NCBI RefSeq assembly: GCF_001909285.1 | Contig: NZ_MRSV01000001.1 | Coordinates: 2,002,556 to 2,066,555, forward strand | DNA from: Exiguobacterium profundum | GTDB taxonomy: Bacteria; Bacillota; Bacilli; Exiguobacteriales; Exiguobacteriaceae | Direction: 5' to 3' | Length of the DNA stretch: 64,000 nt | Shown: positions 1 through 64,000 of the stretch, one piece after another | Position numbering within the stretch: the stretch's first letter is position 1 | Layout of the letters: every line of letters starts with the position of its first letter | Program-made: the position numbers and the translations under genes | Notes under the pieces: generated by a model | What the model was told of the DNA's origin: nothing | Databases searched by the model: none | What the model saw: only the letters and a program-made list of their open reading frames with translations

Positions 1-653
1 GATGCAATCATGAAACCAATCCGGAGGTTCGCTAGACCGAACGCCTTCGATAACGTCCGTAAGATGATGACGTTCGGATATTCGTTCAAGCGAGACACAA
101 ATGAGTTCTTCATTGTGAAATCAATATACGCTTCATCCACGACGAGGTACGGTACACGTGTCGCAATGTCAGACAATTCGTCTAATGTCCACATCTTTCC
201 GGTCGGGTTATTCGGATTCGAAATCAAGACGAGTTTAGGGTCTGTTGTTCGAATGACTTCAGCCAACGTCTCGTAACGCAAACCCTGTTCGTCCGGTTGT
301 GTGAAATGCCCTCTGGCAATTTGTGTATAGATGCCATACATCGAAAAGTCTGGGGCCGGTGCGACCACACGGTCTTCCGTATCCAAAATCGCCTGACTCA
401 AGATGGCCAATAGCTCATCGCTCCCGCTGCCGACCATGAGTTGAGTCGGCTCGACTCCCGCATAGTCAGCATAGCTCGCTTTTAAAGCGAGCAATTCTTC
501 GACTGGGTAACGGCTGAGTGCCTCGAGTGATACGTCTCGAATAGCTCGTTCGAGACGTTCTGGTAACGGATATTGGCTTTCATTTTGATTGAGCGCATAT
601 CCCGAAGCGGCATGAGGTACATAGCGTGGGATATTTTGATAATTTCGTCTCAT
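1..653 (-). CDS. hisC: Histidinol-phosphate aminotransferase, partial (C-terminus off the left edge)
   Basis: PLP-dependent transaminase that makes histidinol phosphate from imidazole acetol phosphate. The minus strand is open from ATG at 653 to the window edge, giving about 217 residues. Visible are an N-terminal substrate-binding stretch (LNQNES), the PLP-site motif NPNNPTG, DEAY, and the lysine motif TLSKAFGLANLRIG near the left edge. Its ATGA start overlaps the hisD stop by 4 bases, so it is translationally coupled. In B. subtilis hisC sits near the aro/trp genes instead; here it is in the his operon. Aspartate or aromatic transaminases are relatives, but the his context supports HisC. 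Confidence 0.93.
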   Translation of the reverse strand, partial: MRRNYQNIPRYVPHAASGYALNQNESQYPLPERLERAIRDVSLEALSRYPVEELLALKASYADYAGVEPTQLMVGSGSDELLAILSQAILDTEDRVVAPAPDFSMYGIYTQIARGHFTQPDEQGLRYETLAEVIRTTDPKLVLISNPNNPTGKMWTLDELSDIATRVPYLVVDEAYIDFTMKNSFVSRLNEYPNVIILRTLSKAFGLANLRIGFMIA

Positions 654-1867
654 ATGTCCTCCATCCGAACAGCCATCGCACGGGCGTGTCCTTCTAATTG
701 TTCTTGTTTGGCGATTCGAATCGCTGCCTTTGTAATCGTCTCATCAAGTTCTGTCATCTCAAGGAACGTCTGACGGCGATAAAAATCATCGACCGATAGT
801 CCACTAGAGAAGCGGGCCGTCCCGCTCGTCGGCAAGACGTGGTTCGGTCCAGCGATATAGTCTCCAAATGCTTCGGCTGCCTCATGTCCGAGGAAGAACG
901 AACCACCGTGACGGATTGCCCGCATCAACGCCTCAGGATCTTTGACGGCCAACTGGACGTGCTCCGCGGCCATCGTATTCGCGTACTCGATCGCATCCTC
1001 GATTGTCCGGTACAAGACGCCGCCACGCTTCAACGATTCTCTCGCAATGTCTTGGCGTGGTAATAGCACTAATTGTCGCTCAAGTTCTTGCTCGATTTGA
1101 TCGCGGAGTGTTTCTGACGTGACAAGCGCAATCGCAGTCGCCTCGACGTCGTGTTCCGCTTGTGCGAGCAGGTCGGCGGCAACCCACTTCGGGTTCGCCG
1201 TCTCATCGGCAATGATCAACACTTCGGATGGTCCGGCGACGGAGTCGATACCGACGATGTGTGAGACGAGAGCCTTCGCCGTCGCGACATATGCATTTCC
1301 TGGGCCGACAATCTTGTCAACTTGACGAATCGTTTCTGTCCCGTATGCGAGTGCTGCCACGGCTTGGGCCCCACCGACCAGAAAACATTCATCGGCACCT
1401 GCAATTTTTGCTGCAATCAATAGGGAAATGTCAATCCCATCTGCTTTTGGTGGGGTGACCATGACGACTCGTTTGACGCCAGCAACTTTCGCCGGAATGA
1501 TGTTCATGAGGACGCTCGACGGATAGACGGCAGTCCCCCCCGGTACATAAACCCCTACCGAATCAAGTGGCATATAGCGTCTCCCAAGTCGGAACATCGT
1601 ATCTTCGAACACATCGTCTTGTCGGACTTGACGCGCATGAAATGCACGAATCCGTTCCGCTGCTAATGTCAGCGCCTCTGTCAATTCAGCATATGCGACT
1701 GGCGGATTAAAGCGGGCCAAATCGACCGATTCGATTCGGTCGACCCCGTCGAATTGTTTCGTCCACTCAAGCAGCGCTTCGTCTCCGCGGGCCTCGATCG
1801 ATTCCACGATCGGTTTCACGGCTTCGACCCAAGCTTCGCGCCTTGAGCGATTCGTTTCTTTACTCAT
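650..1867 (-). CDS. hisD: Histidinol dehydrogenase
   Basis: Zinc enzyme that oxidises histidinol to histidine in two NAD-dependent steps, the last of the pathway. The 405-residue product has the family core: VPGGTAVYPSSVLMN, the GPGNAYVATAK stretch, DSVAGPSEVLI, the EHD and AEHVQL catalytic and metal-binding segments, and the GPNHVLPTSGTARFSSGLSV signature. It is some 20 residues shorter at the N-terminus than many HisD proteins, but the start has a good GAGGAG ribosome site and overlaps the hisG stop, so I keep it. It lies between hisG and hisC in one operon. Confidence 0.97.
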   Translation of the reverse strand: MSKETNRSRREAWVEAVKPIVESIEARGDEALLEWTKQFDGVDRIESVDLARFNPPVAYAELTEALTLAAERIRAFHARQVRQDDVFEDTMFRLGRRYMPLDSVGVYVPGGTAVYPSSVLMNIIPAKVAGVKRVVMVTPPKADGIDISLLIAAKIAGADECFLVGGAQAVAALAYGTETIRQVDKIVGPGNAYVATAKALVSHIVGIDSVAGPSEVLIIADETANPKWVAADLLAQAEHDVEATAIALVTSETLRDQIEQELERQLVLLPRQDIARESLKRGGVLYRTIEDAIEYANTMAAEHVQLAVKDPEALMRAIRHGGSFFLGHEAAEAFGDYIAGPNHVLPTSGTARFSSGLSVDDFYRRQTFLEMTELDETITKAAIRIAKQEQLEGHARAMAVRMEDI

Positions 1868-2472
1868 GCGTTCTCCTCCTGACTCATCTTTCGAATCCAG
1901 GCCTTCAATTCGTCAGGCTGTTCTGCTAAAGCTGTCTCACTCGTGATGAATTTTGCATTGATTGAAAAAATCGTCTCGTATTCTTCCAAGTCGTTTGCAG
2001 CCAACGTCGCGCCTGTCTCGACGATGTCGACGATGCAATCAGCGAGTCCCGTTAACGGAGCCAGTTCGACCGACCCGTTCAACGCAATGACTTCTACGTT
2101 TTGTCGCTTCGATGCAAAGTGTGATATGGCGATATTCGGATATTTACTCGCCACTTTCAATTTCTTTGTGCCGTTGCGTCGAACTTTTGGACCACAGACG
2201 GCCATTCGACAGCGACCGAACGGTAAATCGACGACTTCGAGTACGCCTGGCGTTTTTTCTCGTAAAATATCACCGCCGACAATGCCAACATCTGCCGCTC
2301 CATGCATCACATATTTATAGACATCGTCCCCTTTGACGAAAATGAATTCATGATCTCCTGCTTGTACCGTCAACTCACGTCCCCGCTTCTCCGGCCATAC
2401 GGGTAAGTCACGTTCGACAAAAAATTGACGGGCTGCTTTTTCAATCTTACTTTTCGCGACCGCTACTTTCAT
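1864..2472 (-). CDS. hisG: ATP phosphoribosyltransferase, short catalytic subunit
   Basis: First enzyme of histidine synthesis, joining ATP and PRPP. At 202 residues it is the short form, which lacks the C-terminal regulatory ACT-like domain and needs HisZ for activity and histidine feedback. The PRPP-site motif DIVETGATLAANDLEE lies near residue 150, and the N-terminal KSKIEK and GIVGGDILREK stretches fit the family. The adjacent upstream hisZ (4-base overlap) supports the two-subunit arrangement. Downstream it overlaps hisD. Confidence 0.96.
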   Translation of the reverse strand: MKVAVAKSKIEKAARQFFVERDLPVWPEKRGRELTVQAGDHEFIFVKGDDVYKYVMHGAADVGIVGGDILREKTPGVLEVVDLPFGRCRMAVCGPKVRRNGTKKLKVASKYPNIAISHFASKRQNVEVIALNGSVELAPLTGLADCIVDIVETGATLAANDLEEYETIFSINAKFITSETALAEQPDELKAWIRKMSQEENA

Positions 2473-3392
2473 TTGATCACCCCATCTAACTGTTCTAAAT
2501 CGAGCGACATGCCGAACGCTCGTCTCGAGTGTCCAAAATGTCCATACAGTGAATCATAACGTCCTCCTGAAAGGACACGCTTGCCTTCAACACTTCCCGT
2601 CACGGTCAATCCTGAATAGTAATCAAAGTCTCCCGTTTGACCGAAATCGTAAGACACCTCTAATCCGATAGTACGTAAGTGTTGCACCGCATCGTCCACT
2701 TCACCGATGGCTTCTTTTAAAGACTCTGGTGCCTCAGACCGTAATTCTTCGAGTGCAGAATTCCCGATTAAAAAGGGCAGCTTCGCAATCAACGGATAGC
2801 GATACGTCTCTGCTAATTCACGTAATGATTCTAAGTTTCGAAGTGCTAAGATTTTTCGGAATGTCTGTTCCTGAATCCCTGTCTCTTTCGCGATGAGCGA
2901 GATGACGGCTGCTGACCCAATTTTGATGGTCAAACGTTCGGTAGGCAGGACTCCTTCCGTCATATCGAGAAAGGACTCAATCAGATGACTGTCCTTCTCT
3001 TCGCCATCGACCCATTCGAGTCCAAGCTGTTGCCGTTCATGGGGTTGCCCGGAATGTTTGACCGTCCGACGATAGACGGCACCAGCGTAAGCGACACGCA
3101 TCGGTTCATGACCTTCTGCTAACTTTCTTGCGATTTGTAGTGTATAGTCAGGGCGCATGACGAGAAGTTCCCCGTCGTTCCCGAACAATCGATAATAGGC
3201 TGACTCGTCAAAGAGCGCTAAATTTTGATAATGTGAATAGTATTCGAGAAGCGGTGGATCGATGACTGCGTAGCCGCTCGACTCTGCCTTCTCTAAAAAT
3301 GACAACATCCATCGTTTTGGACGGATGACATCTCCTGATTGAAGTTCATACCAGCCTTCTGGAATCGAACCTTTTGAATTTGACCAAATCAT
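2469..3392 (-). CDS. hisZ: ATP phosphoribosyltransferase regulatory subunit
   Basis: HisZ resembles the catalytic core of histidyl-tRNA synthetase but regulates HisG. The aaRS-like pieces are visible: a DPPLLEYY-type segment, MRPDYTLQIAR (motif 2 region), YRRTVKHSGQPHERQQLGLEW, and the C-terminal GGRYDSLYGHFG. I place the start at the second of two tandem ATGs (3392), 8 bases after AAAGGG; 3395 is possible. It is the first gene of the operon, about 50 bases after a likely sigma-A promoter. Confidence 0.93.
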   Translation of the reverse strand: MIWSNSKGSIPEGWYELQSGDVIRPKRWMLSFLEKAESSGYAVIDPPLLEYYSHYQNLALFDESAYYRLFGNDGELLVMRPDYTLQIARKLAEGHEPMRVAYAGAVYRRTVKHSGQPHERQQLGLEWVDGEEKDSHLIESFLDMTEGVLPTERLTIKIGSAAVISLIAKETGIQEQTFRKILALRNLESLRELAETYRYPLIAKLPFLIGNSALEELRSEAPESLKEAIGEVDDAVQHLRTIGLEVSYDFGQTGDFDYYSGLTVTGSVEGKRVLSGGRYDSLYGHFGHSRRAFGMSLDLEQLDGVIK

Positions 3393-3444
3393 CATAACCA
3401 CCCTTTATCTTGTTATCACTTTACCAAACTAAAGTATTGTGTTA

Positions 3445-3473
3445 AATTTATCAAACAGATAAACACCTGTCAA
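3445..3473 (-). promoter_or_regulatory. Likely sigma-A promoter of the his operon, with operator-like dyad
   Basis: On the minus strand a perfect -35 box TTGACA (3468-3473) and a -10-like TAAATT (3445-3450) are 17 bases apart. A perfect inverted repeat TTTATC-AAACA-GATAAA (3447-3463) fills the spacer and overlaps the -10, as expected for a repressor site. It also lies upstream of the divergent hisJ-type gene, so one regulator could control both. Confidence 0.6.
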
Positions 3474-3502
3474 CCAAATGAACTGAAAAGGACGTGTAAT
3501 CG

Positions 3503-4321
3503 ATGTTTAACTTTACCCACGATGGCCATGTGCATACCCCTTTTTGTCCACACGGTACAAATGACCCGATTGAACACTATATTCAAGTCGGGATCGAAAA
3601 AGGCCTGCAAACGATGACGTTCACAGAACATGCGCCTTTCCCCCCATCGTTCACCGACCCGGTCCCGAATCAAGACTCGGCGATGTCGATTGATCTACTT
3701 CCAGAATACCTCGATACGTTGCATCAGATGAAACAGCAGTATCAAGCGGTTATCGACATTAAAGTTGGATTAGAAGTCGACTTATTGCCTCATTTAGAGA
3801 AAGAGACCATTGCCTTACTCAAGCCTTTCGCACCATTGATTGATGAAGTCATTTTATCGCAGCATTTCCTATATAGAGATGGCGCCTATATGCCGATTGA
3901 TTATTCTGCCGAGACGTTTGATGAACTCATCAAAGCGTTTGGCTCATTCGAGAGCGTAATGAGAGCTTATTATGAGTCGATTGAACAGGGTCTCTCATTT
4001 TCGTGGGAAGACATCCGTGTCGCTCGTATCGGACACCTCGATCTCCCGATAAAGTATCAAAGAAACTATGAATGGGACCGCTCAAAAGTAAAAGAGGAAG
4101 AAATACGTCTGTTACAGATGATTGCCGACCGGGGATTCGGACTTGACTTCAACACGGCCGGACTCAGAAAACCGGATTGTGGGGTACCTTACGTCGCCGG
4201 ACTTGCAAAATCCGCGAACGACCTGCACATCCCGTTCACGATGGGTTCGGATGCGCACCTCGCTCAAGATGTGGCGGCTGGATTCGACTTCATTGAACAA
4301 AAAAAAGCCACGTTCCTATGA
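3503..4321 (+). CDS. hisJ: Histidinol-phosphatase, PHP family
   Basis: PHP-type metal hydrolase that would convert histidinol phosphate to histidinol, between the HisC and HisD steps. The 272-residue protein opens with the PHP metal motif DGHVHTPFCPHG (residues 6-17), followed by TEHAPFP, GLEVDLLP and a C-terminal GSDAHLAQDV metal-binding motif. It is transcribed divergently from hisZ across about 110 bases. The supply of a missing his step next to hisZGDC strongly supports the role. Its stop codon lies inside its own terminator hairpin. Confidence 0.93.
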   Translation: MFNFTHDGHVHTPFCPHGTNDPIEHYIQVGIEKGLQTMTFTEHAPFPPSFTDPVPNQDSAMSIDLLPEYLDTLHQMKQQYQAVIDIKVGLEVDLLPHLEKETIALLKPFAPLIDEVILSQHFLYRDGAYMPIDYSAETFDELIKAFGSFESVMRAYYESIEQGLSFSWEDIRVARIGHLDLPIKYQRNYEWDRSKVKEEEIRLLQMIADRGFGLDFNTAGLRKPDCGVPYVAGLAKSANDLHIPFTMGSDAHLAQDVAAGFDFIEQKKATFL

Positions 4322-4333
4322 ACGTGGCTTTTT
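4301..4333 (+). terminator. Intrinsic terminator of hisJ
   Basis: GCCACGTTC-CTAT-GAACGTGGC followed by five T, preceded by a run of A. The hisJ stop codon falls in the loop and right arm, so coding sequence and terminator overlap. Confidence 0.85.
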
Positions 4334-4437
4334 GACAGCGATCTAGCTATCTAGATCCCCATGCTTATGGTTGACAACGATATGGCGTTCCATTTCTTCA
4401 TCTGTAAACATCATACCATAACGAATAAAAGATGCAA

Positions 4438-4468
4438 TAAAAAATTGGGTGAAATGGTTCACCCAATT
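4438..4468 (-). terminator. Intrinsic terminator of the 4473-4823 gene
   Basis: On the minus strand AATTGGGTGAA-CCA-TTCACCCAATT is followed by TTTTAT. It sits directly after the stop codon of the small gene upstream. Confidence 0.8.
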
Positions 4469-4472
4469 GAGA

Positions 4473-4823
4473 TCACATTGCCGCATATAATGTTTTCAAG
4501 TCGTTTGTCGCTTCCTCGTCCATTTGAATGGCCACGAGTTCAACGTATTGGAGCGCTGGATCTTGATCTTTCGACAATGAGACAATCTCAGCAGCCGCCT
4601 TATCTAATGCCAACAAGATTCCTGATACACCAAGCGTCGGATAGTATCGAAGGAGTGCACGAACATGTTTAATCTCTGATACTTCATTTCCGTTAATGGT
4701 TAATGATTTGACGGCAAGCTCCTTGTGCATGCCAATCGCAAATTTATCTTCCCACACTTCTTCGAGTGTGATCAACGCCTCTACTTCATATGCACCATCT
4801 GTAAAGCGAACGAGTTTTTCCAT
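4473..4823 (-). CDS. Small soluble protein of unknown function
   Basis: A 116-residue acidic protein that I do not recognise. It has no membrane segment or signal peptide. The N-terminal half (GAYEVEALITLEEVW) suggests beta strands, and the rest has repeated hydrophobic positions typical of a compact alpha/beta fold. It is a single-gene unit: ATG follows a GAGAGGGGA ribosome site, and a strong terminator follows the stop. The neighbours (hisJ and a deaminase) give no functional hint. Confidence 0.7.
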   Translation of the reverse strand: MEKLVRFTDGAYEVEALITLEEVWEDKFAIGMHKELAVKSLTINGNEVSEIKHVRALLRYYPTLGVSGILLALDKAAAEIVSLSKDQDPALQYVELVAIQMDEEATNDLKTLYAAM

Positions 4824-4932
4824 GTGTAAATTCCCCTCTCTTGAATCTACTTTTATTATATAAGAGATTTTAAAGTGTATATTGTGAAATATTGAACATT
4901 GTGTGTAAAGTTTGTCTCACCTCATTTTGAAC

Positions 4933-4960
4933 AAAAAAAAAGGCCCCTCCGAGGAGGGGC
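4933..4960 (-). terminator. Intrinsic terminator of the dCMP deaminase-like gene
   Basis: On the minus strand GCCCCTCC-TCGG-AGGGGC is followed by nine T, about 65 bases after the stop of the gene at 5024-5599. Confidence 0.85.
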
Positions 4961-5023
4961 GAATAATGGAAGAGTAAAACACCATTGGCAGTACATTAAT
5001 AATATATCATCTAATGAAAACGT

Positions 5024-5599
5024 TTACAATGTATTTTTGTACATTTTTTCAAGTGGTATATGTAACACTTCAATCCCGCTTTCACGCATCAATTCTAACC
5101 CATCCCCATGCTCATAACCGACAGCATAAACGACTCGCGCGACGCGTGCCGCAATTAAGGCGAGTGAACAGGCATGACATGGTGAATGCGTGACATACGC
5201 CGTCGCACCAAATGCATTCGTTGAATCGGCAGCGAGTTTTCCAATCGCGTTGATTTCCGCATGGATTTCATGTTGCTTCGACCAGTGATGGTGATCATAT
5301 GGGTCTGTACACTTGATATATGTCACACCATCTCGGATGAGTCGTGCCGGTTCGTTGATCATATCGAGATCCGTCGATGCAACATAGTCGGCATGCTTAT
5401 AGAACCCATCTTCTTGCTTGATATAGATTTCATTACAGTTCGTATGACCAGATGGTGTACCATTCAGGCCAATTGAAATCGGTTTTTCTTTTTTTTTTAT
5501 GACACAGGCTACACTCTTCGATGCACACTTCGAGTGCCGCTCGGCCATCATATCAGCGAATAATAACCACGTCTCATCCCACAATCGTTGCTTCTCCAC
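5024..5599 (-). CDS. Deoxycytidylate deaminase-like protein (ComEB type)
   Basis: Zinc-dependent cytidine/dCMP deaminase family, 191 residues. The catalytic HAEINAI motif (near residue 115) supplies the zinc histidine and proton-shuttle glutamate, and SPCHAC supplies the two zinc cysteines. Likely reaction: dCMP to dUMP. It starts with GTG after a GAGGAGGG ribosome site. It forms a single-gene unit with terminators on both sides and is not beside comEA/comEC, so a competence link is not shown. Residues 34-40 read IKKKEKP, encoded by a 10-base A run where relatives usually have a mixed sequence (see findings). Confidence 0.88.
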   Translation of the reverse strand: MEKQRLWDETWLLFADMMAERHSKCASKSVACVIKKKEKPISIGLNGTPSGHTNCNEIYIKQEDGFYKHADYVASTDLDMINEPARLIRDGVTYIKCTDPYDHHHWSKQHEIHAEINAIGKLAADSTNAFGATAYVTHSPCHACSLALIAARVARVVYAVGYEHGDGLELMRESGIEVLHIPLEKMYKNTL

Positions 5600-5616
5600 T
5601 CAAGTCCCTCCTCGTA

Positions 5617-5644
5617 GAAAAAGAAAGTCTGATTGCTCAGACTT
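5617..5644 (-). terminator. Intrinsic terminator of the xpaC-telA operon
   Basis: On the minus strand AAGTCTGAGCAATCAGACTT is followed by a T-rich tail (TCTTTTT). It comes immediately after the telA stop codon. Confidence 0.8.
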
Positions 5645-5649
5645 CCCCC

Positions 5650-6879
5650 TTAGTATCCAGTGTCCTTTGGTAGTTCTTTATTTTTCGAAGCGATCTCGAT
5701 GACCTTCTCCTTCAATTCGTGCTCCATGCGGTCAAGTTCGCGCTCTGCGTCACGACGTTTTTGCTTCCCTTTTTGCTGGATGCGTAACGTTTCATCTAAC
5801 GTAGAGAGTAAGTTCTCGTGAGCGACTTTCAGTGATTCAACAGAGACAATCCCTTTTTCATTTTCTTGAGCGATTTCAATCGATGAATCTTTGAGCATCT
5901 TCGAGTTCTGCTCAAGCAGTTGATTTGTTGTCTTCGTCACGTCCTGCTGCATACGAAGTGCCGTTTTCTGGCGCGTCAAGCTGAGTGCAAGAACGACTTG
6001 GTTTTTCCAAAGCGGAATCGTGTTGACGACCGCTGACTCGATCTTTTCAGCAAGGATTTGGTTATTCTGCTGAATGACTCGAATTTGAGGTGCCATTTGA
6101 AGGCTGATGGTACGACTCAATTTTAAATCGTGCAACTTTTTCTCAAAACGGTCCGCTAATTGAATCATATCGTTCAATTGTTGAAGCTTCGATTGATCTT
6201 TAGAAATTTCTACTTCTTGACGTAACGGGGCAATCTCGTGTTCCCGTACATGGTCAAGTTTTGTCTCACCCGCGGCGATATAGACGTTCAACTCTTCGAA
6301 ATATCGCTTGTTCTTATCATACATTTGATCGAGCATCGTGATGTCTTTCATGAGACCGAACTTCGCACGATCGAGGTTATGAATGACCTCTTCCAAATAG
6401 ACGTTCATTTTTTCGAACTGATTCTTATAGTTTTCAGCCTTCTTCTTCGCACGACCGATGAGCGGAATGTTATCCATGAAACTCTTTTTCTCCGGTTGAT
6501 GCATATCTGGGTCCATCTTACGGACGTTTTGCATCAAGTCAGACAACAGTTTACCGGCATCGCCGCCATCTTTCATCCGCACTTCCGTCAAAATTTGATC
6601 AGAGAATTGGGAAAGTTCGCGCTGGACATTCGACCCGAACAACATAACAGAGTCTGTCTTCTTAATATCAATGGATTCAGCCAATCGTGTGATGCGCTCG
6701 CGATGCTCTTGAGGCACGTCTGGTTTCGCTTGAATGGCTGGCACTTCATGTGACTGTGTAACGGATGACCATTCGACAGATGGATCACTGAACCCCTCCG
6801 TCTCCGTTTTTGTTTTTGTATCAGAAGTCAGTTCTTCTTCCGGCCATGACTGCCAGTTCGTTTCATTCGATGAAGTCAT
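5650..6879 (-). CDS. Toxic anion resistance protein, TelA/KlaA family
   Basis: A 409-residue TelA-family protein. The family is named for tellurite resistance, but its biochemical function is unsettled. The sequence is largely helical and charged, with an N-terminal variable tail and a core (residues 60-400) rich in predicted coiled coil. No membrane segment is present. Its start overlaps the end of xpaC by 17 bases, and the telA-xpaC pair is common in Firmicutes, which supports the call. I would not assign a substrate. Confidence 0.9.
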   Translation of the reverse strand: MTSSNETNWQSWPEEELTSDTKTKTETEGFSDPSVEWSSVTQSHEVPAIQAKPDVPQEHRERITRLAESIDIKKTDSVMLFGSNVQRELSQFSDQILTEVRMKDGGDAGKLLSDLMQNVRKMDPDMHQPEKKSFMDNIPLIGRAKKKAENYKNQFEKMNVYLEEVIHNLDRAKFGLMKDITMLDQMYDKNKRYFEELNVYIAAGETKLDHVREHEIAPLRQEVEISKDQSKLQQLNDMIQLADRFEKKLHDLKLSRTISLQMAPQIRVIQQNNQILAEKIESAVVNTIPLWKNQVVLALSLTRQKTALRMQQDVTKTTNQLLEQNSKMLKDSSIEIAQENEKGIVSVESLKVAHENLLSTLDETLRIQQKGKQKRRDAERELDRMEHELKEKVIEIASKNKELPKDTGY

Positions 6880-7594
6880 GTTTCTTTCTCCCTTCCGGCT
6901 GATCAGACAAGACGCGCTCCATCATGATCAGTTCACGTTCAAAGTCTACGGCGTCATCTTCAAGGAGACGTCCGCGTTGTTCTTTAAATTTATCGACAAT
7001 TAGTCGCATATTTGTGATTAATTGTTCCCGAGTCTCTTCTTGAATGACGACTCGTTTTCCTTCAAGCTCTTTAAATTTCAAGACGACCGAGACGAGGGAA
7101 TCTAAATAGAATGTGAACAGGTCTCGAACATGCTTTGCGTCTTGTGGATTTTCGAATAATTCTTCGAACAATTCGTGCGCTTCTTTCGAGACGGCCTTCA
7201 TTTCACGCCTCACTTCTACATCTTTAATATCTGGAAGAACACGGTCGATTTGTTGTAACTTCTCATATCCTTGCTCAATCGTCCGTTGCAAAAATTGAAG
7301 CTCTAAATCGTCTGTCGCCTCGAACTGTCGCGTAGGCATCGGCTCTTCGATCGGTTTTAAAATCCTCGATCCAGAAAACGATTCTTCCTCATCGAGTAAC
7401 AGTTTCTTCTTAGCACGTTTTGCCACCGTTGTCGGTGTACGTTGACGATGTTTGCGCTTGTTCGTCGACCATACTTCATTCAAGACGAGCGCCCCTACAA
7501 TAATGAATAACCAGGAGAAATCGAATACGTTAATGGCAAAGTATATGACTGCCCCTGTCAGGGCCCATTTCATCCATGTTTTCATTCTTTTCAC
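6863..7594 (-). CDS. XpaC-family membrane protein
   Basis: A 243-residue protein of the XpaC family, often annotated as 5-bromo-4-chloroindolyl phosphate hydrolysis protein, a name from an overexpression phenotype rather than a proven activity. It has one or two membrane helices in the first 40 residues (KWALTGAVIYFAINVF, SWLFIIVGALVL), then a basic linker and a long helical cytoplasmic region. It is the first gene of a two-gene operon with telA. Confidence 0.87.
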   Translation of the reverse strand: MKRMKTWMKWALTGAVIYFAINVFDFSWLFIIVGALVLNEVWSTNKRKHRQRTPTTVAKRAKKKLLLDEEESFSGSRILKPIEEPMPTRQFEATDDLELQFLQRTIEQGYEKLQQIDRVLPDIKDVEVRREMKAVSKEAHELFEELFENPQDAKHVRDLFTFYLDSLVSVVLKFKELEGKRVVIQEETREQLITNMRLIVDKFKEQRGRLLEDDAVDFERELIMMERVLSDQPEGRKKHDFIE

Positions 7595-7745
7595 CTCATC
7601 TCATGTTACTTCTATTGTACATTACGAAACCATTCAACAAAAGTTTCGTCATCCCTATCATTTTAGCATAATAAAATTCGTCGATACCTCCGTCCACAGG
7701 TGTAGAATCAACTACCTATATCGACTACTTTCCCGTTGCGAGACG

Positions 7746-7777
7746 AAAAAAACCGTAGACTCATAGAGTCTACAGTT
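7746..7777 (-). terminator. Intrinsic terminator of the NSS transporter gene
   Basis: On the minus strand CTGTAGACT-CTATG-AGTCTACGG is followed by seven T, shortly after the stop at 7784. Confidence 0.82.
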
Positions 7778-7783
7778 CGTTTG

Positions 7784-9136
7784 TTACGTGGTCATCCATG
7801 TTGAAACCATAACAATCGCGACAGTTACAGGAATGACATAGCGAATGAGTGCATGCCAGATTGGGTACAGCTTCACACCAGGTTTTGATGTTTCGATTTC
7901 ATCCTTTAAGACGCGTTGGTCAACGACGTAACCGACAAAGATGGAAGTCAAGAGTGCACCCGTCGGCATTAAAATATAGCTGACGAGATAGTCCATCGTA
8001 TCGAAGAACGTCCGACCGTTCCAAATCTGTACATCACTTAAGAGTCCGAATGACAGCGCGGATGGTACTCCCACGATGAAGACGAGAAGAGCGGCTGTCA
8101 CCGTCACTTTCTTTTTCGTCCATGATGATTTCTTTTCATTTAGACGATCGGTCACACCTGCGACGACGACTTCTAACATGGCAATCGATGATGTGATCGA
8201 TGCGAAAGCGAACAATAGGAAGAACAAGACCATGAAGAATCCACCGAGCGGTACTTGATTGAAGACTGCCGGTAGAACGACGAAGAGTAACGCCGGACCT
8301 TCAGCCGGATCAAGACCTGATGCAAAGACTGCCGGGAAGATGGCTAGACCTGCTAAAAGTGAAACCGCAATGTTCAACAAGACAATCATGTTAGCCGACC
8401 GGTTCAATGTTCCTTTCATCTTTATATAGGACGCATATGTCAGCATCGCTGCCACCCCTAACGATAAGGAGAAGAACGCCTGTCCGAGGGCAAACAATAC
8501 CGATTCGCCAGTCAATGCAGAAAAGTCAGGCTGTAAGAAGAAACGAACGCCTTCCATCGCTCCGTCAAGCGTCAACGAGCGGACCACGAGAACTAAGAAA
8601 CTGATGAACAAGAGTGGCATCAAAATTTTACTCATTCGTTCAATCCCTGCTTCAACGCCACGTAAGACAATTAAGAGTGTGATTAAGAGGAACAAGAATT
8701 GTCCGAGTACGGCAATTTCAGGTGTCGATACGACGTTCCCGAACACCTCACCAAATTCGTCAGCCGAACGTCCACTGAGCGTCCCACTTAAACCGAGTCC
8801 AATATAGATGAGGACCCATCCTCCAATGACACTATAGAAGGAAAGTAACAAGAAACAAGCAAGGACACCTAAGTAGCCGATAATGGTCCAACGGCCATGC
8901 CCTAACTGTTTGAAAGCAAGAAGCGCAGTCTTTTGAGTCGAACGTCCGACAATGAATTCTCCAATCAATAATGGCAGACCAAGTAATAATGTGAACGCCA
9001 AAAACATGAGTAAAAAGGCACCGCCCCCGCTCGTTCCGGTGACATATGGAAATTTCCAGATTGCACCTAAACCGATTGCTGACCCTGCGGCAGCTAGTAT
9101 GAATCCAATTTTTGAGGCGAATGAATTTTGCGCCAT
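7784..9136 (-). CDS. Sodium-dependent transporter, NSS (SNF) family
   Basis: Secondary transporter of the neurotransmitter:sodium symporter family, likely importing an amino acid or related solute with Na+. The 450-residue protein has about 11-12 hydrophobic helices. TM1 carries the family signature AAAGSAIGLGAIWKFPYVTG with the unwound sodium-site glycines, followed by GGGAFLLMFL. The shorter C-terminus matches bacterial 11-TM members of the YhdH/YocR kind. It is a single-gene unit. Substrate cannot be read from sequence. Confidence 0.92.
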   Translation of the reverse strand: MAQNSFASKIGFILAAAGSAIGLGAIWKFPYVTGTSGGGAFLLMFLAFTLLLGLPLLIGEFIVGRSTQKTALLAFKQLGHGRWTIIGYLGVLACFLLLSFYSVIGGWVLIYIGLGLSGTLSGRSADEFGEVFGNVVSTPEIAVLGQFLFLLITLLIVLRGVEAGIERMSKILMPLLFISFLVLVVRSLTLDGAMEGVRFFLQPDFSALTGESVLFALGQAFFSLSLGVAAMLTYASYIKMKGTLNRSANMIVLLNIAVSLLAGLAIFPAVFASGLDPAEGPALLFVVLPAVFNQVPLGGFFMVLFFLLFAFASITSSIAMLEVVVAGVTDRLNEKKSSWTKKKVTVTAALLVFIVGVPSALSFGLLSDVQIWNGRTFFDTMDYLVSYILMPTGALLTSIFVGYVVDQRVLKDEIETSKPGVKLYPIWHALIRYVIPVTVAIVMVSTWMTT

Positions 9137-9212
9137 GTTTACCCCTACTTCCTCTTTTTCTTTTTTTTTTCATAATAATAGTGAAATACTAACACGGTTC
9201 CAAGATGAGGAC

Positions 9213-9252
9213 AAAAAAAAAACAGAGAAAAGTCTGAATACTTTTCTCTGTT
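9213..9252 (-). terminator. Intrinsic terminator of the opu-lipid kinase operon
   Basis: On the minus strand AACAGAGAAAAGT-ATTCAG-ACTTTTCTCTGTT is followed by a long T run, directly after the lipid kinase stop. Confidence 0.85.
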
Positions 9253-9258
9253 GATGCT

Positions 9259-10131
9259 TTATGGCGTTAAAAACGTGAGGGCCCGCTCTCGAATCCGTAT
9301 CGTCAAGTGATCGGTTTCGAAATGTTCACCATCGATATCAATGATTTGAGGTTCGTTTAACTCGACTTCAACATGTGAAGCCTGAAAGTGATTCCACTCC
9401 GCCGATTTTTGATCAAGACTTAGTTGCTGGGCTAACAATTGACGAATCATCGGGAATCCGATTGCCGAGCTGTGTACCACTTCTAAGAGCCCGTCCGAAA
9501 ACGATTGCGTCTCCAGTTTCGTCGGTACGGTCCCAAGATAGCTCCCGTTTCCTACATATAGAAAACTGACATCCCCTTCATAGAGCATCTCATCCCCACG
9601 TCGCAATCGAATTTTGAACGGGTCGGCTTCACGAAATTGGCGGATGGTCGCTAAAAAGTAGCCAATCGAACCTAACGATTCTTTCTCATTCGGATCGATT
9701 TGACGTGATGTGTCTGCAATCAATCCGACTCCGACGAAATTGAGGGCATACATCTCATCAACTTGAATGACGTCTACATGCTGTTCATGATGTGATTTGA
9801 TGACACTTGCCGCTTGTGTTGGTTGAATCGGCAGTTCAAGTGCCCTAGCGAAATCATTGCACGTCCCGGCAGGAATGATGCCGACTGTCGGACGCTCGTC
9901 GCGCTCTAAGGTCATCAACCCATTCACTACTTCATTTAGCGTACCATCACCGCCAATGACAATCAGATGGTCGAACGGTTTACTTTCTTTCGCGAATCGA
10001 AGCGCATCCCCAATTTCCGATGTTTTCTTGATGATGATTTCTTCATAGAGCGACTCAATCGTTCCGATGACCTCTCCGAGCATCGTTTCGCTCGTGCCGG
10101 ACTTCGGATTCGAAATAATCAAAGCTCTCAT
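9259..10131 (-). CDS. Diacylglycerol/lipid kinase, YegS/DgkB family
   Basis: A 290-residue soluble lipid kinase. The catalytic nucleotide-binding motif GGDGTLNEVVNGL is at residues 60-72, preceded by NPKSG (residues 9-13) and followed by GIIPAGTCNDFARAL. These define the DAGK catalytic domain. The likely role is phosphorylation of diacylglycerol or a related lipid for phospholipid recycling. The start overlaps the stop of the upstream permease/binding-protein gene by 4 bases, so it is the third gene of the opu-type operon, an association I cannot explain functionally. Confidence 0.9.
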   Translation of the reverse strand: MRALIISNPKSGTSETMLGEVIGTIESLYEEIIIKKTSEIGDALRFAKESKPFDHLIVIGGDGTLNEVVNGLMTLERDERPTVGIIPAGTCNDFARALELPIQPTQAASVIKSHHEQHVDVIQVDEMYALNFVGVGLIADTSRQIDPNEKESLGSIGYFLATIRQFREADPFKIRLRRGDEMLYEGDVSFLYVGNGSYLGTVPTKLETQSFSDGLLEVVHSSAIGFPMIRQLLAQQLSLDQKSAEWNHFQASHVEVELNEPQIIDIDGEHFETDHLTIRIRERALTFLTP

Positions 10132-11633
10132 AGTAACCCTTCCTGTTCTAAGAAGTCTTTCGCTACATCGTATGCGCGTTCATTTCCGTACGCGACACGT
10201 CGATTCAATTCAGACATCTGTTCGTCTGTGATTTTACCTGCGAGCTGATTGAGCGCATCCTCGATTTCTGGATACTCTTCAAGTGTCTCCTCTTTCATAA
10301 GCGGTGCTCCTTGATAAGGCGGGAAGAATTGTCGGTCGTCTTCTAAAACGACGAGGTCGTTCTCGGCGATATCAGGGTCCGTCGCATAAGCGTCGACTAG
10401 ATTGACATCACCTCGTGCGATGGCGCGATAGCGCAATTTTTGCTCCATTGAGACGACAGACGGGAAATCAAGCCCATACTCGTTTTGAAGTCCTGGATAA
10501 CCGTCTTCACGGTCGGTGAATTCAAGTGTAAACCCGGCTTGAATATCAGACTGTACGTTTCGTAAATCTGAAATAGCCGTAATGTCTTCCGCCTCGGCAT
10601 AGTCACGTGGAATCGCGAGCGCATACGTATTATTAAACTGCATCGGTTCGAGCATCACGTATCCTTCTTCTGCCAGTGCCTCTCTCGCTTGTTCGTAAAC
10701 TTCACCGGCATCGTTTGATTCAGGTGTCTCTTTGACGAGACTCGCCAGTGCCGTACCTGTAAACTCCGGATAAATATCAACGTCTCCAGATTGGAGTGCG
10801 CCCCATACGAATGTCGTCTCCCCGAAGTTCGGTTTCACAGATACAGTCAAATCTGTTTCTTCTTCAATCAACAACTTATACATATTCATTAGGATTTCCG
10901 GCTCTGGACCAAGTTTACCGGCAACGACAAGGTCTGTTTCTTGCGAACGACCGAACGCGAGCGGTGTGACGATGACCAAGGCGAGGACAGTAGAAACAGC
11001 AATCAATTTAGCCTTGTTTCGAGTCGCTGTCGCACCTTCCATCTGACGCAACAAGAAGTCAAATAAGAGTGCCAAAATCGCGGCCGGGATGGCACCTAGT
11101 AAAATTAAGTAATTGTCATTCCGGTTAATCCCGAGCAAGATCAGCGTACCGAGTCCACCTGCTCCGACTAAAGCAGCGAGCGTCGCCGTACCGACAATCA
11201 GAACCATCGCGGTCCGGATACCAGCCATGATGACCGGTAAAGCAAGCGGGAGTTCAACTTTCATCAAACTTTGATTCGGCTTCATTCCACAAGCTCGAGC
11301 GGCTTCAAGCAACGATTTATCCACTTCGTTTAAACCGGTGAACGTGTTTCGTAAAATAGGTAGGAGCGCATATAAGACAAGCGCAATAATAGCAGGTAAT
11401 GCCCCGATTCCAACGAGCGGAATCATCAAACCAAGTAAGGCAAGCGACGGAATCGTTTGAATAATCGCAGTGACACCAATGGCGGTTTCGGCGATTTTCT
11501 TACGGCGCGTCAGCCAGATTCCCAATGGTACGGCAATCAATACGGCAATCAAAAGCGATACGACAGAGAGCTGCAAGTGCTCAATCAGTGCCTCGACAAG
11601 CTGTCCTTGTCTATTTTGGAACGTCTCAAGCAT
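10128..11633 (-). CDS. Osmoprotectant ABC importer: permease fused to glycine betaine-binding domain
   Basis: OpuC/OpuB-type importer component for glycine betaine, carnitine or choline. Residues 1-210 are an inner-membrane permease with six or so helices and the EAA-type loop (LLEAARACGMKPNQSLMKVELPLALPVI). A further membrane helix near 215-232 tethers residues 235-501, a substrate-binding domain of the OpuAC/ProX type (VVAGKLGPEPEILMNMYK, then IYPEFTGTAL). Such fusions tie binding protein and permease into one chain. The gene overlaps the ATPase gene by 8 bases. Confidence 0.93.
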   Translation of the reverse strand: MLETFQNRQGQLVEALIEHLQLSVVSLLIAVLIAVPLGIWLTRRKKIAETAIGVTAIIQTIPSLALLGLMIPLVGIGALPAIIALVLYALLPILRNTFTGLNEVDKSLLEAARACGMKPNQSLMKVELPLALPVIMAGIRTAMVLIVGTATLAALVGAGGLGTLILLGINRNDNYLILLGAIPAAILALLFDFLLRQMEGATATRNKAKLIAVSTVLALVIVTPLAFGRSQETDLVVAGKLGPEPEILMNMYKLLIEEETDLTVSVKPNFGETTFVWGALQSGDVDIYPEFTGTALASLVKETPESNDAGEVYEQAREALAEEGYVMLEPMQFNNTYALAIPRDYAEAEDITAISDLRNVQSDIQAGFTLEFTDREDGYPGLQNEYGLDFPSVVSMEQKLRYRAIARGDVNLVDAYATDPDIAENDLVVLEDDRQFFPPYQGAPLMKEETLEEYPEIEDALNQLAGKITDEQMSELNRRVAYGNERAYDVAKDFLEQEGLL

Positions 11634-12360
11634 CTAGCTCACCTCTTCCACGTTGTGTAAATTCTAAGACGAACGGATCTTCACTCGCCAATATTTCTTC
11701 TGGTGTACCGACTAGTATGAGTTCCCCATCACGCATTAACGCGATGCGATCACCAAGCTTCATCGCTTCTTGCATGTCGTGTGTGACAAACAAGATCGTT
11801 TTGCCAAGTTCGTCATTCAAGCGCTTAATATCATCTTGCAATTGACCACGGCTGATCGGATCAAGCGCAGAAAAGGGTTCGTCCATGAGGATGACGTCCG
11901 GGTCTGCAGCTAAAGCACGCAACACGCCTACGCGCTGCTGTTGACCTCCTGATAATTCTGCTGGCTTTTTCGAGCGAAGTTTCGGATCGAGACCGGCAAT
12001 CTTCATCAATTCGGTCACACGGTCTTTCGTTCGTTCTTTTTTCCATTTTTTTAGCTCAGGTACGACAGAGATATTTTCTTCCACTGTTAAGTGAGGGAAT
12101 AATGCAATCTGTTGGAGTACATAACCGATGTTTCGACGTAACTCAAAAATATCGAATTGATAGATTTCTTTTCCATCAATTAAAATTTTTCCGTCCGTAT
12201 GATCAATTAATCGATTGACCATTTTCATCGTCGTTGTCTTGCCACAACCTGAAGGTCCGATCAATACGAAGATTTCTCCTCTATTTACTGTTAAGCTTAA
12301 TTCTTTGACGGCTAACGTCCCGTCTTCATAACGTTTTGATACATCACGAAACTCAATCAA
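11626..12360 (-). CDS. Osmoprotectant ABC importer ATP-binding subunit
   Basis: ABC ATPase of 244 residues that powers the fused permease/binding protein downstream. Walker A is GPSGCGKTT, the signature is LSGGQQQRVG, Walker B is VILMDEPFSALD, and the switch histidine is in FVTHD. OpuCA and OpuBA proteins usually carry two C-terminal CBS domains (about 380 residues); those are absent here, so ionic-strength sensing through CBS is not expected. Start ATG follows GAGGAGGGA. Confidence 0.92.
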   Translation of the reverse strand: MIEFRDVSKRYEDGTLAVKELSLTVNRGEIFVLIGPSGCGKTTTMKMVNRLIDHTDGKILIDGKEIYQFDIFELRRNIGYVLQQIALFPHLTVEENISVVPELKKWKKERTKDRVTELMKIAGLDPKLRSKKPAELSGGQQQRVGVLRALAADPDVILMDEPFSALDPISRGQLQDDIKRLNDELGKTILFVTHDMQEAMKLGDRIALMRDGELILVGTPEEILASEDPFVLEFTQRGRGELDA

Positions 12361-12378
12361 CCTGATCCCTCCTCAACT

Positions 12379-12395
12379 ATTTCCAAAATGGAAAT
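12379..12395. promoter_or_regulatory. 17-bp palindrome upstream of the osmoprotectant importer operon
   Basis: ATTTCCA-AAA-TGGAAAT is a perfect 7+3+7 inverted repeat, 18 bases before the ATPase start codon and just upstream of its ribosome site. Position and symmetry suggest a repressor operator. MarR-like GbsR/OpcR proteins control such operons in Bacillus, but no such gene is in the window. Confidence 0.4.
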
Positions 12396-12433
12396 TCAAA
12401 TACTAATTTGCCCGTTTCTCTACTTTGTAAAAC

Positions 12434-12462
12434 AAAAAAAGGCTCTCCTAATTGGAGAACCT
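12434..12462 (-). terminator. Intrinsic terminator of the 3D-domain gene
   Basis: On the minus strand AGGTTCTCC-AATTA-GGAGAGCCT is followed by seven T, a few bases after the stop codon. Confidence 0.85.
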
Positions 12463-12467
12463 GATTT

Positions 12468-13181
12468 TTAGTATAGCGTTACTTCAATATGTCGACGCCC
12501 CCATTGGATCGCGTCCTGTTTTGAATCGACGAGTAAATCGACGATATGTCCTTTTATTCTACCACCTGTATCAAGGGCAATCGCATCACCGACACCTTGG
12601 ATGTGGACTTTTGACCCTAAAGGAATGATGGCTGGGTCGACGGCGATAATTCGCATTCCGTTATAATAAATCGAATCAGTCACATCATGACCCGTGGCCG
12701 TTAATACACGACCGCCGTACGCCTTGTTATCCGCAACATCATTTGAATAAGCGGTCGATTCGACTGTAATGACTTTTTTAGATGTAGATACTGGTGTTGC
12801 ACTGACTGATTGAGTGGCAGAAGCCGACGTTTTTGCAGCTGTTGCCTGTTCCGCTGCTTTTCGCTCTTCCTCCGCTTTTCGTTCTGCTTTAAGTTTCGCA
12901 AGTCTTGCTTTCTCTGCTTCTTCTTTTGCTTTCTCTTCCGCAAGACGTTCTGCTTCGATCCGTTTCTCTTCTGCGATGCGTTTTTCTTCAGCAAGTTTCT
13001 TTTGGCGGGCGATTTCTTTTTGTCGTTTTTCTTCAATTGCTTGGCGTTCTAGTTCAAGCGGGTTTTGTACGATTTTCTGTTCTGTCCCGATTCCGATCTG
13101 TGCAGCATCTGCCTGATCGATGAATGTGAACAACCCCATTATCGTAGCTCCAATGACGATCATATATTTTAATAATTTCAT
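12468..13181 (-). CDS. Secreted 3D-domain protein (YocH-like, probable cell-wall enzyme)
   Basis: A 237-residue exported protein. Residues 1-26 form a signal peptide (hydrophobic MIVIGATIMGLFTF, then ADA-A). Residues 40-110 are a Lys/Glu-rich coiled coil with IAEEKR-type repeats, and residues 140-237 are the 3D domain (MltA-like double-psi barrel), including VDPAIIPLGSKVHI, ALDTGGRIKGHIVDL and the family aspartates. Relatives such as YocH are peptidoglycan-acting autolysins. A five-codon ORF (ATG at 13195) ends in an ATGA overlap with the start codon, which may weaken or couple initiation. Confidence 0.85.
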   Translation of the reverse strand: MKLLKYMIVIGATIMGLFTFIDQADAAQIGIGTEQKIVQNPLELERQAIEEKRQKEIARQKKLAEEKRIAEEKRIEAERLAEEKAKEEAEKARLAKLKAERKAEEERKAAEQATAAKTSASATQSVSATPVSTSKKVITVESTAYSNDVADNKAYGGRVLTATGHDVTDSIYYNGMRIIAVDPAIIPLGSKVHIQGVGDAIALDTGGRIKGHIVDLLVDSKQDAIQWGRRHIEVTLY

Positions 13182-13350
13182 CGTAGTAAGGTCATCACCT
13201 TTCTCGTTATGTAACGAACAGATGTTAATTTACCACGAGAAGTCCCGTCAAAGTAGTGATTTTATCGAAGTGAAACATTCCTGACATAAGACAAAAAAAT
13301 CGGTTACAGATTGTAATAATTGAAATAAACGTTGATATTCCATGGGTTCA

Positions 13351-13401
13351 CAAAAAAATTACAGATTCGTTACAATCAATCGTGTAACAAACCTGTAATC
13401 T
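13351..13401 (-). terminator. AT-rich intrinsic terminator of the DUF2187-DUF2157-GDYXXLXY operon
   Basis: On the minus strand a 17-bp stem (ATTACAG ... TTACA paired with TGTAA ... CTGTAAT, two G-U pairs) with an 8-base loop is followed by seven T. Both arms also fit the WalR box TGTWAH-N5-TGTWAH (13358-13374 minus, 13383-13399 plus), so a second role at the 3D gene cannot be excluded. Confidence 0.75.
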
Positions 13402-13419
13402 TCCTGTCATGATTAACGC

Positions 13420-13872
13420 TTATTCATTTGGCTCAATTTCATACGTTCTGAGCATACCCCACGGTGCGACATCAACTTGAACCGTGAACGATTGCTTACC
13501 TTTTATCGCATCCATCTCATCTTCCGACACACGATACGAACCCATTTCTTCTATATAAAGAAGACGATCATAATAGTTTGCCCGAATGCCACCCAAAAAC
13601 GGTTTCGACTCAATCCGATCGAGGACAGCATATCCATCTTCCCCTTCTTTAAAGGAAACATATACCGTTCCGGTTTCGACATCTTGTCGTCCTTTGAAGG
13701 CATCATATTCGAGATAGATGGAATCCCCAAAATAAGGGTCATACGGTTCGAACGAAGACCCTTTAAACGTGTACGTCTCCCCGACCCACGATATGGCATA
13801 GACAAGAATCACAAAGACGATGGCAATCAAGACTTGAGCAACCGGGACAAGCCAAACAGAAAATCGTTTCAT
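13420..13872 (-). CDS. GDYXXLXY-domain membrane-anchored protein
   Basis: A 150-residue protein with one N-terminal membrane helix (residues 7-30) and an extracytoplasmic domain. The motif GDSIYLEY at about residues 50-57 matches the GDYXXLXY family that is usually encoded next to DUF2157 proteins, as here (4-base overlap with the upstream DUF2157 gene). The molecular function is unknown. The pairing suggests a membrane complex. Confidence 0.82.
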   Translation of the reverse strand: MKRFSVWLVPVAQVLIAIVFVILVYAISWVGETYTFKGSSFEPYDPYFGDSIYLEYDAFKGRQDVETGTVYVSFKEGEDGYAVLDRIESKPFLGGIRANYYDRLLYIEEMGSYRVSEDEMDAIKGKQSFTVQVDVAPWGMLRTYEIEPNE

Positions 13873-15044
13873 GTCGTCACATCCCCTCTCGTTCGATTAC
13901 GCCACCATAGTGCGAGTGACAACGCAAAGACGATTAACGCACCAATCAAGAAGAAGAGTGAGATGTCGAGCCGATCCCACACGTAGATGAAGTAAATTGT
14001 CATTTGAACGATTAAGAAATAGATGAAGGCGAAAATTGTCGGTCGTCGTGTCACGTCTTGGCGAATCAAGTAAGCAAGTGCAATCACTTCGATGATGATT
14101 GCCAGTAAAACTCCTGAATCTTCAAAGAGTGCAAATGGGATAACTGCCAGCAGACTTACCCACAGAAGATCATTCCGTCTATGAATCAAATAGACGGCAA
14201 CGAGTGCAACCGACAAGAGTGTCGCTTCAATGACGGAAGGCGGTCTTTGAGAGAGCCAACTCTCTGTCACATTAATTAAATAACCAATTGATAGAACGGC
14301 CGCAATGAAGAGATACGTTGCTTGCCAAACTGCTTGTTTTCGATAGAACAAGAGCAATGCATGCAAGATGACGAGTGACCAAAGCGGCCACAGTCTTCCT
14401 TCATAATCGATATACTGACCGAAAATATTAAGAAGACCATAAAAGGTCAGCCATGCGAACGTGCGATCCAACGATTCATCAACGAAATGGAACCACGCCC
14501 ATGTGACGATCAGTCCAAAAGCGATTAACGTCAGACCGATCCCTTCGAAACTGTTAGTGACGGCCATAAATGCGGTAATCGCAGAGAGGATGGAGAAGAA
14601 AACATGCTCATACAAGACGCGATGAAGTACGGCCATCGCAAAGATGATCCAGAACAATAGAGTCAATTGGCCAGACAGATTATACGTCGTGAAGATGACC
14701 GCCATGGTCGCGATAAAGAAAACGAACCCTAGTACACGTAACAGCGTGACATATCTTGGTGTTTTCAAGCGAACCCGCTCGGCAAAGACATAGAATCCAA
14801 CCATAAAAAGAAGAAACAAACCGATTTTCAAAAGGTCGGGAATCGCTTGCCAGTTAGCTGCGACGAAACTGAATAGGCTAAGAGCCAACAAGATGGATCC
14901 GACAATGACCAAAACGGGCGGCTTGTGGTTATGTTGCTCACTAGCCGCCCGTCGTTTATGTTCATAGTCGACTAGTCTTAACCCCGTCGCTTCATCCAAT
15001 AAACCCGCCTCTTGCCATTCACGTACTTTTTTGTCAATGTTCAC
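13869..15044 (-). CDS. DUF2157 polytopic membrane protein
   Basis: About 391 residues. The N-terminal 45 residues (KKVREWQEAGLLDEATGLRLVDYE) form a soluble helical segment typical of DUF2157, followed by roughly 12 hydrophobic helices. I choose the GTG at 15044 because AAAGGGAT lies 9 bases upstream; a longer ATG start at 15086 would overlap the preceding gene. It is the middle gene of an operon, ahead of the GDYXXLXY partner. No enzymatic motif is visible. Confidence 0.83.
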   Translation of the reverse strand: MNIDKKVREWQEAGLLDEATGLRLVDYEHKRRAASEQHNHKPPVLVIVGSILLALSLFSFVAANWQAIPDLLKIGLFLLFMVGFYVFAERVRLKTPRYVTLLRVLGFVFFIATMAVIFTTYNLSGQLTLLFWIIFAMAVLHRVLYEHVFFSILSAITAFMAVTNSFEGIGLTLIAFGLIVTWAWFHFVDESLDRTFAWLTFYGLLNIFGQYIDYEGRLWPLWSLVILHALLLFYRKQAVWQATYLFIAAVLSIGYLINVTESWLSQRPPSVIEATLLSVALVAVYLIHRRNDLLWVSLLAVIPFALFEDSGVLLAIIIEVIALAYLIRQDVTRRPTIFAFIYFLIVQMTIYFIYVWDRLDISLFFLIGALIVFALSLALWWRNRTRGDVTT

Positions 15045-15069
15045 CTGAATCATCCCTTTCAGAAAAAGG

Positions 15070-15270
15070 TCAGCTGGCGCGTTCAATCAATTCCAATTCT
15101 GATTTTAGTAAAACTTGTTTCTCGAACTCGAGTCCGAGCTGTTGAAACTCTTCCATAATCGAGACGTCACCGATCACAGTATTGGTCAGTACGGCGGTCA
15201 CTTCAGCGACCCATCCTTCACGAGTCGACTTCACGATATCACCTACGAGGAATTCTTCAGACACACCCAT
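15070..15270 (-). CDS. DUF2187 (YkvS-like) small protein
   Basis: A 66-residue soluble protein. The pattern GDIVKSTREGWVAEVTAVLTNTVIGDVSIM resembles the KOW/SH3-like DUF2187 family, whose function is unknown. It ends 26 bases before the DUF2157 start and is probably co-transcribed with it. Confidence 0.75.
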   Translation of the reverse strand: MGVSEEFLVGDIVKSTREGWVAEVTAVLTNTVIGDVSIMEEFQQLGLEFEKQVLLKSELELIERAS

Positions 15271-15310
15271 TCACTTCCAATCTAAATTTGTTTCTATCAT
15301 TATAACGAAA

Positions 15311-15943
15311 TTATAACCGTTTGAATACGTTTTCTTTTATCCGTTTAATAAATTGTGTCAAGAATTTTCCAGTAAGTCCCCAAATGATGTAGTCTTCATG
15401 CTCATAAAAAGGTTCTCTCATTTTAATTACCCGTTTTTCGTACGCTTTTTCATTCGCCAATCGATCAAGTGGAATATTTTGATCCGGACTCATCGTCCAT
15501 TCCATTTCTCCGTGGAATGGATCAATCATGAGTAATGTGGAAATCGGTACGGTAAACAAATGATCGACCTCATCCGTCCCTTCTACACTTGGTACTTCCG
15601 ATAGGATTCCGACAAACGGATAAATCAATTGGCGATGCGGCGTAGCAAGCGGTCGCAATTTGCCTACGACCTCTACTTTATCTGCAGAAACCTCTAACTC
15701 TTCACAAGTTTCTCGTATTGCTGCTTCAACGGGCGTCTCTCCTTTTTCGAGTCTTCCTCCTGGAAATGATATCTCCCCAGGCTGCTGTCGCATCGTGTGA
15801 GCTCGTACTTCAAACACGACGTGCCAATCCTGATCAATCTGAACGAGTGGGATTAACACTGCAGCTGTTTGTTCATAATCTTCATCCATTGTAAAACTAT
15901 CTCGAATCTGTTCTTCTGTGATCCATGGCTGCACAATGTTCAC
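15311..15943 (-). CDS. Nudix hydrolase, probable CoA pyrophosphatase
   Basis: A 210-residue Nudix enzyme. The Nudix box GGRLEKGETPVEAAIRETCEEL is at about residues 61-82, preceded by RQQPGEISFPGG, the UPF0035 extension that marks CoA-diphosphatases of the YeaB/NudL group. Predicted reaction: CoA to 3',5'-ADP and 4'-phosphopantetheine. The gene is upstream of the DUF2187 gene on the same strand with about 40 bases between them, and divergent from the FAD monooxygenase. Confidence 0.88.
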   Translation of the reverse strand: MNIVQPWITEEQIRDSFTMDEDYEQTAAVLIPLVQIDQDWHVVFEVRAHTMRQQPGEISFPGGRLEKGETPVEAAIRETCEELEVSADKVEVVGKLRPLATPHRQLIYPFVGILSEVPSVEGTDEVDHLFTVPISTLLMIDPFHGEMEWTMSPDQNIPLDRLANEKAYEKRVIKMREPFYEHEDYIIWGLTGKFLTQFIKRIKENVFKRL

Positions 15944-15993
15944 TCACCTTCCATCATCGAATATCATATACCGCTCTATACCCTACTTTTCGT

Positions 15994-16032
15994 TTAGTCG
16001 CTGCCAATGTCGGAAATATCATTATTAATGAT
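15994..16032 (+). promoter_or_regulatory. Probable promoter and 17-bp palindromic operator of the FAD monooxygenase
   Basis: A weak -35 TTAGTC (15994-15999) and -10 TATCAT (16017-16022) are 17 bases apart. The -10 forms one end of the perfect palindrome TATCATTA-T-TAATGATA (16017-16033), which runs up to the ribosome site AGGAG. This is the geometry of a MarR- or TetR-type operator. Confidence 0.5.
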
Positions 16033-16046
16033 AGGAGTTGATCAGC

Positions 16047-17585
16047 GTGGACGAACAAGTAGATGTATTGATTGTCGGCGCCGGGCCAACCGGCCTGACG
16101 CTCGGACTCACTTTAGCTAGATATGGCGTATCTTTTCAAATCATTGATCGTAAGACGACCCCGTCGGATAATTCACGAGCTATCGGGATCCAGCCGCGGA
16201 CCATCGAAGTGTTTTCTCGTTTGGATGTTGCACAAGAAGTGCTAGAACGTGCCCGAACAATTGAACGGGGGAATCTATATTTTTCGGGACAGTTGACAGC
16301 CAAACTTGAATTCTCCAAACTCGTGACCCCATATCCGTTCGTGACGTTATTACGTCAAAATGAAACCGAAGACATATTAGAACGTGCTCTACAAAAACAT
16401 GGTCATGTTGTGAAGCGCGGTGAAACGTTGTCATCCATCACCCAGTACCCATCCCGTACCATCGCACATTTGACCGCTACAGACGGGCGAACTCGTGCTG
16501 TTGAAGCGAAATACGTTGTCGCCGCCGATGGAGCCAACAGTTCGGTTCGTCGGATGCTCGCCCTTCCGTTTAGTGGTAAATCGTTCAAAGAGGCTTGGGT
16601 GCTAGCCGATTTGAAGGCTGATTGGCCGATATCCCGTGAAGAGGTTCATATCTTTTTCTCGGATCTTTGAGTGCTCGAAGTCTTCCCGCTCACGGATGAA
16701 ACGATTCGCATCACAGGAAACTTGAGAACGGATGAATCATTCCAAGAATCGGACCTTCAAGAATTGGTGGAACAACGCAGTCATATGCCGGTCCATATTC
16801 GCGACGTTGAATGGTTCTCCTTATTCCGCGTGCATAATCGCATGGTCGATACGTTCATTCACAACCGCATCATTCTCATGGGGGATGCGGCACATATTAA
16901 CTCCCCGGTCGGTGGACAAGGGATGAACACTGGGATTGCAGATGCCTTCAACTTAGGTTGGAAACTATGGTTGCATCTCAAAACTGGCGCTCCCCATCAC
17001 GTTGTGTCCACTTATCGGGACGAGCGGGAGCACGTAGCCCGTAACGTGCTACAGACGACGAATATCGCTACGGAGATGTTACAGACGACACTTCCGATGC
17101 TCTTACCGTTCCAAGCAATCGGTGCCGATGTCTTCACACGTGTCAATCTCATCAACCAAAAAATCACCGAACGGATCTCTCAACTTCATTTGTCGTATCC
17201 GAATGCGCTACGATTACCGTTTCGTCGCGTCGCGGAAGGAAAAATTTTTCCGGAGACAGAGATTTTACGAACGGATGACGGATTTCGGACTAAAATATCG
17301 GAAATCGCGGACGGACGGTTTCAAGTGCTTGTATTTGACGATGGGAAACGTGATTTGTCATCCATCTATGACTATTTGAACGAGAACCAACCGTTCATTC
17401 AAACCATCACCTTATCTAAGACGAGTCGCCCGTTCTTTGATCAAGGGAACGAACTTGCCAAATCTCTCTTTATGAAACGTGGCATACTAGTCATTCGCCC
17501 AGACGGTTATTTGTTGCATAAGCAACATCACGTTCGCCTAAAGCCGTTACAGGACAAGTTAGCTGTCTGGCTGCCTTCCTCTTAA
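16047..17585 (+). pseudogene. FAD-dependent aromatic monooxygenase (PheA/TfdB type) interrupted by one in-frame TGA
   Basis: Read through, the 512-residue product is a typical flavin hydroxylase: GAGPTGLTLG dinucleotide-binding motif at residues 10-19, FAD motif SRAIGIQPRTIEVF, VAADGANSSVRRML (DG motif, near 150), and GDAAHINSPVGGQGMN near 280, plus a thioredoxin-like C-terminal part. An in-frame TGA at 16668-16670 splits it after about 207 codons; the frame continues without shift and both halves are well conserved. One base change (for example GGA to TGA, giving FFSDLG-VLEVFPL) explains it. The GTG start at 16047 follows AGGAG. A recent nonsense mutation or sequence error is likelier than two genes. 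Confidence 0.85.
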
Positions 17586-17595
17586 ACGTGTATAA

Positions 17596-17630
17596 ATGGA
17601 GAGCCCCACCGAAATGGTGAAGCTCTCCAT
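17596..17630. repeat. Hairpin between convergent genes
   Basis: ATGGAGAGC and GCTCTCCAT flank an inner CACC-GAAA-TGGTG, giving a long stem with a GNRA tetraloop. It lies between the monooxygenase stop and the stop of the opposing small gene. Neither side has a clear T run, so it is at best an imperfect bidirectional terminator. Confidence 0.55.
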
Positions 17631-17634
17631 GTCA

Positions 17635-17937
17635 TTACTCTTCAACGTTTACATACAAAATCCCTGGTTTCGAGAGCGTCAAATCATAAAACGCTTCAAA
17701 CGCCTCGATGTCCTCTAGTTTTCGAAAATCGATTTGATCTGTCTCTTCATTTGGAATGGCCACGATGATACCTTCCTCTGTCGATTTGATCATGCCCGTT
17801 TGTCCGTTATGAATTCGAATATAGAGTACTTGCTGATTTTCTAGTAGTGAGATTGCCTCTCGTCTCGATTGAATCGGTTTTTTCATTTTTTTCCTCTTTT
17901 CCATTTCAGTATACCGTTCGCTCCATATTGCTTTCAA
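17635..17937 (-). CDS. Small protein of unknown function
   Basis: Up to 100 residues; an internal ATG (MEKRKKMKKPIQSRREA) is an equally possible start. The N-terminus is basic, and the rest is acidic, with alternating hydrophobic residues (QVLYIRIHNGQTGMIKS ... GIIVAIPN) suggesting a small beta-rich domain. No known motif or membrane helix. It converges with the FAD monooxygenase and is divergent from the next small membrane-anchored gene. Confidence 0.6.
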   Translation of the reverse strand: MKAIWSERYTEMEKRKKMKKPIQSRREAISLLENQQVLYIRIHNGQTGMIKSTEEGIIVAIPNEETDQIDFRKLEDIEAFEAFYDLTLSKPGILYVNVEE

Positions 17938-17980
17938 CTCGCCACACCATTAAACTTGTGTAAAGAAGGGGTTGAAGGCA

Positions 17981-18268
17981 TTGGAAACATTATTGATCAT
18001 CGCACTCGCCATTTTGTTTGTCATCTTGGTCACGATTCGAACAATTCGCAACTTGAAGTGGGTTCGTTTCGGTGAAGCATTCGGGAAACAAGGTGAAGAA
18101 CTCTTAGGTGATTATCATTACTTGACCGAGCGGGGCATCACCTGTCGTGTGGAACAAGGACTTCCGACCGGCAAGTTATTAAAACCGCTCGCAAAAAATT
18201 TGGACGATCGCGTTGCACTGTTCGTACACCGAGATGATGCAGCAAAAGCAAGAGAACTTTTAAAATAA
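17981..18268 (+). CDS. Membrane-anchored small protein, DUF2007-like C-terminus
   Basis: About 95 residues. One membrane helix (LLIIALAILFVILVTI) at the N-terminus is followed by a basic stretch and a domain of about 55 residues (YHYLTERGITCRVEQGLP ... LFVHRDDAAKARELL) that resembles DUF2007 'signal-transducing' domains; this match is by eye. I prefer the TTG at 17981, 9 bases after AGAAGGGG, to the TTG at 17972. A strong terminator follows. Confidence 0.6.
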   Translation: METLLIIALAILFVILVTIRTIRNLKWVRFGEAFGKQGEELLGDYHYLTERGITCRVEQGLPTGKLLKPLAKNLDDRVALFVHRDDAAKARELLK

Positions 18269-18308
18269 GAAGAAGGCCGAATGATTGGTATTCGGCCTTC
18301 TTCTTATT
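18264..18308. terminator. Bidirectional terminator between convergent genes
   Basis: GAAGGCCGAAT-GATTGGT-ATTCGGCCTTC with A-rich left and T-rich right flanks serves the plus-strand small gene and the minus-strand NERD-like gene, whose stop is at 18304. Confidence 0.85.
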
Positions 18309-18888
18309 TATGTACTTGTCGCTCAGAACAATAATAGGCGATTTGTTTGACGAGCGGCTCTGTCAACGTCTCAAGGTTCGTTTTACTAATCACCTGATCC
18401 ACCAGAGCGAATGAATCTCCACAATTCGCCTTAATTCGTTCTAACTTCAATCGTTCCGTTTCCGGGAAGATTAAAAACGAATAGACGGGAATTGCTTGAT
18501 TACATTCTTTTTTTAATCGTTTTCGCACTTGTTTGGTCATCCGTTCTAATTCCGTGACAGGATGAGGATAAACCTGTTTCCACCCCATCGAGGTCTCGGT
18601 TCGACATTCCCGGTTCGTCATATGGACGGAGGCTGGAGTTCGATTTAATTGAATCAAGAAGACGCCTTTAGGTCCGACGAGCACGTAATGAACGAGATCA
18701 TCCCCTAATTTGACTTGTTCAATCATCATCCAATCAAATCGGCATGTTTGTCTGATGTTTTCGACGAGACGATCTGTATAGCAGGTTGGTGCTTTCATCA
18801 CTTCTTCTTTCACACGAAACAGCTTTTTTGTTTTTTTTTTGACTGGTTGTTTCTCCGTGGCCGTTAACACTTGTAACATAGACTCCAC
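18304..18888 (-). CDS. NERD-like domain protein, probably catalytically degenerate
   Basis: A 194-residue protein. The core (residues 50-130) follows the nuclease-related domain pattern: an acidic strand region, HYVLVGPKGVFLIQL, a tryptophan (GWKQVYPHPVTELERM) and a later FLIFPE strand. The usual catalytic E-x-K after the PxG turn is replaced by QLNR, so nuclease activity is doubtful. The N-terminal 35 residues are lysine-rich and include a 10-base A run. It lies just downstream of gpsB and may be co-transcribed with it. Confidence 0.6.
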   Translation of the reverse strand: MESMLQVLTATEKQPVKKKTKKLFRVKEEVMKAPTCYTDRLVENIRQTCRFDWMMIEQVKLGDDLVHYVLVGPKGVFLIQLNRTPASVHMTNRECRTETSMGWKQVYPHPVTELERMTKQVRKRLKKECNQAIPVYSFLIFPETERLKLERIKANCGDSFALVDQVISKTNLETLTEPLVKQIAYYCSERQVHK

Positions 18889-18898
18889 CCCCTATTCA

Positions 18899-19195
18899 TT
18901 ATTCGCTTGGACCGACTTGCTTTCCAAAGACCGCTTTTTCGAGATTTGATATACGGCGTAACATGTCATAATTTGACGCAACCGGTTGTGCTGGTTTAAC
19001 TGGTTCCGACGCAGGCGCAGGTTCCCGTCGCAACGAGTCGTTTTCTTTTTGAAGACGCTCGATTTCTTTCGCCATTTTTTCATAATCGCGAATGACGACA
19101 TCTAAAAATTGATCGACTTCTTCTTGTGAATAACCACGTAACGCCGTCTTGAATTCTTGTTTATAAATCGCTTCTGCTGTTAATTCCGTTTGCAT
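18899..19195 (-). CDS. gpsB: Cell division protein GpsB
   Basis: Cytoplasmic DivIVA-like adaptor that coordinates peptidoglycan synthases with the division machinery. The 98-residue product has the N-terminal membrane- and PBP-binding motif FKTALRGYSQEEVDQFLD (residues 14-31), a coiled coil to about residue 55, a Pro/Ala linker, and the C-terminal hexamerisation helix MLRRISNLEKAVFG. Of two tandem ATGs I choose 19195, 7 bases after GGGAG. It follows ypsA directly, as in B. subtilis. PBP1A, a known GpsB partner in Bacillus, is encoded 5 kb upstream. Confidence 0.95.
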   Translation of the reverse strand: MQTELTAEAIYKQEFKTALRGYSQEEVDQFLDVVIRDYEKMAKEIERLQKENDSLRREPAPASEPVKPAQPVASNYDMLRRISNLEKAVFGKQVGPSE

Positions 19196-19199
19196 CATA

Positions 19200-19745
19200 T
19201 CACTCCCATTGTTGTTCCCATTGTTTTTCTTCTTCAATTACTCGTAAATCTTCTTGTGTGATTAGGAAAACTTCCATGTTCGGCTTCCGCCGAGCCCCAT
19301 CGACTAAAAAGCGGGGACTTCCTTCCGTTTCTTCGTCATACAAGGTGATCAATCCTTCTGCTTTATCTAAAAAGAATGCCGTTTTTGCGCGTAGTTTACT
19401 CGGGTCTTCGTATGGACGCTGTGTCAGCGGTTCAAAAAAGTCTGCCTCGAGTTGCAGTTGCACAAATAGTTCTTGTTCGAATGGTTTATAGCGCTCGTCC
19501 ATATTTAAGAATGGAGGAAACACGGCAATTTTAATCGGATAGGTTTCTCTTAACTCTAACAATACTTGTCCAGCCCACAATTCACAACCATTCGTTCCAC
19601 TTAATATGAACCATTCAGCACCTAATTCGATGACTTCAAGTATCTTTTTCCGATAAGCTTCTTGAATGATTTCAATTCCTGGATGATCCGCTTTGAAAAT
19701 GCCGAGTTCATGAGGACGATATCCTGTGACGGCTACTACTTTCAT
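19200..19745 (-). CDS. ypsA: YpsA, SLOG-family protein
   Basis: DUF1273 protein of the SLOG/DprA-like nucleotide-binding superfamily, 181 residues. The Rossmann-type start MKVVAVTGYRPHELG and the phosphate-loop-like ILSGTNGCELWAGQ are visible. In B. subtilis and S. aureus YpsA affects cell division and stress tolerance; the bound ligand is uncertain. The ATGA start overlaps mrfB upstream, and gpsB follows, a conserved order. Confidence 0.92.
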   Translation of the reverse strand: MKVVAVTGYRPHELGIFKADHPGIEIIQEAYRKKILEVIELGAEWFILSGTNGCELWAGQVLLELRETYPIKIAVFPPFLNMDERYKPFEQELFVQLQLEADFFEPLTQRPYEDPSKLRAKTAFFLDKAEGLITLYDEETEGSPRFLVDGARRKPNMEVFLITQEDLRVIEEEKQWEQQWE

Positions 19746-20905
19746 GTTTGCTTCCTTTCTAGGCGAGCTCGTCGATGCTCCAATTCAATTTTCTCACGGT
19801 CGATAGTTTGACGTAGCACTGTTCGCTTTTGTTCGAGTAGCTTCATGGCTCGCTCCGTGTAATCAATCGCCAAAGCGATGTCTTTTTGTTTATGTTTTGC
19901 ATACTTGGCGAGTTCGACATACCCTTCAATCGTATGAAGCGACTCAAATAGCGGAATGGCCTCCTCGAATCGTCCAGCTCGTTTTAATATCATCGCTTGC
20001 CGCATGATGGAACGCTTCGATGGACTCGAGAGTTGCTCAAACTCCCTCAGCGCTTGATCTTGTTCGCCAAGGTCATGTAACCAGTGAGCACGTTCCTCTC
20101 CAAAATCAGTTACCGGGGTCGTAACGAGTTGACTGAGACGTGTATACAAAGAGACAAGGCTTAAACAGTCCGCATGATGGTGTTCGAGGACCGGGAGCAA
20201 TATTTCAGGATTCCGCTCTTTGACATATTGAAAATAGTGCATCGGCGCCAAGAATCCAGGAAGGTCGTCCGTTCGTTCATGACCGAAGTATGCTTCGACT
20301 GCTTTTAATGATACCGATTCAAGCCTCGGTTTTAACAATCGTCTTGCAGCGTGAAGTAAATCGACATGACCCACTGAAGGTAATTGTTTCACCCTGGATT
20401 TAACGAATGTATGTCTCGTCTTGATTTGGGGCCAATCAAATGATTTCCCGTTATAGGTAACGAAACGAACCTCATCTCCGATATCCTGCAAGAAATGATA
20501 GTAAAAGGCGGTTTCAAACGCCGGATGAGGTAACACGTATTGAATCATTTCAAGGTGTCCTTCTTGAATCCTAGCAAATCCAATCAAAAAGATTGATGTT
20601 CCTGAACCGCGTAACCCGGTCGTTTCCGTATCCATGAACAGGACTTGGTCGGGCTCTAAGTCGACGACGAAAAACGGGTGCTCGGTTTGACACATCATCT
20701 TTCTTGCTTCTCCAAACTTGAAGTCGTGATACACCTCGTCAAGCGGATATGTCTTTCGAATCCGGACACACCATTCCCCCTCAAACGTTAAAATCTCGCC
20801 CCCATGATCCTTCCACTTTTGTTGCTCCACTTCGTCAGGGCTCGTGACCTTAGCTTTTGGGCCAGGTTCGTTCGTTTTGATTAATCTAGATAGTTTAGCT
20901 TTCAT
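19742..20905 (-). CDS. mrfB: MrfB (YprB), DnaQ-like exonuclease with TPR region
   Basis: Exonuclease partner of the MrfA helicase in mitomycin C lesion repair in B. subtilis. Residues 90-260 form a DnaQ-like fold: FMDTETTGLRGSG carries the D-x-E metal ligands, followed by TYNGKSFDWPQIKTRH and a HHADCLSLVSLY motif. The C-terminal third contains tetratricopeptide-like helices. The gene overlaps both mrfA and ypsA by 4 bases. Length (387) is slightly below the B. subtilis protein. Confidence 0.92.
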   Translation of the reverse strand: MKAKLSRLIKTNEPGPKAKVTSPDEVEQQKWKDHGGEILTFEGEWCVRIRKTYPLDEVYHDFKFGEARKMMCQTEHPFFVVDLEPDQVLFMDTETTGLRGSGTSIFLIGFARIQEGHLEMIQYVLPHPAFETAFYYHFLQDIGDEVRFVTYNGKSFDWPQIKTRHTFVKSRVKQLPSVGHVDLLHAARRLLKPRLESVSLKAVEAYFGHERTDDLPGFLAPMHYFQYVKERNPEILLPVLEHHHADCLSLVSLYTRLSQLVTTPVTDFGEERAHWLHDLGEQDQALREFEQLSSPSKRSIMRQAMILKRAGRFEEAIPLFESLHTIEGYVELAKYAKHKQKDIALAIDYTERAMKLLEQKRTVLRQTIDREKIELEHRRARLERKQT

Positions 20906-23151
20906 ATCGTTCCTTTCAATGCTTGCAACTGACGGATGACTTGCTGTTTGAAATCACCGTATCCAATCATGCCGACACAACGGGGGCATCCGCTCTCACA
21001 TGGACAGTCGGATACCGTCCGTTCTGCCGCTTCAAGCACCATGTCTGCATCTTTATAGAGTGCCTCACTGAGACCGATGCCTCCTGGATACCGGTCGTAC
21101 AAATAAACGGTCGGCTTACTCGTATGCGTCGACTTCATCTGAATCGTAGTGAATAAATCGAGCGTGTCACACATGAGATAAAGTGGCGCAAGTCGCCTCA
21201 TCAAATCGCTGACCGCTTCAAGTTGATCTTCGAGGTCCGCCTCCGAATAGGCGAATCGCTCATCTAACGTGAACCATGTAGCTGTCGTATGCAACTCTCG
21301 CTCCGGTAGATGAATCGGACCCGACCCTATGTTCTCATGCGTCCCGAATTTTATTTTCTTGAACAAGGTGGCCATCGCGATGACCGATACCTCACCAAAC
21401 GTCTTCGCTCCGTCTGACTTGTTCTCTTCGAGTACTTTCAGTTCAACTGCTAAATTCGCATCCGTATAGTAGTCAACGTCAACCCGGCGGACATATGCTT
21501 TCTTCTCCTCAAAATCGAGTTTTTCGACTTGGTACTGTTCGGCTCCATGCAAATAAATCGCTTCATCATGTAACAACGTCATGGCACTGAACGTGTCCAT
21601 TTCACCGATAACTTGATGCTTCGCCGTCTGATCGACGATGACGACATTCTCTTGATCACTCGTCCGAAGCGAGATGTCATGGGCCGGGAACGAATCCGTC
21701 ATCCAATAGTACCTATCGGCCCGTTCGTGTAAGACGTGAGCATCCGTCAAAAACTCTAATATATCTTCCGTGTCGACTGTTCCGAACCGCTCTCCCTTTT
21801 GAAACGGCAACTCAAAAGCGGCACATTTGATGTGGTCTACTAGAATAATCAAGTTATTCGGGTCAAGACGTGCCGCTTCCGGTGAGCGATTTAAAATCAT
21901 GTCCGGCTGTTCGACGACGAGTTGGTCGAGTGATGACGAGGATGCGACAAATACAACGAGTGACTCTGAATGCCGACGACCGGCGCGCCCAGCCTGTTGC
22001 CATAACGAAGCGACTGTCCCTGGATATCCATTTAAGACGCATGCTTGAAGTTGACCGATATCGACACCGAGCTCTAACGCGTTTGTCGAAACGACCGCTT
22101 TGATTTCCCCGTTCCGCAACCGTCGTTCGATTTCTCGGCGTTCAGATGGAAGATAGCCGCCACGGTAACCGACAATAGACTTTGGTCCGAGCTCCCGCCG
22201 TGTTAGTTCCTGCAAATAGGTCAATAGCACCTCGACACGTACGCGCGACCGCGCAAATACAATCGTTTGTATGTTCGCTTCCACGAGCCTCGAGGCGATT
22301 CGTTTCGTCTCGAGCGTTGCGCTACGACGAATTCCGAGTGCTTCATTGACGACAGGCGGATTATAGAAGACAAGGTGTTTCTTGCCTTGAGGTGCCCCGT
22401 TTCGATCGATTAATACGACTTCTTCTTCCGTCAATAGCTCGGCAAGTTCAAGCGGATTCGCGATGGTCGCCGATGTCATGATCCATTTTGGGTGACTACC
22501 ATAATAGGCGCAGATTCGTTTTAAACGTCGAAACACGTTCGCCACGTGACTGCCAAACACGCCGCGATACGTATGGAGTTCGTCGACGACGATGTATTCT
22601 AAGTTCTCAAATAGACGAATCCATTTCGTATGATGAGGTAAGATGCCGGAATGTAACATATCGGGATTCGTGATAACGATATTGCCCGCATCGCGAACTT
22701 TCGTTCGTGCCGCAGGTGATGTGTCGCCATCATAAGTGAAGCATCGCAAATTCCCTTCAAGAGCTTCGATCATCTCCATCAAGTCACTGTTTTGATCTTG
22801 CGCGAGTGCTTTTGTCGGGTAAAGATAAAGCGCACGTGCTGTAGGTTTTTCAATCATCTTGGATAGGACGGGTAAGTTATAACACAGTGTTTTTCCTGAT
22901 GCCTTAGGTGTTACGATGACCGTCGAATGGCCAGCCGCCGTTTGTTTCACAGCCTCGGCTTGATGCGTATACAGCTGTTCAATTCCACGATTCTTAAGTA
23001 CATTCACCAATTGTTCAGGCACCTGCTTTGGAATTGGGGCATATTGGGCTGGACGTGCATCGACCGTGTGCCAATGACGTACGTGGTTTGAAAAACCAGG
23101 ATCATCTCTTAATTCTTTTATGATTTCTTCGACAGAGCGAGATTTTCGCAT
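20902..23151 (-). CDS. mrfA: MrfA (YprA), DEAD/DEAH-box helicase with DUF1998 domain
   Basis: SF2 helicase of 749 residues acting in UvrABC-independent excision of mitomycin C lesions. Walker A region TPKASGKT (residue ~85), motif II DELH, SAT motif TSATIANP, and motif VI QQAGRAGRR are in order. The C-terminal DUF1998 domain contains the four-cysteine metal site, visible as CPCESGCPRC. It is followed by mrfB with a 4-base overlap, so the two are surely co-expressed. Confidence 0.95.
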   Translation of the reverse strand: MRKSRSVEEIIKELRDDPGFSNHVRHWHTVDARPAQYAPIPKQVPEQLVNVLKNRGIEQLYTHQAEAVKQTAAGHSTVIVTPKASGKTLCYNLPVLSKMIEKPTARALYLYPTKALAQDQNSDLMEMIEALEGNLRCFTYDGDTSPAARTKVRDAGNIVITNPDMLHSGILPHHTKWIRLFENLEYIVVDELHTYRGVFGSHVANVFRRLKRICAYYGSHPKWIMTSATIANPLELAELLTEEEVVLIDRNGAPQGKKHLVFYNPPVVNEALGIRRSATLETKRIASRLVEANIQTIVFARSRVRVEVLLTYLQELTRRELGPKSIVGYRGGYLPSERREIERRLRNGEIKAVVSTNALELGVDIGQLQACVLNGYPGTVASLWQQAGRAGRRHSESLVVFVASSSSLDQLVVEQPDMILNRSPEAARLDPNNLIILVDHIKCAAFELPFQKGERFGTVDTEDILEFLTDAHVLHERADRYYWMTDSFPAHDISLRTSDQENVVIVDQTAKHQVIGEMDTFSAMTLLHDEAIYLHGAEQYQVEKLDFEEKKAYVRRVDVDYYTDANLAVELKVLEENKSDGAKTFGEVSVIAMATLFKKIKFGTHENIGSGPIHLPERELHTTATWFTLDERFAYSEADLEDQLEAVSDLMRRLAPLYLMCDTLDLFTTIQMKSTHTSKPTVYLYDRYPGGIGLSEALYKDADMVLEAAERTVSDCPCESGCPRCVGMIGYGDFKQQVIRQLQALKGTI

Positions 23152-23168
23152 CTAGTCACCTTCTTTCA

Positions 23169-23729
23169 TTACGCATTCGAAGGTGCAAGGTCCGCTACGA
23201 CTTGTCGGATTTGATGAATCCGTTCATCTCGTACCACTCTCGATACAGCGGGCATCTGAAAGATGGCCATGTCTTTAAATGTAGCAGCGACATGCTCATT
23301 TTCTTCTTCGAGACGGAAGAGCGCATCTGAAAACAGACGTTGCGTCGACCGTCCGAACAAGACGATGGTATGTAGTTTCGTACATTTCGAATGAACCGCT
23401 AAAAGATGTTTGACGTAGCGTTGCACCGTTTTATAATAATCTTCGTTTGTTGAAATGAGTTGACGGTTGCCACGAAGAAGTTCTGGATAATAGGATTCGT
23501 CGCCTGTGAACATGGTCTCGACTCCGATTCGTTTCAAGTAAGCATGTCCGATTGCTTCGGCGACGGTTTGGTCCTGGATGAGACGCCCAAACGGTATGGA
23601 CTCTTTTAAGAGCACATGTGAAAGCTTTAACCCGAGATGTCCACCGAGAGGCACGCCGAAATCATCGTCTTGCAGTCGATCCATGACAAGTAATACTTTC
23701 ATCTTGCGTTTTAAAGAGAGTTGAACCAT
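23169..23729 (-). CDS. Uncharacterised protein with possible uracil-DNA glycosylase-like fold
   Basis: A 186-residue soluble protein that I do not recognise. By eye, MDRLQDDDFGVPLGGHLGLKL (residues 16-36) has the spacing of the motif-1 region of family-4 uracil-DNA glycosylases (E-D-x-x-G-x-P-F-V-G-x-A-G), and IVLFGRSTQRLF (near 124-135) resembles the strand/helix with a conserved glycine. The iron-sulfur cysteines and catalytic GExPG are missing, so it would be degenerate. It lies 18 bases upstream of mrfA on the same strand, which is compatible with a DNA-repair link. Treat as hypothetical. Confidence 0.6.
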   Translation of the reverse strand: MVQLSLKRKMKVLLVMDRLQDDDFGVPLGGHLGLKLSHVLLKESIPFGRLIQDQTVAEAIGHAYLKRIGVETMFTGDESYYPELLRGNRQLISTNEDYYKTVQRYVKHLLAVHSKCTKLHTIVLFGRSTQRLFSDALFRLEEENEHVAATFKDMAIFQMPAVSRVVRDERIHQIRQVVADLAPSNA

Positions 23730-23775
23730 GTGTCACCATCCTGTTCCCTTTCTTTTCATTATAACAAAGTCAAAC

Positions 23776-23804
23776 GAAAAACAGGGCGCACAATGTCGCC
23801 CTGC
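23776..23804 (-). terminator. Intrinsic terminator of the recU-ponA operon
   Basis: On the minus strand CAGGGCGACATTGTGCGCCCTG is followed by five T, just after the ponA stop codon. Confidence 0.8.
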
Positions 23805-23809
23805 TCTCC

Positions 23810-26434
23810 TTAGTTATTCCCATTGTTTGAATTACTGTTTCCACGATTCGTGTCTGACGATTCACCATTGGATTGTCCCTCTAACGGAGTTCCTGAATCA
23901 TCTCCGTCAGTTGGTTCGTCTGTACCTTCGCCAGAACCTTCATCCGTAGCCGGTTCATCAGGAGTTTGTTCGTCGGTGGTATCTTCGCCGTTTCCGTCTC
24001 CGTTACCATTCCCGTTTCCGTTATCATTCCCGTTCCCGTTATTTTCGTCTGATGGTTCATCTTCGGAATTCCCCTCATCAGTAGGGTTTTCCTCTTCTTC
24101 CGTCGGTTCCTCTTTCGGTTCAATCGAATAGCTCGCTTGTGCCGGTGCCGATTGCTGTTCTCCCGTCAACGGGTTCGTCGCATTTGCGACAATAGTAAAC
24201 GTTGTGTCTCCTTCGGCCAAGTTTGCAATATTCACACTCGTCTCCCCGGTCGTTCCGACGACTTGCTCACTTCCATCGGCTGACTTTTGTGTCACCGTGA
24301 ACGTGATATCCGTATAACCATCGGCTTGTGCACCATCGAAATCGTATGACCATGAGACAGAACCGGTTTGACCTTCTTCATCGTAGTTAACACTTGCCCC
24401 AGTCGGAGCAACCAACTTCTCAGGTTGAAGATCTTTTGGTTTTGTTCCTTTTACATAAAGCTCATTGCCAAGTGACAAGACTGAGTCTGGACGCTGGAAT
24501 CGATCCGGTTGTCCCGTCGCATTCGTCACTTGTTGCATCATATATTCGAAATAGTATTGGGCATAGTCAGGATCGAACGAAGCGACTGTCGAATCTTTCG
24601 TTTTTCCTGTCCTTTCTGAGATCGAGTAATCCGTAGAATAACCAGTAAACCATTTATCTTTCGGATTTGTAGAGTTAGGCTCGTTCGTCGTACCCGTTTT
24701 ACCTGCTACGTCCCATGGGAATGCGCCAGGTACATAAGTTCCACCTTCAGCACTCACAACATCACGAAGCATGTCTGTCAACATATACGCTGTATAATCT
24801 TCCATCGCTTGCTTGGCTTTAATCGGTGAATTAATACTTGAACCATCATTGAATTCAATTTTTTGAATCAAGTGCGGTTTTGTATACATCCCATTCGCAC
24901 CAAGTGTTGCATAAGCTGCAGCCATCTGTGTCGTGCTCGCTTCTGCCGTACCTAAAGCATTAGATTCGTTGAGTTCATCGCCAGAATATGAAGGTTCGAT
25001 TCCTACATTTTTAACGAACGATTCGATTGCTTCTTGTCCATACTCATCCCGCACTTCTTGGAAAGCACGAACTGCTGGCGTGTTCGCTGAAATTTTCAAG
25101 TATTGGCGCATCGTATTTGGTCCACGGAAACCTGAATAATAGTTATTCGGACTATATGTGCCATCTAATTTAGCGTCAAGCAACACTTTACCTGTCGACC
25201 ACTGCCCATTTTCAATTCCAGGACAAAAAAAAAAAAATGGTTTAGCTGTCGATCCGATTTGATACTTCTCATTTGAGTAGTCACGATATGTGGTATCACC
25301 TTGCTTCGCCTGTTGACTGTCTACGATAGCGACAATTTCACCGGTCTTTGTATTCAAGACGGTTGCACCCATTCGTAAATCTTCAGGGAAACTACTTGTT
25401 TGTAAATTAACATTATTCGATTTAATATCACTGTTGATTTTTGTGTGTTTCTCTTTGTTGATTGACGTATAAACTTTCAAACCAGTCCCGTAAATATCTG
25501 ACTGTTCAAGACCATAGTCCTCTTCTAACTCATTCAATACACGAGAGTAAATCGCACGTGTGAACGCTTCTTCTTCCGTCTCTTCACCTGGTGAGATGAC
25601 GTCAGCAATGGCAACATCGAGTGCCTCATTGTATTGTTCCTCAGAAATATGTCCGTCACGTTTCATTGCAGACAAGACTTGCTCTTGACGGTAGCGAGTC
25701 AACTCCTGATCACCGTTGATTGGATCGTAGGCACTTGGACGTTGCGGGAGACCTGCGAGAATCGCGGCCTCTTGATAATTGACCTCAGAGACCGGCTTAT
25801 TGAAGTAACGTTTCGATGCGGTTTGCACACCGTATCCGCCACTACCGTAATAGTTTTTGTTCAAGTACATCTCTAAAATCTGTTCTTTCGTATACTCACG
25901 CTCGAGTTTGAGTGCGAGCCATTGTTCTTGAAGCTTACGCTTCAACTTCTTATCTGTCGAAAGGAACGACTGCTTGACCAATTGTTGAGTGATGGTCGAT
26001 CCACCTTCTGCACCGAAACCCTCTGTCAAGTTGGCAACGACGGCTCCGCCGATTCGACGTAAGTCAATCCCGTTATGCTCATAGAAACGACGGTCTTCAA
26101 TGGACACGACCGCTTGTTGCATCACTTCAGAGATGTCGTCGATGGAGACATACTCTCGAATCTGACCCGCCCCTTCGAGCGGTTCTCCTTCAGCCGAAAG
26201 CAACTGAATCGGATACGTATCGACAAGTTTGTCTTCATCTAGTTCTGGTGCCGTCGCAATGGCATATACCGTATATGCGCCGAATGCGATTACCGCAGCA
26301 ATAAATAACATGAAACCTAATAAAAAGATGCGTTTCCACATCGGTTTCTTACTTTTCGTCTTTGGTTGTTTCCCAGTTTTTTTGCGTTTTTTCTTCGTCG
26401 AATCTTGTCGACGTGCGACCCTACTTCGCTCCAT
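23810..26434 (-). CDS. ponA: Penicillin-binding protein 1A/1B, bifunctional transglycosylase/transpeptidase
   Basis: Class A PBP, 874 residues. A basic cytoplasmic tail and one membrane helix (35-60) precede a GT51 domain with EDRRFYEH (catalytic Glu113) and GGSTITQQLVKQ. The transpeptidase has STAK (Ser395), SAN and KTGTTN motifs, followed by an FN3-like domain (about 690-780) and a 95-residue Glu/Asn/Gly-rich low-complexity tail. Directly after STAKP the protein reads FFFFC, encoded by a 13-base A run on the plus strand; relatives have a mixed hydrophobic segment followed by YGP. This may be a sequence error. It is preceded by recU, as in B. subtilis. Confidence 0.95.
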   Translation of the reverse strand: MERSRVARRQDSTKKKRKKTGKQPKTKSKKPMWKRIFLLGFMLFIAAVIAFGAYTVYAIATAPELDEDKLVDTYPIQLLSAEGEPLEGAGQIREYVSIDDISEVMQQAVVSIEDRRFYEHNGIDLRRIGGAVVANLTEGFGAEGGSTITQQLVKQSFLSTDKKLKRKLQEQWLALKLEREYTKEQILEMYLNKNYYGSGGYGVQTASKRYFNKPVSEVNYQEAAILAGLPQRPSAYDPINGDQELTRYRQEQVLSAMKRDGHISEEQYNEALDVAIADVISPGEETEEEAFTRAIYSRVLNELEEDYGLEQSDIYGTGLKVYTSINKEKHTKINSDIKSNNVNLQTSSFPEDLRMGATVLNTKTGEIVAIVDSQQAKQGDTTYRDYSNEKYQIGSTAKPFFFFCPGIENGQWSTGKVLLDAKLDGTYSPNNYYSGFRGPNTMRQYLKISANTPAVRAFQEVRDEYGQEAIESFVKNVGIEPSYSGDELNESNALGTAEASTTQMAAAYATLGANGMYTKPHLIQKIEFNDGSSINSPIKAKQAMEDYTAYMLTDMLRDVVSAEGGTYVPGAFPWDVAGKTGTTNEPNSTNPKDKWFTGYSTDYSISERTGKTKDSTVASFDPDYAQYYFEYMMQQVTNATGQPDRFQRPDSVLSLGNELYVKGTKPKDLQPEKLVAPTGASVNYDEEGQTGSVSWSYDFDGAQADGYTDITFTVTQKSADGSEQVVGTTGETSVNIANLAEGDTTFTIVANATNPLTGEQQSAPAQASYSIEPKEEPTEEEENPTDEGNSEDEPSDENNGNGNDNGNGNGNGDGNGEDTTDEQTPDEPATDEGSGEGTDEPTDGDDSGTPLEGQSNGESSDTNRGNSNSNNGNN

Positions 26435-26454
26435 TCATGGTTCACTCCTTCTAT

Positions 26455-27063
26455 TCAATCGAGCCATTGATCGAGCACCGTCAAATAATCAATCGACGGC
26501 AAGGCTCTCGTCGGAACTTCAATCGCTTCCTTTTCGATAAAGCTGAGCGGAATCGATTTGCGCCCCGTTAACCGTTGTTCCCACCACTGAACAAGTTGCT
26601 CGGTGGTCAATACATATTGCGTATTATAGCGACTAAAGCGGATGATGACAAAACAAATCCCTCCATGACGTTCACACTCACGCATGTGGGCGATTTGGTG
26701 GTCATGAAAATTGCCGAGCGGAAACGATGTCTTATTATTCGTTTCTTTCGCTTCAAAGTCAATGTACCTACCACGATAAACACCGTTGTAATCGGTCGTA
26801 GATGCCTGTTTGAAATAGGCTTCCGTTACTTTGGCGGCACTTCGCTTCGGATAGTCGACTTTGACGATTTGGAGAGGGGTTGGTTTTTTGTGGATGACTG
26901 CTCGTTGATGAATCCGATAAAACTCATTCGTTTCATTTAACAGCGTCTCCAAGTTCATTCCGCGATTCGCATAGGTTTGAGAATTCGATGATTGCTTCGA
27001 AATTCCTTCCCCCTTTGTTGTCTTTGTCACGTTTGCCTTTTTACCGTTTGGATAATGGAACAA
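26455..27063 (-). CDS. recU: Holliday junction resolvase RecU
   Basis: Homodimeric nuclease that resolves Holliday junctions and modulates RecA. The catalytic core YRGRYIDFEAKETNNKTSFP contains the metal-binding D and E-x-K, and HKKPTP, YPKRSAA and FHDHQI match the family. I choose the TTG at 27063, giving FHYPNGKK at the N-terminus as in B. subtilis (IRYPNGK); it follows GGGGTGA by 5 bases. A longer ATG start at 27081 lacks a good ribosome site. It forms an operon with ponA, which follows 20 bases later. Confidence 0.94.
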   Translation of the reverse strand: MFHYPNGKKANVTKTTKGEGISKQSSNSQTYANRGMNLETLLNETNEFYRIHQRAVIHKKPTPLQIVKVDYPKRSAAKVTEAYFKQASTTDYNGVYRGRYIDFEAKETNNKTSFPLGNFHDHQIAHMRECERHGGICFVIIRFSRYNTQYVLTTEQLVQWWEQRLTGRKSIPLSFIEKEAIEVPTRALPSIDYLTVLDQWLD

Positions 27064-27437
27064 TGTCGTCACCCCATACATACATATTAACAGGTCGGTC
27101 CACTCGTTCCTTCCGTCTCAGGTCTGATTGTCGACTTCTGTCGGTCGACACTTGTGTGGAATTACCGCAACACATATCGTACCAAACTCCCGTATGTTAA
27201 ACTAGTATGTAAGCGATTGTGTATCCAAATTGAAAAGCTCTCGTTATGTATGATTCGATTGCTTTTCTATGATAATAGCACTTCTACTGTTTATCCAAGA
27301 TGACACACCGATAAACCTCATTGATGTCATTAAAAAAAAAATGTGCAATATCTGTGCAATAGATTGACCAAATTATCATTTGGAAATAAAATAGGGTGCT
27401 TAAAGACGCTACTGTTAAGCCGTTTTGGAGGGATTGG
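27064..27437. other. Intergenic region between divergent recU and DUF3800 gene
   Basis: These 374 bases hold the plus-strand promoter of the DUF3800 gene at 27364-27392 and must also hold the recU promoter, which I could not place with confidence. A 10-base A run lies near 27332. I see no conserved RNA structure, repeat or small gene. Confidence 0.5.
27364..27392 (+). promoter_or_regulatory. Probable sigma-A promoter of the DUF3800 gene
   Basis: TTGACC (27364-27369) and TAAAAT (27387-27392) are separated by 17 bases. The predicted start point is about 40 bases before the ATG at 27438. Confidence 0.6.
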
Positions 27438-28289
27438 ATGGAAAGTGGAAAGAAGTATGTCATGTTCGTCGACGAAACAGGCACACCGAAGGGAAATACG
27501 CAATTTAACTTGACTGGCGTGCTGATGGAATATAAGTATTCAATCGATGCAGACGAGACTGGATTACCGTGTGAATTGAAACGACGTCTTCAGGCGTTCA
27601 AACGAGATGTGTTCAAAACGGAGCATATCCCACTTCATTTAAAAGAAATTTTAAAAGCGGAACATCCTTACGGAAAAGAAGATGGGATCACGATTGATAT
27701 GTTGCGCGACTTTTGGGATAAACTCCCTGAATTTTTGCGAGGAATCTACTGTACAATCGTCAGTGTCGAGGTCGATAAACAAAAGCTTCATGACTTTTAT
27801 TCGACGCCAAAAGATCCGTATGTCGTCGCATTCGCTCACCTGATGAAGTCATTCTATGCGTTTTTAGAAGAAACAGAGGCAGTAAGTGCCCGTGTCGTCC
27901 TAGAATCCCGAGACGATTATCAGAACTTACTGATACAAAAAGCATTCTTTGATATTTTCAACTCAGGTACCGTTCATTTAGACGTCGAAAAGAGCCGTCA
28001 AAAAATTAAAGGCTTCATCTTCTCTGAGAAGCAGAACACGATGTATCAATCTGGCTTAGAAATCGCTGACCTCGTCTGTCTACCACTTTCTCGCGTTCGT
28101 CGTGGCGTGATTGAAGTGAAACCACGGTTCGTCCATTATGGGGACGAGAACCGAATCTTTAAAGCCATTAAGGACAAAATTTACATCCGTAAAGAAAGTC
28201 CGGACCAAGATTTCCGAAACTGGGGCTTCAAAAAAGTGCCAATAAAAAAAAAACGTCGCGAATGGAGCGACCATCCTTGGAATCATTAA
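27438..28289 (+). CDS. DUF3800 domain protein
   Basis: A 283-residue protein with the DUF3800 hallmarks: an N-terminal FVDETGTPKGN motif (residues 10-20), a central VVLESRDDYQN and a C-terminal GLEIADLVCLPLSR, together suggesting an RNase H-like acidic active site. Proteins of this family occur in varied contexts, some near defence or mobile genes, and their function is unknown. Here it stands alone between recU and nth, with its own promoter and terminator. ATG 27438 follows GGAGG; an upstream in-frame start is unsupported. Confidence 0.8.
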   Translation: MESGKKYVMFVDETGTPKGNTQFNLTGVLMEYKYSIDADETGLPCELKRRLQAFKRDVFKTEHIPLHLKEILKAEHPYGKEDGITIDMLRDFWDKLPEFLRGIYCTIVSVEVDKQKLHDFYSTPKDPYVVAFAHLMKSFYAFLEETEAVSARVVLESRDDYQNLLIQKAFFDIFNSGTVHLDVEKSRQKIKGFIFSEKQNTMYQSGLEIADLVCLPLSRVRRGVIEVKPRFVHYGDENRIFKAIKDKIYIRKESPDQDFRNWGFKKVPIKKKRREWSDHPWNH

Positions 28290-28291
28290 GC

Positions 28292-28329
28292 AAAAACGCA
28301 TCGACACCTTTCGTGTCGATGCGTTTTTT
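28292..28329. terminator. Bidirectional terminator between DUF3800 gene and nth
   Basis: ACGCATCGACAC-CTTTC-GTGTCGATGCGT flanked by A5 on the left and T6 on the right. It terminates both convergent genes and overlaps the nth stop codon. Confidence 0.88.
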
Positions 28330-28990
28330 ATGTGGTGACTTTCTGTGACTTCATTCGTTTCTTTCCTTCACGGCACATATGCAACAGTGGGCATGCCTCA
28401 CAGCCTGGGCGTTGTGCCTTGCAATGATATCGTCCGAAGAAGATGAATTGATGATGAAGTTGTGACCATTCCTCGCGTGGAAACTTTTTCATTAATGTAT
28501 CCTCGACTTGTCGAACATTGTCTTTCCAGCGACAAATACCGAGACGCTTGGAAACTCGTTCCACATGTGTGTCAACCGCAAACGCCGGTTCATGGAATGC
28601 AACAGAAAGGACGACGTTTGCTGTTTTACGACCGACTCCGGGGAGCGCCTCTAACGATGCTCGGTCAGAAGGGACAATCCCCCCATGCTCGTTCACAATT
28701 TTTTCTGAGAGTGCTTTTACATTCTTCGCTTTGTTACGGTACAGACCAATCCGTTTAATCAATGCCTCAATCTCAGACACGTCAGCCGCAGCCATCGCCT
28801 CGACAGTCGGAAACGCTTCAAACAATCCTGGTGTCACCTTGTTGACGAGCGCATCCGTCGCTTGTGCGGAGAGCGCGACCGCGACGACCAATTCAAAGGG
28901 ATTTTGATGCGTCAACTCGCAATGAGCGTCTGGGAACATCTGCTTCATCGTATCTGACACTTCCTGTAATTGTGCTCGCGTCAACATCAC
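28328..28990 (-). CDS. nth: Endonuclease III
   Basis: Base-excision-repair DNA glycosylase/AP lyase for oxidised pyrimidines. The 220-residue protein has the helix-hairpin-helix LPGVGRKTANVV with the catalytic lysine, VDTHV with the catalytic aspartate, and a C-terminal 4Fe-4S motif C-x6-C-x2-C-x5-C (CKAQRPGCEACPLLHMC). Its ATGA start overlaps dnaD. Last gene of the ypmA-to-nth operon. Confidence 0.97.
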   Translation of the reverse strand: MMLTRAQLQEVSDTMKQMFPDAHCELTHQNPFELVVAVALSAQATDALVNKVTPGLFEAFPTVEAMAAADVSEIEALIKRIGLYRNKAKNVKALSEKIVNEHGGIVPSDRASLEALPGVGRKTANVVLSVAFHEPAFAVDTHVERVSKRLGICRWKDNVRQVEDTLMKKFPREEWSQLHHQFIFFGRYHCKAQRPGCEACPLLHMCREGKKRMKSQKVTT

Positions 28991-29571
28991 TTATTCCTCC
29001 GTTGATATTCCACGACATCCTCGAGCGATTCGACATGATGGTCTTGCCAAACGCGCAGGATTTTGTCCATGTATTTGAAGTTTCGCACGTTTCGAAGTTT
29101 CGCTTCACGAAGTGCGGCCATGATGAGTTCTTCGCTGAAGCCATCTTCCGTCATCCAGCCGACAATTTGTTCAATCTCGAACGGGGTGATCGTTCCAAAT
29201 TCCCGCTCAAACGTATGAATGATATTCTCATTCAGTGTCTGCTGTGGCGCAACTTTCTCTTCCCCTTGTAACGCTTCGAAAAGTGGCAATAGGCTATATC
29301 GCTCGCCATCACTTGAAGCGTCAATCGCGATCAACTCTTTTTGCAACAGACCAAGTAGCACTGAGCGCGCCTCATTCTCTGAAACATTCAATCGTTTCCC
29401 TAGCTCACTCGGGAGCGGCATGACGATGCCTTCTCCAGTCATTTCTAGAAGATGGACGATCAGACTGAACTCGACGGGTGACAAATCGAGGCGTCTCGCA
29501 TCGGTGAACAGCTTTCGTGGAATGACGACCGGACTTTGCTCGAATAATTGAATCAATTGATGTGCATCCAT
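28987..29571 (-). CDS. dnaD: DnaD replication initiation/restart protein
   Basis: Primosomal protein of Firmicutes that acts with DnaB and DnaI to load the replicative helicase. The 194-residue sequence has an N-terminal winged-helix oligomerisation domain (LSPVEFSLIVHLLEMTGEG ... LGKRLNVSENEARSVLLGL) and a C-terminal DnaB/DnaD domain ending in the FKYMDKILRVW helix and a short basic tail. Located between asnS and nth, as in B. subtilis. Confidence 0.95.
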   Translation of the reverse strand: MDAHQLIQLFEQSPVVIPRKLFTDARRLDLSPVEFSLIVHLLEMTGEGIVMPLPSELGKRLNVSENEARSVLLGLLQKELIAIDASSDGERYSLLPLFEALQGEEKVAPQQTLNENIIHTFEREFGTITPFEIEQIVGWMTEDGFSEELIMAALREAKLRNVRNFKYMDKILRVWQDHHVESLEDVVEYQRRNK

Positions 29572-29594
29572 GTCGCACTTCCTTTCTAAGACAC

Positions 29595-29631
29595 ATTAAT
29601 CGGGGAGGACATGGTGTCTTCCCCGATTAAT
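29595..29631 (-). other. Strong hairpin without T tract between asnS and dnaD
   Basis: ATTAATCGGGGA and TCCCCGATTAAT form a 12-bp outer stem, extended by an inner GAC/GTC pairing. It follows the asnS stop by 3 bases and has no run of T on the minus strand, so it is more likely an mRNA-stabilising or processing structure, or a partial attenuator, than a full terminator. Confidence 0.6.
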
Positions 29632-29633
29632 CG

Positions 29634-30935
29634 TTAAGGGTGAATTCGGTTTAAAAGACGTGGGAACGGGATCGCTTCACGGATGTGCTCGATTCCACTG
29701 ATCCATGCGACCGTACGCTCGAGACCAAGTCCGAAACCAGAGTGTGGGACCGAACCGTATTGACGAAGTTCAAGGTACCAATCATACGCATCCGTTTCGT
29801 CAAGACCTTCCTTGATGATCTCTTCTTTTAGACGATCGTAGTCGTCCTCACGTTGAGATCCCCCGATGATTTCACCATATCCTTCTGGTGCAATCAAGTC
29901 CGCACACAGAACAAGTTCTGGATTCTCAGGGTCTACTTTCATGTAGAACGGTTTGATTTCTTTTGGCCAATGCGTGATGAATACCGGCTGATCATGTGCG
30001 TTGGCAATCGCCGTCTCGTGCGGTGCACCGAAATCATCACCGTATTCGATGTCGTCGAATCCTTCTGCCTTCAAGAACTTGATGGCATCTTCGTAACGAA
30101 CACGAGGGAACGGCGCTTGTACTTGTGCCAATTTCTCAAGGTCACGTCCAAGCAGTTCCAGTTCATTTTTACAGTTCGCAAGTGCTGCCTGTGCAATGTA
30201 TGAGACGTATTGCTCTTGAATCTCAAGGTTCATGTCATGATCGACGAATGCCATCTCCGGCTCAATCATCCAGAACTCAATCAAGTGGCGACGTGTTTTT
30301 GTTTTTTTTGCACGGAACGTTGGACCGAACGAGAATACTTTTCCGAGGGCCATCGCCGCTGCTTCCATATACAATTGACCCGTCTGAGAAAGGTAGGCTG
30401 ATTGACCGAAATAATCTGTTTCGAACAATTCTGTCGTCCCTTCCGGAGCACTGCTCGTAAGGATTGGCGGATCGATTTTGACAAATCCTTCTTTGTTGAA
30501 GAATTCATATGTCGCACGAATGATTTCGTTACGAACTTTCATAATCGCGTGTTGGCGACGTGAACGGAGCCATAAGTGACGGTTGTCCATCAAGAATTCC
30601 GTTCCGTGTTCTTTCGGTGTGATTGGATAATCAATCGATTCCGCAATCACTTCTAAATCTGTCACTTCCAATTCAAATCCGAGTGGTGTACGTCCGCCAT
30701 CAGATTTGACATTCCCTGTGACCCAAACCGAAGTTTCTTGAGTAATCCCTTTGGCTAACGTAAATAACTCTTCCGCCACGTCAGCTTTTACAACGACTGC
30801 TTGAGCAAAACCGCTTCCATCACGTAATTGAAGGAAAGCAATCTTACCACTTGAACGTTTATTGGCAATCCAGGCCCCTACACGGACCGATTGGCCTTCA
30901 TAATCTTTAAATTGGTTAATCGAAATAGTTGTCAT
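29634..30935 (-). CDS. asnS: Asparaginyl-tRNA synthetase
   Basis: Class IIb synthetase charging tRNA-Asn. An N-terminal OB-fold anticodon-binding domain ([27 protein letters not shown]) is followed by the class II core, with motif 2 near [24 protein letters not shown] and motif 3 [12 protein letters not shown]. The conserved motif-2 glutamate (FRAE) reads lysine at residue 210, encoded in an 8-base T run (plus strand), which would be expected to inactivate the enzyme; a base error is likely. ATG 30935 is preferred (AAAGGA 11 bases upstream) over 30947. Co-transcribed with aspB. Confidence 0.95.
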
Positions 30936-30955
30936 ATTCTTTTCCATCCTTTCGC

Positions 30956-32143
30956 TTATCGAGCGTGCTCCGTAACGAATTCTTCTACTCGATCGAGCGC
31001 TTCTAATACGCGTTTTAATTCAGTTGCATAGGATAATCGTACGTAATCGTCTTGTCCGAAGCCCGAACCAGGCACAAGTGCCACGTTTGCTTCTTCAAGA
31101 ACAGCTTCACACCAAGCATCGACGGTGTCATAGCCACTTTCTGTGGCCGCGACCTTCGCATTGGCATATAAGTAAAATGCACCTTGTGGCTTCAAACAAG
31201 TGATGCCAGGGATTTTGACGAGACGGTCGTAGACGATTTCAAGTCGTTCCTCGAACGATTGACGCATCATTTCCACATCTTCTTGTGGTCCATTGTACGC
31301 TTCTACCGCAGCCGCTTGTGCGACAGATGTCGGGTTTGATGTCGAGTGTGAGGCCAAGTTCGTCATCGCGCCGATGATTTTTGCATCACCAACGGCATAC
31401 CCGATTCGCCAACCTGTCATCGCGTGAGATTTCGAGACCCCATTGATGATGATTGTCCGCTCACGCATATTCGGAAGGGTCGCAATCGATACGAACGACG
31501 CATCACCGTAAATCAATTTTTCATAAATTTCATCGCTAACGACGAGAAGATTGTGTCGAAGAACGACATCGGCGAGTGCCTGTAGCTCCTCTTTCGTATA
31601 AATCATTCCCGTCGGATTAGATGGGCTGTTCAAAATGACGGCCTTTGTACGAGCTGTAATCGCGTTCTCTAGTTGCGTTGGCGTCAATTTAAATGATGTC
31701 TCTTCATTCGTGTCGACCAAGACAGGTTCTCCGTCCGCCAATTTGATTTGTTCCGGGTAACTGACCCAGTATGGGGCTGGGACAATCACTTCGTCCCCTT
31801 CATCTAAAATAGCTTGGAACAGAGCGTATAGGGCATGTTTCGCACCTGAAGCAACCATCACCTCGTTGCGTTCGAACGACAATCCACTATCGCGTTTCGT
31901 CTTTTCAATGATGGCATCCTTCAACGCGACTGTCCCGCCAGATGGCGTGTATTTTGTGTCTCCATCTCGAGCGGCTTGACAAGCAGCGTCGATGATTCGT
32001 TCTGGTGTGTTGAAATCAGGTTCACCCGCGCCGAGACCAATGACATCTTTGCCTGAAGCTTTCAGTGCCTTCGCCTTAGCTGTAATCGCTAAGGTAGTCG
32101 ATGGTGTGAGTTGTTTTACACGTTTCGCTAATAGATGTTCCAT
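30956..32143 (-). CDS. aspB: Aspartate aminotransferase, class I PLP enzyme
   Basis: Converts oxaloacetate and glutamate to aspartate and 2-oxoglutarate; product feeds AsnS-linked and amino-acid pathways. The 395-residue sequence shows [12 protein letters not shown], the PLP phosphate region, [16 protein letters not shown] and the Schiff-base lysine motif [15 protein letters not shown]. Two tandem ATGs are possible; the second (32143) has better spacing to GGGGG. It sits between ypmB and asnS in the conserved operon. Close family members can use other amino acids, but synteny supports AspB. Confidence 0.93.
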
Positions 32144-32163
32144 CATAATCCCCCTCTAATTCA

Positions 32164-32649
32164 TTACATTTGATCGGTCAATTGGACCCGTCGAATAAAT
32201 TCTCCGGTCTGAAGCGTATAGTACGAATACGTATAAGACGCATCCGCTTTCGTGACCACTTCGATGAGTGCCCGTTCGTCAAAACCAACCTTACAGCTGA
32301 CCAGTTGTCCGCCTGTCTCCTCAACCGACTTCGAACAGACGTCAGTAGCGTCCACTTCACCGATTTCTCGTTGCTCGATCTCCAGCTTTTTATCCAATGG
32401 GACAAACCAAATGGACTTCCCGTCTACTTCTGGGAAGACGACATATGCCTCTGTCCCATTGAACAGTTCTCCCTGACCCACTCTCGCGTCTGGAGATTCT
32501 TCAGTCAATCGTACCATCGCCGTTTCGACGAGCTTTTCTTTTTGATTCTCTGTATGACCGATGGTGAATCGATACATCACGCTAAAGACAAGGACGACAC
32601 CAATCAGTGCCGCCAGTAATGAGACGATCCATTTTGCCTTTCTGGTCAT
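32164..32649 (-). CDS. ypmB: YpmB-like membrane-anchored protein (DUF5590/PepSY-like)
   Basis: A 161-residue protein with one N-terminal membrane helix (residues 8-28) and an extracytoplasmic domain. The order ypmA-ypmB-aspB-asnS identifies it as the YpmB counterpart, whose domain is DUF5590 with PepSY-like features. Function unknown. The start overlaps the ypmA stop by 4 bases. Confidence 0.85.
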   Translation of the reverse strand: MTRKAKWIVSLLAALIGVVLVFSVMYRFTIGHTENQKEKLVETAMVRLTEESPDARVGQGELFNGTEAYVVFPEVDGKSIWFVPLDKKLEIEQREIGEVDATDVCSKSVEETGGQLVSCKVGFDERALIEVVTKADASYTYSYYTLQTGEFIRRVQLTDQM

Positions 32650-32831
32650 TCTGTACGATAGATGGTGAAGACCATCTCTTCCTTCTTCGGATCATTCACT
32701 TTCTTCTCAAGTGACAAACCGAACATTAAATCCTGACTCTTTAAGGTCCGATTCAATAAGTCGACAATTTTGTAGACGTCCGCAGTCGGTTCGATGCGCA
32801 CGCTCGCCAGCGTCTCAATATTCGAGTTCAT
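32646..32831 (-). CDS. ypmA: YpmA-like small protein (DUF4264)
   Basis: A 61-residue soluble protein; the pattern IRVEPT-like ... VYKIVDLLNRTLK ... FGLSLEKK matches YpmA/DUF4264, unknown function. It is the first gene of the ypmA-ypmB-aspB-asnS-dnaD-nth operon. ATG follows GAGGAGGAG. Confidence 0.85.
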   Translation of the reverse strand: MNSNIETLASVRIEPTADVYKIVDLLNRTLKSQDLMFGLSLEKKVNDPKKEEMVFTIYRTE

Positions 32832-32864
32832 ATTGACTCCTCCTCAAAAAACACTATACGTATC

Positions 32865-32893
32865 ATTATAAAACGATAATATCGTGATGCCTA
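32865..32893 (-). promoter_or_regulatory. Promoter of the ypmA-nth operon with palindrome in the spacer
   Basis: On the minus strand a perfect -10 TATAAT (32865-32870) lies 17 bases from a -35-like TAGGCA (32888-32893). The spacer contains ACGATA-A-TATCGT (32873-32885), a perfect inverted repeat that could be an operator or simply a bend. The start codon of ypmA is about 30 bases downstream. Confidence 0.6.
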
Positions 32894-32896
32894 GCG

Positions 32897-35707
32897 TTAT
32901 CTGTCATTTCGTGCCGCAGACTTTTCCTTCTCGTCTAAGAACAACTCTAACTCGGATAACGACGTTTCAAGCGTTCCTTCAATCCGGTCAACTTTAGGCA
33001 AGCTGTTGATGAACTGTTTGCCGTAACGTGTCGTCTCCACACGTCGGTCGAACACGAAGACGGCACCATAATCTCCTTTCGATCGAATCAATCGACCGAC
33101 ACCTTGTTTGAAGCGAATAACCGCTTGGGGCAGGGATAACTCAAAGAATGGTGACTTACCCGTCGCTTCAATTTTCTCAGAACGTGCTTGCATGATCGGC
33201 TGATCGGGCGGTGCGAAGGGAAGTCTTACAATGACAAGGCATGTCAACGCCTCCCCTGGAATATCGACACCTTCCCAAAAGCTTGCTGTCCCAAAGAGAA
33301 TCGACTGTTCCATCCGTTTGAACTGTTTCGTCAAGCGGCTACGCGAGCCGCCGCTCACACCCTGTGCGAGAAGTGTATAAGACGGGTCAAGATGGTCTTT
33401 GACTTGTTCGTAAGTGAGTCGAAGCAATTCGTTCGATGTGAACAAGACGAGCATCCTCCCTTTCGTCACGTTCGCAATTTGGACAATCGACTGGGCCGTC
33501 TGGTCGACGAACTGAGGAAGCGGCACTTCATTGATCAATGGGAAGTCCGACGGTACAAACAGTTTGGCCTGGTCTTTGAAGTTGAATGGTGACGGTAAGA
33601 CGACTCTTCGGACCGGTTCTCCTTCTAATCCAAGGCGTCGTTCCATAAAGCTGAACTTCCCTGAGACCGTCATCGTCGCCGATGTTAAAATCGTTGGTCG
33701 CTTCTTAAACAGACGTTCGTGTAACAACGGTCCGATTTCGACGGGCTGCGTGTATACCGAGGTCAATTTCCGATTCCCTAAATTCAGTTCGACCCAGCTG
33801 ACCGCATCATCGTCGCGCGTCAACATCGTCTCATAGATGACACTCTCGAGTTCACGCACGTCTCCAATCAACGTTTTTAAGTCACCAAGAAGTGCGCGTT
33901 GTTTGAATGTCATATGTTCTTTACGCTCATCGAGCAGTCGATGGAGGTGTCGGAGTGACGTCCGCAACGTCCTCAGTTTGTCCTCGAGTCGATTGGCCAC
34001 TTCTCGAATTGGTCTAAACGTTGCACCTTCCCGCTCGAAACGAACCGTTTGTCGAGGTTCTTTTTTCTTACCTATCGATTGAAGGGACGTCAGAAGGTCT
34101 TCGAGTTCTTCCTCGACCCTTGCAAGAGCCGAATCAATTTGTTGACTGAATGCCTCCGCTTCTTCGGTTACGGATGTCAAATCGGCTAGCTGAATGATGC
34201 GAGAATGGAATTTGCCATCTGCTCCGTAGCCGAACCATTTGAAGAGGCGGTCAAATTGAATCGCATCAAATGTCACACCGAAATGATGAGAGGCCACTTC
34301 CTCGACTTGATGAGCCTCGTCTAATACGAGAGGTGTGTCCGTCGGTAAAATGCCTGCCTGATGCTGTAAATCCGAGAACAGTAAAGCATGATTGGTCACA
34401 ATCAGGTCCGCTTCTTTCGAGCGCAACACGGCTTTCGTGAAAAAGTCACGGCTATACCATGGGTCGAATCGACCAAAATCATTAGAAGCATCTGCTTGAA
34501 TCAAACGCTTGAATGAAGCAGGACCTTGTGTCGCAGATCCCGGGAATGAGAGTTCCTCTAAATCTCCGGTCTCGGTTTCTGTGAGCCAGACGAGTACCAT
34601 CGCTTTACACATCGATGCCAAAAGACCGTCATTTGATTCGTCGAGCACCATCTCGAACTTACGCAAATCGATATAATTGCGTCTCCCTTTCAACAACGTG
34701 AATTCGATCTCAGGAAAAATCTGACGAAGAACAGGTAAGTCTCGATTTAACAACTGTTCTTGCAATTGAATGGTATGCGTACTAATGACGACCGGGCGTT
34801 TCGTCTCGAGGGCATGGTGTGCACTCGGAATCAAGTACGCAAGCGTCTTACCCGTTCCCGTACCCGCCTCGACTAATAATGTTTCCTCATCGTCTAACGC
34901 TTTATAGACGTGACGCATCATTTCGAATTGACTCTGTCTCGGTTCAAACTGCTCAAACAGTGAAGGGAGTGTCTCTTCGATCGTCCGCAAAAGGAACGGC
35001 TCGAACGGTTCACGTTCTGTCGTCGGGACGAAGGCATCCACCGGTCGCCTTAACGCAATTTTGCGGTGGATATCAAAACGTGTTTCGTCGTCTGGACGAA
35101 TCCCGACCTCAAGGATCATCTCATCGAGTAACGGTTCGATATGACTCGTCCATGACTCAGATAACTCTCGAAGTCGTTTCAGCGTCACCATCGGTAAATT
35201 GCGTAAACGGTCGAGCATCCGAATGAAGAGCTCTGCCGTCGCCTCTGCATCACTGAGTGCCCGATGTGCGTCTGTATGTACGAGGTCAAACGTATCCGAT
35301 AGCGCTTCTAACGCATGGCTCTCTAAAGTCGGATACAAGATACGAGCCAATTCGACAGTATCAATGGCTCTCCCTTGAAACGCAAGATAACCCGCTTGTT
35401 CAAGACTCTCATTTAAAAAAGTTAAATCAAATGCGACGTTATGCGCGACAAACACCCGTCCATCTAGCATTTTCCAAATGTCGGGAATCACATCTTCAAA
35501 TGTAGGTGCGTCACTTACATCTTCGTCACTAATCGTTGTCAATTGCGTAATAAAAGGTGGGATTGGTCGACTCGGTCGAATCAAGGTGCTGTAGCGCTCT
35601 ATCACTTCACCCTCTTGTACGACGACCGCCGCAAACTCAATCAATTCATCTCCGGACTTAACGGAATGACCCGTAGTCTCTAAATCCACAATCACATACG
35701 TGTCCAT
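32897..35707 (-). CDS. dinG: DinG-type protein: DnaQ-like exonuclease fused to XPD-family helicase
   Basis: A 936-residue protein. Residues 1-170 form a DEDDh exonuclease (YVIVDLETTG, HNVAFDLTFL, HRALSDAEAT). The rest is an SF2 XPD/DinG helicase: Walker A EAGTGTGKT, DEAH box LDEAH, and motif VI QGVGRLIRS. The four cysteines of the iron-sulfur cluster in E. coli DinG are absent from the region after Walker A, matching the Firmicute type, for which S. aureus DinG is known to act as an exonuclease. ATG 35707 has better ribosome-site spacing than 35716. Sits between panD and ypmA as in B. subtilis. Confidence 0.93.
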   Translation of the reverse strand: MDTYVIVDLETTGHSVKSGDELIEFAAVVVQEGEVIERYSTLIRPSRPIPPFITQLTTISDEDVSDAPTFEDVIPDIWKMLDGRVFVAHNVAFDLTFLNESLEQAGYLAFQGRAIDTVELARILYPTLESHALEALSDTFDLVHTDAHRALSDAEATAELFIRMLDRLRNLPMVTLKRLRELSESWTSHIEPLLDEMILEVGIRPDDETRFDIHRKIALRRPVDAFVPTTEREPFEPFLLRTIEETLPSLFEQFEPRQSQFEMMRHVYKALDDEETLLVEAGTGTGKTLAYLIPSAHHALETKRPVVISTHTIQLQEQLLNRDLPVLRQIFPEIEFTLLKGRRNYIDLRKFEMVLDESNDGLLASMCKAMVLVWLTETETGDLEELSFPGSATQGPASFKRLIQADASNDFGRFDPWYSRDFFTKAVLRSKEADLIVTNHALLFSDLQHQAGILPTDTPLVLDEAHQVEEVASHHFGVTFDAIQFDRLFKWFGYGADGKFHSRIIQLADLTSVTEEAEAFSQQIDSALARVEEELEDLLTSLQSIGKKKEPRQTVRFEREGATFRPIREVANRLEDKLRTLRTSLRHLHRLLDERKEHMTFKQRALLGDLKTLIGDVRELESVIYETMLTRDDDAVSWVELNLGNRKLTSVYTQPVEIGPLLHERLFKKRPTILTSATMTVSGKFSFMERRLGLEGEPVRRVVLPSPFNFKDQAKLFVPSDFPLINEVPLPQFVDQTAQSIVQIANVTKGRMLVLFTSNELLRLTYEQVKDHLDPSYTLLAQGVSGGSRSRLTKQFKRMEQSILFGTASFWEGVDIPGEALTCLVIVRLPFAPPDQPIMQARSEKIEATGKSPFFELSLPQAVIRFKQGVGRLIRSKGDYGAVFVFDRRVETTRYGKQFINSLPKVDRIEGTLETSLSELELFLDEKEKSAARNDR

Positions 35708-35775
35708 AACATCCATCCCATCTTTGGCACGCTCGTGCTTTCTGTCTGTCTCATCTTACCATAGAACAAATAACG

Positions 35776-35808
35776 AAAAAACGGGGATGCCTCTGCCGAC
35801 ATCCCCGA
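35776..35808 (-). terminator. Intrinsic terminator after panD
   Basis: On the minus strand CGGGGATG-TCGGCAGAG-GCATCCCCG followed by six T, 6 bases beyond the panD stop. It separates panBCD from dinG. Confidence 0.88.
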
Positions 35809-35813
35809 ATTCT

Positions 35814-36197
35814 TTACAAAATTGTATGAGCAATCTCTTCGTAAAGAAGTTGATCGACCTCATTTTGTTCGTTCAACACAGCTACTTTCGGACGATGCGT
35901 TTTTGCCTCTTTCGCTGTCATTTGACCGTAAGCCATGATGATGACAACATCACCGACCTGGAAATGACGTGCTGCCGCTCCGTTCAAACAAATCACGCCT
36001 GAACCGCGTTCCCCTTTGATGACATACGTTTCGATGCGAGCACCATTATGGTTGTTCGTAATGTGTACATGTTCATTCTCCATGATACCCACCGCATCCA
36101 TCAAATCCTCATCGATTGTAATCGAACCGACGTAGTGTAAGTTTGCTTCTGTCACTGTTGCTTTATGAAGCTTTGCGTGCATAAATGTACGAATCAT
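35814..36197 (-). CDS. panD: Aspartate 1-decarboxylase
   Basis: Pyruvoyl enzyme making beta-alanine from aspartate for pantothenate. The 127-residue proenzyme has the self-cleavage site [11 protein letters not shown] (Gly-Ser bond giving the pyruvoyl group) and the conserved [13 protein letters not shown] and [16 protein letters not shown] segments. I choose ATG 36197 ([18 protein letters not shown]), 9 bases after AGAAGGG; the longer ORF from 36218 overlaps panC. The last gene of panBCD. Confidence 0.96.
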
Positions 36198-36202
36198 TGG
36201 AT

Positions 36203-37033
36203 TCATCCCTTCTTCCAAATCACATTATCAATCAATCGGGCCCGTTCAAACTGAATGGCCACCGCTAACAAGAGTTCGGTCGAGTCGCTCGAGACGGCAC
36301 CGAGCGTCGGGTAATCGACAAGCTCGACGTAATCGATTTGACTGTTCGGAATCTCGTTCAAACGTTCAGTCAGCTGTCGTTTTACTTCATCAACTTGTTG
36401 ACCTGTATCGAGTGCTTCTCGCGCCATCGTCAATGCGCTGAAAATCCGACTCGCCTCTACCGTTTCGACATCTGACAAATAGACGTTTCGAGAAGATTTG
36501 GCTAGTCCTGTCTCCTCACGAATAATCGGGCAGCGTCGAATCTCGACTGGAACGAAATAATCTCGGACGTATCCTTCGATGAGTGCCACTTGTTGAGCAT
36601 CCTTCAGACCGAAATAAGCACGTGTCGGTTGAACAAGGTTAAATAATTTTGAAACGATTGTCAACACACCATCAAAATGACCGGGACGACTCGCCCCACA
36701 TAATACGTCCGCCCCGTGATGGACGGTCACACGCGCCATGTCAAGTGGATACATCGTCTCCGTCGTCGGATAGAACAAGACATCGACTCCCGCATCACGT
36801 GCCAACTTCTCATCCCGTTCAAAGTCGCGGGGGTAACGGTCGAGGTCTTCATTCGGTCCGAACTGTGTCGGATTGACAAAAATACTCATGACAACGACGT
36901 CATTTTCCCGTCGCGCGTTTTCAACGAGGCTCATATGTCCTTCATGCAAATATCCCATCGTCGGCACGAAGCCAATCGTTTGATTCGTTGGTAAGGCAAT
37001 ACGTAATTCTTCGACGGTCGATACAATCTTCAT
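36203..37033 (-). CDS. panC: Pantothenate synthetase
   Basis: Joins pantoate and beta-alanine with ATP. The 276-residue protein has the adenylate-forming signatures [16 protein letters not shown] (HxGH), [16 protein letters not shown], and YFGLKDAQQ, and SSRNVYLS in the C-terminal half. The start overlaps the panB stop by 4 bases, and panD follows. Confidence 0.97.
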
Positions 37034-37866
37034 CCTTTTCCTCCATACAATGAGTCGAGTAACGACTCATCCATTGTGAACGTATGACGTTCTAACGGGA
37101 AGTGACCGTTCTTCGTCTCTTCGACATAAGAACGGATAGCATCCGTCGCCACTTCATTCACGTCTGCATACGCTTGGACAAATTTAGGGAGACGGTCCAC
37201 CCCATATTTCAATACGTCATGATAGACGAGCACTTGGCCGTCGACATCTGCACCTGCACCGATTCCGATGACAGGAATCGTCAATTCTTCTGCGATCCGT
37301 TTTGCCAATTGGTGAGGGATACACTCAAGGACGAGCATCTTCGCGCCAGCACGTTCCGCAGCCAAGCTATCTTGAAGGAGTGTCTCGGCAGCCTCTAGGG
37401 ACTTCCCTTGTACTTTATATCCTTCTAGGACGCCAACCGATTGAGGGGTCAACCCTAGATGGGCGACACATGGCATGCCGACTTGTGTCAAGCGGTCAAT
37501 CGTATGAAGCACGTCACCGGCCCCTTCTAGTTTGATGGCATCCGCACGGCCTTCTTGGAATAAACGCGATGCTGCCTGTAACGTCCGATCGAAGTCTCCG
37601 TGATATGACGCAAACGGCATATCTACCACAACGAACGTATTTTGTGCTCCGCGGCGTACCGCTTTCGAATGATGGAGCATGTCCTCCATCGTCACCGGAA
37701 TCGTCGAATCATAACCAAGTACGACCATCCCAAGTGAATCACCTACTAATATCAAATCGACACCGGCCGATTCGGCAAGTTTGGCTGACGGATAATCATA
37801 TGCCGTCAACATGACGAGCTTTTCTTGCTCGTTCATTTTTTTTAACATTGTAGTCATCGTGTGCAT
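37030..37866 (-). CDS. panB: 3-methyl-2-oxobutanoate hydroxymethyltransferase
   Basis: First committed step of pantothenate synthesis, adding a hydroxymethyl group from methylene-THF to ketoisovalerate. The 278-residue TIM-barrel protein has [30 protein letters not shown] and the metal/substrate segments [16 protein letters not shown] and [19 protein letters not shown] 37866 has a near-perfect AAGGAGGAG site 6 bases upstream; the longer open frame to 38064 runs through the leader and lacks support. A 190-base structured leader precedes it. Confidence 0.96.
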
Positions 37867-38060
37867 CTGTTTCTCCTCCTTAACGTGGAGACAGGAAAGA
37901 ATAAACGCCTTCTTACACAGATGGCAAGAAGGCGCACGAAAAACAAATTCATGGTTTTCATGAGTTAGTGTCCTTCTGTCCCTGTCATAATGATCAAGGC
38001 AGACAACTGAATGTGACAGTCTGCAAGCGCGGTACACTTCAAGAATTGATAGCGTCCGAC
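37867..38060 (-). promoter_or_regulatory. Structured mRNA leader of panBCD (possible pan-motif RNA)
   Basis: From the predicted start point near 38060 the leader runs about 190 bases to panB. It contains a hairpin CGCCTTCTT ... AAGAAGGCG (37904-37935 region) followed by a weak T-rich stretch, and a segment GGGACAG(A)AAGGA upstream that can pair with TCTTTCCTGTCTCC just before the ribosome site, an alternative fold. A conserved 'pan motif' RNA is known upstream of panB genes in Firmicutes; I could not confirm its consensus by eye. Confidence 0.4.
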
Positions 38061-38066
38061 ACATTA

Positions 38067-38095
38067 AGTATAGTCGATGGTCTCGCTTTCATCAA
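38067..38095 (-). promoter_or_regulatory. Probable sigma-A promoter of panBCD
   Basis: On the minus strand TTGATG (38090-38095) and TATACT (38067-38072) are 17 bases apart. The -35 box overlaps the birA stop codon, so panBCD can be transcribed apart from bshB1-bshA-cca-birA. Confidence 0.65.
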
Positions 38096-39054
38096 TCATT
38101 CCACACTGCAATCTCAGCAGAATAGACCGGTTCGACCGTTCCATCCACTTCGAGTAGCAGTGCCCCTTCCTCCGAGATGCCTCGCATGACACCTGTTCGC
38201 GATGTCCGGGACACACTCAAGGTGATCGACTCATTTAAATAGGCGGCATGTTTCATCCAGTTCAAGCGAACCGGTGCAAATCCTACGTCAAGGAATCGGT
38301 CGTATTCGGTCTCGAGTTCTGCCAATAGTTCTGCCAATAACTCACTGCGATGATACCTCGTCCCGGTCTCTAAATAAAGGGAGGTCGCCCGGTGCGCCAA
38401 CTCAGTCGGAATGTCATCGCCGTTGACATTCATTCCGAACCCTAAAATGACGGCTTGAATGCGGTCCCCTTCCGTTTGCATTTCCGTCAAAATGCCTCCG
38501 ATTTTCTTGCCATTTAACAGTAAATCGTTAGGCCATTTGATTGTCACGTCAAGGTCCCGCGCATTCAACGCTTTCGCAAACGCACTTGCCGCCATCAAGG
38601 TCAGCTTTGATGCGTCGCGAATGGGTAATTCCGGTCTTAAAATCACACTTGCCGCGATATTGACGTGCTTCGGATTGTGCCAGTTACGACCGAGTTGTCC
38701 GCGACCGGCCGTCTGTTCCTCGCTCATGACGAGCGTCCCCTCTGGCACGTGTTGTTGCGCCAGCTCATGGGCGATTCGTTGTGTCGTGTCGATTTGGTCA
38801 AACGCATGGACGATTTGACCGAACCGTCCCTTCCGATATGACGCAAACGCTGGTTCATCGAATCGGTCACTTTGCTCAAGCAATTGGTATCCTTTTCTTG
38901 GGATCGTATGAATCGCATAACCGTCTTGCTTAAGCGTTTCGATATGTTTCCAAATAGCGGTACGTGAAATATTTAATTGACGGGCCAATTCTTGGCCACT
39001 CCATACTTCACCATCTTGTAATAGCGTCAGAACACGCCCGCGCGTTGAAGCCAT
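38092..39054 (-). CDS. birA: Biotin protein ligase / biotin operon repressor
   Basis: Bifunctional BirA, 320 residues. Residues 1-60 form a winged helix-turn-helix (ELARQLNISRTAIWKHIETLKQDGY), followed by the ligase domain with the biotinyl-AMP loop AGRGQLGRNWHNP, KWPNDLLLNGKKIGGIL and a small C-terminal SH3-like domain (SRTGVMRGISEEGALLLEVDG). It should biotinylate carboxylases and repress biotin genes. It overlaps cca by 28 bases. Confidence 0.95.
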   Translation of the reverse strand: MASTRGRVLTLLQDGEVWSGQELARQLNISRTAIWKHIETLKQDGYAIHTIPRKGYQLLEQSDRFDEPAFASYRKGRFGQIVHAFDQIDTTQRIAHELAQQHVPEGTLVMSEEQTAGRGQLGRNWHNPKHVNIAASVILRPELPIRDASKLTLMAASAFAKALNARDLDVTIKWPNDLLLNGKKIGGILTEMQTEGDRIQAVILGFGMNVNGDDIPTELAHRATSLYLETGTRYHRSELLAELLAELETEYDRFLDVGFAPVRLNWMKHAAYLNESITLSVSRTSRTGVMRGISEEGALLLEVDGTVEPVYSAEIAVWND

Positions 39055-40166
39055 CGTTTCGCCTCCTCTTTCAATACTGTCTCATGGTTCGGTAACTCGT
39101 TTAAGATGACGCGTCGTTCGAGGTCGTCTAACAGATGCTTGATCGCTTCCCCTCGTGCCCCGAGCGCTAAGGCGTCCCGGCCGTCAAATTTCAACTCTTT
39201 TCGTGACGTCATCGGGAGCGACTGTTTCAGTTCACGGCTACGGTCTTTCTCCCCGTTCATCCGGAAATAAGTGGAGAGCGTCTGTTCATCCGTCGAATAA
39301 ATCGTCATCCGGTCAAGTCCCGTCTCACAGAGCAGTGCAAGCGTACGCGCCTCCCGTTTGATCGCGTTCGACCGTTTCCATGGCGATAGCCAGCTGTCAT
39401 CCTGTGCATGATAGAGAAAGAGTGCCCATCCGCTGACCGCGTTCACAGGTATCCGAGCGTCCTCTTGGACACGCTGCATCAGTTCGGTCGTCACGTTCGG
39501 TAAATAGCGATGAATGCCGAGCTCGACCATTTCACCTAGCGCTTTCTTGTAAGCAGGTCCCGTCAACAGTTTCTCAAATTCGATCGCGATACGCTCCATC
39601 GCAATTTGTTCGAGCTTATGACCGAGCCCGCTCGCTGCTTCCCGCAACTCGTCATGTAAGGTGAAGTCGAGTTGTGACATGAAGCGAAGCGCACGCATGA
39701 TGCGTAGCGCGTCCTCTCCAAACCGTTCAAACGGACTGCCGACTGTTCGGATGATTCGTTCTTCTAGATCATGTTGACCATCGAATAAATCGACCACTCG
39801 TCCATCATGGAACGCCATCGCGTTCATCGTGAAGTCCCTTCGTAATAAATCCTCTTCAAGCGATACCCCGAGTGCGACATGGTCCGGTCGTCTCGAATCC
39901 GAATACGATCCTTCCGAACGGAACGTCGTCACTTCGAACGGATGGTGGTCAATAATGACCGTGACAGTCCCATGTTCGATACCGGTCGGAACCGACTTCG
40001 GGAACAACGCCATCACCTCTTCCGGGAAGAGGGACGTCGCCAAATCGATATCATCGGGCAGACTCCCGAGCACATAATCCCGAACAGCACCACCGACGAT
40101 ATACGCCTCGCCACCATGCTGTTCGATCGTGTCAATGATTTGTTTTGCGTATTCCCATTCCGTCAT
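39027..40166 (-). CDS. cca: CCA-adding tRNA nucleotidyltransferase
   Basis: Adds or repairs the 3' CCA end of tRNAs. The 379-residue protein has the class II nucleotidyltransferase motifs AYIVGGAVRDYVLGSLPDDIDLATS (metal-binding DxD) and RRDFTMNAMAF, followed by EDALRIMRALRFMSQL, the nucleotide-recognition helix region. Lies between bshA and birA with overlaps on both sides, the conserved Bacillus order. Confidence 0.96.
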   Translation of the reverse strand: MTEWEYAKQIIDTIEQHGGEAYIVGGAVRDYVLGSLPDDIDLATSLFPEEVMALFPKSVPTGIEHGTVTVIIDHHPFEVTTFRSEGSYSDSRRPDHVALGVSLEEDLLRRDFTMNAMAFHDGRVVDLFDGQHDLEERIIRTVGSPFERFGEDALRIMRALRFMSQLDFTLHDELREAASGLGHKLEQIAMERIAIEFEKLLTGPAYKKALGEMVELGIHRYLPNVTTELMQRVQEDARIPVNAVSGWALFLYHAQDDSWLSPWKRSNAIKREARTLALLCETGLDRMTIYSTDEQTLSTYFRMNGEKDRSRELKQSLPMTSRKELKFDGRDALALGARGEAIKHLLDDLERRVILNELPNHETVLKEEAKRWLQRAGVF

Positions 40167-41284
40167 GATGTCACCACCTGTTCATACAAGCGTTCATATT
40201 CGGTCACGATATCTTGTGAGGCGAAGCGCCGAGATTTCACCAATCCGTTTTGTCGGAACCGTTCTCGTAGCTCACGATCGGTCAAGAGCCGCTCTATCGC
40301 AGAGGCGGCCTGGCTCGCATCCCCTTTAGGAACGACGAAACCATCCTCACCGTCCGTGATCACTTCCGGCAGCCCACCCGCATCGCTCACGACAGAGGGC
40401 ACACCCGTCGCCATCGCCTCGAGCGCCACGAGACCGAACGCCTCCTTGTCTGATAACAGGACGTGAACGTCGCTGATTGCAAGAAGTGCGGCGACTTGTT
40501 CTTGTTTCCCGGCAAAGATGACCTGCTCTTCAAGCCCCATCTCCGTCACGAGTCGACGCATCGCACCCATAAGCGGACCATCTCCGACGAGCAATAGTTT
40601 CTTATTCGGCACATCCATCTGATCGAACGCCTCCAGGACGAGGTCGACGCGTTTGACAGGACGGAAGTTTGAAATGTGGATGGCGACCCGGTCCTCATCC
40701 GACAAGCCGTACCGTTCCCGTAATGTCGGGTCGAATTGAGGCGTATACACCGATTCATCGATGAAGTTATGGATGACTTGGATCGGCAAATCACTGGCAA
40801 TCCGCTCTTCTGTCTCCCGTTTCAAACTATGAGAGACCGCCGTGATCGCGTTCGATTGACGCAGCCCGTATAGAATGGCCGGTTTCAGTTCCTCGTCCTC
40901 ACCGAGTACGGTGATATCGGTACCATGTAACGTCGACACGATCGGGGTCTTCACACCCGCCATCTCACGACCAAGCGCAGCACAAACGGCATGCGGTACG
41001 GCATAGTGTGCATGGATGACATCGAGACCGAACGATTGGATGACACTCGCAATCTTCGCTGACAATGTCATATCATACGGCGGATAACGAAAGACGGAAT
41101 ATTGATTGATTTCGACTTGATGGAACGTAATATTTGGGTGATAGGCGTTCAAACGAAACGGCATGCTGCTCGTGATAAAATGGACATCATGCCCACGGTC
41201 CGCAAGCTTCATCCCGAGCTCTGTCGCTAAAATCCCAGAGCCTCCGACAGATGGATAACAAAGAATCCCAATCCGATACGTCAT
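40163..41284 (-). CDS. bshA: N-acetyl-alpha-D-glucosaminyl L-malate synthase
   Basis: GT4 glycosyltransferase catalysing the first step of bacillithiol synthesis (UDP-GlcNAc plus malate). The 373-residue sequence has GYPSVGGSGILATELG-like N-terminal loop (CYPSVGGSGILATELG), ISTLHGTDI-type acceptor motif STLHGTDITVLG, and the EX7E motif EAFGLVALE. It overlaps cca and bshB1 by 4 bases each. Confidence 0.95.
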   Translation of the reverse strand: MTYRIGILCYPSVGGSGILATELGMKLADRGHDVHFITSSMPFRLNAYHPNITFHQVEINQYSVFRYPPYDMTLSAKIASVIQSFGLDVIHAHYAVPHAVCAALGREMAGVKTPIVSTLHGTDITVLGEDEELKPAILYGLRQSNAITAVSHSLKRETEERIASDLPIQVIHNFIDESVYTPQFDPTLRERYGLSDEDRVAIHISNFRPVKRVDLVLEAFDQMDVPNKKLLLVGDGPLMGAMRRLVTEMGLEEQVIFAGKQEQVAALLAISDVHVLLSDKEAFGLVALEAMATGVPSVVSDAGGLPEVITDGEDGFVVPKGDASQAASAIERLLTDRELRERFRQNGLVKSRRFASQDIVTEYERLYEQVVTS

Positions 41285-41964
41285 GCGAGTTCACCTGCCT
41301 GTTTTACGACATATGGTCGAACGCGCTTCAACCCTTCCGCATAGGCGACTCCAATCAAGCTCCCAAAATGGCGTTCACGGGCGATGACCCGTTCCACATA
41401 TGCATCGGTGAGCGGTGTCTTTACTCCATCGACCGGAGTGAACTGACTCGCGTAACATTGAAGCGCCCGTGTCTTCACTTCGATCGTGTCACTAATATCC
41501 ACGCACACATCCGGTTCGACGTGAGCATTGATCATATATTGGTACACACTTTCAGGACGATATGCCTCGAGTTCGGGTAAGTACTTTCGGATCCCGGCAT
41601 TAAACAGCGCCTCTGTCACGAGATGGGCGCAGGCTGCATGGTCAGGATGGCGGTCGACCTCATATGGATAGAGCAAGTGGGTTGGGCGCTCACGGCGAAT
41701 CAAGGAGACGATTGCCTCGAGCTGCTCTTCTCCCCCGTCAATCCCTCGGTCTTTAAATCCTAGATTGATTCGACGGACACTAAGCACGTCATCAGCCGCA
41801 CTTGCCTCCTGTCGTCTCGTTTCTACATCACCATTTGAAGAAAGTTCCGCTCTCGTCAAATCGACGTATACGACCTCAGTCTTCTCTTTCGTCCATTGGG
41901 CGGTCATGCCGGCGATCCCGATTTCGATATCGTCCGGATGTGCCCCGATGGCTACTACTTTCAT
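41281..41964 (-). CDS. bshB1: Bacillithiol biosynthesis deacetylase
   Basis: Zinc-dependent LmbE-family deacetylase acting on GlcNAc-malate. The 227-residue protein begins with AIGAHPDDIEIG (zinc and catalytic AHPDD) and has DRHPDHAACAHL as the second metal motif. First gene of bshB1-bshA-cca-birA. The mgsA and dapB genes found upstream of it in B. subtilis are absent; a divergent YitT-type gene is there instead. Confidence 0.95.
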   Translation of the reverse strand: MKVVAIGAHPDDIEIGIAGMTAQWTKEKTEVVYVDLTRAELSSNGDVETRRQEASAADDVLSVRRINLGFKDRGIDGGEEQLEAIVSLIRRERPTHLLYPYEVDRHPDHAACAHLVTEALFNAGIRKYLPELEAYRPESVYQYMINAHVEPDVCVDISDTIEVKTRALQCYASQFTPVDGVKTPLTDAYVERVIARERHFGSLIGVAYAEGLKRVRPYVVKQAGELA

Positions 41965-42076
41965 CTACATCACCTCTTCTTTGAAAAGTATAGCCGACTC
42001 GTTTCTGAATGTCATATGTTCAGGGTAGTCAATCGAACTGTTTTTCGAGTACTCTTTCTAAGGGGAGGTGAACCTG

Positions 42077-42952
42077 ATGACGGTACAATTACCGATTCGT
42101 GTTCGAAATATTATTTTTATCTTAATAGGTTCTTTTATTTTTGCATTCGGCGTTTATCACTTCAACGTCCAAAATAATTTGGCCGAGGGTGGGTTCACCG
42201 GGATCACATTGATTCTCCGCGGACTATTTGATATCTCACCTTCTGTCACGAACTTGGCATTAAACATCCCGCTCTTTTTCATGAGTTACTAGTTGTTAGG
42301 TCGCACGACCTTCATCTATACGCTCATCGGGACGTTTTCCTTTTCACTTTGGTACGCACTCATCGCCAAGTATTCGACGCTCGTCATCGACTTGACGGAC
42401 GATATGGTGCTCGCAAGTCTGTTCGCCGGGCTCTTCATCGGGGTCGGTCTTGGCATCATCTTCAACAATGGCGGGACGACGGGCGGCGTCGATATCATCG
42501 CACGACTCGTACAACGCTATTTCGGATGGTCGATTGGGAAGACGTTTCTCATCTTTGACTTCTTTGTCATCGTCCTCAGTTTGACATACCTCGACATTCG
42601 TGAGGCGATGTACACGCTTCTCGCCGTCTATATCGGGGCACGCGTCATCGACTCGATGCAAGAAGGAACGTATGCCGGTAAAGCGGCGATGATCATCAGT
42701 GACCATCGGACTGCAATTGCGGATGGTATTCATGCGACGATGAACCGCGGCACGACCCGTCTGCTCGCGAAAGGCGGTTATTCGAACCGAGAACTCGAGG
42801 TCTTATATGTCGTCGTCGGCCGTAACGAAGTGAACCGTTTGAAGACAATCGTCAAACAAATCGACCCGCATGCGTTCGTCACGTTCCATCACGTGTATGA
42901 AGTCGGAGGCGAAGGGTTTACGTTCGATGAAAATCGGATGCCTTTGAAATAA
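42077..42952 (+). pseudogene. YitT-family membrane protein (YpjC-like) interrupted by one in-frame TAG
   Basis: Read through, a 291-residue YitT/DUF161 protein: five or six membrane helices, the YitT signature region FNVQNNLAEGGFTGITLIL (near residue 30) and NGGTTGGVDIIARL, then a C-terminal DUF2179 cytoplasmic domain (GTYAGKAAMIISDHRTAIADGIHATMNRGTTRL). A TAG at 42290-42292 (codon 72) interrupts FFMSY-LLGRTTFIYT; the frame does not shift and both sides are conserved, so a single base change explains it. ATG 42077 follows AGGGGAGGTGA. No function is established for the family. Confidence 0.85.
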
Positions 42953-42954
42953 GC

Positions 42955-42998
42955 AAAAAAATCGCCTCGTTCACAGGGATGAACGGGCGATTTTTTAT
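42955..42998. terminator. Bidirectional terminator between YitT-type gene and gre gene
   Basis: AAATCGCC-(T)-CGTTCA-CAGGGA-TGAACG-(G)-GGCGATTT with A and T tracts on either side, between convergent stop codons. Confidence 0.82.
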
Positions 42999-43453
42999 GG
43001 TTCGATGTGGAGCACTTCGACTTGAATCGTACCTCCTGGCGTTTCGATTTGAATTGTTTGACCAATTGTCGCACCCATCAAACGACGACCGAGTGGCGAT
43101 GTCACGGATATGCTTCCTCGTTCTATATCCGCTTCTGCCTCACTCACGATTCGATAGCGCTCGGTCTCTTCTTGTTGCATTTCCCGAATCACGACCTGAT
43201 TTCCGAACGTCACGACTTCCGAACGTTCCGATATAACGATGATCGCGTCATCAAGGAGGTGATTCAGTTCTAAAATATCCGCCTCGATCCGTTCATATTC
43301 ATGTACCGCTTCACGATAGGTAACGTCTTCACGGAAATCACAAAATTTTCGAGCCGTCCGTATCCGTTTACGCGCATCCGTTCGCTCTTTTTTTAGCTTC
43401 ACAAGTCGATTTGTCAATTGGTGATGACCTGTCTCTGTCAGTTGCGGTTTCAT
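42995..43453 (-). CDS. GreA/GreB-family transcription elongation factor
   Basis: A 152-residue Gre-type protein. The N-terminal coiled coil (LTNRLVKLKKERTDARKRIRTARKF) ends in a tip CDFREDVTY that keeps acidic residues where canonical GreA has GDLSENAEY. The C-terminal FKBP-like domain is typical: RYRIVSEAEADIERGSISVTSPLGRRLMGATIGQ. It should bind the RNA polymerase secondary channel, but the tip is diverged, so it may be a GreA paralogue with altered activity. Standalone gene before the YugP-like gene. Confidence 0.85.
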   Translation of the reverse strand: MKPQLTETGHHQLTNRLVKLKKERTDARKRIRTARKFCDFREDVTYREAVHEYERIEADILELNHLLDDAIIVISERSEVVTFGNQVVIREMQQEETERYRIVSEAEADIERGSISVTSPLGRRLMGATIGQTIQIETPGGTIQVEVLHIEP

Positions 43454-43481
43454 TGACAACAATTCCTTTCGTCAAGAAATT

Positions 43482-43507
43482 AAAAAATCCCGCCTACCGA
43501 CGGGATT
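43482..43507 (-). terminator. Intrinsic terminator of the YugP-like gene
   Basis: On the minus strand AATCCCG-TCGGTAGG-CGGGATT is followed by a T6 run, just after the stop at 43518. Confidence 0.82.
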
Positions 43508-43517
43508 CCATTCAATC

Positions 43518-44201
43518 CTATTCATCACGCGGCATAAAGACGATGAGTGCCAAGCGAATAAGTTCGGCAACCGCAACGAGCGTTGCAGCGACGTAAGTCC
43601 AAGCCGCGGCATTCAACACTTTACGTGCACCTGTCTCTTCTGTCGCCGTCACGATTCCGTGAGACGTCAATTGCGCCATCGCTCGTTTCGATGCATCGAA
43701 CTCGACCGGTAACGTGATCAACTGGAACACGACCGCCCCGAGCATCATGATGACACCGAGTTGAGCCAACCCGAGTGCCCCGAATAAGAATCCTCCGAGT
43801 AACAATGGGAACGACAAGTTCGACGTGATGTTGACGACCGGAACAAGGCTGTGGCGGACGCGCATCATCTTATAGTCTGTCGCATCTTGAATGACGTGAC
43901 CGATCTCGTGCGCAGCAATCGCGGCAGACGAGATTGTCGACCCTTGATACACTTCGCGAGACAAACGAACGACTTTATTGACCGGGTCATAGTGGTCGCT
44001 CATGAGTCCGTCGACCATTTCGATTCTCACGTTGTGCACACCGTTTTGTTTCATGATGAAATCAGCGACTTGTGCACCTGTGACACCGCTTTGGAGCGGT
44101 TGTTTCAAAAACTGCTTATACGTACTTTTCACTCGCATCTGGGCCCATAGGGGGATGAGCATGATCAGTGCAAGATAGAAAATATAGCCACCTAATGACA
44201 T
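43518..44201 (-). CDS. YugP-type membrane zinc metallopeptidase
   Basis: A 227-residue inner-membrane protein of the Zn_peptidase_2 family. It has an N-terminal helix, a zinc motif IAAHEIGHVIQ (HExxH, near residue 115), and C-terminal hydrophobic helices. Substrate unknown; such proteases are thought to act in membrane protein turnover. Conserved near ypjA in related genomes by my recollection, which I could not check. Confidence 0.88.
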   Translation of the reverse strand: MSLGGYIFYLALIMLIPLWAQMRVKSTYKQFLKQPLQSGVTGAQVADFIMKQNGVHNVRIEMVDGLMSDHYDPVNKVVRLSREVYQGSTISSAAIAAHEIGHVIQDATDYKMMRVRHSLVPVVNITSNLSFPLLLGGFLFGALGLAQLGVIMMLGAVVFQLITLPVEFDASKRAMAQLTSHGIVTATEETGARKVLNAAAWTYVAATLVAVAELIRLALIVFMPRDE

Positions 44202-44239
44202 TTTCTATTTCACCTCTGCATGTATTTGATAATTTGATT

Positions 44240-44857
44240 TTACATTCTTATGACCTTATTTTCAAGCGATGGACGTAGGACGAAGGCATATCCAAAAAAA
44301 AAACATAATCCTGTCAACCAAAAGGAGCCGTAGCCGATCCACATGATGTGTTCTGCCAGTGACGGATAACGTGGCCATTGACCGAGTACATAATCGACGA
44401 CGTCATTATGAATTACCCAAATCAGCGTACATACAAACGAGGTGACCGTCCATTTCATGAATGGCGCGTAGATGAGCGCTTGTAAGGCCATTGCACCGTG
44501 AGAGACCATCAACATGACGGCCATCAAGATGGTCAAGGTCGGCGCATCCGGTGGTAACGTGCCCAAATACATGATGTTCATAATCACGGCCCAGACCCCG
44601 TATTTAATCAACGTGATGAAGGCCAGCGTCTCGAACAACGGGGAGCGCTTGTTAGCTAACCAAAGTCCGAGGACAATCGTAAAGAAGAATGATGCTGTCG
44701 GACTATCCGGTACGAACAGCCAATAGATGTACGGTGTGTCACGTAATTGAGGCTCGTACCAGATATACCCGTAAATCGTCCCTCCCAAGTTGATGATCAA
44801 TAGAATAGTCAATACAATCCGATGCATCAAGAACGGTTTTAAAAACATGGGGTTCAT
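44240..44857 (-). CDS. ypjA: DUF1405 (YpjA-like) membrane protein
   Basis: A 205-residue polytopic membrane protein with six predicted helices. It lies after qcrC, as ypjA does in B. subtilis. The last helix reads GLCFFFGYAF, encoded across a 10-base A run on the plus strand; whether this is native is unclear. Function unknown. ATG follows AAAGGATTGAG. Confidence 0.85.
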   Translation of the reverse strand: MNPMFLKPFLMHRIVLTILLIINLGGTIYGYIWYEPQLRDTPYIYWLFVPDSPTASFFFTIVLGLWLANKRSPLFETLAFITLIKYGVWAVIMNIMYLGTLPPDAPTLTILMAVMLMVSHGAMALQALIYAPFMKWTVTSFVCTLIWVIHNDVVDYVLGQWPRYPSLAEHIMWIGYGSFWLTGLCFFFGYAFVLRPSLENKVIRM

Positions 44858-44913
44858 TGTCTCAATCCTTTTTCTTCAGTTTTCTTCAGTTTATCGTATG
44901 CGTCGTGCAGAAG

Positions 44914-44947
44914 TAAAAAAGTGTAGCCCGATATTCAGGCTACACTT
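44914..44947 (-). terminator. Intrinsic terminator of the qcrABC operon
   Basis: On the minus strand AAGTGTAGCC-TGAATATC-GGGCTACACTT is followed by a T run, just after the qcrC stop. Confidence 0.88.
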
Positions 44948-44953
44948 GATGAC

Positions 44954-45748
44954 TTACTTGTTATTTTCGCCGCCTTCACCGTATGAAGCGATGAACTCAG
45001 ACATGGCTTGGAGATCTTCATCTGAACCATCCCACTGACCAGCTGGCATCGTACCGACACCGTTGACCGCGATTTCCGCGATTTCTTCAGCCGTATACTG
45101 TGTGCCGACGAGTGCTGGAGCCGCTGCTCCACCTTCTAGGTTTTGACCGTGACAGTTGACGCAAGATTGAGCTGAATAAATCTCATATCCTGGAGCCGCT
45201 GTATCGATTTCAGGACCTTCACCCGGAATTTGAAGCTCACCTTGTGCATGAACTTGATCCCAGTGTGTCGTTTGAACAGATTCCCAAGTCAAGTAGAAGA
45301 CCGAGAGAATTCCAAGTAACATGAAACTGATCGCGACTGGACGTTTCGCCGGTCGACGCTCGAGACCTTGGTCAAGCCATGGTGCAACGAGAAGTGCCGT
45401 GAACGCCAAGCCTGGAATAATGACTGTACCAAGTAAGATCCAGTCCCCAGCAGCGAATTGATATTTGAGTAATTGATACAAGAACAAGAAATACCAGTCC
45501 GGCAACGGAATGTATGACGTGTTCGTTGGATCGGCGATATTTTGAAGCGGTGGTGCTTCGACAATTGTCAAAGCAATGAATCCGATCAAGAAGACCGATC
45601 CTACCATCCACTCTTTAAGCAAGAAGTTCGGCCAGAACGCCTCTGTGCGTCCTGGGTATTCTGAATAGTCTTTTGCAATGTTTTGTTTCCGATTCGAGAT
45701 TCCTACTCGAGAGTCGGTTACAAATTTCATCCCTTTACCGCGATGCAT
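44954..45748 (-). CDS. qcrC: Menaquinol-cytochrome c reductase subunit IV / cytochrome c
   Basis: Subunit of the b6c-type complex, 264 residues. Residues 1-150 contain three membrane helices (subunit-IV-like, with PPLQNIADPTNTSYIPLPDWYFLFLYQLLKY), and the C-terminal 90 residues form a cytochrome c domain with the heme motif CVNCH and a distal MPAGQWDG methionine. It receives electrons from the Rieske protein and passes them to cytochrome c. Co-transcribed with qcrA and qcrB. Confidence 0.96.
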   Translation of the reverse strand: MHRGKGMKFVTDSRVGISNRKQNIAKDYSEYPGRTEAFWPNFLLKEWMVGSVFLIGFIALTIVEAPPLQNIADPTNTSYIPLPDWYFLFLYQLLKYQFAAGDWILLGTVIIPGLAFTALLVAPWLDQGLERRPAKRPVAISFMLLGILSVFYLTWESVQTTHWDQVHAQGELQIPGEGPEIDTAAPGYEIYSAQSCVNCHGQNLEGGAAAPALVGTQYTAEEIAEIAVNGVGTMPAGQWDGSDEDLQAMSEFIASYGEGGENNK

Positions 45749-45781
45749 ATCGTTTCTCCTCCTTTTTCTCCTCTTATCGGC

Positions 45782-46453
45782 TTATAGCGGTCCAGAAACC
45801 CCTTGTTTACGAATCATCAAGAAGTGGGCTCCCAACAGTCCGAACAATGCCGCCGGTAAGAAGAAGACGTGAATTGCGAAGAATCGTGCGAGTGTGCTCG
45901 CCCCGACAATCTCACCACCAGCGAGAAGTGTCTTCGCAATACCACCGATAACCGGTACACTTTCAGCGATTTGAAGCGTAACTTTCGTTGCGAACAATGC
46001 CTTCATGTCCCATGGAAGCAAGTATCCCGTGAGTCCGAGCGCCAAGACGACGAAGAACAAGAGAACACCAACGACCCAGTTGAGCTCACGTGGCTTCTTA
46101 TACGATCCCGTGAAGAACACGCGGAGCGTATGTAAGAATAACATGACGATCGCTACAGATGCGCCCCAATGGTGCATCCCACGAACGATTTGTCCGTGTG
46201 CGATCTCATTTTGCAAATAATACACCGACGCGTGCGCGTTGATGATATCTGGTACGTAATACATCGTCAAGAACATCCCTGAAAGGATCTGGATGACGAT
46301 TGTAAAGAACGTCAAACCGCCAAAACAATAGACAAATGCAGAGAAGTGATGAGCAGGGTTGACGTGTTCCGGTACTTCATGGTCTGCGATATCGCGCCAG
46401 AGCGGTGTGATGTCTACGCGTTCATCGACCCAGTCATAAATTTTTTGTAACAT
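45782..46453 (-). CDS. qcrB: Menaquinol-cytochrome c reductase cytochrome b subunit
   Basis: The b6-type subunit, 223 residues, with four membrane helices. Paired histidines for the two hemes are visible in HHWGASVAIVMLFLHTLRVFF and in the helix that contains IHVFFLPAALFGLLGAH. WDERV-type N-terminal segment (DWVDERVDITPLWRDIADHEVPEH) matches the Bacillus protein. Located between qcrA and qcrC. Confidence 0.97.
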   Translation of the reverse strand: MLQKIYDWVDERVDITPLWRDIADHEVPEHVNPAHHFSAFVYCFGGLTFFTIVIQILSGMFLTMYYVPDIINAHASVYYLQNEIAHGQIVRGMHHWGASVAIVMLFLHTLRVFFTGSYKKPRELNWVVGVLLFFVVLALGLTGYLLPWDMKALFATKVTLQIAESVPVIGGIAKTLLAGGEIVGASTLARFFAIHVFFLPAALFGLLGAHFLMIRKQGVSGPL

Positions 46454-46526
46454 CGGCTAGTTCCCCCTCTCATTACTGAGCGACTGGACTACCTAAATAT
46501 AGGAAGCCGTCTTTTTCTTTTTTTTT

Positions 46527-46973
46527 TTAACGTGCAAGTGGTGCTGTCGGCGGTGTACCTGGAATGTTCGTTCCATCTTTTTCGTAACGTCCCAAGTGAC
46601 ACGGACAGAAGAATTCTTGTGGACGAGTCGGATCACCAGCGAATGCTACCTGACAGCCAAGGTGTGTACAAATCGGAGAAAGTGCGATGATCTCGCCACT
46701 ATCTGTTTTGTAAACCCATGCTGAAAGCGTTTCTTCAAATTCATACCAAGCATCTTGTGTTTGTTTCTTAAAGTCGACACGTTGCGGCTCAGTCGTGATG
46801 TCATCAAGACTCATTACTTTTACTTTGTCGCCTGCACCAGTTTTTTTCAAAACCGGTTCGATCGCAAAGTTGACCATCGGACTGATCAATGTTGCCGCCA
46901 TAAAGCCACCTACTCCAGTCAGTGTGTACGTTAAGAACTGACGGCGCGTGACTTTTGACCCATTTTGAGCCAT
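46527..46973 (-). CDS. qcrA: Rieske iron-sulfur subunit, apparently truncated by 18 codons
   Basis: Rieske protein of the qcr complex. Tat-type signal (TRRQFLTYT, residues 9-17) and one membrane anchor are followed by the 2Fe-2S motifs CTHLGC and CPCHLGRY. The frame ends in a TAA at 46527-46529 after TPPTAPLAR, but the same frame goes on KKKEKDGFLYLGSPVAQ to a natural stop at 46473-46475, giving the normal 166-residue length. The early stop is formed by an 11-base T run (plus strand) replacing what is usually a YEVK-type codon series. A sequence error is likely. Confidence 0.93.
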   Translation of the reverse strand: MAQNGSKVTRRQFLTYTLTGVGGFMAATLISPMVNFAIEPVLKKTGAGDKVKVMSLDDITTEPQRVDFKKQTQDAWYEFEETLSAWVYKTDSGEIIALSPICTHLGCQVAFAGDPTRPQEFFCPCHLGRYEKDGTNIPGTPPTAPLAR

Positions 46974-47083
46974 TTCGTTCCCCCCTCATTCGTGTGCATA
47001 ACCCCATAATTCTTTATGCATTCTTCACAAAAATTTCTCACTCAACAAAATAGTATATCAATAAAACCTCTACGTCAACCGCT

Positions 47084-47524
47084 TCATGTCGCCATCCAAC
47101 GGCTCGAAAGTTCCGTGATGACTTGTGTCGCAAAATTCTGGACCATCGTGTGCGCTTGATCGCTTGACATCGATCCAAGCGCGAGCGGCGGTACGAACAA
47201 AATCGGCAAATCAAATGTTTTGAAACGGACGTCTGACGCGATAAACAATACGTGAGAAAATCCGGATGAATTTGCTTTCGCCACCACATCCTGCGCCAAC
47301 TTCACACCAGCTTCCACATCGGTGTAACTGATGGTCGGGCTGAGCATCGTTCGACCAGATAATTGACGTTCTGTCTCGGCCGTGACGGCATGAATCACTT
47401 CATAGCTTTCGGCTTTGCGAACCATATCCTCACCAAACGCCAATTCTGCGAGCGGAACGATGAGCGTATCGACGTATTGTCGTTCGGCAATCGAGCGGAG
47501 TGCCCCTTGACTATCGAACCTCAT
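47084..47524 (-). CDS. ypiF: YpiF-like protein (DUF2487)
   Basis: A 146-residue soluble protein with the DUF2487 pattern: RFDSQGALRSIAERQYVDTLIVPLAE near the N-terminus and FIASDVRFKTFDLPILFVPP in the second half. It lies between ypiB and qcrA, as in B. subtilis. ATG 47524 follows GGAGAGGAGGG. Function unknown. Confidence 0.87.
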   Translation of the reverse strand: MRFDSQGALRSIAERQYVDTLIVPLAELAFGEDMVRKAESYEVIHAVTAETERQLSGRTMLSPTISYTDVEAGVKLAQDVVAKANSSGFSHVLFIASDVRFKTFDLPILFVPPLALGSMSSDQAHTMVQNFATQVITELSSRWMAT

Positions 47525-47643
47525 CTTTTCCCTCCTCTCCTTCATATCTCATCATGTCTATTGTAGCGTACATGACTTCGCTCACCTTTAAAAGTTATGA
47601 ACGAACTGTGAAATAATTGTGTATTCCTACGTAATTAATATAC

Positions 47644-47685
47644 CAAAAAACAAGCGCCTACCGGAACGGAAGCGCTTGTTTTTTT
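47644..47685 (-). terminator. Intrinsic terminator after ypiB
   Basis: On the minus strand ACAAGCGCTTCCGTTCC-GG-TAGGCGCTTGT is followed by a T run. The stop of ypiB lies at its A-rich upstream edge. Confidence 0.82.
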
Positions 47686-48218
47686 CAAAATAATTTAGAT
47701 GCTCGCACTTGATGAAGTTGAGTCGTCAGATTGCGGAATAAATTCTCGTCTCGTCGGTCGAGCGCTTTATCGATTTCAATCAGCAATCGTTCTTCTTCAA
47801 ATTGAGCAACCGATGCTTGAATGACCGTTTGAGCAGAAGACGAGACTTCATCTCTCACTTCTGCCACTGGTTCAAACGGATTCTGTTCGACGATGTCGAC
47901 CCAGTTCTCATCAATCATCATACCTTGAAAATTTAACTCTACATAGATTGGCCCATCGTGTAGACGGATGTCATGATAAGCCTTCTCAGGATTCATGGTC
48001 ACAAGGTCTCCCCGTCGGTATCGAAACGGTTCACCGTCAAACCCGTACGCTGTCATCACGAGACTACGTGGTGAGACCGAAGCGTTTGTCACGAAATGAA
48101 CGTTGCCAAGCTTTTCAGGATGTCTTAACCAATAGTCAAGAATCCACTTTGCTTCACGTTTCCGAAGCGTATGATGAGCGACGAATCGCTTCAAAAAATT
48201 ACGTTTCCGCTCGACCAT
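47685..48218 (-). CDS. ypiB: YpiB-like protein (UPF0302)
   Basis: A 177-residue soluble protein of the UPF0302 family (KRFVAHHTLRKREAKWILDYWLRHPEKLGNVHFV is the hallmark start). It follows ypiA by 23 bases, the conserved order. In B. subtilis the family is of unknown function, with reports of a role in cell envelope physiology that I cannot verify here. Confidence 0.88.
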   Translation of the reverse strand: MVERKRNFLKRFVAHHTLRKREAKWILDYWLRHPEKLGNVHFVTNASVSPRSLVMTAYGFDGEPFRYRRGDLVTMNPEKAYHDIRLHDGPIYVELNFQGMMIDENWVDIVEQNPFEPVAEVRDEVSSSAQTVIQASVAQFEEERLLIEIDKALDRRDENLFRNLTTQLHQVRASKLF

Positions 48219-48241
48219 CTGACCTCATTCCCTTCCCTTAT

Positions 48242-49516
48242 TCATTCTACGTCATCAGACAATTGTTCGAGCTGTTCTTCGAGCAATTGGCGATCATCGA
48301 GATCGACCACCAATGCAAGCGATTGCTCGACCACACGTCGCGCATCTTGTCTACGACCTTCCTCTATCAACAGTGTAGCCCATTCCGTCACAAATGACAC
48401 GTCCTCTTTCATCATCGGCTCAATTGAGGCATACAGACTGACCGCTTCGTCGTACGCTTCGAGCTCATATTTCGCCTTCGCCTTGTACCATGTCATGAGC
48501 GGCGACGTCGTATGATCTTCGAGTGCATCGATGGTTTCGAGAACATCATCGAATTCTCCTGCTTCAAATAAAATCGACAAGAGCAATTCGGTCGCTTGTA
48601 ACGACTCTGGATTTAACACGAGCGCCTCACGTAGTTCTTTAATGGCACCGTCCCGATTTCCGAGTTTGAGAAGCAGCCTTGCTTTAACGTGCCGCAGTTC
48701 ATCATTATAATCGTCGCGCGTGATGCCTTGATTGACAATCTCAATGGCCTCTTCCGTTTGCCCGATTGCATCGAGTGCCTCGGTATAAGGCAAGTAGAGC
48801 GACGTGAAGTCTGGGTCCATCGCCTGAAGCTCTTTGAACTGCTTGATCGCAACTTCCTCACGTCCGATCCGATGAGCCGTCATCGCATGACCGAAGACGG
48901 TGTTCAAATCGCGATGTGTGGCCCGCTCGTATTCCTCGAGCGCCTCTTCAAACGATCCGACCATCGTGAGGGCCTCCGCGTAATCCGCTTGATAGTCGAT
49001 TTCAGCCGGCAACTTCATCTTCGGAAGACGCGCATAAAGTGGAATGGCTTGTTCAAATGAACCGGTCGAGGCATACAATTCAGCCAATCCATAGATGAGT
49101 AAAGGTTCATCCGGATTTTTCTCGAGCGCCTCCATCAGTTTCTTCACTGCCACTTCATCCAATCCTTGCGATTGATACAGGTCAGCGAGGAGGACGAGGC
49201 TCCTCACTTGCGTATCTGCGTCATCCGATTTGATTTTTTCAAGCACGGCAATCGCTTCCTCTTCACGGTCACTATCTAAATACGCTTCCGCCAGTGATAA
49301 GGCGACATTCGGGTCTCCCTCATAGTCGACGTATAGCTTTGAGAGAACAGCTGTCGCCCGGTCGGCAAGACCTAACTCTAAATAGAGGTCGGCGATGGCT
49401 AAACGGTCATCATCCGACCCTTTCTTCTCAAGTTCTTCTAGATGCATGAGTGCATGTTCCGTCTCACCTGACTCAAGCATCTCGATTATATGTGTTAAAG
49501 CTGATTCATCTAGCAT
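48242..49516 (-). CDS. ypiA: YpiA-like tetratricopeptide repeat protein
   Basis: A 424-residue cytoplasmic protein made of about ten TPR-like helical repeats (for example AIADLYLELGLADRAT, LAEAYLDSDREEEAI, YAEALTMVGSFEEALEEY). No catalytic domain is visible. The role is probably scaffolding. It is directly downstream of aroA and upstream of ypiB, as in B. subtilis. Confidence 0.92.
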   Translation of the reverse strand: MLDESALTHIIEMLESGETEHALMHLEELEKKGSDDDRLAIADLYLELGLADRATAVLSKLYVDYEGDPNVALSLAEAYLDSDREEEAIAVLEKIKSDDADTQVRSLVLLADLYQSQGLDEVAVKKLMEALEKNPDEPLLIYGLAELYASTGSFEQAIPLYARLPKMKLPAEIDYQADYAEALTMVGSFEEALEEYERATHRDLNTVFGHAMTAHRIGREEVAIKQFKELQAMDPDFTSLYLPYTEALDAIGQTEEAIEIVNQGITRDDYNDELRHVKARLLLKLGNRDGAIKELREALVLNPESLQATELLLSILFEAGEFDDVLETIDALEDHTTSPLMTWYKAKAKYELEAYDEAVSLYASIEPMMKEDVSFVTEWATLLIEEGRRQDARRVVEQSLALVVDLDDRQLLEEQLEQLSDDVE

Positions 49517-49545
49517 GGTTCGTCCTCCTGGGCTTCGGTTTGTCG

Positions 49546-50796
49546 TTATTCTATCTTACGTTGAACCCGTTGTAAATCTTCACGGAATCGAGGATAACTG
49601 ACATCGGATGCCTCGATCCCCTCGATGTGAACGGCTTCATCGGTCATGAGTGACGCAATCTGTAACATCATGGACAAGCGATGGTCTCCGTAAGTCGAGA
49701 CATCTCCTCCATGAAGGCGACTCGGATTGACGTTGAATCCGTCCTCAGTGCCGACGATGTCCACACCTAACTTCCGTAGTTCCGAGACGACCACGTCAAT
49801 CCGGTCAGTTTCTTTCACGCGCAGTTCCGCTGCGTCTTTCACGATGGACGGTGAATTCGCTTGAGATGCGACGAGTGCGAACAGTGGTAATTCATCAATC
49901 TGTGAAGGAATTAAATCCTTTTCGACGACTGTGCCGGTTAGCTCACTCGTCGTGACCGTGACGTCTCCGACTCGTTCTTCACCGACCAATCGTTCGTTCG
50001 AAATGACGACATTCGCACCCATCCGTTCGAGCGTACGTAAAAATCCAATCCGTGTCTCATTCAAACAGACGTCCTTCGTCATAACTGAACTATCTGCCAC
50101 CATGGCCGCCCCTGCCCAGAAAAATGCAGCCGATGACGGGTCTGCCGGTACGTCGACCGTACATCCTGTCAATGACGAGGGTTCGACACGGATGACGCGT
50201 AACCCTTCCTCGTTTACAATCGATAGCTTCGCACCAAACAGGGGCAACATGCGCTCGGTATGGTCACGTGACAACATCGGTTCTCGAACAATCGTTGTAC
50301 CCGAGGCATGTAAGCCCGCGAGCAGGACGGCCGACTTCACTTGGGCGCTTGCGACCGGTAACGTATAGTCAATGGATCGAAGCGTCGTTCCTTCGATGAC
50401 GAGAGGCGCCATATCCCCTGTCACGTGTGCGCCCATGTTTCGTAAAGGCTCAGTAACGCGTCGCATCGGACGCCGGGATAACGATTCATCGCCTACGAGT
50501 TCAAACGACCCATTATAGCTGGACAAGAGACCGATCAGTAGGCGCATCGTCGTACCTGAATTCCCACAGTCTAGACGTGCCGAGCGCGGAGACGCAGTCC
50601 CCTTAATGACTAGTTCGTCTTGCAGTTCTGTCACGTCGGCTCCAAGTGATCGAATCACCTCGAGCGTCGAACGACAATCGGCACCGAGGAGTGGATTCCG
50701 CACGTGCGTCGTCCCGTTCGCCATCATCCCGAATAACAGTGCCCGATGTGTGATGGATTTATCACTCGGTACACGGATAGAACCGTTTAAACTCAT
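49546..50796 (-). CDS. aroA: 3-phosphoshikimate 1-carboxyvinyltransferase (EPSP synthase)
   Basis: Sixth step of the shikimate pathway; named aroE in B. subtilis. The 416-residue protein contains IRVPSDKSITHRALLF, the active-site DCGNSGTTMRLLIG, LSRRPMRRV, and VKETDRI. ATG 50796 (AACG after GGTGGG) is preferred to the in-frame 50808. It overlaps aroB by 4 bases. trp, hisC, tyrA and aroH, which lie between aroB and aroA (aroE) in B. subtilis, are absent here. Confidence 0.97.
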   Translation of the reverse strand: MSLNGSIRVPSDKSITHRALLFGMMANGTTHVRNPLLGADCRSTLEVIRSLGADVTELQDELVIKGTASPRSARLDCGNSGTTMRLLIGLLSSYNGSFELVGDESLSRRPMRRVTEPLRNMGAHVTGDMAPLVIEGTTLRSIDYTLPVASAQVKSAVLLAGLHASGTTIVREPMLSRDHTERMLPLFGAKLSIVNEEGLRVIRVEPSSLTGCTVDVPADPSSAAFFWAGAAMVADSSVMTKDVCLNETRIGFLRTLERMGANVVISNERLVGEERVGDVTVTTSELTGTVVEKDLIPSQIDELPLFALVASQANSPSIVKDAAELRVKETDRIDVVVSELRKLGVDIVGTEDGFNVNPSRLHGGDVSTYGDHRLSMMLQIASLMTDEAVHIEGIEASDVSYPRFREDLQRVQRKIE

Positions 50797-51848
50797 CGTT
50801 CCCACCATCCTTTCATCTGTTCAAACGTATGTCGAAGATGTTCGAGCTGTACCGACTCCACAGTGATCGTTTCACGAAGTAACACAAAACGAATTACACC
50901 ATGTCGGTTCTTTTTATCCAGCATCATTTTTTCCACGTAGTGTTCGAATGGTTGCCAATCGATTGGCGTGACGTCGTTCGAACGCATCCAATTGAACAAT
51001 CGCTTCGCTCGAACTTCATCTCCTGACACGAGGAAAGCGAACACCATCCCATGTAAAACCGCTTCCCCATGTGGGATACGATAGGCTTCCACCGATTCAA
51101 GGGCATGACCGAACGTATGCCCGAAGTTAAGCCAAGCACGAATGCCTTGTTCTCGCTCGTCCGTCTCGACAATGGTTTGTTTCACTCGAATCCCACGGGC
51201 AAGCCACGACACCCAATCCAATCGCTCATTCTCGTTCAAGTCCAAAAACAAGTCGTCCTCGAAAGAAGATTCGAGGACGTAACGTGATAAGTACGCATGT
51301 TTCAATAACTCACCGAGACCGCTTCGCACTTCCTGGACGGGCAAGGTATTCAGTCGACTGACGTTGTAATAGACGCCTGACGGTTGATAGAATGAACCGA
51401 TTGCATTTTTCGCAAAGGGTTGATTGACTGCCACTTTGCCTCCGACAGCCGAATCGTGAGCCAAAATCGTCGTTGGCACTTGTATGTATGGAACGCCTCG
51501 CATGTAGACACTTGCTAGAAAACCAGCCAAGTCGCCGATCATTCCACCGCCAAAGGCGACAATCAGTGTTTGGCGGTCACATCCGTGGCGCAACCCTTCT
51601 GCGACAAGCTGCTCGAGCTGAGATAGCGATTTCGACGCATCACCTGCTTCGACGACGGACGAAACGACGTGGGAATGGGTCAGATTCAACGTAGAACGGA
51701 ACGACTCTCCGTAAAGAGACTCGACATGTTTATCCGTAACGACCCATAGCATCGAATAACTGGACCAATCAACTGAATCGATCCAACGATCCTGATTGTC
51801 CAAGACGACTTCGTATGGGGTCGATGCTGAGATTGAAATCGTTACCAT
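50793..51848 (-). CDS. aroB: 3-dehydroquinate synthase
   Basis: NAD-dependent cyclase, the second shikimate step. The 351-residue protein has [33 protein letters not shown] and the metal-binding [10 protein letters not shown]. It overlaps aroC by 7 bases and aroA by 4. It ends the aroC-aroB-aroA core of this gene group. Confidence 0.97.
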
Positions 51849-53005
51849 ACTCGCAACTCCTCCCGATACTCATCGACCCGATGTTTGATTCGTTCCATCG
51901 TGTCGTGCCCGAACGTCTCACAAACTTCCTTCGCGACTTCAAATGCGATGACTGCCTCAACGACGAGGGAAGCGGCAGGCACAGCGCACGAGTCACTCCG
52001 CTCGATTTGAGCTAAAAACGCCTCTTTCGTATCGATATCGACCGATTGTAAGGGTTTATAGAGCGTAGGAATGGGTTTCATGACGGCTGAACAAAGGATT
52101 GGCATCCCCGTAGTCATGCCCCCCTCAAATCCACCGAGATGGTTACTGAGTCGCGTATACCCATCATCCCCGTATGCGATCGGGTCCATCACTTCAGAAC
52201 CCGGACGATACGCCATTTCAAACCCTTCACCGAATTCAACACCTTTAAATGCGTTGACACTCATGACCGCTTGTGCGATTTTCGCATCCAGTTTACGGTC
52301 ATACTGCACATACGAGCCAAGTCCCGGTACAACACCATGTACTTCTGTACACACGATTCCACCAATCGAGTCTCCATTTGCCTTGGCCTCATCGATTCGA
52401 CGCATCATCCGCAACGCGGCCTCTTCATCTAACGTACGTACCGGTGAGGCATCAACGACCGCTTGTGCTTCTTGAAGCGAATCAAATGTGCACGACTCCG
52501 CCCGTTCCCCACCAATCACTTTGACATAACTAAAGAGGGATACCCCGATTTGTTGAAGGAGTTGCTTACAGAAAGCCCCGACCGCTACACGAGCCGCTGT
52601 TTCTCGTGCGCTTGAGCGCTCCAATACGTCACGTAAGTCTCGATGGTCGTATTTCATCCCACCGACCAGGTCAGCATGTCCAGGTCTCGGTCGAGAGACG
52701 CGGCGTTTCACTTCGATATCGCTCTCAATCGGTTCAGCCTGCATGACGTGTTTCCAATGCGTATGGTCTTTATTCTCAATCCAAAATGTGATGGGTGCAC
52801 CTGTGGTCACGCCATGCCGTATGCCCGAGCGAACTTCTACCTGGTCGGACTCGATTTGCATGCGGCGCCCTCTACCGTAACCCGATTGACGTTTTTTTAA
52901 CTCTGCATTGATTTGAGAAATATCTATAGAGAGTCCGGCCGGGGCCCCTTCAATGATGACCGTCAGACCGGGACCATGTGATTCACCAGCTGTCAAATAA
53001 CGCAT
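51842..53005 (-). CDS. aroC: Chorismate synthase
   Basis: Last shikimate enzyme, FMN-dependent; named aroF in B. subtilis. The 387-residue protein shows GESHGPGL at its N-terminus, [12 protein letters not shown], and the [12 protein letters not shown] signature. It follows cheR by 10 bases. Confidence 0.97.
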
Positions 53006-53014
53006 CCGTTCACC

Positions 53015-53794
53015 TCATCCATCCATTTTTTCATAAAAGATACTTTGCTTCATTGCATAGCCGTAACGTTTCGGTTGGAAAATTTGTTCCGTCCCACCGA
53101 CAAATAGCATCCCACCTGGACGTAACGCCCGTTGGAACGACGTATATACCTTCTCTTTCGCCTCTTCAGTGAAGTAAATCAAGACATTTCGACAGACGAT
53201 CAAATCAAAATTGCGTTCGTACACATCCGCTAACAAGTTATGCTTTTTAAACGTCACCAGCTGCTTGATTTCATCTGAAATATAATAGTCGTCGCCACGA
53301 CGGGTAAAGTAGCGTTTCTGAAACTCCTCAGGCAAATCGATGAGCGCCCGTTCATGGTACTTTCCTTGCTTCGCTTTTTCGATGACGATTTCATCTAAGT
53401 CCGTAGCCATAATTGAAAATTGAGATGGGGCAAGATGTTTCGACAACAACATGGCAAGTGAGTATGGCTCTTCTCCGGTTGAACAGGCAGCACTCCATAC
53501 GCGAAGCTTCCCTTGACTCGAGCGAATCAGATGCGGGAGGATATCCTCTTCAAGCTGTTGCCAACGAATCGGGTTGCGATAAAATTCACTCACATTGATT
53601 GTCATCCGGTCGAGAAACTCTTCATAAAGTTGACGATCTGTATCCATCGCCTTCAAATACTCTAAAAACGATGCATACCCCTTCTTTTCGCGTAGTGCGA
53701 CCATACGGCGCTTCATCTGCGCCTCTTTATATAAGTTCAAGTCAATACCCGACTTGATATAAAACTTTTTTACAAAGATGGCATAATCATTCAT
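53015..53794 (-). CDS. cheR: Chemotaxis protein methyltransferase CheR
   Basis: SAM-dependent methyltransferase that methylates glutamates on chemoreceptors. The 259-residue protein has an N-terminal four-helix segment (MNDYAIFVKKFYIKSGIDLNLYKEAQMKRRM) and the catalytic domain with WSAACSTGEEPYSLAM and DLIVCRNVLIYF. I start at 53794 to match the family; a longer frame to 53899 runs into the ndk terminator. It lies after ndk, as in B. subtilis. Confidence 0.93.
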   Translation of the reverse strand: MNDYAIFVKKFYIKSGIDLNLYKEAQMKRRMVALREKKGYASFLEYLKAMDTDRQLYEEFLDRMTINVSEFYRNPIRWQQLEEDILPHLIRSSQGKLRVWSAACSTGEEPYSLAMLLSKHLAPSQFSIMATDLDEIVIEKAKQGKYHERALIDLPEEFQKRYFTRRGDDYYISDEIKQLVTFKKHNLLADVYERNFDLIVCRNVLIYFTEEAKEKVYTSFQRALRPGGMLFVGGTEQIFQPKRYGYAMKQSIFYEKMDG

Positions 53795-53862
53795 CACCAA
53801 TTTCAACCTCAATTCTTTCTCATTTCCGCATTCTTGTGACCTCAGGCGATTCAAAGAAAAAC

Positions 53863-53888
53863 AAAAAGGGACAGGTTTCCCCGTCCCT
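53863..53888 (-). terminator. Intrinsic terminator of ndk
   Basis: On the minus strand GGGACGGGG-AAA-CCTGTCCC is followed by TTTTTG, immediately after the ndk stop. Confidence 0.82.
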
Positions 53889-53895
53889 CGAAAAG

Positions 53896-54315
53896 TCATG
53901 AAACGTGTGAAGCCACTTCAGCGAACCAAAGTGAGAGTTCACGTTCCGCGCTATCCACACTATCAGAACCATGAATCACGTTTTGTGACATCGTCGATGC
54001 AAAATCACCGCGAATGGTTCCTGGTTGAGCATCCACTGGTTTCGTCTTCCCGATCATTAAACGAGAGACGGCCACGATGTCTTCCCCTTCCCATTCCATC
54101 GCAACGACAGGACCAGAAGTCAAAAACTCGACCAATTCACCAAAGAACGGCTTTTCTTTATGCTCTGCGTAGTGTGCCTCTGCGACCTCAACTGACGGTG
54201 TCACCATTTCGAGACGGTTCAACGTATATCCTTTGTTTTCGAAGCGTGAGATGATTTCCCCAATCAATCCACGTTTTACCCCATCAGGTTTAACCATTAA
54301 AAATGTCTTTTCCAT
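53896..54315 (-). CDS. ndk: Nucleoside diphosphate kinase
   Basis: Balances NTP and dNTP pools through a phosphohistidine. The 139-residue protein starts [19 protein letters not shown] and has the active-site [17 protein letters not shown] start at ATG 54315; the open frame extends to 54414 but the extra 33 residues have no family match. It lies between hepT and cheR. Confidence 0.96.
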
Positions 54316-54407
54316 TCCCCAAATCCCCCTAAGTCTATAAATGTGTACGTTGTACGTATTTAGTGTACACGGTCCAACACATTTTTGAAAGGGTTTACAT
54401 GGGGCAT

Positions 54408-55370
54408 TTACCATTTGCGTTTCCCAATATATTGCGCAATTTCAATTAACGACCGCTTGTCTGGAACATCCGGCAACCCGTCTAGTCGGCGGATGGCACG
54501 GTTGACGTAACGATCAATCGTCCGTTGACTGCGTTCTAACGTTCCGTTTCGTTGCACTTCCCGGACGAGAGATTTCGTCACTTCCGTATCCGTCGAGGCG
54601 TTCACTTGACGGAGGCGTTCATAAAAGTCGGAATCCTCAGATGAATATAGGAGCGGTAACGTTTTATGACCGTGCTTCAAATCTTCCCCGACCGGTTTAC
54701 CGAGCTGAAAACTCTTAGCGGTAAAATCAAGCAAGTCATCCGTCATTTGAAAAGCCATACCGATGTCATATCCAAACAGACTTAATTGCCTCACGATTTG
54801 TGGAGACGCTCCAGAGATGACAGCTCCTGCCGCACAACTCGTTTCAATCAACAGAGCGGTCTTTCGCGCAATCCGATCTAAATAGCGCTTCGGTGATTGC
54901 CCCCACTCAAATTGATCTTGGATTTGATTGATTTCACCGACACAGATTCGTTCCATCGTATCTGCCATGATGCGCATCACTTCTGGTGAATCAATTTCGG
55001 ATACGAGACGAATCGCTTCTCCGAATAACGTATTCCCTGTATACATCGCTACTGTTTCATCATATCGTTCCATCACGGTTGGTTTGCCACGACGGAGCAT
55101 CGCGTCGTCGATGACATCGTCATGGACGAGTGATGCCATATGAATCAACTCAAGACTTGAGGCAACTTTCGTCAAACGGATATCTTTCGTCTCACCGAAC
55201 CCGGCGCTCAGTAAGACGAAGGCGGGTCGGATGCGCTTGCCACCAGCATCGAGTAATTGGCGCGATGCCGATTCAATGACAGGGTGGTCCGTCCTGACTC
55301 GAGTAGATAAGAATTGATCGATTTGATCAATCTCTCGGTTCATATGACGATAAAGTCGCTTCAAAGACAT
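54408..55370 (-). CDS. hepT: Heptaprenyl diphosphate synthase component II
   Basis: Catalytic subunit making the C35 side chain of menaquinone. The 320-residue all-helical protein has the first Asp-rich motif [10 protein letters not shown] (aligned with DDxxD) and the second QMTDDLLDF. It works with HepS, encoded two genes upstream, and next to menG. Confidence 0.94.
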
Positions 55371-55373
55371 GGT

Positions 55374-56075
55374 TCACCACTTCTTTCCTAGATGCATGGC
55401 ACATGCACCTCCGGAGAATGTCTTCACTTCGACTTGTTCAAACCCGGCATCTTCGAACATCCGCTTGAGAGTCAAACGGTCTGGGAACTGATCGGTCGAC
55501 TCCTGCAACCACTTATACTGATCGTATGAACCGGCAAATACCTTACCGAAAAGCGGCATGACCGTTCCAAAGTAAAAACGGTACAACTCTTTAAAAAGCG
55601 GTGCTGTCGGTTGGCTCGTTTCGAGACAAACGACTGTTCCACCTGGTTTCAAGACGCGGTGCATTTCACGCAAGACCGTCATGTAGTCTGGAACGTTTCG
55701 GAGTCCAAATCCGATTGTGACATAGTCAAAGGAGTTGTCACCAAACGGAAGAGCCATCGCATTTCCATGAAGCAATTCGATGTTCGGCCAAGATTTGACC
55801 TTTTCCTCTCCCACTTTTAGCATGTTCTCTGAAAAATCGAGTCCTTTCACAACACCCGTGTTTCCAGCAGCATCTGCCAATTGAATCGTCCAGTCAGCCG
55901 TCCCGCAACAAACGTCTAAACATTTAGCCCCCGGAAAGACGTTCATTTTTTTCATTGTTGTCCGTCGCCACCATTTATGAAGTCGGAAGCTGATAATCGA
56001 GTTCATCGTATCGTAGCTCGGAGAAATGGACTGAAATACTTCGTATACTTTTTGCTCTTTTTTTATCGGTTGCAA
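55374..56075 (-). CDS. menG: Demethylmenaquinone methyltransferase
   Basis: SAM-dependent last step of menaquinone synthesis (UbiE/MenG). The 233-residue protein has [18 protein letters not shown] at its N-terminus, the SAM-binding [12 protein letters not shown] and [18 protein letters not shown]. The start codon is TTG at 56075, after AAAGGATG with suitable spacing; no in-frame ATG fits. It lies between hepS and hepT. Confidence 0.95.
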
Positions 56076-56095
56076 CGCGTAACATCCTTTCCGTT

Positions 56096-56668
56096 CTAAG
56101 CGACCGCATGCGCGAGCAACTTCGTGAGTTGCTCTTTTTGGTCTTGTTTAAGCGCTGTCGCTTTCATTTCAATCATTCGTTTCCCGCTCGTTGTCAAATA
56201 AGGTTGTTCAATCAGTTCGGAAAGTGTTTGAATCAATCCGACGTTCGCTTCGAGCCAAACGTTCATTGAAACGTTCTTCTCAAGCAATAAGGTGCACTTC
56301 GCCGCATTGACCCGCTGTACAGACTGACCGAATCGATCACTGTATGATGATGGAAAGTCCGTCAAGATTTTATAAAACTGAGCCGATGCAAAGTCCCCGG
56401 CGAGCACTTTTAATTGGCGTGCCAAAGACCCCTTCGGGCTGCTGTTTACTTGGTCGTGTAAATCAAGCGCTTGATGTGCGAAATAGGTTGCCATCACGAG
56501 TTGTCGATGCTCAATCGATTCCAAATCAATCATCTCGACCATCCAACGAAGCAATAACATGTCGACGGCTGGTACAACCTCGTGTTTCGTCAAATAGGGA
56601 TGATTCATACGTGTTTCGATTTGACGAGCAAGGTCTGTGACAACGAATTCATTTGTCAACTGTTCCAT
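56096..56668 (-). CDS. hepS: Heptaprenyl diphosphate synthase component I
   Basis: Small subunit that pairs with HepT to set chain length. The 190-residue helical protein has no Asp-rich catalytic motif, as expected for HepS. Identification rests on position and pattern ([26 protein letters not shown]). Start ATG 56668 follows AGGGGGGAT. The folE-mtrB genes that separate it from hbs in B. subtilis are absent. Confidence 0.86.
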
Positions 56669-56756
56669 GCTATCCCCCCTCGTCCACTTCATTGTCATTC
56701 TGACATAGTATAGCACATTTTTGTCACATTCACGTCATTCGAACTCGTAAACCCAA

Positions 56757-56781
56757 CAAAAAAAGCCGCCTTTCGGCGACT
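56757..56781 (-). terminator. Intrinsic terminator of the HU gene
   Basis: On the minus strand GTCGCCGAAAGGCGGC is followed by six T and a further T-rich stretch. Confidence 0.82.
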
Positions 56782-56794
56782 TATGTATTGCAGA

Positions 56795-57067
56795 TTACTT
56801 GACCGCATCTTTGAGCGCTTTACCTGCTTTGAATGCAGGAACTTTGCTCGCTGGGATTTCGATATCTTCTTTTGTACGTGGGTTACGACCTTTACGGGCA
56901 GCACGCTCACGAACTTCAAAAGTACCAAAACCGATCAATTGAATTTTCTCACCGTTTTGGAGTGCTTCAGTGATTGATTCAAACGTAGCTTCTACGATTT
57001 TCGTTGCTTCTTTTTTAGAAACATCGGCTTTCTCAGTAACAGCTTGGATCAATTCAGTTTTGTTCAT
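56795..57067 (-). CDS. hbs: DNA-binding protein HU
   Basis: Nucleoid-associated histone-like dimer. The 90-residue protein is typical: [41 protein letters not shown] (beta-arm with the conserved RNP) and [15 protein letters not shown] at the C-terminus. The ATG follows GGAGGTGA. A strong promoter lies upstream. Confidence 0.97.
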
Positions 57068-57105
57068 CACGATTCACCTCCTCTCACAGGGAGTTTACGG
57101 GATTA

Positions 57106-57134
57106 ATCATATCGTACAAACGTTGATATGACAA
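57106..57134 (-). promoter_or_regulatory. Sigma-A promoter of the HU gene
   Basis: On the minus strand TTGTCA (57129-57134) and TATGAT (57106-57111) are 17 bases apart, about 40 bases before the start codon. Confidence 0.7.
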
Positions 57135-57176
57135 CATTTTTTGTTTTTTTTTTCGACATTCACTGTCAAAACAGGT

Positions 57177-57887
57177 TCAGTTGTTAAAAAAAACGACTTC
57201 TCCTTGTTCATCAATTGTGTATCCTTGCGAATAAGCTGGGGCGAATGGAGCATCTTTATAGAGCAAATAACGAATATCTTCGCCAATTTCCGGCGACTCA
57301 TCCGTCTTTTGAAGCGCTTCCTTCACATCTTCTCGATAGTCTACAAACAGTTGGCCCGTGCCATCCACATAGATCGGAAGTTCACGATCCGAATAAGGAC
57401 TTGGAATGAACGGCTCTTCTGTGACAAAGATTTTATCATAATCGAGCGTGAACTGATTCTTACCTAATGATCCGTCAAATGGGAACTTGCCTTCTTTTGC
57501 CCGAAATGCGTTGATGTTCGTTTGAAGTTGTTGCAACCGCTCAGACACACGCAAGTCGATCAGCTTCACGGTCGGTTCCGTCTCGACATCGACGAGGATA
57601 TATTGGAACAACCCGCCACCTTCGAAACTATTCGCCGGTGGGTCCGCTAAATAGCCAGGCACGAGACGAGCGAATTCAACTGGGTAACGCTCCATGAGAG
57701 GCGTTTCTGCTGGTTTCGTTTTGATTGGCAATACCCCAGATTGCTCACGATAGGCATCGACCGCACTTTGTACCGTATTCAATTGATCTTCGTACGGGAT
57801 ATTGTTGGCCCGCTCTGATTCAGGAAACATACACCCTGCTAACAGTGTCGTCAAAACCAGACTGATAGCGACAATCTTTTTTTTCTT
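57177..57887 (-). CDS. yphF: YphF-like lipoprotein, start codon apparently lost
   Basis: About 236 residues. The reading frame opens KKKIVAISLVLTTLLAGCM, a signal peptide with lipobox LLAGC, followed by a soluble extracytoplasmic domain (VQSAVDAYREQSGVLPIKTKPA ... YVDGTGQLFVDYREDVKEAL). The expected ATG is at 57885-57887, 9 bases after GGAGG, but reads AAG, inside an A-rich stretch; no other sensible start exists downstream. Position after yphE and before hbs matches yphF of B. subtilis (spoIVA missing between). A single T-to-A base error would explain it. Function unknown. Confidence 0.75.
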   Translation of the reverse strand, partial: KKKKIVAISLVLTTLLAGCMFPESERANNIPYEDQLNTVQSAVDAYREQSGVLPIKTKPAETPLMERYPVEFARLVPGYLADPPANSFEGGGLFQYILVDVETEPTVKLIDLRVSERLQQLQTNINAFRAKEGKFPFDGSLGKNQFTLDYDKIFVTEEPFIPSPYSDRELPIYVDGTGQLFVDYREDVKEALQKTDESPEIGEDIRYLLYKDAPFAPAYSQGYTIDEQGEVVFFNN

Positions 57888-57892
57888 TTCGT

Positions 57893-58093
57893 TTATCCTC
57901 CAGTCGGTCCTGAGACGACGACAAAAATCATGATTACAGTCCCAAATAAGAAAATGATGAAAGCAATCAGTCTGACGAGCGTGGCGAACCAACCGCTCAG
58001 TTTCGTATGACTGAGTGCGACCATTAATGCAGCGATGGCGAAAGCTCCGATCCCTGCGAATGATATCCACATTTTGATGAGTGACGGTGTCAC
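57893..58093 (-). CDS. yphE: DUF2768 (YphE-like) small membrane protein
   Basis: A 66-residue protein with two membrane helices (MWISFAGIGAFAIAALMV and LIAFIIFLFGTVIMIFVVV). The GTG at 58093 follows GGGGGAT. It lies after gpsA and before the lipoprotein gene, the yphE position. The function is unknown; it is small and could be a regulatory subunit. Confidence 0.8.
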   Translation of the reverse strand: MTPSLIKMWISFAGIGAFAIAALMVALSHTKLSGWFATLVRLIAFIIFLFGTVIMIFVVVSGPTGG

Positions 58094-58135
58094 GTCTATC
58101 CCCCTACTTTCTCTATGTTCTCCAGACTTCAAGAA

Positions 58136-58178
58136 AAACAAAAAAAAGCGAGGAACTGAACGAAAACGTCAGCTCCTC
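58136..58178 (-). terminator. Intrinsic terminator of the der-gpsA operon
   Basis: On the minus strand GAGGAGCTGAC-GTTTTC-GTTCAGTTCCTC is followed by a T8 run, just beyond the gpsA stop. Confidence 0.82.
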
Positions 58179-58189
58179 TCTCAATCTGT

Positions 58190-59215
58190 CTATTCTTCAA
58201 AATGAAAAACTTGTTCCATCTCGTGTTTTTGCGGGCGTCTCATCAATTTTTTCACTTCATCATGAGGACTCTTCCCTTCAAACAACACGTTATAGAGAGC
58301 CTCTGTGATCGGCATCTCCACACCCGCTTCTTTGGCGAGGGAATGGGCTGCTTCACAGGCACGGACGCCTTCGACGACCATTCCCATGTTCCCGAGAACG
58401 TCTTCTAATTTTTCACCACGACCGATGGCGTTACCAGCTCGCCAGTTACGGCTATGTTGTGACGTCGCCGTCACAATCAAGTCTCCGATCCCTGTCAATC
58501 CTGAGAACGAGGCAGGGTTCGCTCCAAGCTTCACGCCAAGTCGAGCAATTTCGACAATCCCACGAGTCATGAGGGCAGCTTTCGCGTTGTCCCCATAACC
58601 AAGCCCATCCGTCATACCCGCCGCTAGGGCGATGATATTTTTCAGTGCTCCATCGTACTCGGCTCCAACGACATCAGAATTCAAGTACACGCGGAACTGA
58701 TCGTTTGTGAGGAGCTCCTGCACTTCATCCGCGACATCAAGGTCGGCACATGCGATTGTGATGGTCGTCGGTTTACGGACCGCAACCTCTTCAGCATGAG
58801 TTGGTCCAGTTAATACACCGATTGCCCGACGCTTAGAAGGATCGATTTCTTCGGCGATGATTTCTGAAAGGCGCTTATGCGTTTTTGGTTCGATCCCCTT
58901 TGCGGCATGAACGATGGTGACAGGTTCCGTCAACAATGTGTTCAATTCCTTTGAGACAGGACGAATCGCCGAACTCGGGACGACGAGAAAGACGATACTT
59001 CGACCATCTAACGCTTCTTTCAAGTTCGTCGTCGCACGAATTGATTCAGGTAATGGCGCGTCTTTCAAATAAAACGAGTTCGTATGTGACGAATTGATTT
59101 CATCCACATGTTCTTGTTCACGTCCATAGAGCAGGACATCATGGCCATTATCCGCTAACACGAGCGAGATGGCCGTTCCCCAGCTCCCCGCTCCGATGAC
59201 AGCTACGTTTGCCAT
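58190..59215 (-). CDS. gpsA: Glycerol-3-phosphate dehydrogenase [NAD(P)+]
   Basis: Makes sn-glycerol 3-phosphate from dihydroxyacetone phosphate for phospholipids. The 341-residue protein has the Rossmann motif VIGAGSWGTAISLVLADNGHDV, the AAKGIE substrate loop and the GLTGIGDLIVTATSQHSRN signature. ATG 59215 (GGGGGTG upstream) is preferred to 59224. Co-transcribed with der. Confidence 0.97.
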   Translation of the reverse strand: MANVAVIGAGSWGTAISLVLADNGHDVLLYGREQEHVDEINSSHTNSFYLKDAPLPESIRATTNLKEALDGRSIVFLVVPSSAIRPVSKELNTLLTEPVTIVHAAKGIEPKTHKRLSEIIAEEIDPSKRRAIGVLTGPTHAEEVAVRKPTTITIACADLDVADEVQELLTNDQFRVYLNSDVVGAEYDGALKNIIALAAGMTDGLGYGDNAKAALMTRGIVEIARLGVKLGANPASFSGLTGIGDLIVTATSQHSRNWRAGNAIGRGEKLEDVLGNMGMVVEGVRACEAAHSLAKEAGVEMPITEALYNVLFEGKSPHDEVKKLMRRPQKHEMEQVFHFEE

Positions 59216-59232
59216 AAGTGGCACCCCCGTTA

Positions 59233-60543
59233 TTAGTTTTTCTGACGAGCCACGATGTGAATCGGTGTCCCGGTGAAGTCAAATGCTTTACGGATTTGAT
59301 TCTCTAAATAACGTTTATACGAAAAATGCAACAACTCAGGATCGTTGACAAACAAGACGAACGTCGGCGGCTCGATGGCCACTTGAGTTGCGTAGTTGAT
59401 CTTCAATCGTTGTCCTTTATCCGTCGGTGTCGGGTTCATCGCGACTGCATCGACGATGACATCGTTCAATACGCTCGTCGAGATACGACGGCGATGTGTT
59501 TCTGCCACTTGTTTGATGACAGGCAACAATGTCTGCAAGCGTTTTGACGTGAGCGCTGATAAGAAGACAACCGGCGCATAGTCGAGGAATAAGAATTCTT
59601 GACGAATCTTCTCTTCCATCTTCTTCATCGTCTTATCATCTTTTTCGACGGCATTCCATTTATTGACGACGATGACAATCGCCTTCCCGGCTTCATGCGC
59701 GAGACCTGCGACACGCTTGTCCTGCTCGATGATTCCTTCTTCCCCGTCGAGGACGACGAGAACCACGTTCGAGCGTTCAATCGCCTTTTGTGCGCGCATG
59801 ACACTATAACGCTCTGTCGATTCATATACTTTTCCGCGTTTACGCATACCTGCCGTATCGATGATGACGTACTCTTGTCCGTCACGTGTGAACGGTGTAT
59901 CAATCGCATCGCGAGTCGTACCTGCAATGTTTGAAACGATGACACGCTCTTCACCGAGGATTGAGTTCGTCAAGCTTGATTTCCCTACGTTCGGGCGACC
60001 GATCAATGAGAACTGAATCACGTCTTCGTTGTATTCGTACTCGTCTTTTTCTGGAGCGAGTTCAAATACTTGGTCTAACAAGTCACCGAGTCCTAACCCG
60101 TGCGTACCCGAAATCGGGAACGGATCTCCGAATCCGAGGGAATAAAACTCATACATGAGATCTCGCATTTCAAAGTTATCGACTTTGTTGACGGCAAGAA
60201 CGATCGGTTTATTCGAACGGAACAACAAGTTCGCAACCTCTTCATCAGCCGCCGTGATCCCTTCACGTCCATTCACCATGAAGATGATGACGTCTGCTTC
60301 ATCGATGGCGAGTTCCGCCTGATGACGCATTTGAACGAGCAACGGCTCGTCCCCTACTTCGATCCCACCTGTATCGATTAAATGGAACTTACGGTTGAGC
60401 CACTCTCCTGTTCCGTAAATACGGTCACGTGTGACACCCGGTTTATCATCGACGATCGAGACACGATCACCGATGATACGGTTAAAAATTGTGGATTTTC
60501 CGATATTCGGACGGCCAACGATGGCCACTACTGGAATTCCCAT
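59233..60543 (-). CDS. der: Ribosome-associated GTPase Der (EngA)
   Basis: Essential 50S-assembly GTPase with two G domains in tandem. First domain: [25 protein letters not shown] and NKVD; second: [31 protein letters not shown] and NKWN. The C-terminal 90 residues form the KH-like domain. 436 residues, the usual length. gpsA follows. Confidence 0.98.
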
Positions 60544-60640
60544 AACAACACCTCACTAACTTTCTATCAAAATTTCATCATTTCATCATTTCGAAACGCA
60601 ACTTACCTATCATATCACAGGCAAAATTAAGTGACCATAC

Positions 60641-60670
60641 AAAAAGAAGCGGGAGCATGACTCCCGCTTG
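60641..60670 (-). terminator. Intrinsic terminator of the S1-like gene
   Basis: On the minus strand AAGCGGGAG-TCAT-GCTCCCGCTT is followed by CTTTTTG, shortly after the stop at 60681. Confidence 0.85.
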
Positions 60671-60680
60671 AACGATCATC

Positions 60681-61829
60681 TTATTTAGAGTCGTCCGAAG
60701 AATCATCACCTGTCAATTCTGAGACAGAGAATCCTCCTTGGTCGCTATATTCATCAAGTAACGCTTGATCATCATCTTGACGAGTCGGTTCAGATGATTC
60801 GAGCGCACGCATCGACAATGAGATTTTCTTATCATCGAGATGAACATCTAGCACCTTCACCTTCACTTCTTGGCCTTCTGACAAGACTTCAGACGGCGTC
60901 GCGATGTGACGGTTCGCAATTTGCGAGATGTGAAGCAGACCTTCCACTTGTGGTGCGACTTCGACAAACGCACCGAACGTCACGAGACGTTTGACAGTTC
61001 CTTCGATGACATCTCCCGGCTGGATCTTCCCTTCAATGGTTTCCCACGGACCAGGTTGTGTCTCTTTAATGGAAAGTTTCACTTTTTCATTATCTAATTC
61101 GAGCCCGAGCACTTTCACTTTCACGCGGTCGCCTTCAGTTACGACGTCGCTCGGCTTCTCGACGCGGCTATGTGCCATTTCCGAGATGTGAACGAGACCG
61201 TCCACGCCACCGATATCGACGAACGCCCCAAAATCAGTTAATCGTTGGACTGTTCCTTCGATTACTTGTCCGACTTCAAGCGATTCGAGCGTTTCTGATT
61301 TCTTCGCGCTCATCTCTTCTTCGACAACTGCTTTATGTGACAAGATGACGCGATTTTTTTCGCGGTCTTTCTCGACGACTTTTACGGTAATTGGGTTATT
61401 CAAGTATGACGAGAAGTCTTCGACGAAGTGACTTTCGACAAGGGATGCAGGGATAAATCCACGGATTCCAATATCGACGACAAGACCACCTTTGACCTTA
61501 TCTTTCACCATCACTTCAAACACTTCACCTGATTCGAATTTTTCAACGATGCGATCCCATGCTGCTTCGGCATCGACGTCTTTTTTCGAAACGACTACTT
61601 CTTCGTCCGTGACCTTTTTCACTTTGACACGAATCTCGTCGTTCACTTGGAGTGATTCGTTTAAATCGTCTAGATGCATGCTTGATACTTCGCTAATTGG
61701 CAAAATCGCTTCGGTTTTATAACCGATATCGATCAGCGCTTGCTTATCCTCGATTTTGACGACTGTTCCGGTCACAATTTGACCACGATTAATTTCAAAA
61801 TCAGGCATATCTTTCATTTCTTCGACCAT
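60681..61829 (-). CDS. S1 RNA-binding domain protein (YpfD / RpsA homologue)
   Basis: A 382-residue protein with four S1 domains at about residues 14-80, 98-165, 185-255 and 270-340; each shows the G-x-V-V-G-T-V ... G-A-F-V-D-I pattern, for example QRLTDFGAFVDIGGVDGLVHISEMA. The C-terminal 30 residues are acidic. It corresponds to YpfD of B. subtilis, a short S1 homologue associated with 30S ribosomes in Firmicutes. It sits between plsC and der. Confidence 0.93.
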   Translation of the reverse strand: MVEEMKDMPDFEINRGQIVTGTVVKIEDKQALIDIGYKTEAILPISEVSSMHLDDLNESLQVNDEIRVKVKKVTDEEVVVSKKDVDAEAAWDRIVEKFESGEVFEVMVKDKVKGGLVVDIGIRGFIPASLVESHFVEDFSSYLNNPITVKVVEKDREKNRVILSHKAVVEEEMSAKKSETLESLEVGQVIEGTVQRLTDFGAFVDIGGVDGLVHISEMAHSRVEKPSDVVTEGDRVKVKVLGLELDNEKVKLSIKETQPGPWETIEGKIQPGDVIEGTVKRLVTFGAFVEVAPQVEGLLHISQIANRHIATPSEVLSEGQEVKVKVLDVHLDDKKISLSMRALESSEPTRQDDDQALLDEYSDQGGFSVSELTGDDSSDDSK

Positions 61830-61857
61830 TCCAACACTACCCCCTCACGATGAGTAC

Positions 61858-61880
61858 AAAAAGGAGCGCCAAAGGCGCTT
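61858..61880 (-). terminator. Intrinsic terminator of the cmk-plsC operon
   Basis: On the minus strand AGCGCC-TTT-GGCGCT is followed by CCTTTTTG. It comes about 110 bases after the plsC stop. Confidence 0.75.
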
Positions 61881-61992
61881 ACACCTAGTATAAATCTCTT
61901 ATAATTCCGAGAATTTGTCAAGGCGTTATGAAGATTGTACCTCTATTGAAAGAAGTTTAAACCTCAATTCCACAATCCGTTTTTTACTTCGT

Positions 61993-62607
61993 TTACGAGT
62001 GCTTCAAGTAGAGTTCGGAAATCGTATCCATGATCAAGTCGGCCGCTTCTTGCGCACTCGCCTTACGTGCTTTCAATTCTGACAAGTCGATCGGCTTCCC
62101 GATAACAACACGGAGTTTTGCGCGAAACTTATACTTGCCAATGATGGCAATCGGTAAAATGTGTGCATCCGAACGCATCGCAAAAAAACCGACACCGGCT
62201 TGCGCCTTTCCAAGCGTACCGTCTTTTGAACGCGTTCCTTCCGGAAAGATAGAGATGACTTCATCCTCTTTCAACTTTTGAAGCACGACACGAAGCGCTT
62301 GTCGGTCACCTTCCCCACGAGATACTGGAATCTGACCTGCACGCTTCAAAATATGCTTCAGTACCGGGACACTAAAAAGTTCTTTCTTCGCAAAAAATCG
62401 GAGCGGACGCTGCTTTGGAATCGCACATGCGAGAAGCACCGGGTCCCAATTTGACTGATGGTTCGAACAGACAAGGATCGACCCGTCCATCGGAACATTC
62501 TCCCGACCGATGAATTCGACCTGAAACGAGAAGCGTTGAATGACGTTCACGACGCCTCTCGCCAATCGATACATGCCGAACGGTCCATTGTTTAATGGCT
62601 TGCTCAT
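61993..62607 (-). CDS. plsC: 1-acyl-sn-glycerol-3-phosphate acyltransferase
   Basis: Forms phosphatidic acid. The 204-residue membrane-associated protein carries the HX4D catalytic motif (NHQSNWDP) and FPEGTRS acyltransferase block III. An N-terminal amphipathic or membrane helix lies before it. The ATGA start overlaps the cmk stop, as in the cmk-plsC pairs of other Bacilli. Substrate details are inferred. Confidence 0.92.
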   Translation of the reverse strand: MSKPLNNGPFGMYRLARGVVNVIQRFSFQVEFIGRENVPMDGSILVCSNHQSNWDPVLLACAIPKQRPLRFFAKKELFSVPVLKHILKRAGQIPVSRGEGDRQALRVVLQKLKEDEVISIFPEGTRSKDGTLGKAQAGVGFFAMRSDAHILPIAIIGKYKFRAKLRVVIGKPIDLSELKARKASAQEAADLIMDTISELYLKHS

Positions 62608-63278
62608 GCTTTCACCTCTTCAATTAATCGTTCAATTGCTTGAACCACTCCGTCAATGGACAACGTCGTCGTATCGAGGAAATGGGCATCTTCAGCTTGA
62701 CGGAGAGGTGCCACTTCACGCTCAGAATCGCGTTTGTCACGAAGCGCAATCTCTTCGATCAGTTGTTCATAGTCGCTCGGGATGCCTTTCGAGATATTTT
62801 CTTCATGGCGACGACGGGCACGTTCTTCGACCGAAGCGGTCATAAACACTTTTAAATCGGCATTCGGCAAGACATGTGTTCCGATATCGCGGCCGTCCAT
62901 GACGACACCGCCTTCTTTAGCCAAATCACGTTGAAGGTCCATCAAGGCATCACGCACTTCAGGTTGACGTGCGACGAAACTGACGTTATTCGTCACTTCA
63001 CTCGAGCGAATGACAGACGTCACTTCTTCCTCACCGTCAAATACGCGTTGTCCCTCTTCCGATGGGACGAGTCGTAATGACATGTCCTCGATCATCTGAG
63101 CAAGTGCTGGTCCATCTTCGAGCGCAATCCCTTCGTTCAAGGCGCGATACGTTACCGCCCGATAGATTGCACCTGTATCGATGTACACATACCCTAATTG
63201 TTTCGCAAGCGACTTGGCAATCGTACTTTTCCCAGCACCCGCTGGTCCGTCTAAAGCAATTTGTAATGATTTTTTCAT
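62604..63278 (-). CDS. cmk: Cytidylate kinase
   Basis: Phosphorylates CMP and dCMP. The 224-residue protein has the P-loop LDGPAGAGKSTIAKSLA at residues 7-23, followed by YIDTGAIYRAVTYRA and DGRDIGTHVLP, the CMP-specific and LID segments. It lies between the PilZ-type gene and plsC. Confidence 0.97.
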   Translation of the reverse strand: MKKSLQIALDGPAGAGKSTIAKSLAKQLGYVYIDTGAIYRAVTYRALNEGIALEDGPALAQMIEDMSLRLVPSEEGQRVFDGEEEVTSVIRSSEVTNNVSFVARQPEVRDALMDLQRDLAKEGGVVMDGRDIGTHVLPNADLKVFMTASVEERARRRHEENISKGIPSDYEQLIEEIALRDKRDSEREVAPLRQAEDAHFLDTTTLSIDGVVQAIERLIEEVKA

Positions 63279-63280
63279 AC

Positions 63281-63309
63281 AAAACGGGTATCGAGTGTTC
63301 CCGATACCC
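63281..63309 (-). terminator. Terminator upstream of cmk
   Basis: On the minus strand GGGTATCG-GGAACAC-CGATACCC is followed by GTTTTG, a modest T tract. It would end the PilZ-type transcript ahead of cmk. Confidence 0.65.
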
Positions 63310-63352
63310 TCCTCCTCTCGGTCAATAATCCCGAGAACATCATAACAGTTTT

Positions 63353-64000
63353 TTATCTTGAAGAAAATACAGACCCTGTCCGCTTTCGCGCTTCAAGCTG
63401 AACACGGAAGCAGTATCGTAAAATCGTCTCTTGGTCACGAGGGGTCAAATCTTCAAATGCCAGAGACAGTTCTTCTTTCACTTCCTGTTTATGTATGCGC
63501 ACAAGACGGCTCTTAAGACGGAAGTTCTGGGGCGAGCCATGCTCATCCTCAATTCGAAACACGACAATCAGGGACTCATCTACTTCGATTGGAGCGCGGT
63601 TGGCGATGATTTTCATCCCCCCAGCAGATATGTCAAGAGATGTTGTTTCGAACGATTCGAAACTTTCCTCATCGGTTGCAAGAACGGTCACGTCAATCAT
63701 TTCTGGAACACGTAAATATTCACGACGCTGAATCCGTTTGATTTTTTTCTCATCTGGCAAATTGAACGCATAGCGTAATGTCATTTGGGCATCGCTGATT
63801 CGCTTCACGACTTTCGTGTCGAATGCGAACAGCTGATTGTCTCCTTGGAAGAAAAAGACCCGCATGGCCTCCTCTTCATGTAAAAAAAATGTTTTGAGCG
63901 TCATCATGTCACTCGGCGACTCAATCCATACGACTTGATCGGTTATGGCTGCAATTTTCGTTTTCCCCTCTGCACGCCCTTCCACTTCGATTCTCAGTTC
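63353..64000 (-). CDS. PilZ-domain protein (YpfA/DgrA-like), partial at the right edge
   Basis: The frame is open to the window end; the first methionine in view (63985) is internal, as residues upstream (ELRIEV) already fit the family. Visible are an N-terminal YcgR-like beta domain and a PilZ domain with the c-di-GMP-binding RxxxR motif (IQRREYLRVP) and DISAGGMKI. Homologues in Bacilli are flagellar-brake type receptors for c-di-GMP. An 8-base A run lies at about 63882; the encoded FF is plausible. Confidence 0.9.
   Translation of the reverse strand, partial: ELRIEVEGRAEGKTKIAAITDQVVWIESPSDMMTLKTFFLHEEEAMRVFFFQGDNQLFAFDTKVVKRISDAQMTLRYAFNLPDEKKIKRIQRREYLRVPEMIDVTVLATDEESFESFETTSLDISAGGMKIIANRAPIEVDESLIVVFRIEDEHGSPQNFRLKSRLVRIHKQEVKEELSLAFEDLTPRDQETILRYCFRVQLEARKRTGSVFSSR

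Follow-up and report, generated by a model that had tools for sequence, protein, structure and literature searches.

In the window, by which we mean the whole 64,000-nt stretch of DNA analysed here, the pantothenate synthesis genes panB, panC and panD lie behind birA on the minus strand. The question raised by this locus is whether the leader of about 190 nt ahead of panB, which extends from approximately position 38059 to the panB ATG at 37866, is a regulatory RNA and how it might work. The PanB protein of the window is at most 95% identical to named Exiguobacterium records, which places the window in Exiguobacterium. Pfam and NCBIfam families give the gene order birA, leader, panB, panC, panD, with the following features:

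38092–39054, minus strand: birA, biotin protein ligase (TIGR00121), with its stop codon (38094–38092) overlapped by the pan promoter
38067–38095, minus strand: sigma-A-type promoter TTGATG-N17-TATACT (promoter scan and genus alignment), its -35 overlapping the birA stop codon
37030–37866, minus strand: panB, ketopantoate hydroxymethyltransferase (PF02548 and TIGR00222)
36203–37033, minus strand: panC, pantoate-beta-alanine ligase (TIGR00018)
35814–36197, minus strand: panD, aspartate 1-decarboxylase (TIGR00223)

The leader was compared with the RNA families of Rfam, and one of them matches its 5' part:

37972–38058, minus strand: pan motif RNA, RF01749, full length (model positions 1–92 of 92; cmscan, 56.4 bits)
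38030–38058, minus strand: pan hairpin 1 (CGGACGCUAUC...GAAGUGUACCG) with two bulged A residues (Rfam alignment; -8.0 kcal/mol)
37976–38002, minus strand: pan hairpin 2 (CUGCCUUGAUCA...UGACAGGGACAG) with two bulged A residues (Rfam alignment; -10.4 kcal/mol)

The score compares with a gathering cut-off of 36.2 (E = 3.6e-7 for Rfam against the 64-kb window), and pan is the sole Rfam match above gathering in the whole window. At the locus itself no T-box or other Rfam leader family rises above its cut-off; Enterococcus-1 gives a weak match of 19.9 bits against a required 71.4. Score, tandem stems with two bulged A residues each and the place upstream of panB, panC and panD all agree with pan, and the RNA from 38060 to 37850 folds better than 200 of 200 dinucleotide shuffles (z = -3.9). 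Judged by its sequence, the locus is confirmed as a genuine member of this known but unsolved RNA family. The pan motif was described in 2010 by Weinberg et al., with the same tandem bulged-A hairpins at the same place before panB-panC-panD in Firmicutes according to the part of that paper covered here (PMC2864571), and a pan leader was found in the transcriptome of Paenibacillus riograndensis (PMC5670726, likewise in part); in the literature searched, as far as its accessible text extends, only these two papers describe pan.

The source genome holds one copy. All 19 genus genomes examined have a match above the cut-off, as do 159 of 299 genomes in the class and 139 of 398 in the phylum; among 14 control genomes Bacillus subtilis alone gives one. 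From 80 loci returned by a PanB search, 20 outside Exiguobacterium were chosen, and 8 of these carry pan above the cut-off. For the comparisons below we read 194 pan loci, of which 19 come from the genus and the rest from the phylum and class searches; they were picked mostly by score, in the class mostly one per genus, and are thus not a random sample. Two repeat the sequence of another locus, leaving 192 distinct loci, and in 191 of these the A at position -8 of the second hairpin is bulged. At one locus upstream of panB (L218, Terrilactibacillus, 174–106, minus strand), the Rfam Bacillaceae-1 RNA scores just above its cut-off.

The promoter is placed so that transcription would begin with the pan motif. 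Its -35 hexamer TTGATG (38095–38090) and -10 hexamer TATACT (38072–38067) are separated by a 17-nt spacer, and the -10 ends 8 nt ahead of the motif, giving a predicted start at about 38058–38060, that is, at the first pan bases. Among the 19 genus loci the -10 varies between TATACT and TATAAT and the -35 between TTGATG and TTGAAT. Across the family, 120 of 192 loci have a TATAAT-like hexamer ending 4–9 nt before the first pan base, against about 4% of control positions, and 72 of those 120 also match at least four of six -35 bases, which about 14% of control positions achieve. To judge from the position of these hexamers, transcription probably begins with the pan hairpins. The region 37600–38300 contains three promoter-like sites on both strands together, where 1.0 is expected. 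One of them, TTGATA-N17-TATAGT on the plus strand at 38046–38074, overlaps the pan promoter and would read against birA; it arises partly because the -10 of the pan promoter is near-palindromic.

An earlier note made from the sequence alone had proposed a structured leader of about 190 bases, separately promoted by TTGATG-N17-TATACT in the birA stop region and containing a hairpin followed by T-rich sequence, and had named the pan motif as a candidate. All of these elements are present on the minus strand at the places proposed: the Rfam match lies exactly there and well above the gathering score, the structure is borne out by the shuffles and the two aligned hairpins, and the promoter is backed by its sequence and conservation only.

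Downstream of pan, the hairpin that ends in T-rich sequence has the form of an intrinsic terminator:

37895–37935, minus strand: intrinsic terminator, hairpin 37935–37905 plus U-rich tract (terminator scan and strict-terminator comparison)

The hairpin reads CGCCTTCTT and is followed by TTATTCTTTC. Where 0.5 terminator-like sites are expected on both strands of 37600–38300, three were found, the two besides this one lying on the opposite strand. A terminator at this distance is a regular companion of pan. By strict criteria it is found within 170 nt in 171 of 192 pan leaders but in only 38 of 762 control windows taken from these loci, and by loose criteria in 187 of 192 against 236 of 762; the loose finder returned no terminator within 170 nt in the remaining 5.

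Two short segments, one at the end of pan and one in the terminator, could form a pairing that competes with the terminator stem:

37972–37977, minus strand: AGAAGG, the foot of the hairpin 2 3' strand and the unpaired tail; pairs with 37927–37932, proposed 5' half of an antiterminator
37927–37932, minus strand: CCUUCU in the terminator 5' arm (hexamer enrichment), proposed 3' half of the antiterminator

At its 3' end pan consists of the 3' strand of hairpin 2 and a four-base tail; this end reads GACAGAAGG and is complementary to the CCUUCU of the terminator 5' arm, which reads CGCCUUCUU in the window. GGACAC and CGUGCGCC around this pairing are invariant in the genus alignment. With the 5' arm taken together with the two bases before it and four loop bases, and with other terminators of the same loci as controls under equally strict criteria, CCTTCT occurs in 76 of 152 leaders (58 of 134 when the genus is left out) against 4 of 367 control terminators. 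The looser pattern of CCTT with any two pyrimidines after it is found in 116 of 152 against 17 of 367; under looser leader criteria the two counts are 85 and 134 of 187. By eye, CCTTCT is in the terminator arm of 4 of the 8 pan-positive panB loci outside Exiguobacterium (Bacillus methanolicus, Mesobacillus, Desulfosporosinus and Brevibacillus), variant arms CCTCTG and CCGTCTG are seen in Neobacillus and Planococcus, and no such arm hexamer is evident in Chengkuizengella and Terrilactibacillus.

Tails also fit their own arms better than those of other loci, with a complementarity of 5.66 against 5.29 for swapped arms and 5.48 for the highest of 500 swaps, a test that, like the counts by locus, is inflated by shared ancestry, which was handled only roughly. 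In the 88 loci with a tail ending in GG and an arm containing CCTT, tail position -6 and its arm base form A-U in 60, G-C in 17 and G-U in 7, and are unpaired in 4. When loci are grouped by first-gene protein at 70% identity, so that one group can count under several pairs, the numbers become 12 A-U, 14 G-C, 7 G-U and 3 unpaired (A/G by U/C without the 3 unpaired: Fisher p = 1.6e-4). Because position -6 also pairs inside hairpin 2, covariation with the arm is what two exclusive folds sharing one strand predict. The 82 loci with rarer tails do not follow this pattern: their own arms score 4.87, no better than the arms of common-tail loci (4.98).

In energy, the tail-arm duplex has a median of -10.4 in leaders and -7.6 in control terminators, a modest separation that reaches p <= 0.05 in 27 of 187 leaders. 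In the window the simple terminator stem is worth -13.7 kcal/mol and hairpin 2 -10.4, and the antiterminator reaches -6.6; the best leader fold containing the antiterminator has -56.4 against -67.2 overall, so that forcing it costs about 11 kcal/mol. The antiterminator is thus thermodynamically weak, and an exchange of folds would have to be kinetic or helped by a partner. A further candidate helix, GCAGAC with GUCUGC, that would oppose hairpin 2 is identical in the 18 distinct Exiguobacterium loci and beats shuffles in only 1 of them; in the 158 loci outside the genus, shuffles are beaten by the linker in 3 and by the 5' strand of hairpin 1 in 13 (16 of the 192 loci, with no clear hairpin 2 5' strand, were left out), and this helix is not claimed.

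The leader also has the means to reach the panB ribosome site:

37875–37895, minus strand: CCUGUCUCC...GGAGG, possible Shine-Dalgarno-masking stem, CUCC with GGAG (genus alignment and pairing analysis)

The 5' side of this possible stem can instead pair with hairpin 2, GACAGG (37986–37981) with CCUGUC (37895–37890). Among the 98 leaders that stand directly before panB and have a recognisable start and a terminator, the tail and the bases following it pair with the pre-Shine-Dalgarno stretch at 7.33, against a mean of 6.49 and a maximum of 6.79 in 300 swaps, and the pairing reaches p <= 0.05 against shuffled stretches in only 27 of 98. Other groups use other bases: GAUGAAACAA can pair with UUGUUUUAUC (loci L020 and L022) and GGACAGAAGG with CCUUUUGUCC (locus L057 and its relatives). 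In leaders of the GGACCGAGACAGAAGG form, to which the named Brevibacillus locus L231 belongs, no consistent pre-Shine-Dalgarno pairing was seen. The pairing before the ribosome site that the earlier note described exists as sequence in the window and in part of the family. In the covariance test that the note suggested, one informative position favours a switch between hairpin 2 and the antiterminator, but where tails are of the rarer kinds they fit their own arm no better than others.

The genes placed behind pan leaders bear on the signal. The first gene is panB in 105 of the 194 loci, a Rossmann-type reductase in 55, which we read as PanG-like, panC in 16 and another gene in 18. These 18 comprise a PanS-like SBF transporter before panC (4 loci), BioY with an ECF S component and a type III pantothenate kinase (3), an OPT transporter with a type II pantothenate kinase (3; L105, L128 and L129), birA with an ECF S component (2; L034 and L126), an ECF S component (1), an amidohydrolase followed by birA (1), a small zinc-ribbon-like protein (1) and three ORF-caller artefacts or contig ends. 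Families were called on one 160-residue piece per type, for which most NCBIfam whole-protein cut-offs are unreachable, and the rest were grouped by BLAST. The type III kinase is the following gene in L126, and in L034 it lies just past the end of the locus; in both loci birA lies behind the pan leader, and in the window it precedes the leader. Because a pan leader precedes the OPT transporter and its type II pantothenate kinase gene, this transporter is suggested to import a CoA precursor. That synthesis, uptake and kinase genes share the pan leader suggests pantothenate or CoA status as the signal.

Two candidate partners were set aside. CoaX, the type III pantothenate kinase, is present in 172 of 172 pan-positive genomes of the class (lists compared by eye). 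In the phylum, likewise by eye, it occurs in 148 of the 152 genomes with pan and in 210 of the 246 without, four pan-positive phylum genomes giving no CoaX match. None of the 47 class genomes with panB and without CoaX is pan-positive (by eye, two very weak panB matches left out). These 47 come from a small number of families, and one such family (f144) also includes genomes that have CoaX but no pan; the co-occurrence is confounded, and CoaX is not claimed as an RNA-binding partner. In L089, about 91–325 nt after a second pan copy and ahead of opposite-strand genes, lies a gene for a 78-residue zinc-ribbon-like protein with CPKC and CDHC motifs. This protein was dropped as a candidate regulator under its own pan leader: it has no relative in the other 118 of the 119 genomes searched, its Pfam matches are below the cut-offs, and solved structures give one match at E = 0.89.

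The best supported mechanism for the panBCD leader is antitermination, which we consider fairly probable. Membership of the family, the terminator as a sequence, and the complementarity with its enrichment across the family are observed; we infer the exchange of the two folds in the cell, its polarity, in which the effector means OFF, and pantothenate or CoA sufficiency as the signal. The promoter in the birA stop codon would start transcription at about the first pan base, and the two bulged-A hairpins would form first. When the effector holds the pan RNA shut, the 3' strand of hairpin 2 would be unavailable, so that the terminator at 37935–37905 forms and transcription stops; in transcripts that read through, the panB ribosome site could still be masked. 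Without such a hold on the pan RNA, this 3' strand of hairpin 2 and its AGAAGG tail would be free to pair with CCUUCU in the 5' arm of the terminator, and the polymerase would read on. Sufficiency might be read by a dimeric RNA-binding protein or directly.

Other readings of the same leader were weighed against antitermination. The pan hairpins could be a protein operator that represses translation or affects RNA stability, with the terminator as a constitutive damper that does not switch. The original authors took the simple tandem hairpins to suggest a dimeric protein-binding motif, according to the part of PMC2864571 covered here, and the 5 leaders without a terminator together with the better-than-swapped pairing before the panB Shine-Dalgarno sequence agree with such an operator. 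However, that pairing is significant in just over a quarter of the leaders, and a constitutive damper would need neither an arm complementary to the tail, as enriched as CCUUCU is here, nor the exchange of A-U for G-C; we regard this explanation as unlikely. The same anatomy could also run with the opposite polarity, the effector opening hairpin 2 or favouring the antiterminator, since anatomy alone does not fix polarity, and with hairpin 2 and the terminator as the more stable folds a leader left to itself might end transcription by default. Repression by the end product is usual where biosynthesis and uptake genes share one control, and this makes an ON switch improbable in our judgement.

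The resemblance of AGAAGG to a Shine-Dalgarno sequence raises a further reading, a leader-peptide attenuator in which the pan tail serves a short ORF crossing the terminator. Short ORFs starting 4–12 nt behind the tail are indeed found in 67 of 192 loci (35 with ATG), against means of 36 (9 with ATG) at control offsets. Yet, close relatives apart, the 35 ATG-started peptides bear no evident relation to one another; no repeated regulatory codon is apparent in them by eye, their frame changes within Exiguobacterium, and 11 of the 18 distinct Exiguobacterium loci have no such ORF with ATG. Among the ATG-started ORFs no conserved peptide across the terminator was found, the GTG and TTG starts entering only the counts above, and we hold a leader peptide to be highly improbable. 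Promoter and terminator scans do give matches by chance, but the view that hairpin and promoter arose by chance and regulate nothing is in effect refuted by the Rfam score, the conservation throughout the genus and the conserved position of the promoter.

Antitermination by the pan RNA would resemble two kinds of known system. Transcription-terminating riboswitches have a sensor hairpin, a shared strand and a mutually exclusive antiterminator and terminator, as proposed for this leader; in contrast to them, pan has no known ligand, and its sensor may be a protein. PyrR and TRAP leaders are protein-bound RNA attenuators ahead of biosynthesis operons, and pan likewise is a small RNA element before such an operon with a terminator, though one with no identified binding protein. 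The literature searched yielded neither a ligand nor a binding protein for pan and, supplements and most subscription journals excepted, no description of an antiterminator or of transporter and kinase operons behind it. The motif itself is no different from that of PMC2864571, and the expression platform and the transporter and kinase operons are absent from the part of that paper covered here, its additional files apart. The main texts of PMC7266159, PMC13273304 and PMC10043782 do not contain "pantothenate", and the latter two also lack "pan motif". By this measure, the antiterminator proposal and the wider regulon of pan leaders are new here.

Because the proposed antiterminator specifies its bases, a few mutants would be enough to test the pan mechanism, and with transporter and kinase operons among those behind pan, the search for the signal can concentrate on pantothenate or CoA status. 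A wider idea, which we put forward as speculative and rather unlikely, is that in Firmicutes the pan RNA senses CoA or pantothenate and switches all of the pathway, the synthesis, uptake and kinase genes alike. A single strand would then take part in the sensor hairpin, in the antiterminator and, in some lineages, in an element freeing the ribosome site, which would place transcription and translation under joint control. CoA has been discussed as a ligand without a known riboswitch (PMC10043782 and PMC9971707, in the parts covered here), the latter, a 2022 review, stating that no CoA riboswitch is known. If the wider idea is true and the compound is bound directly, the pan RNA would fill this gap of the missing CoA riboswitch.
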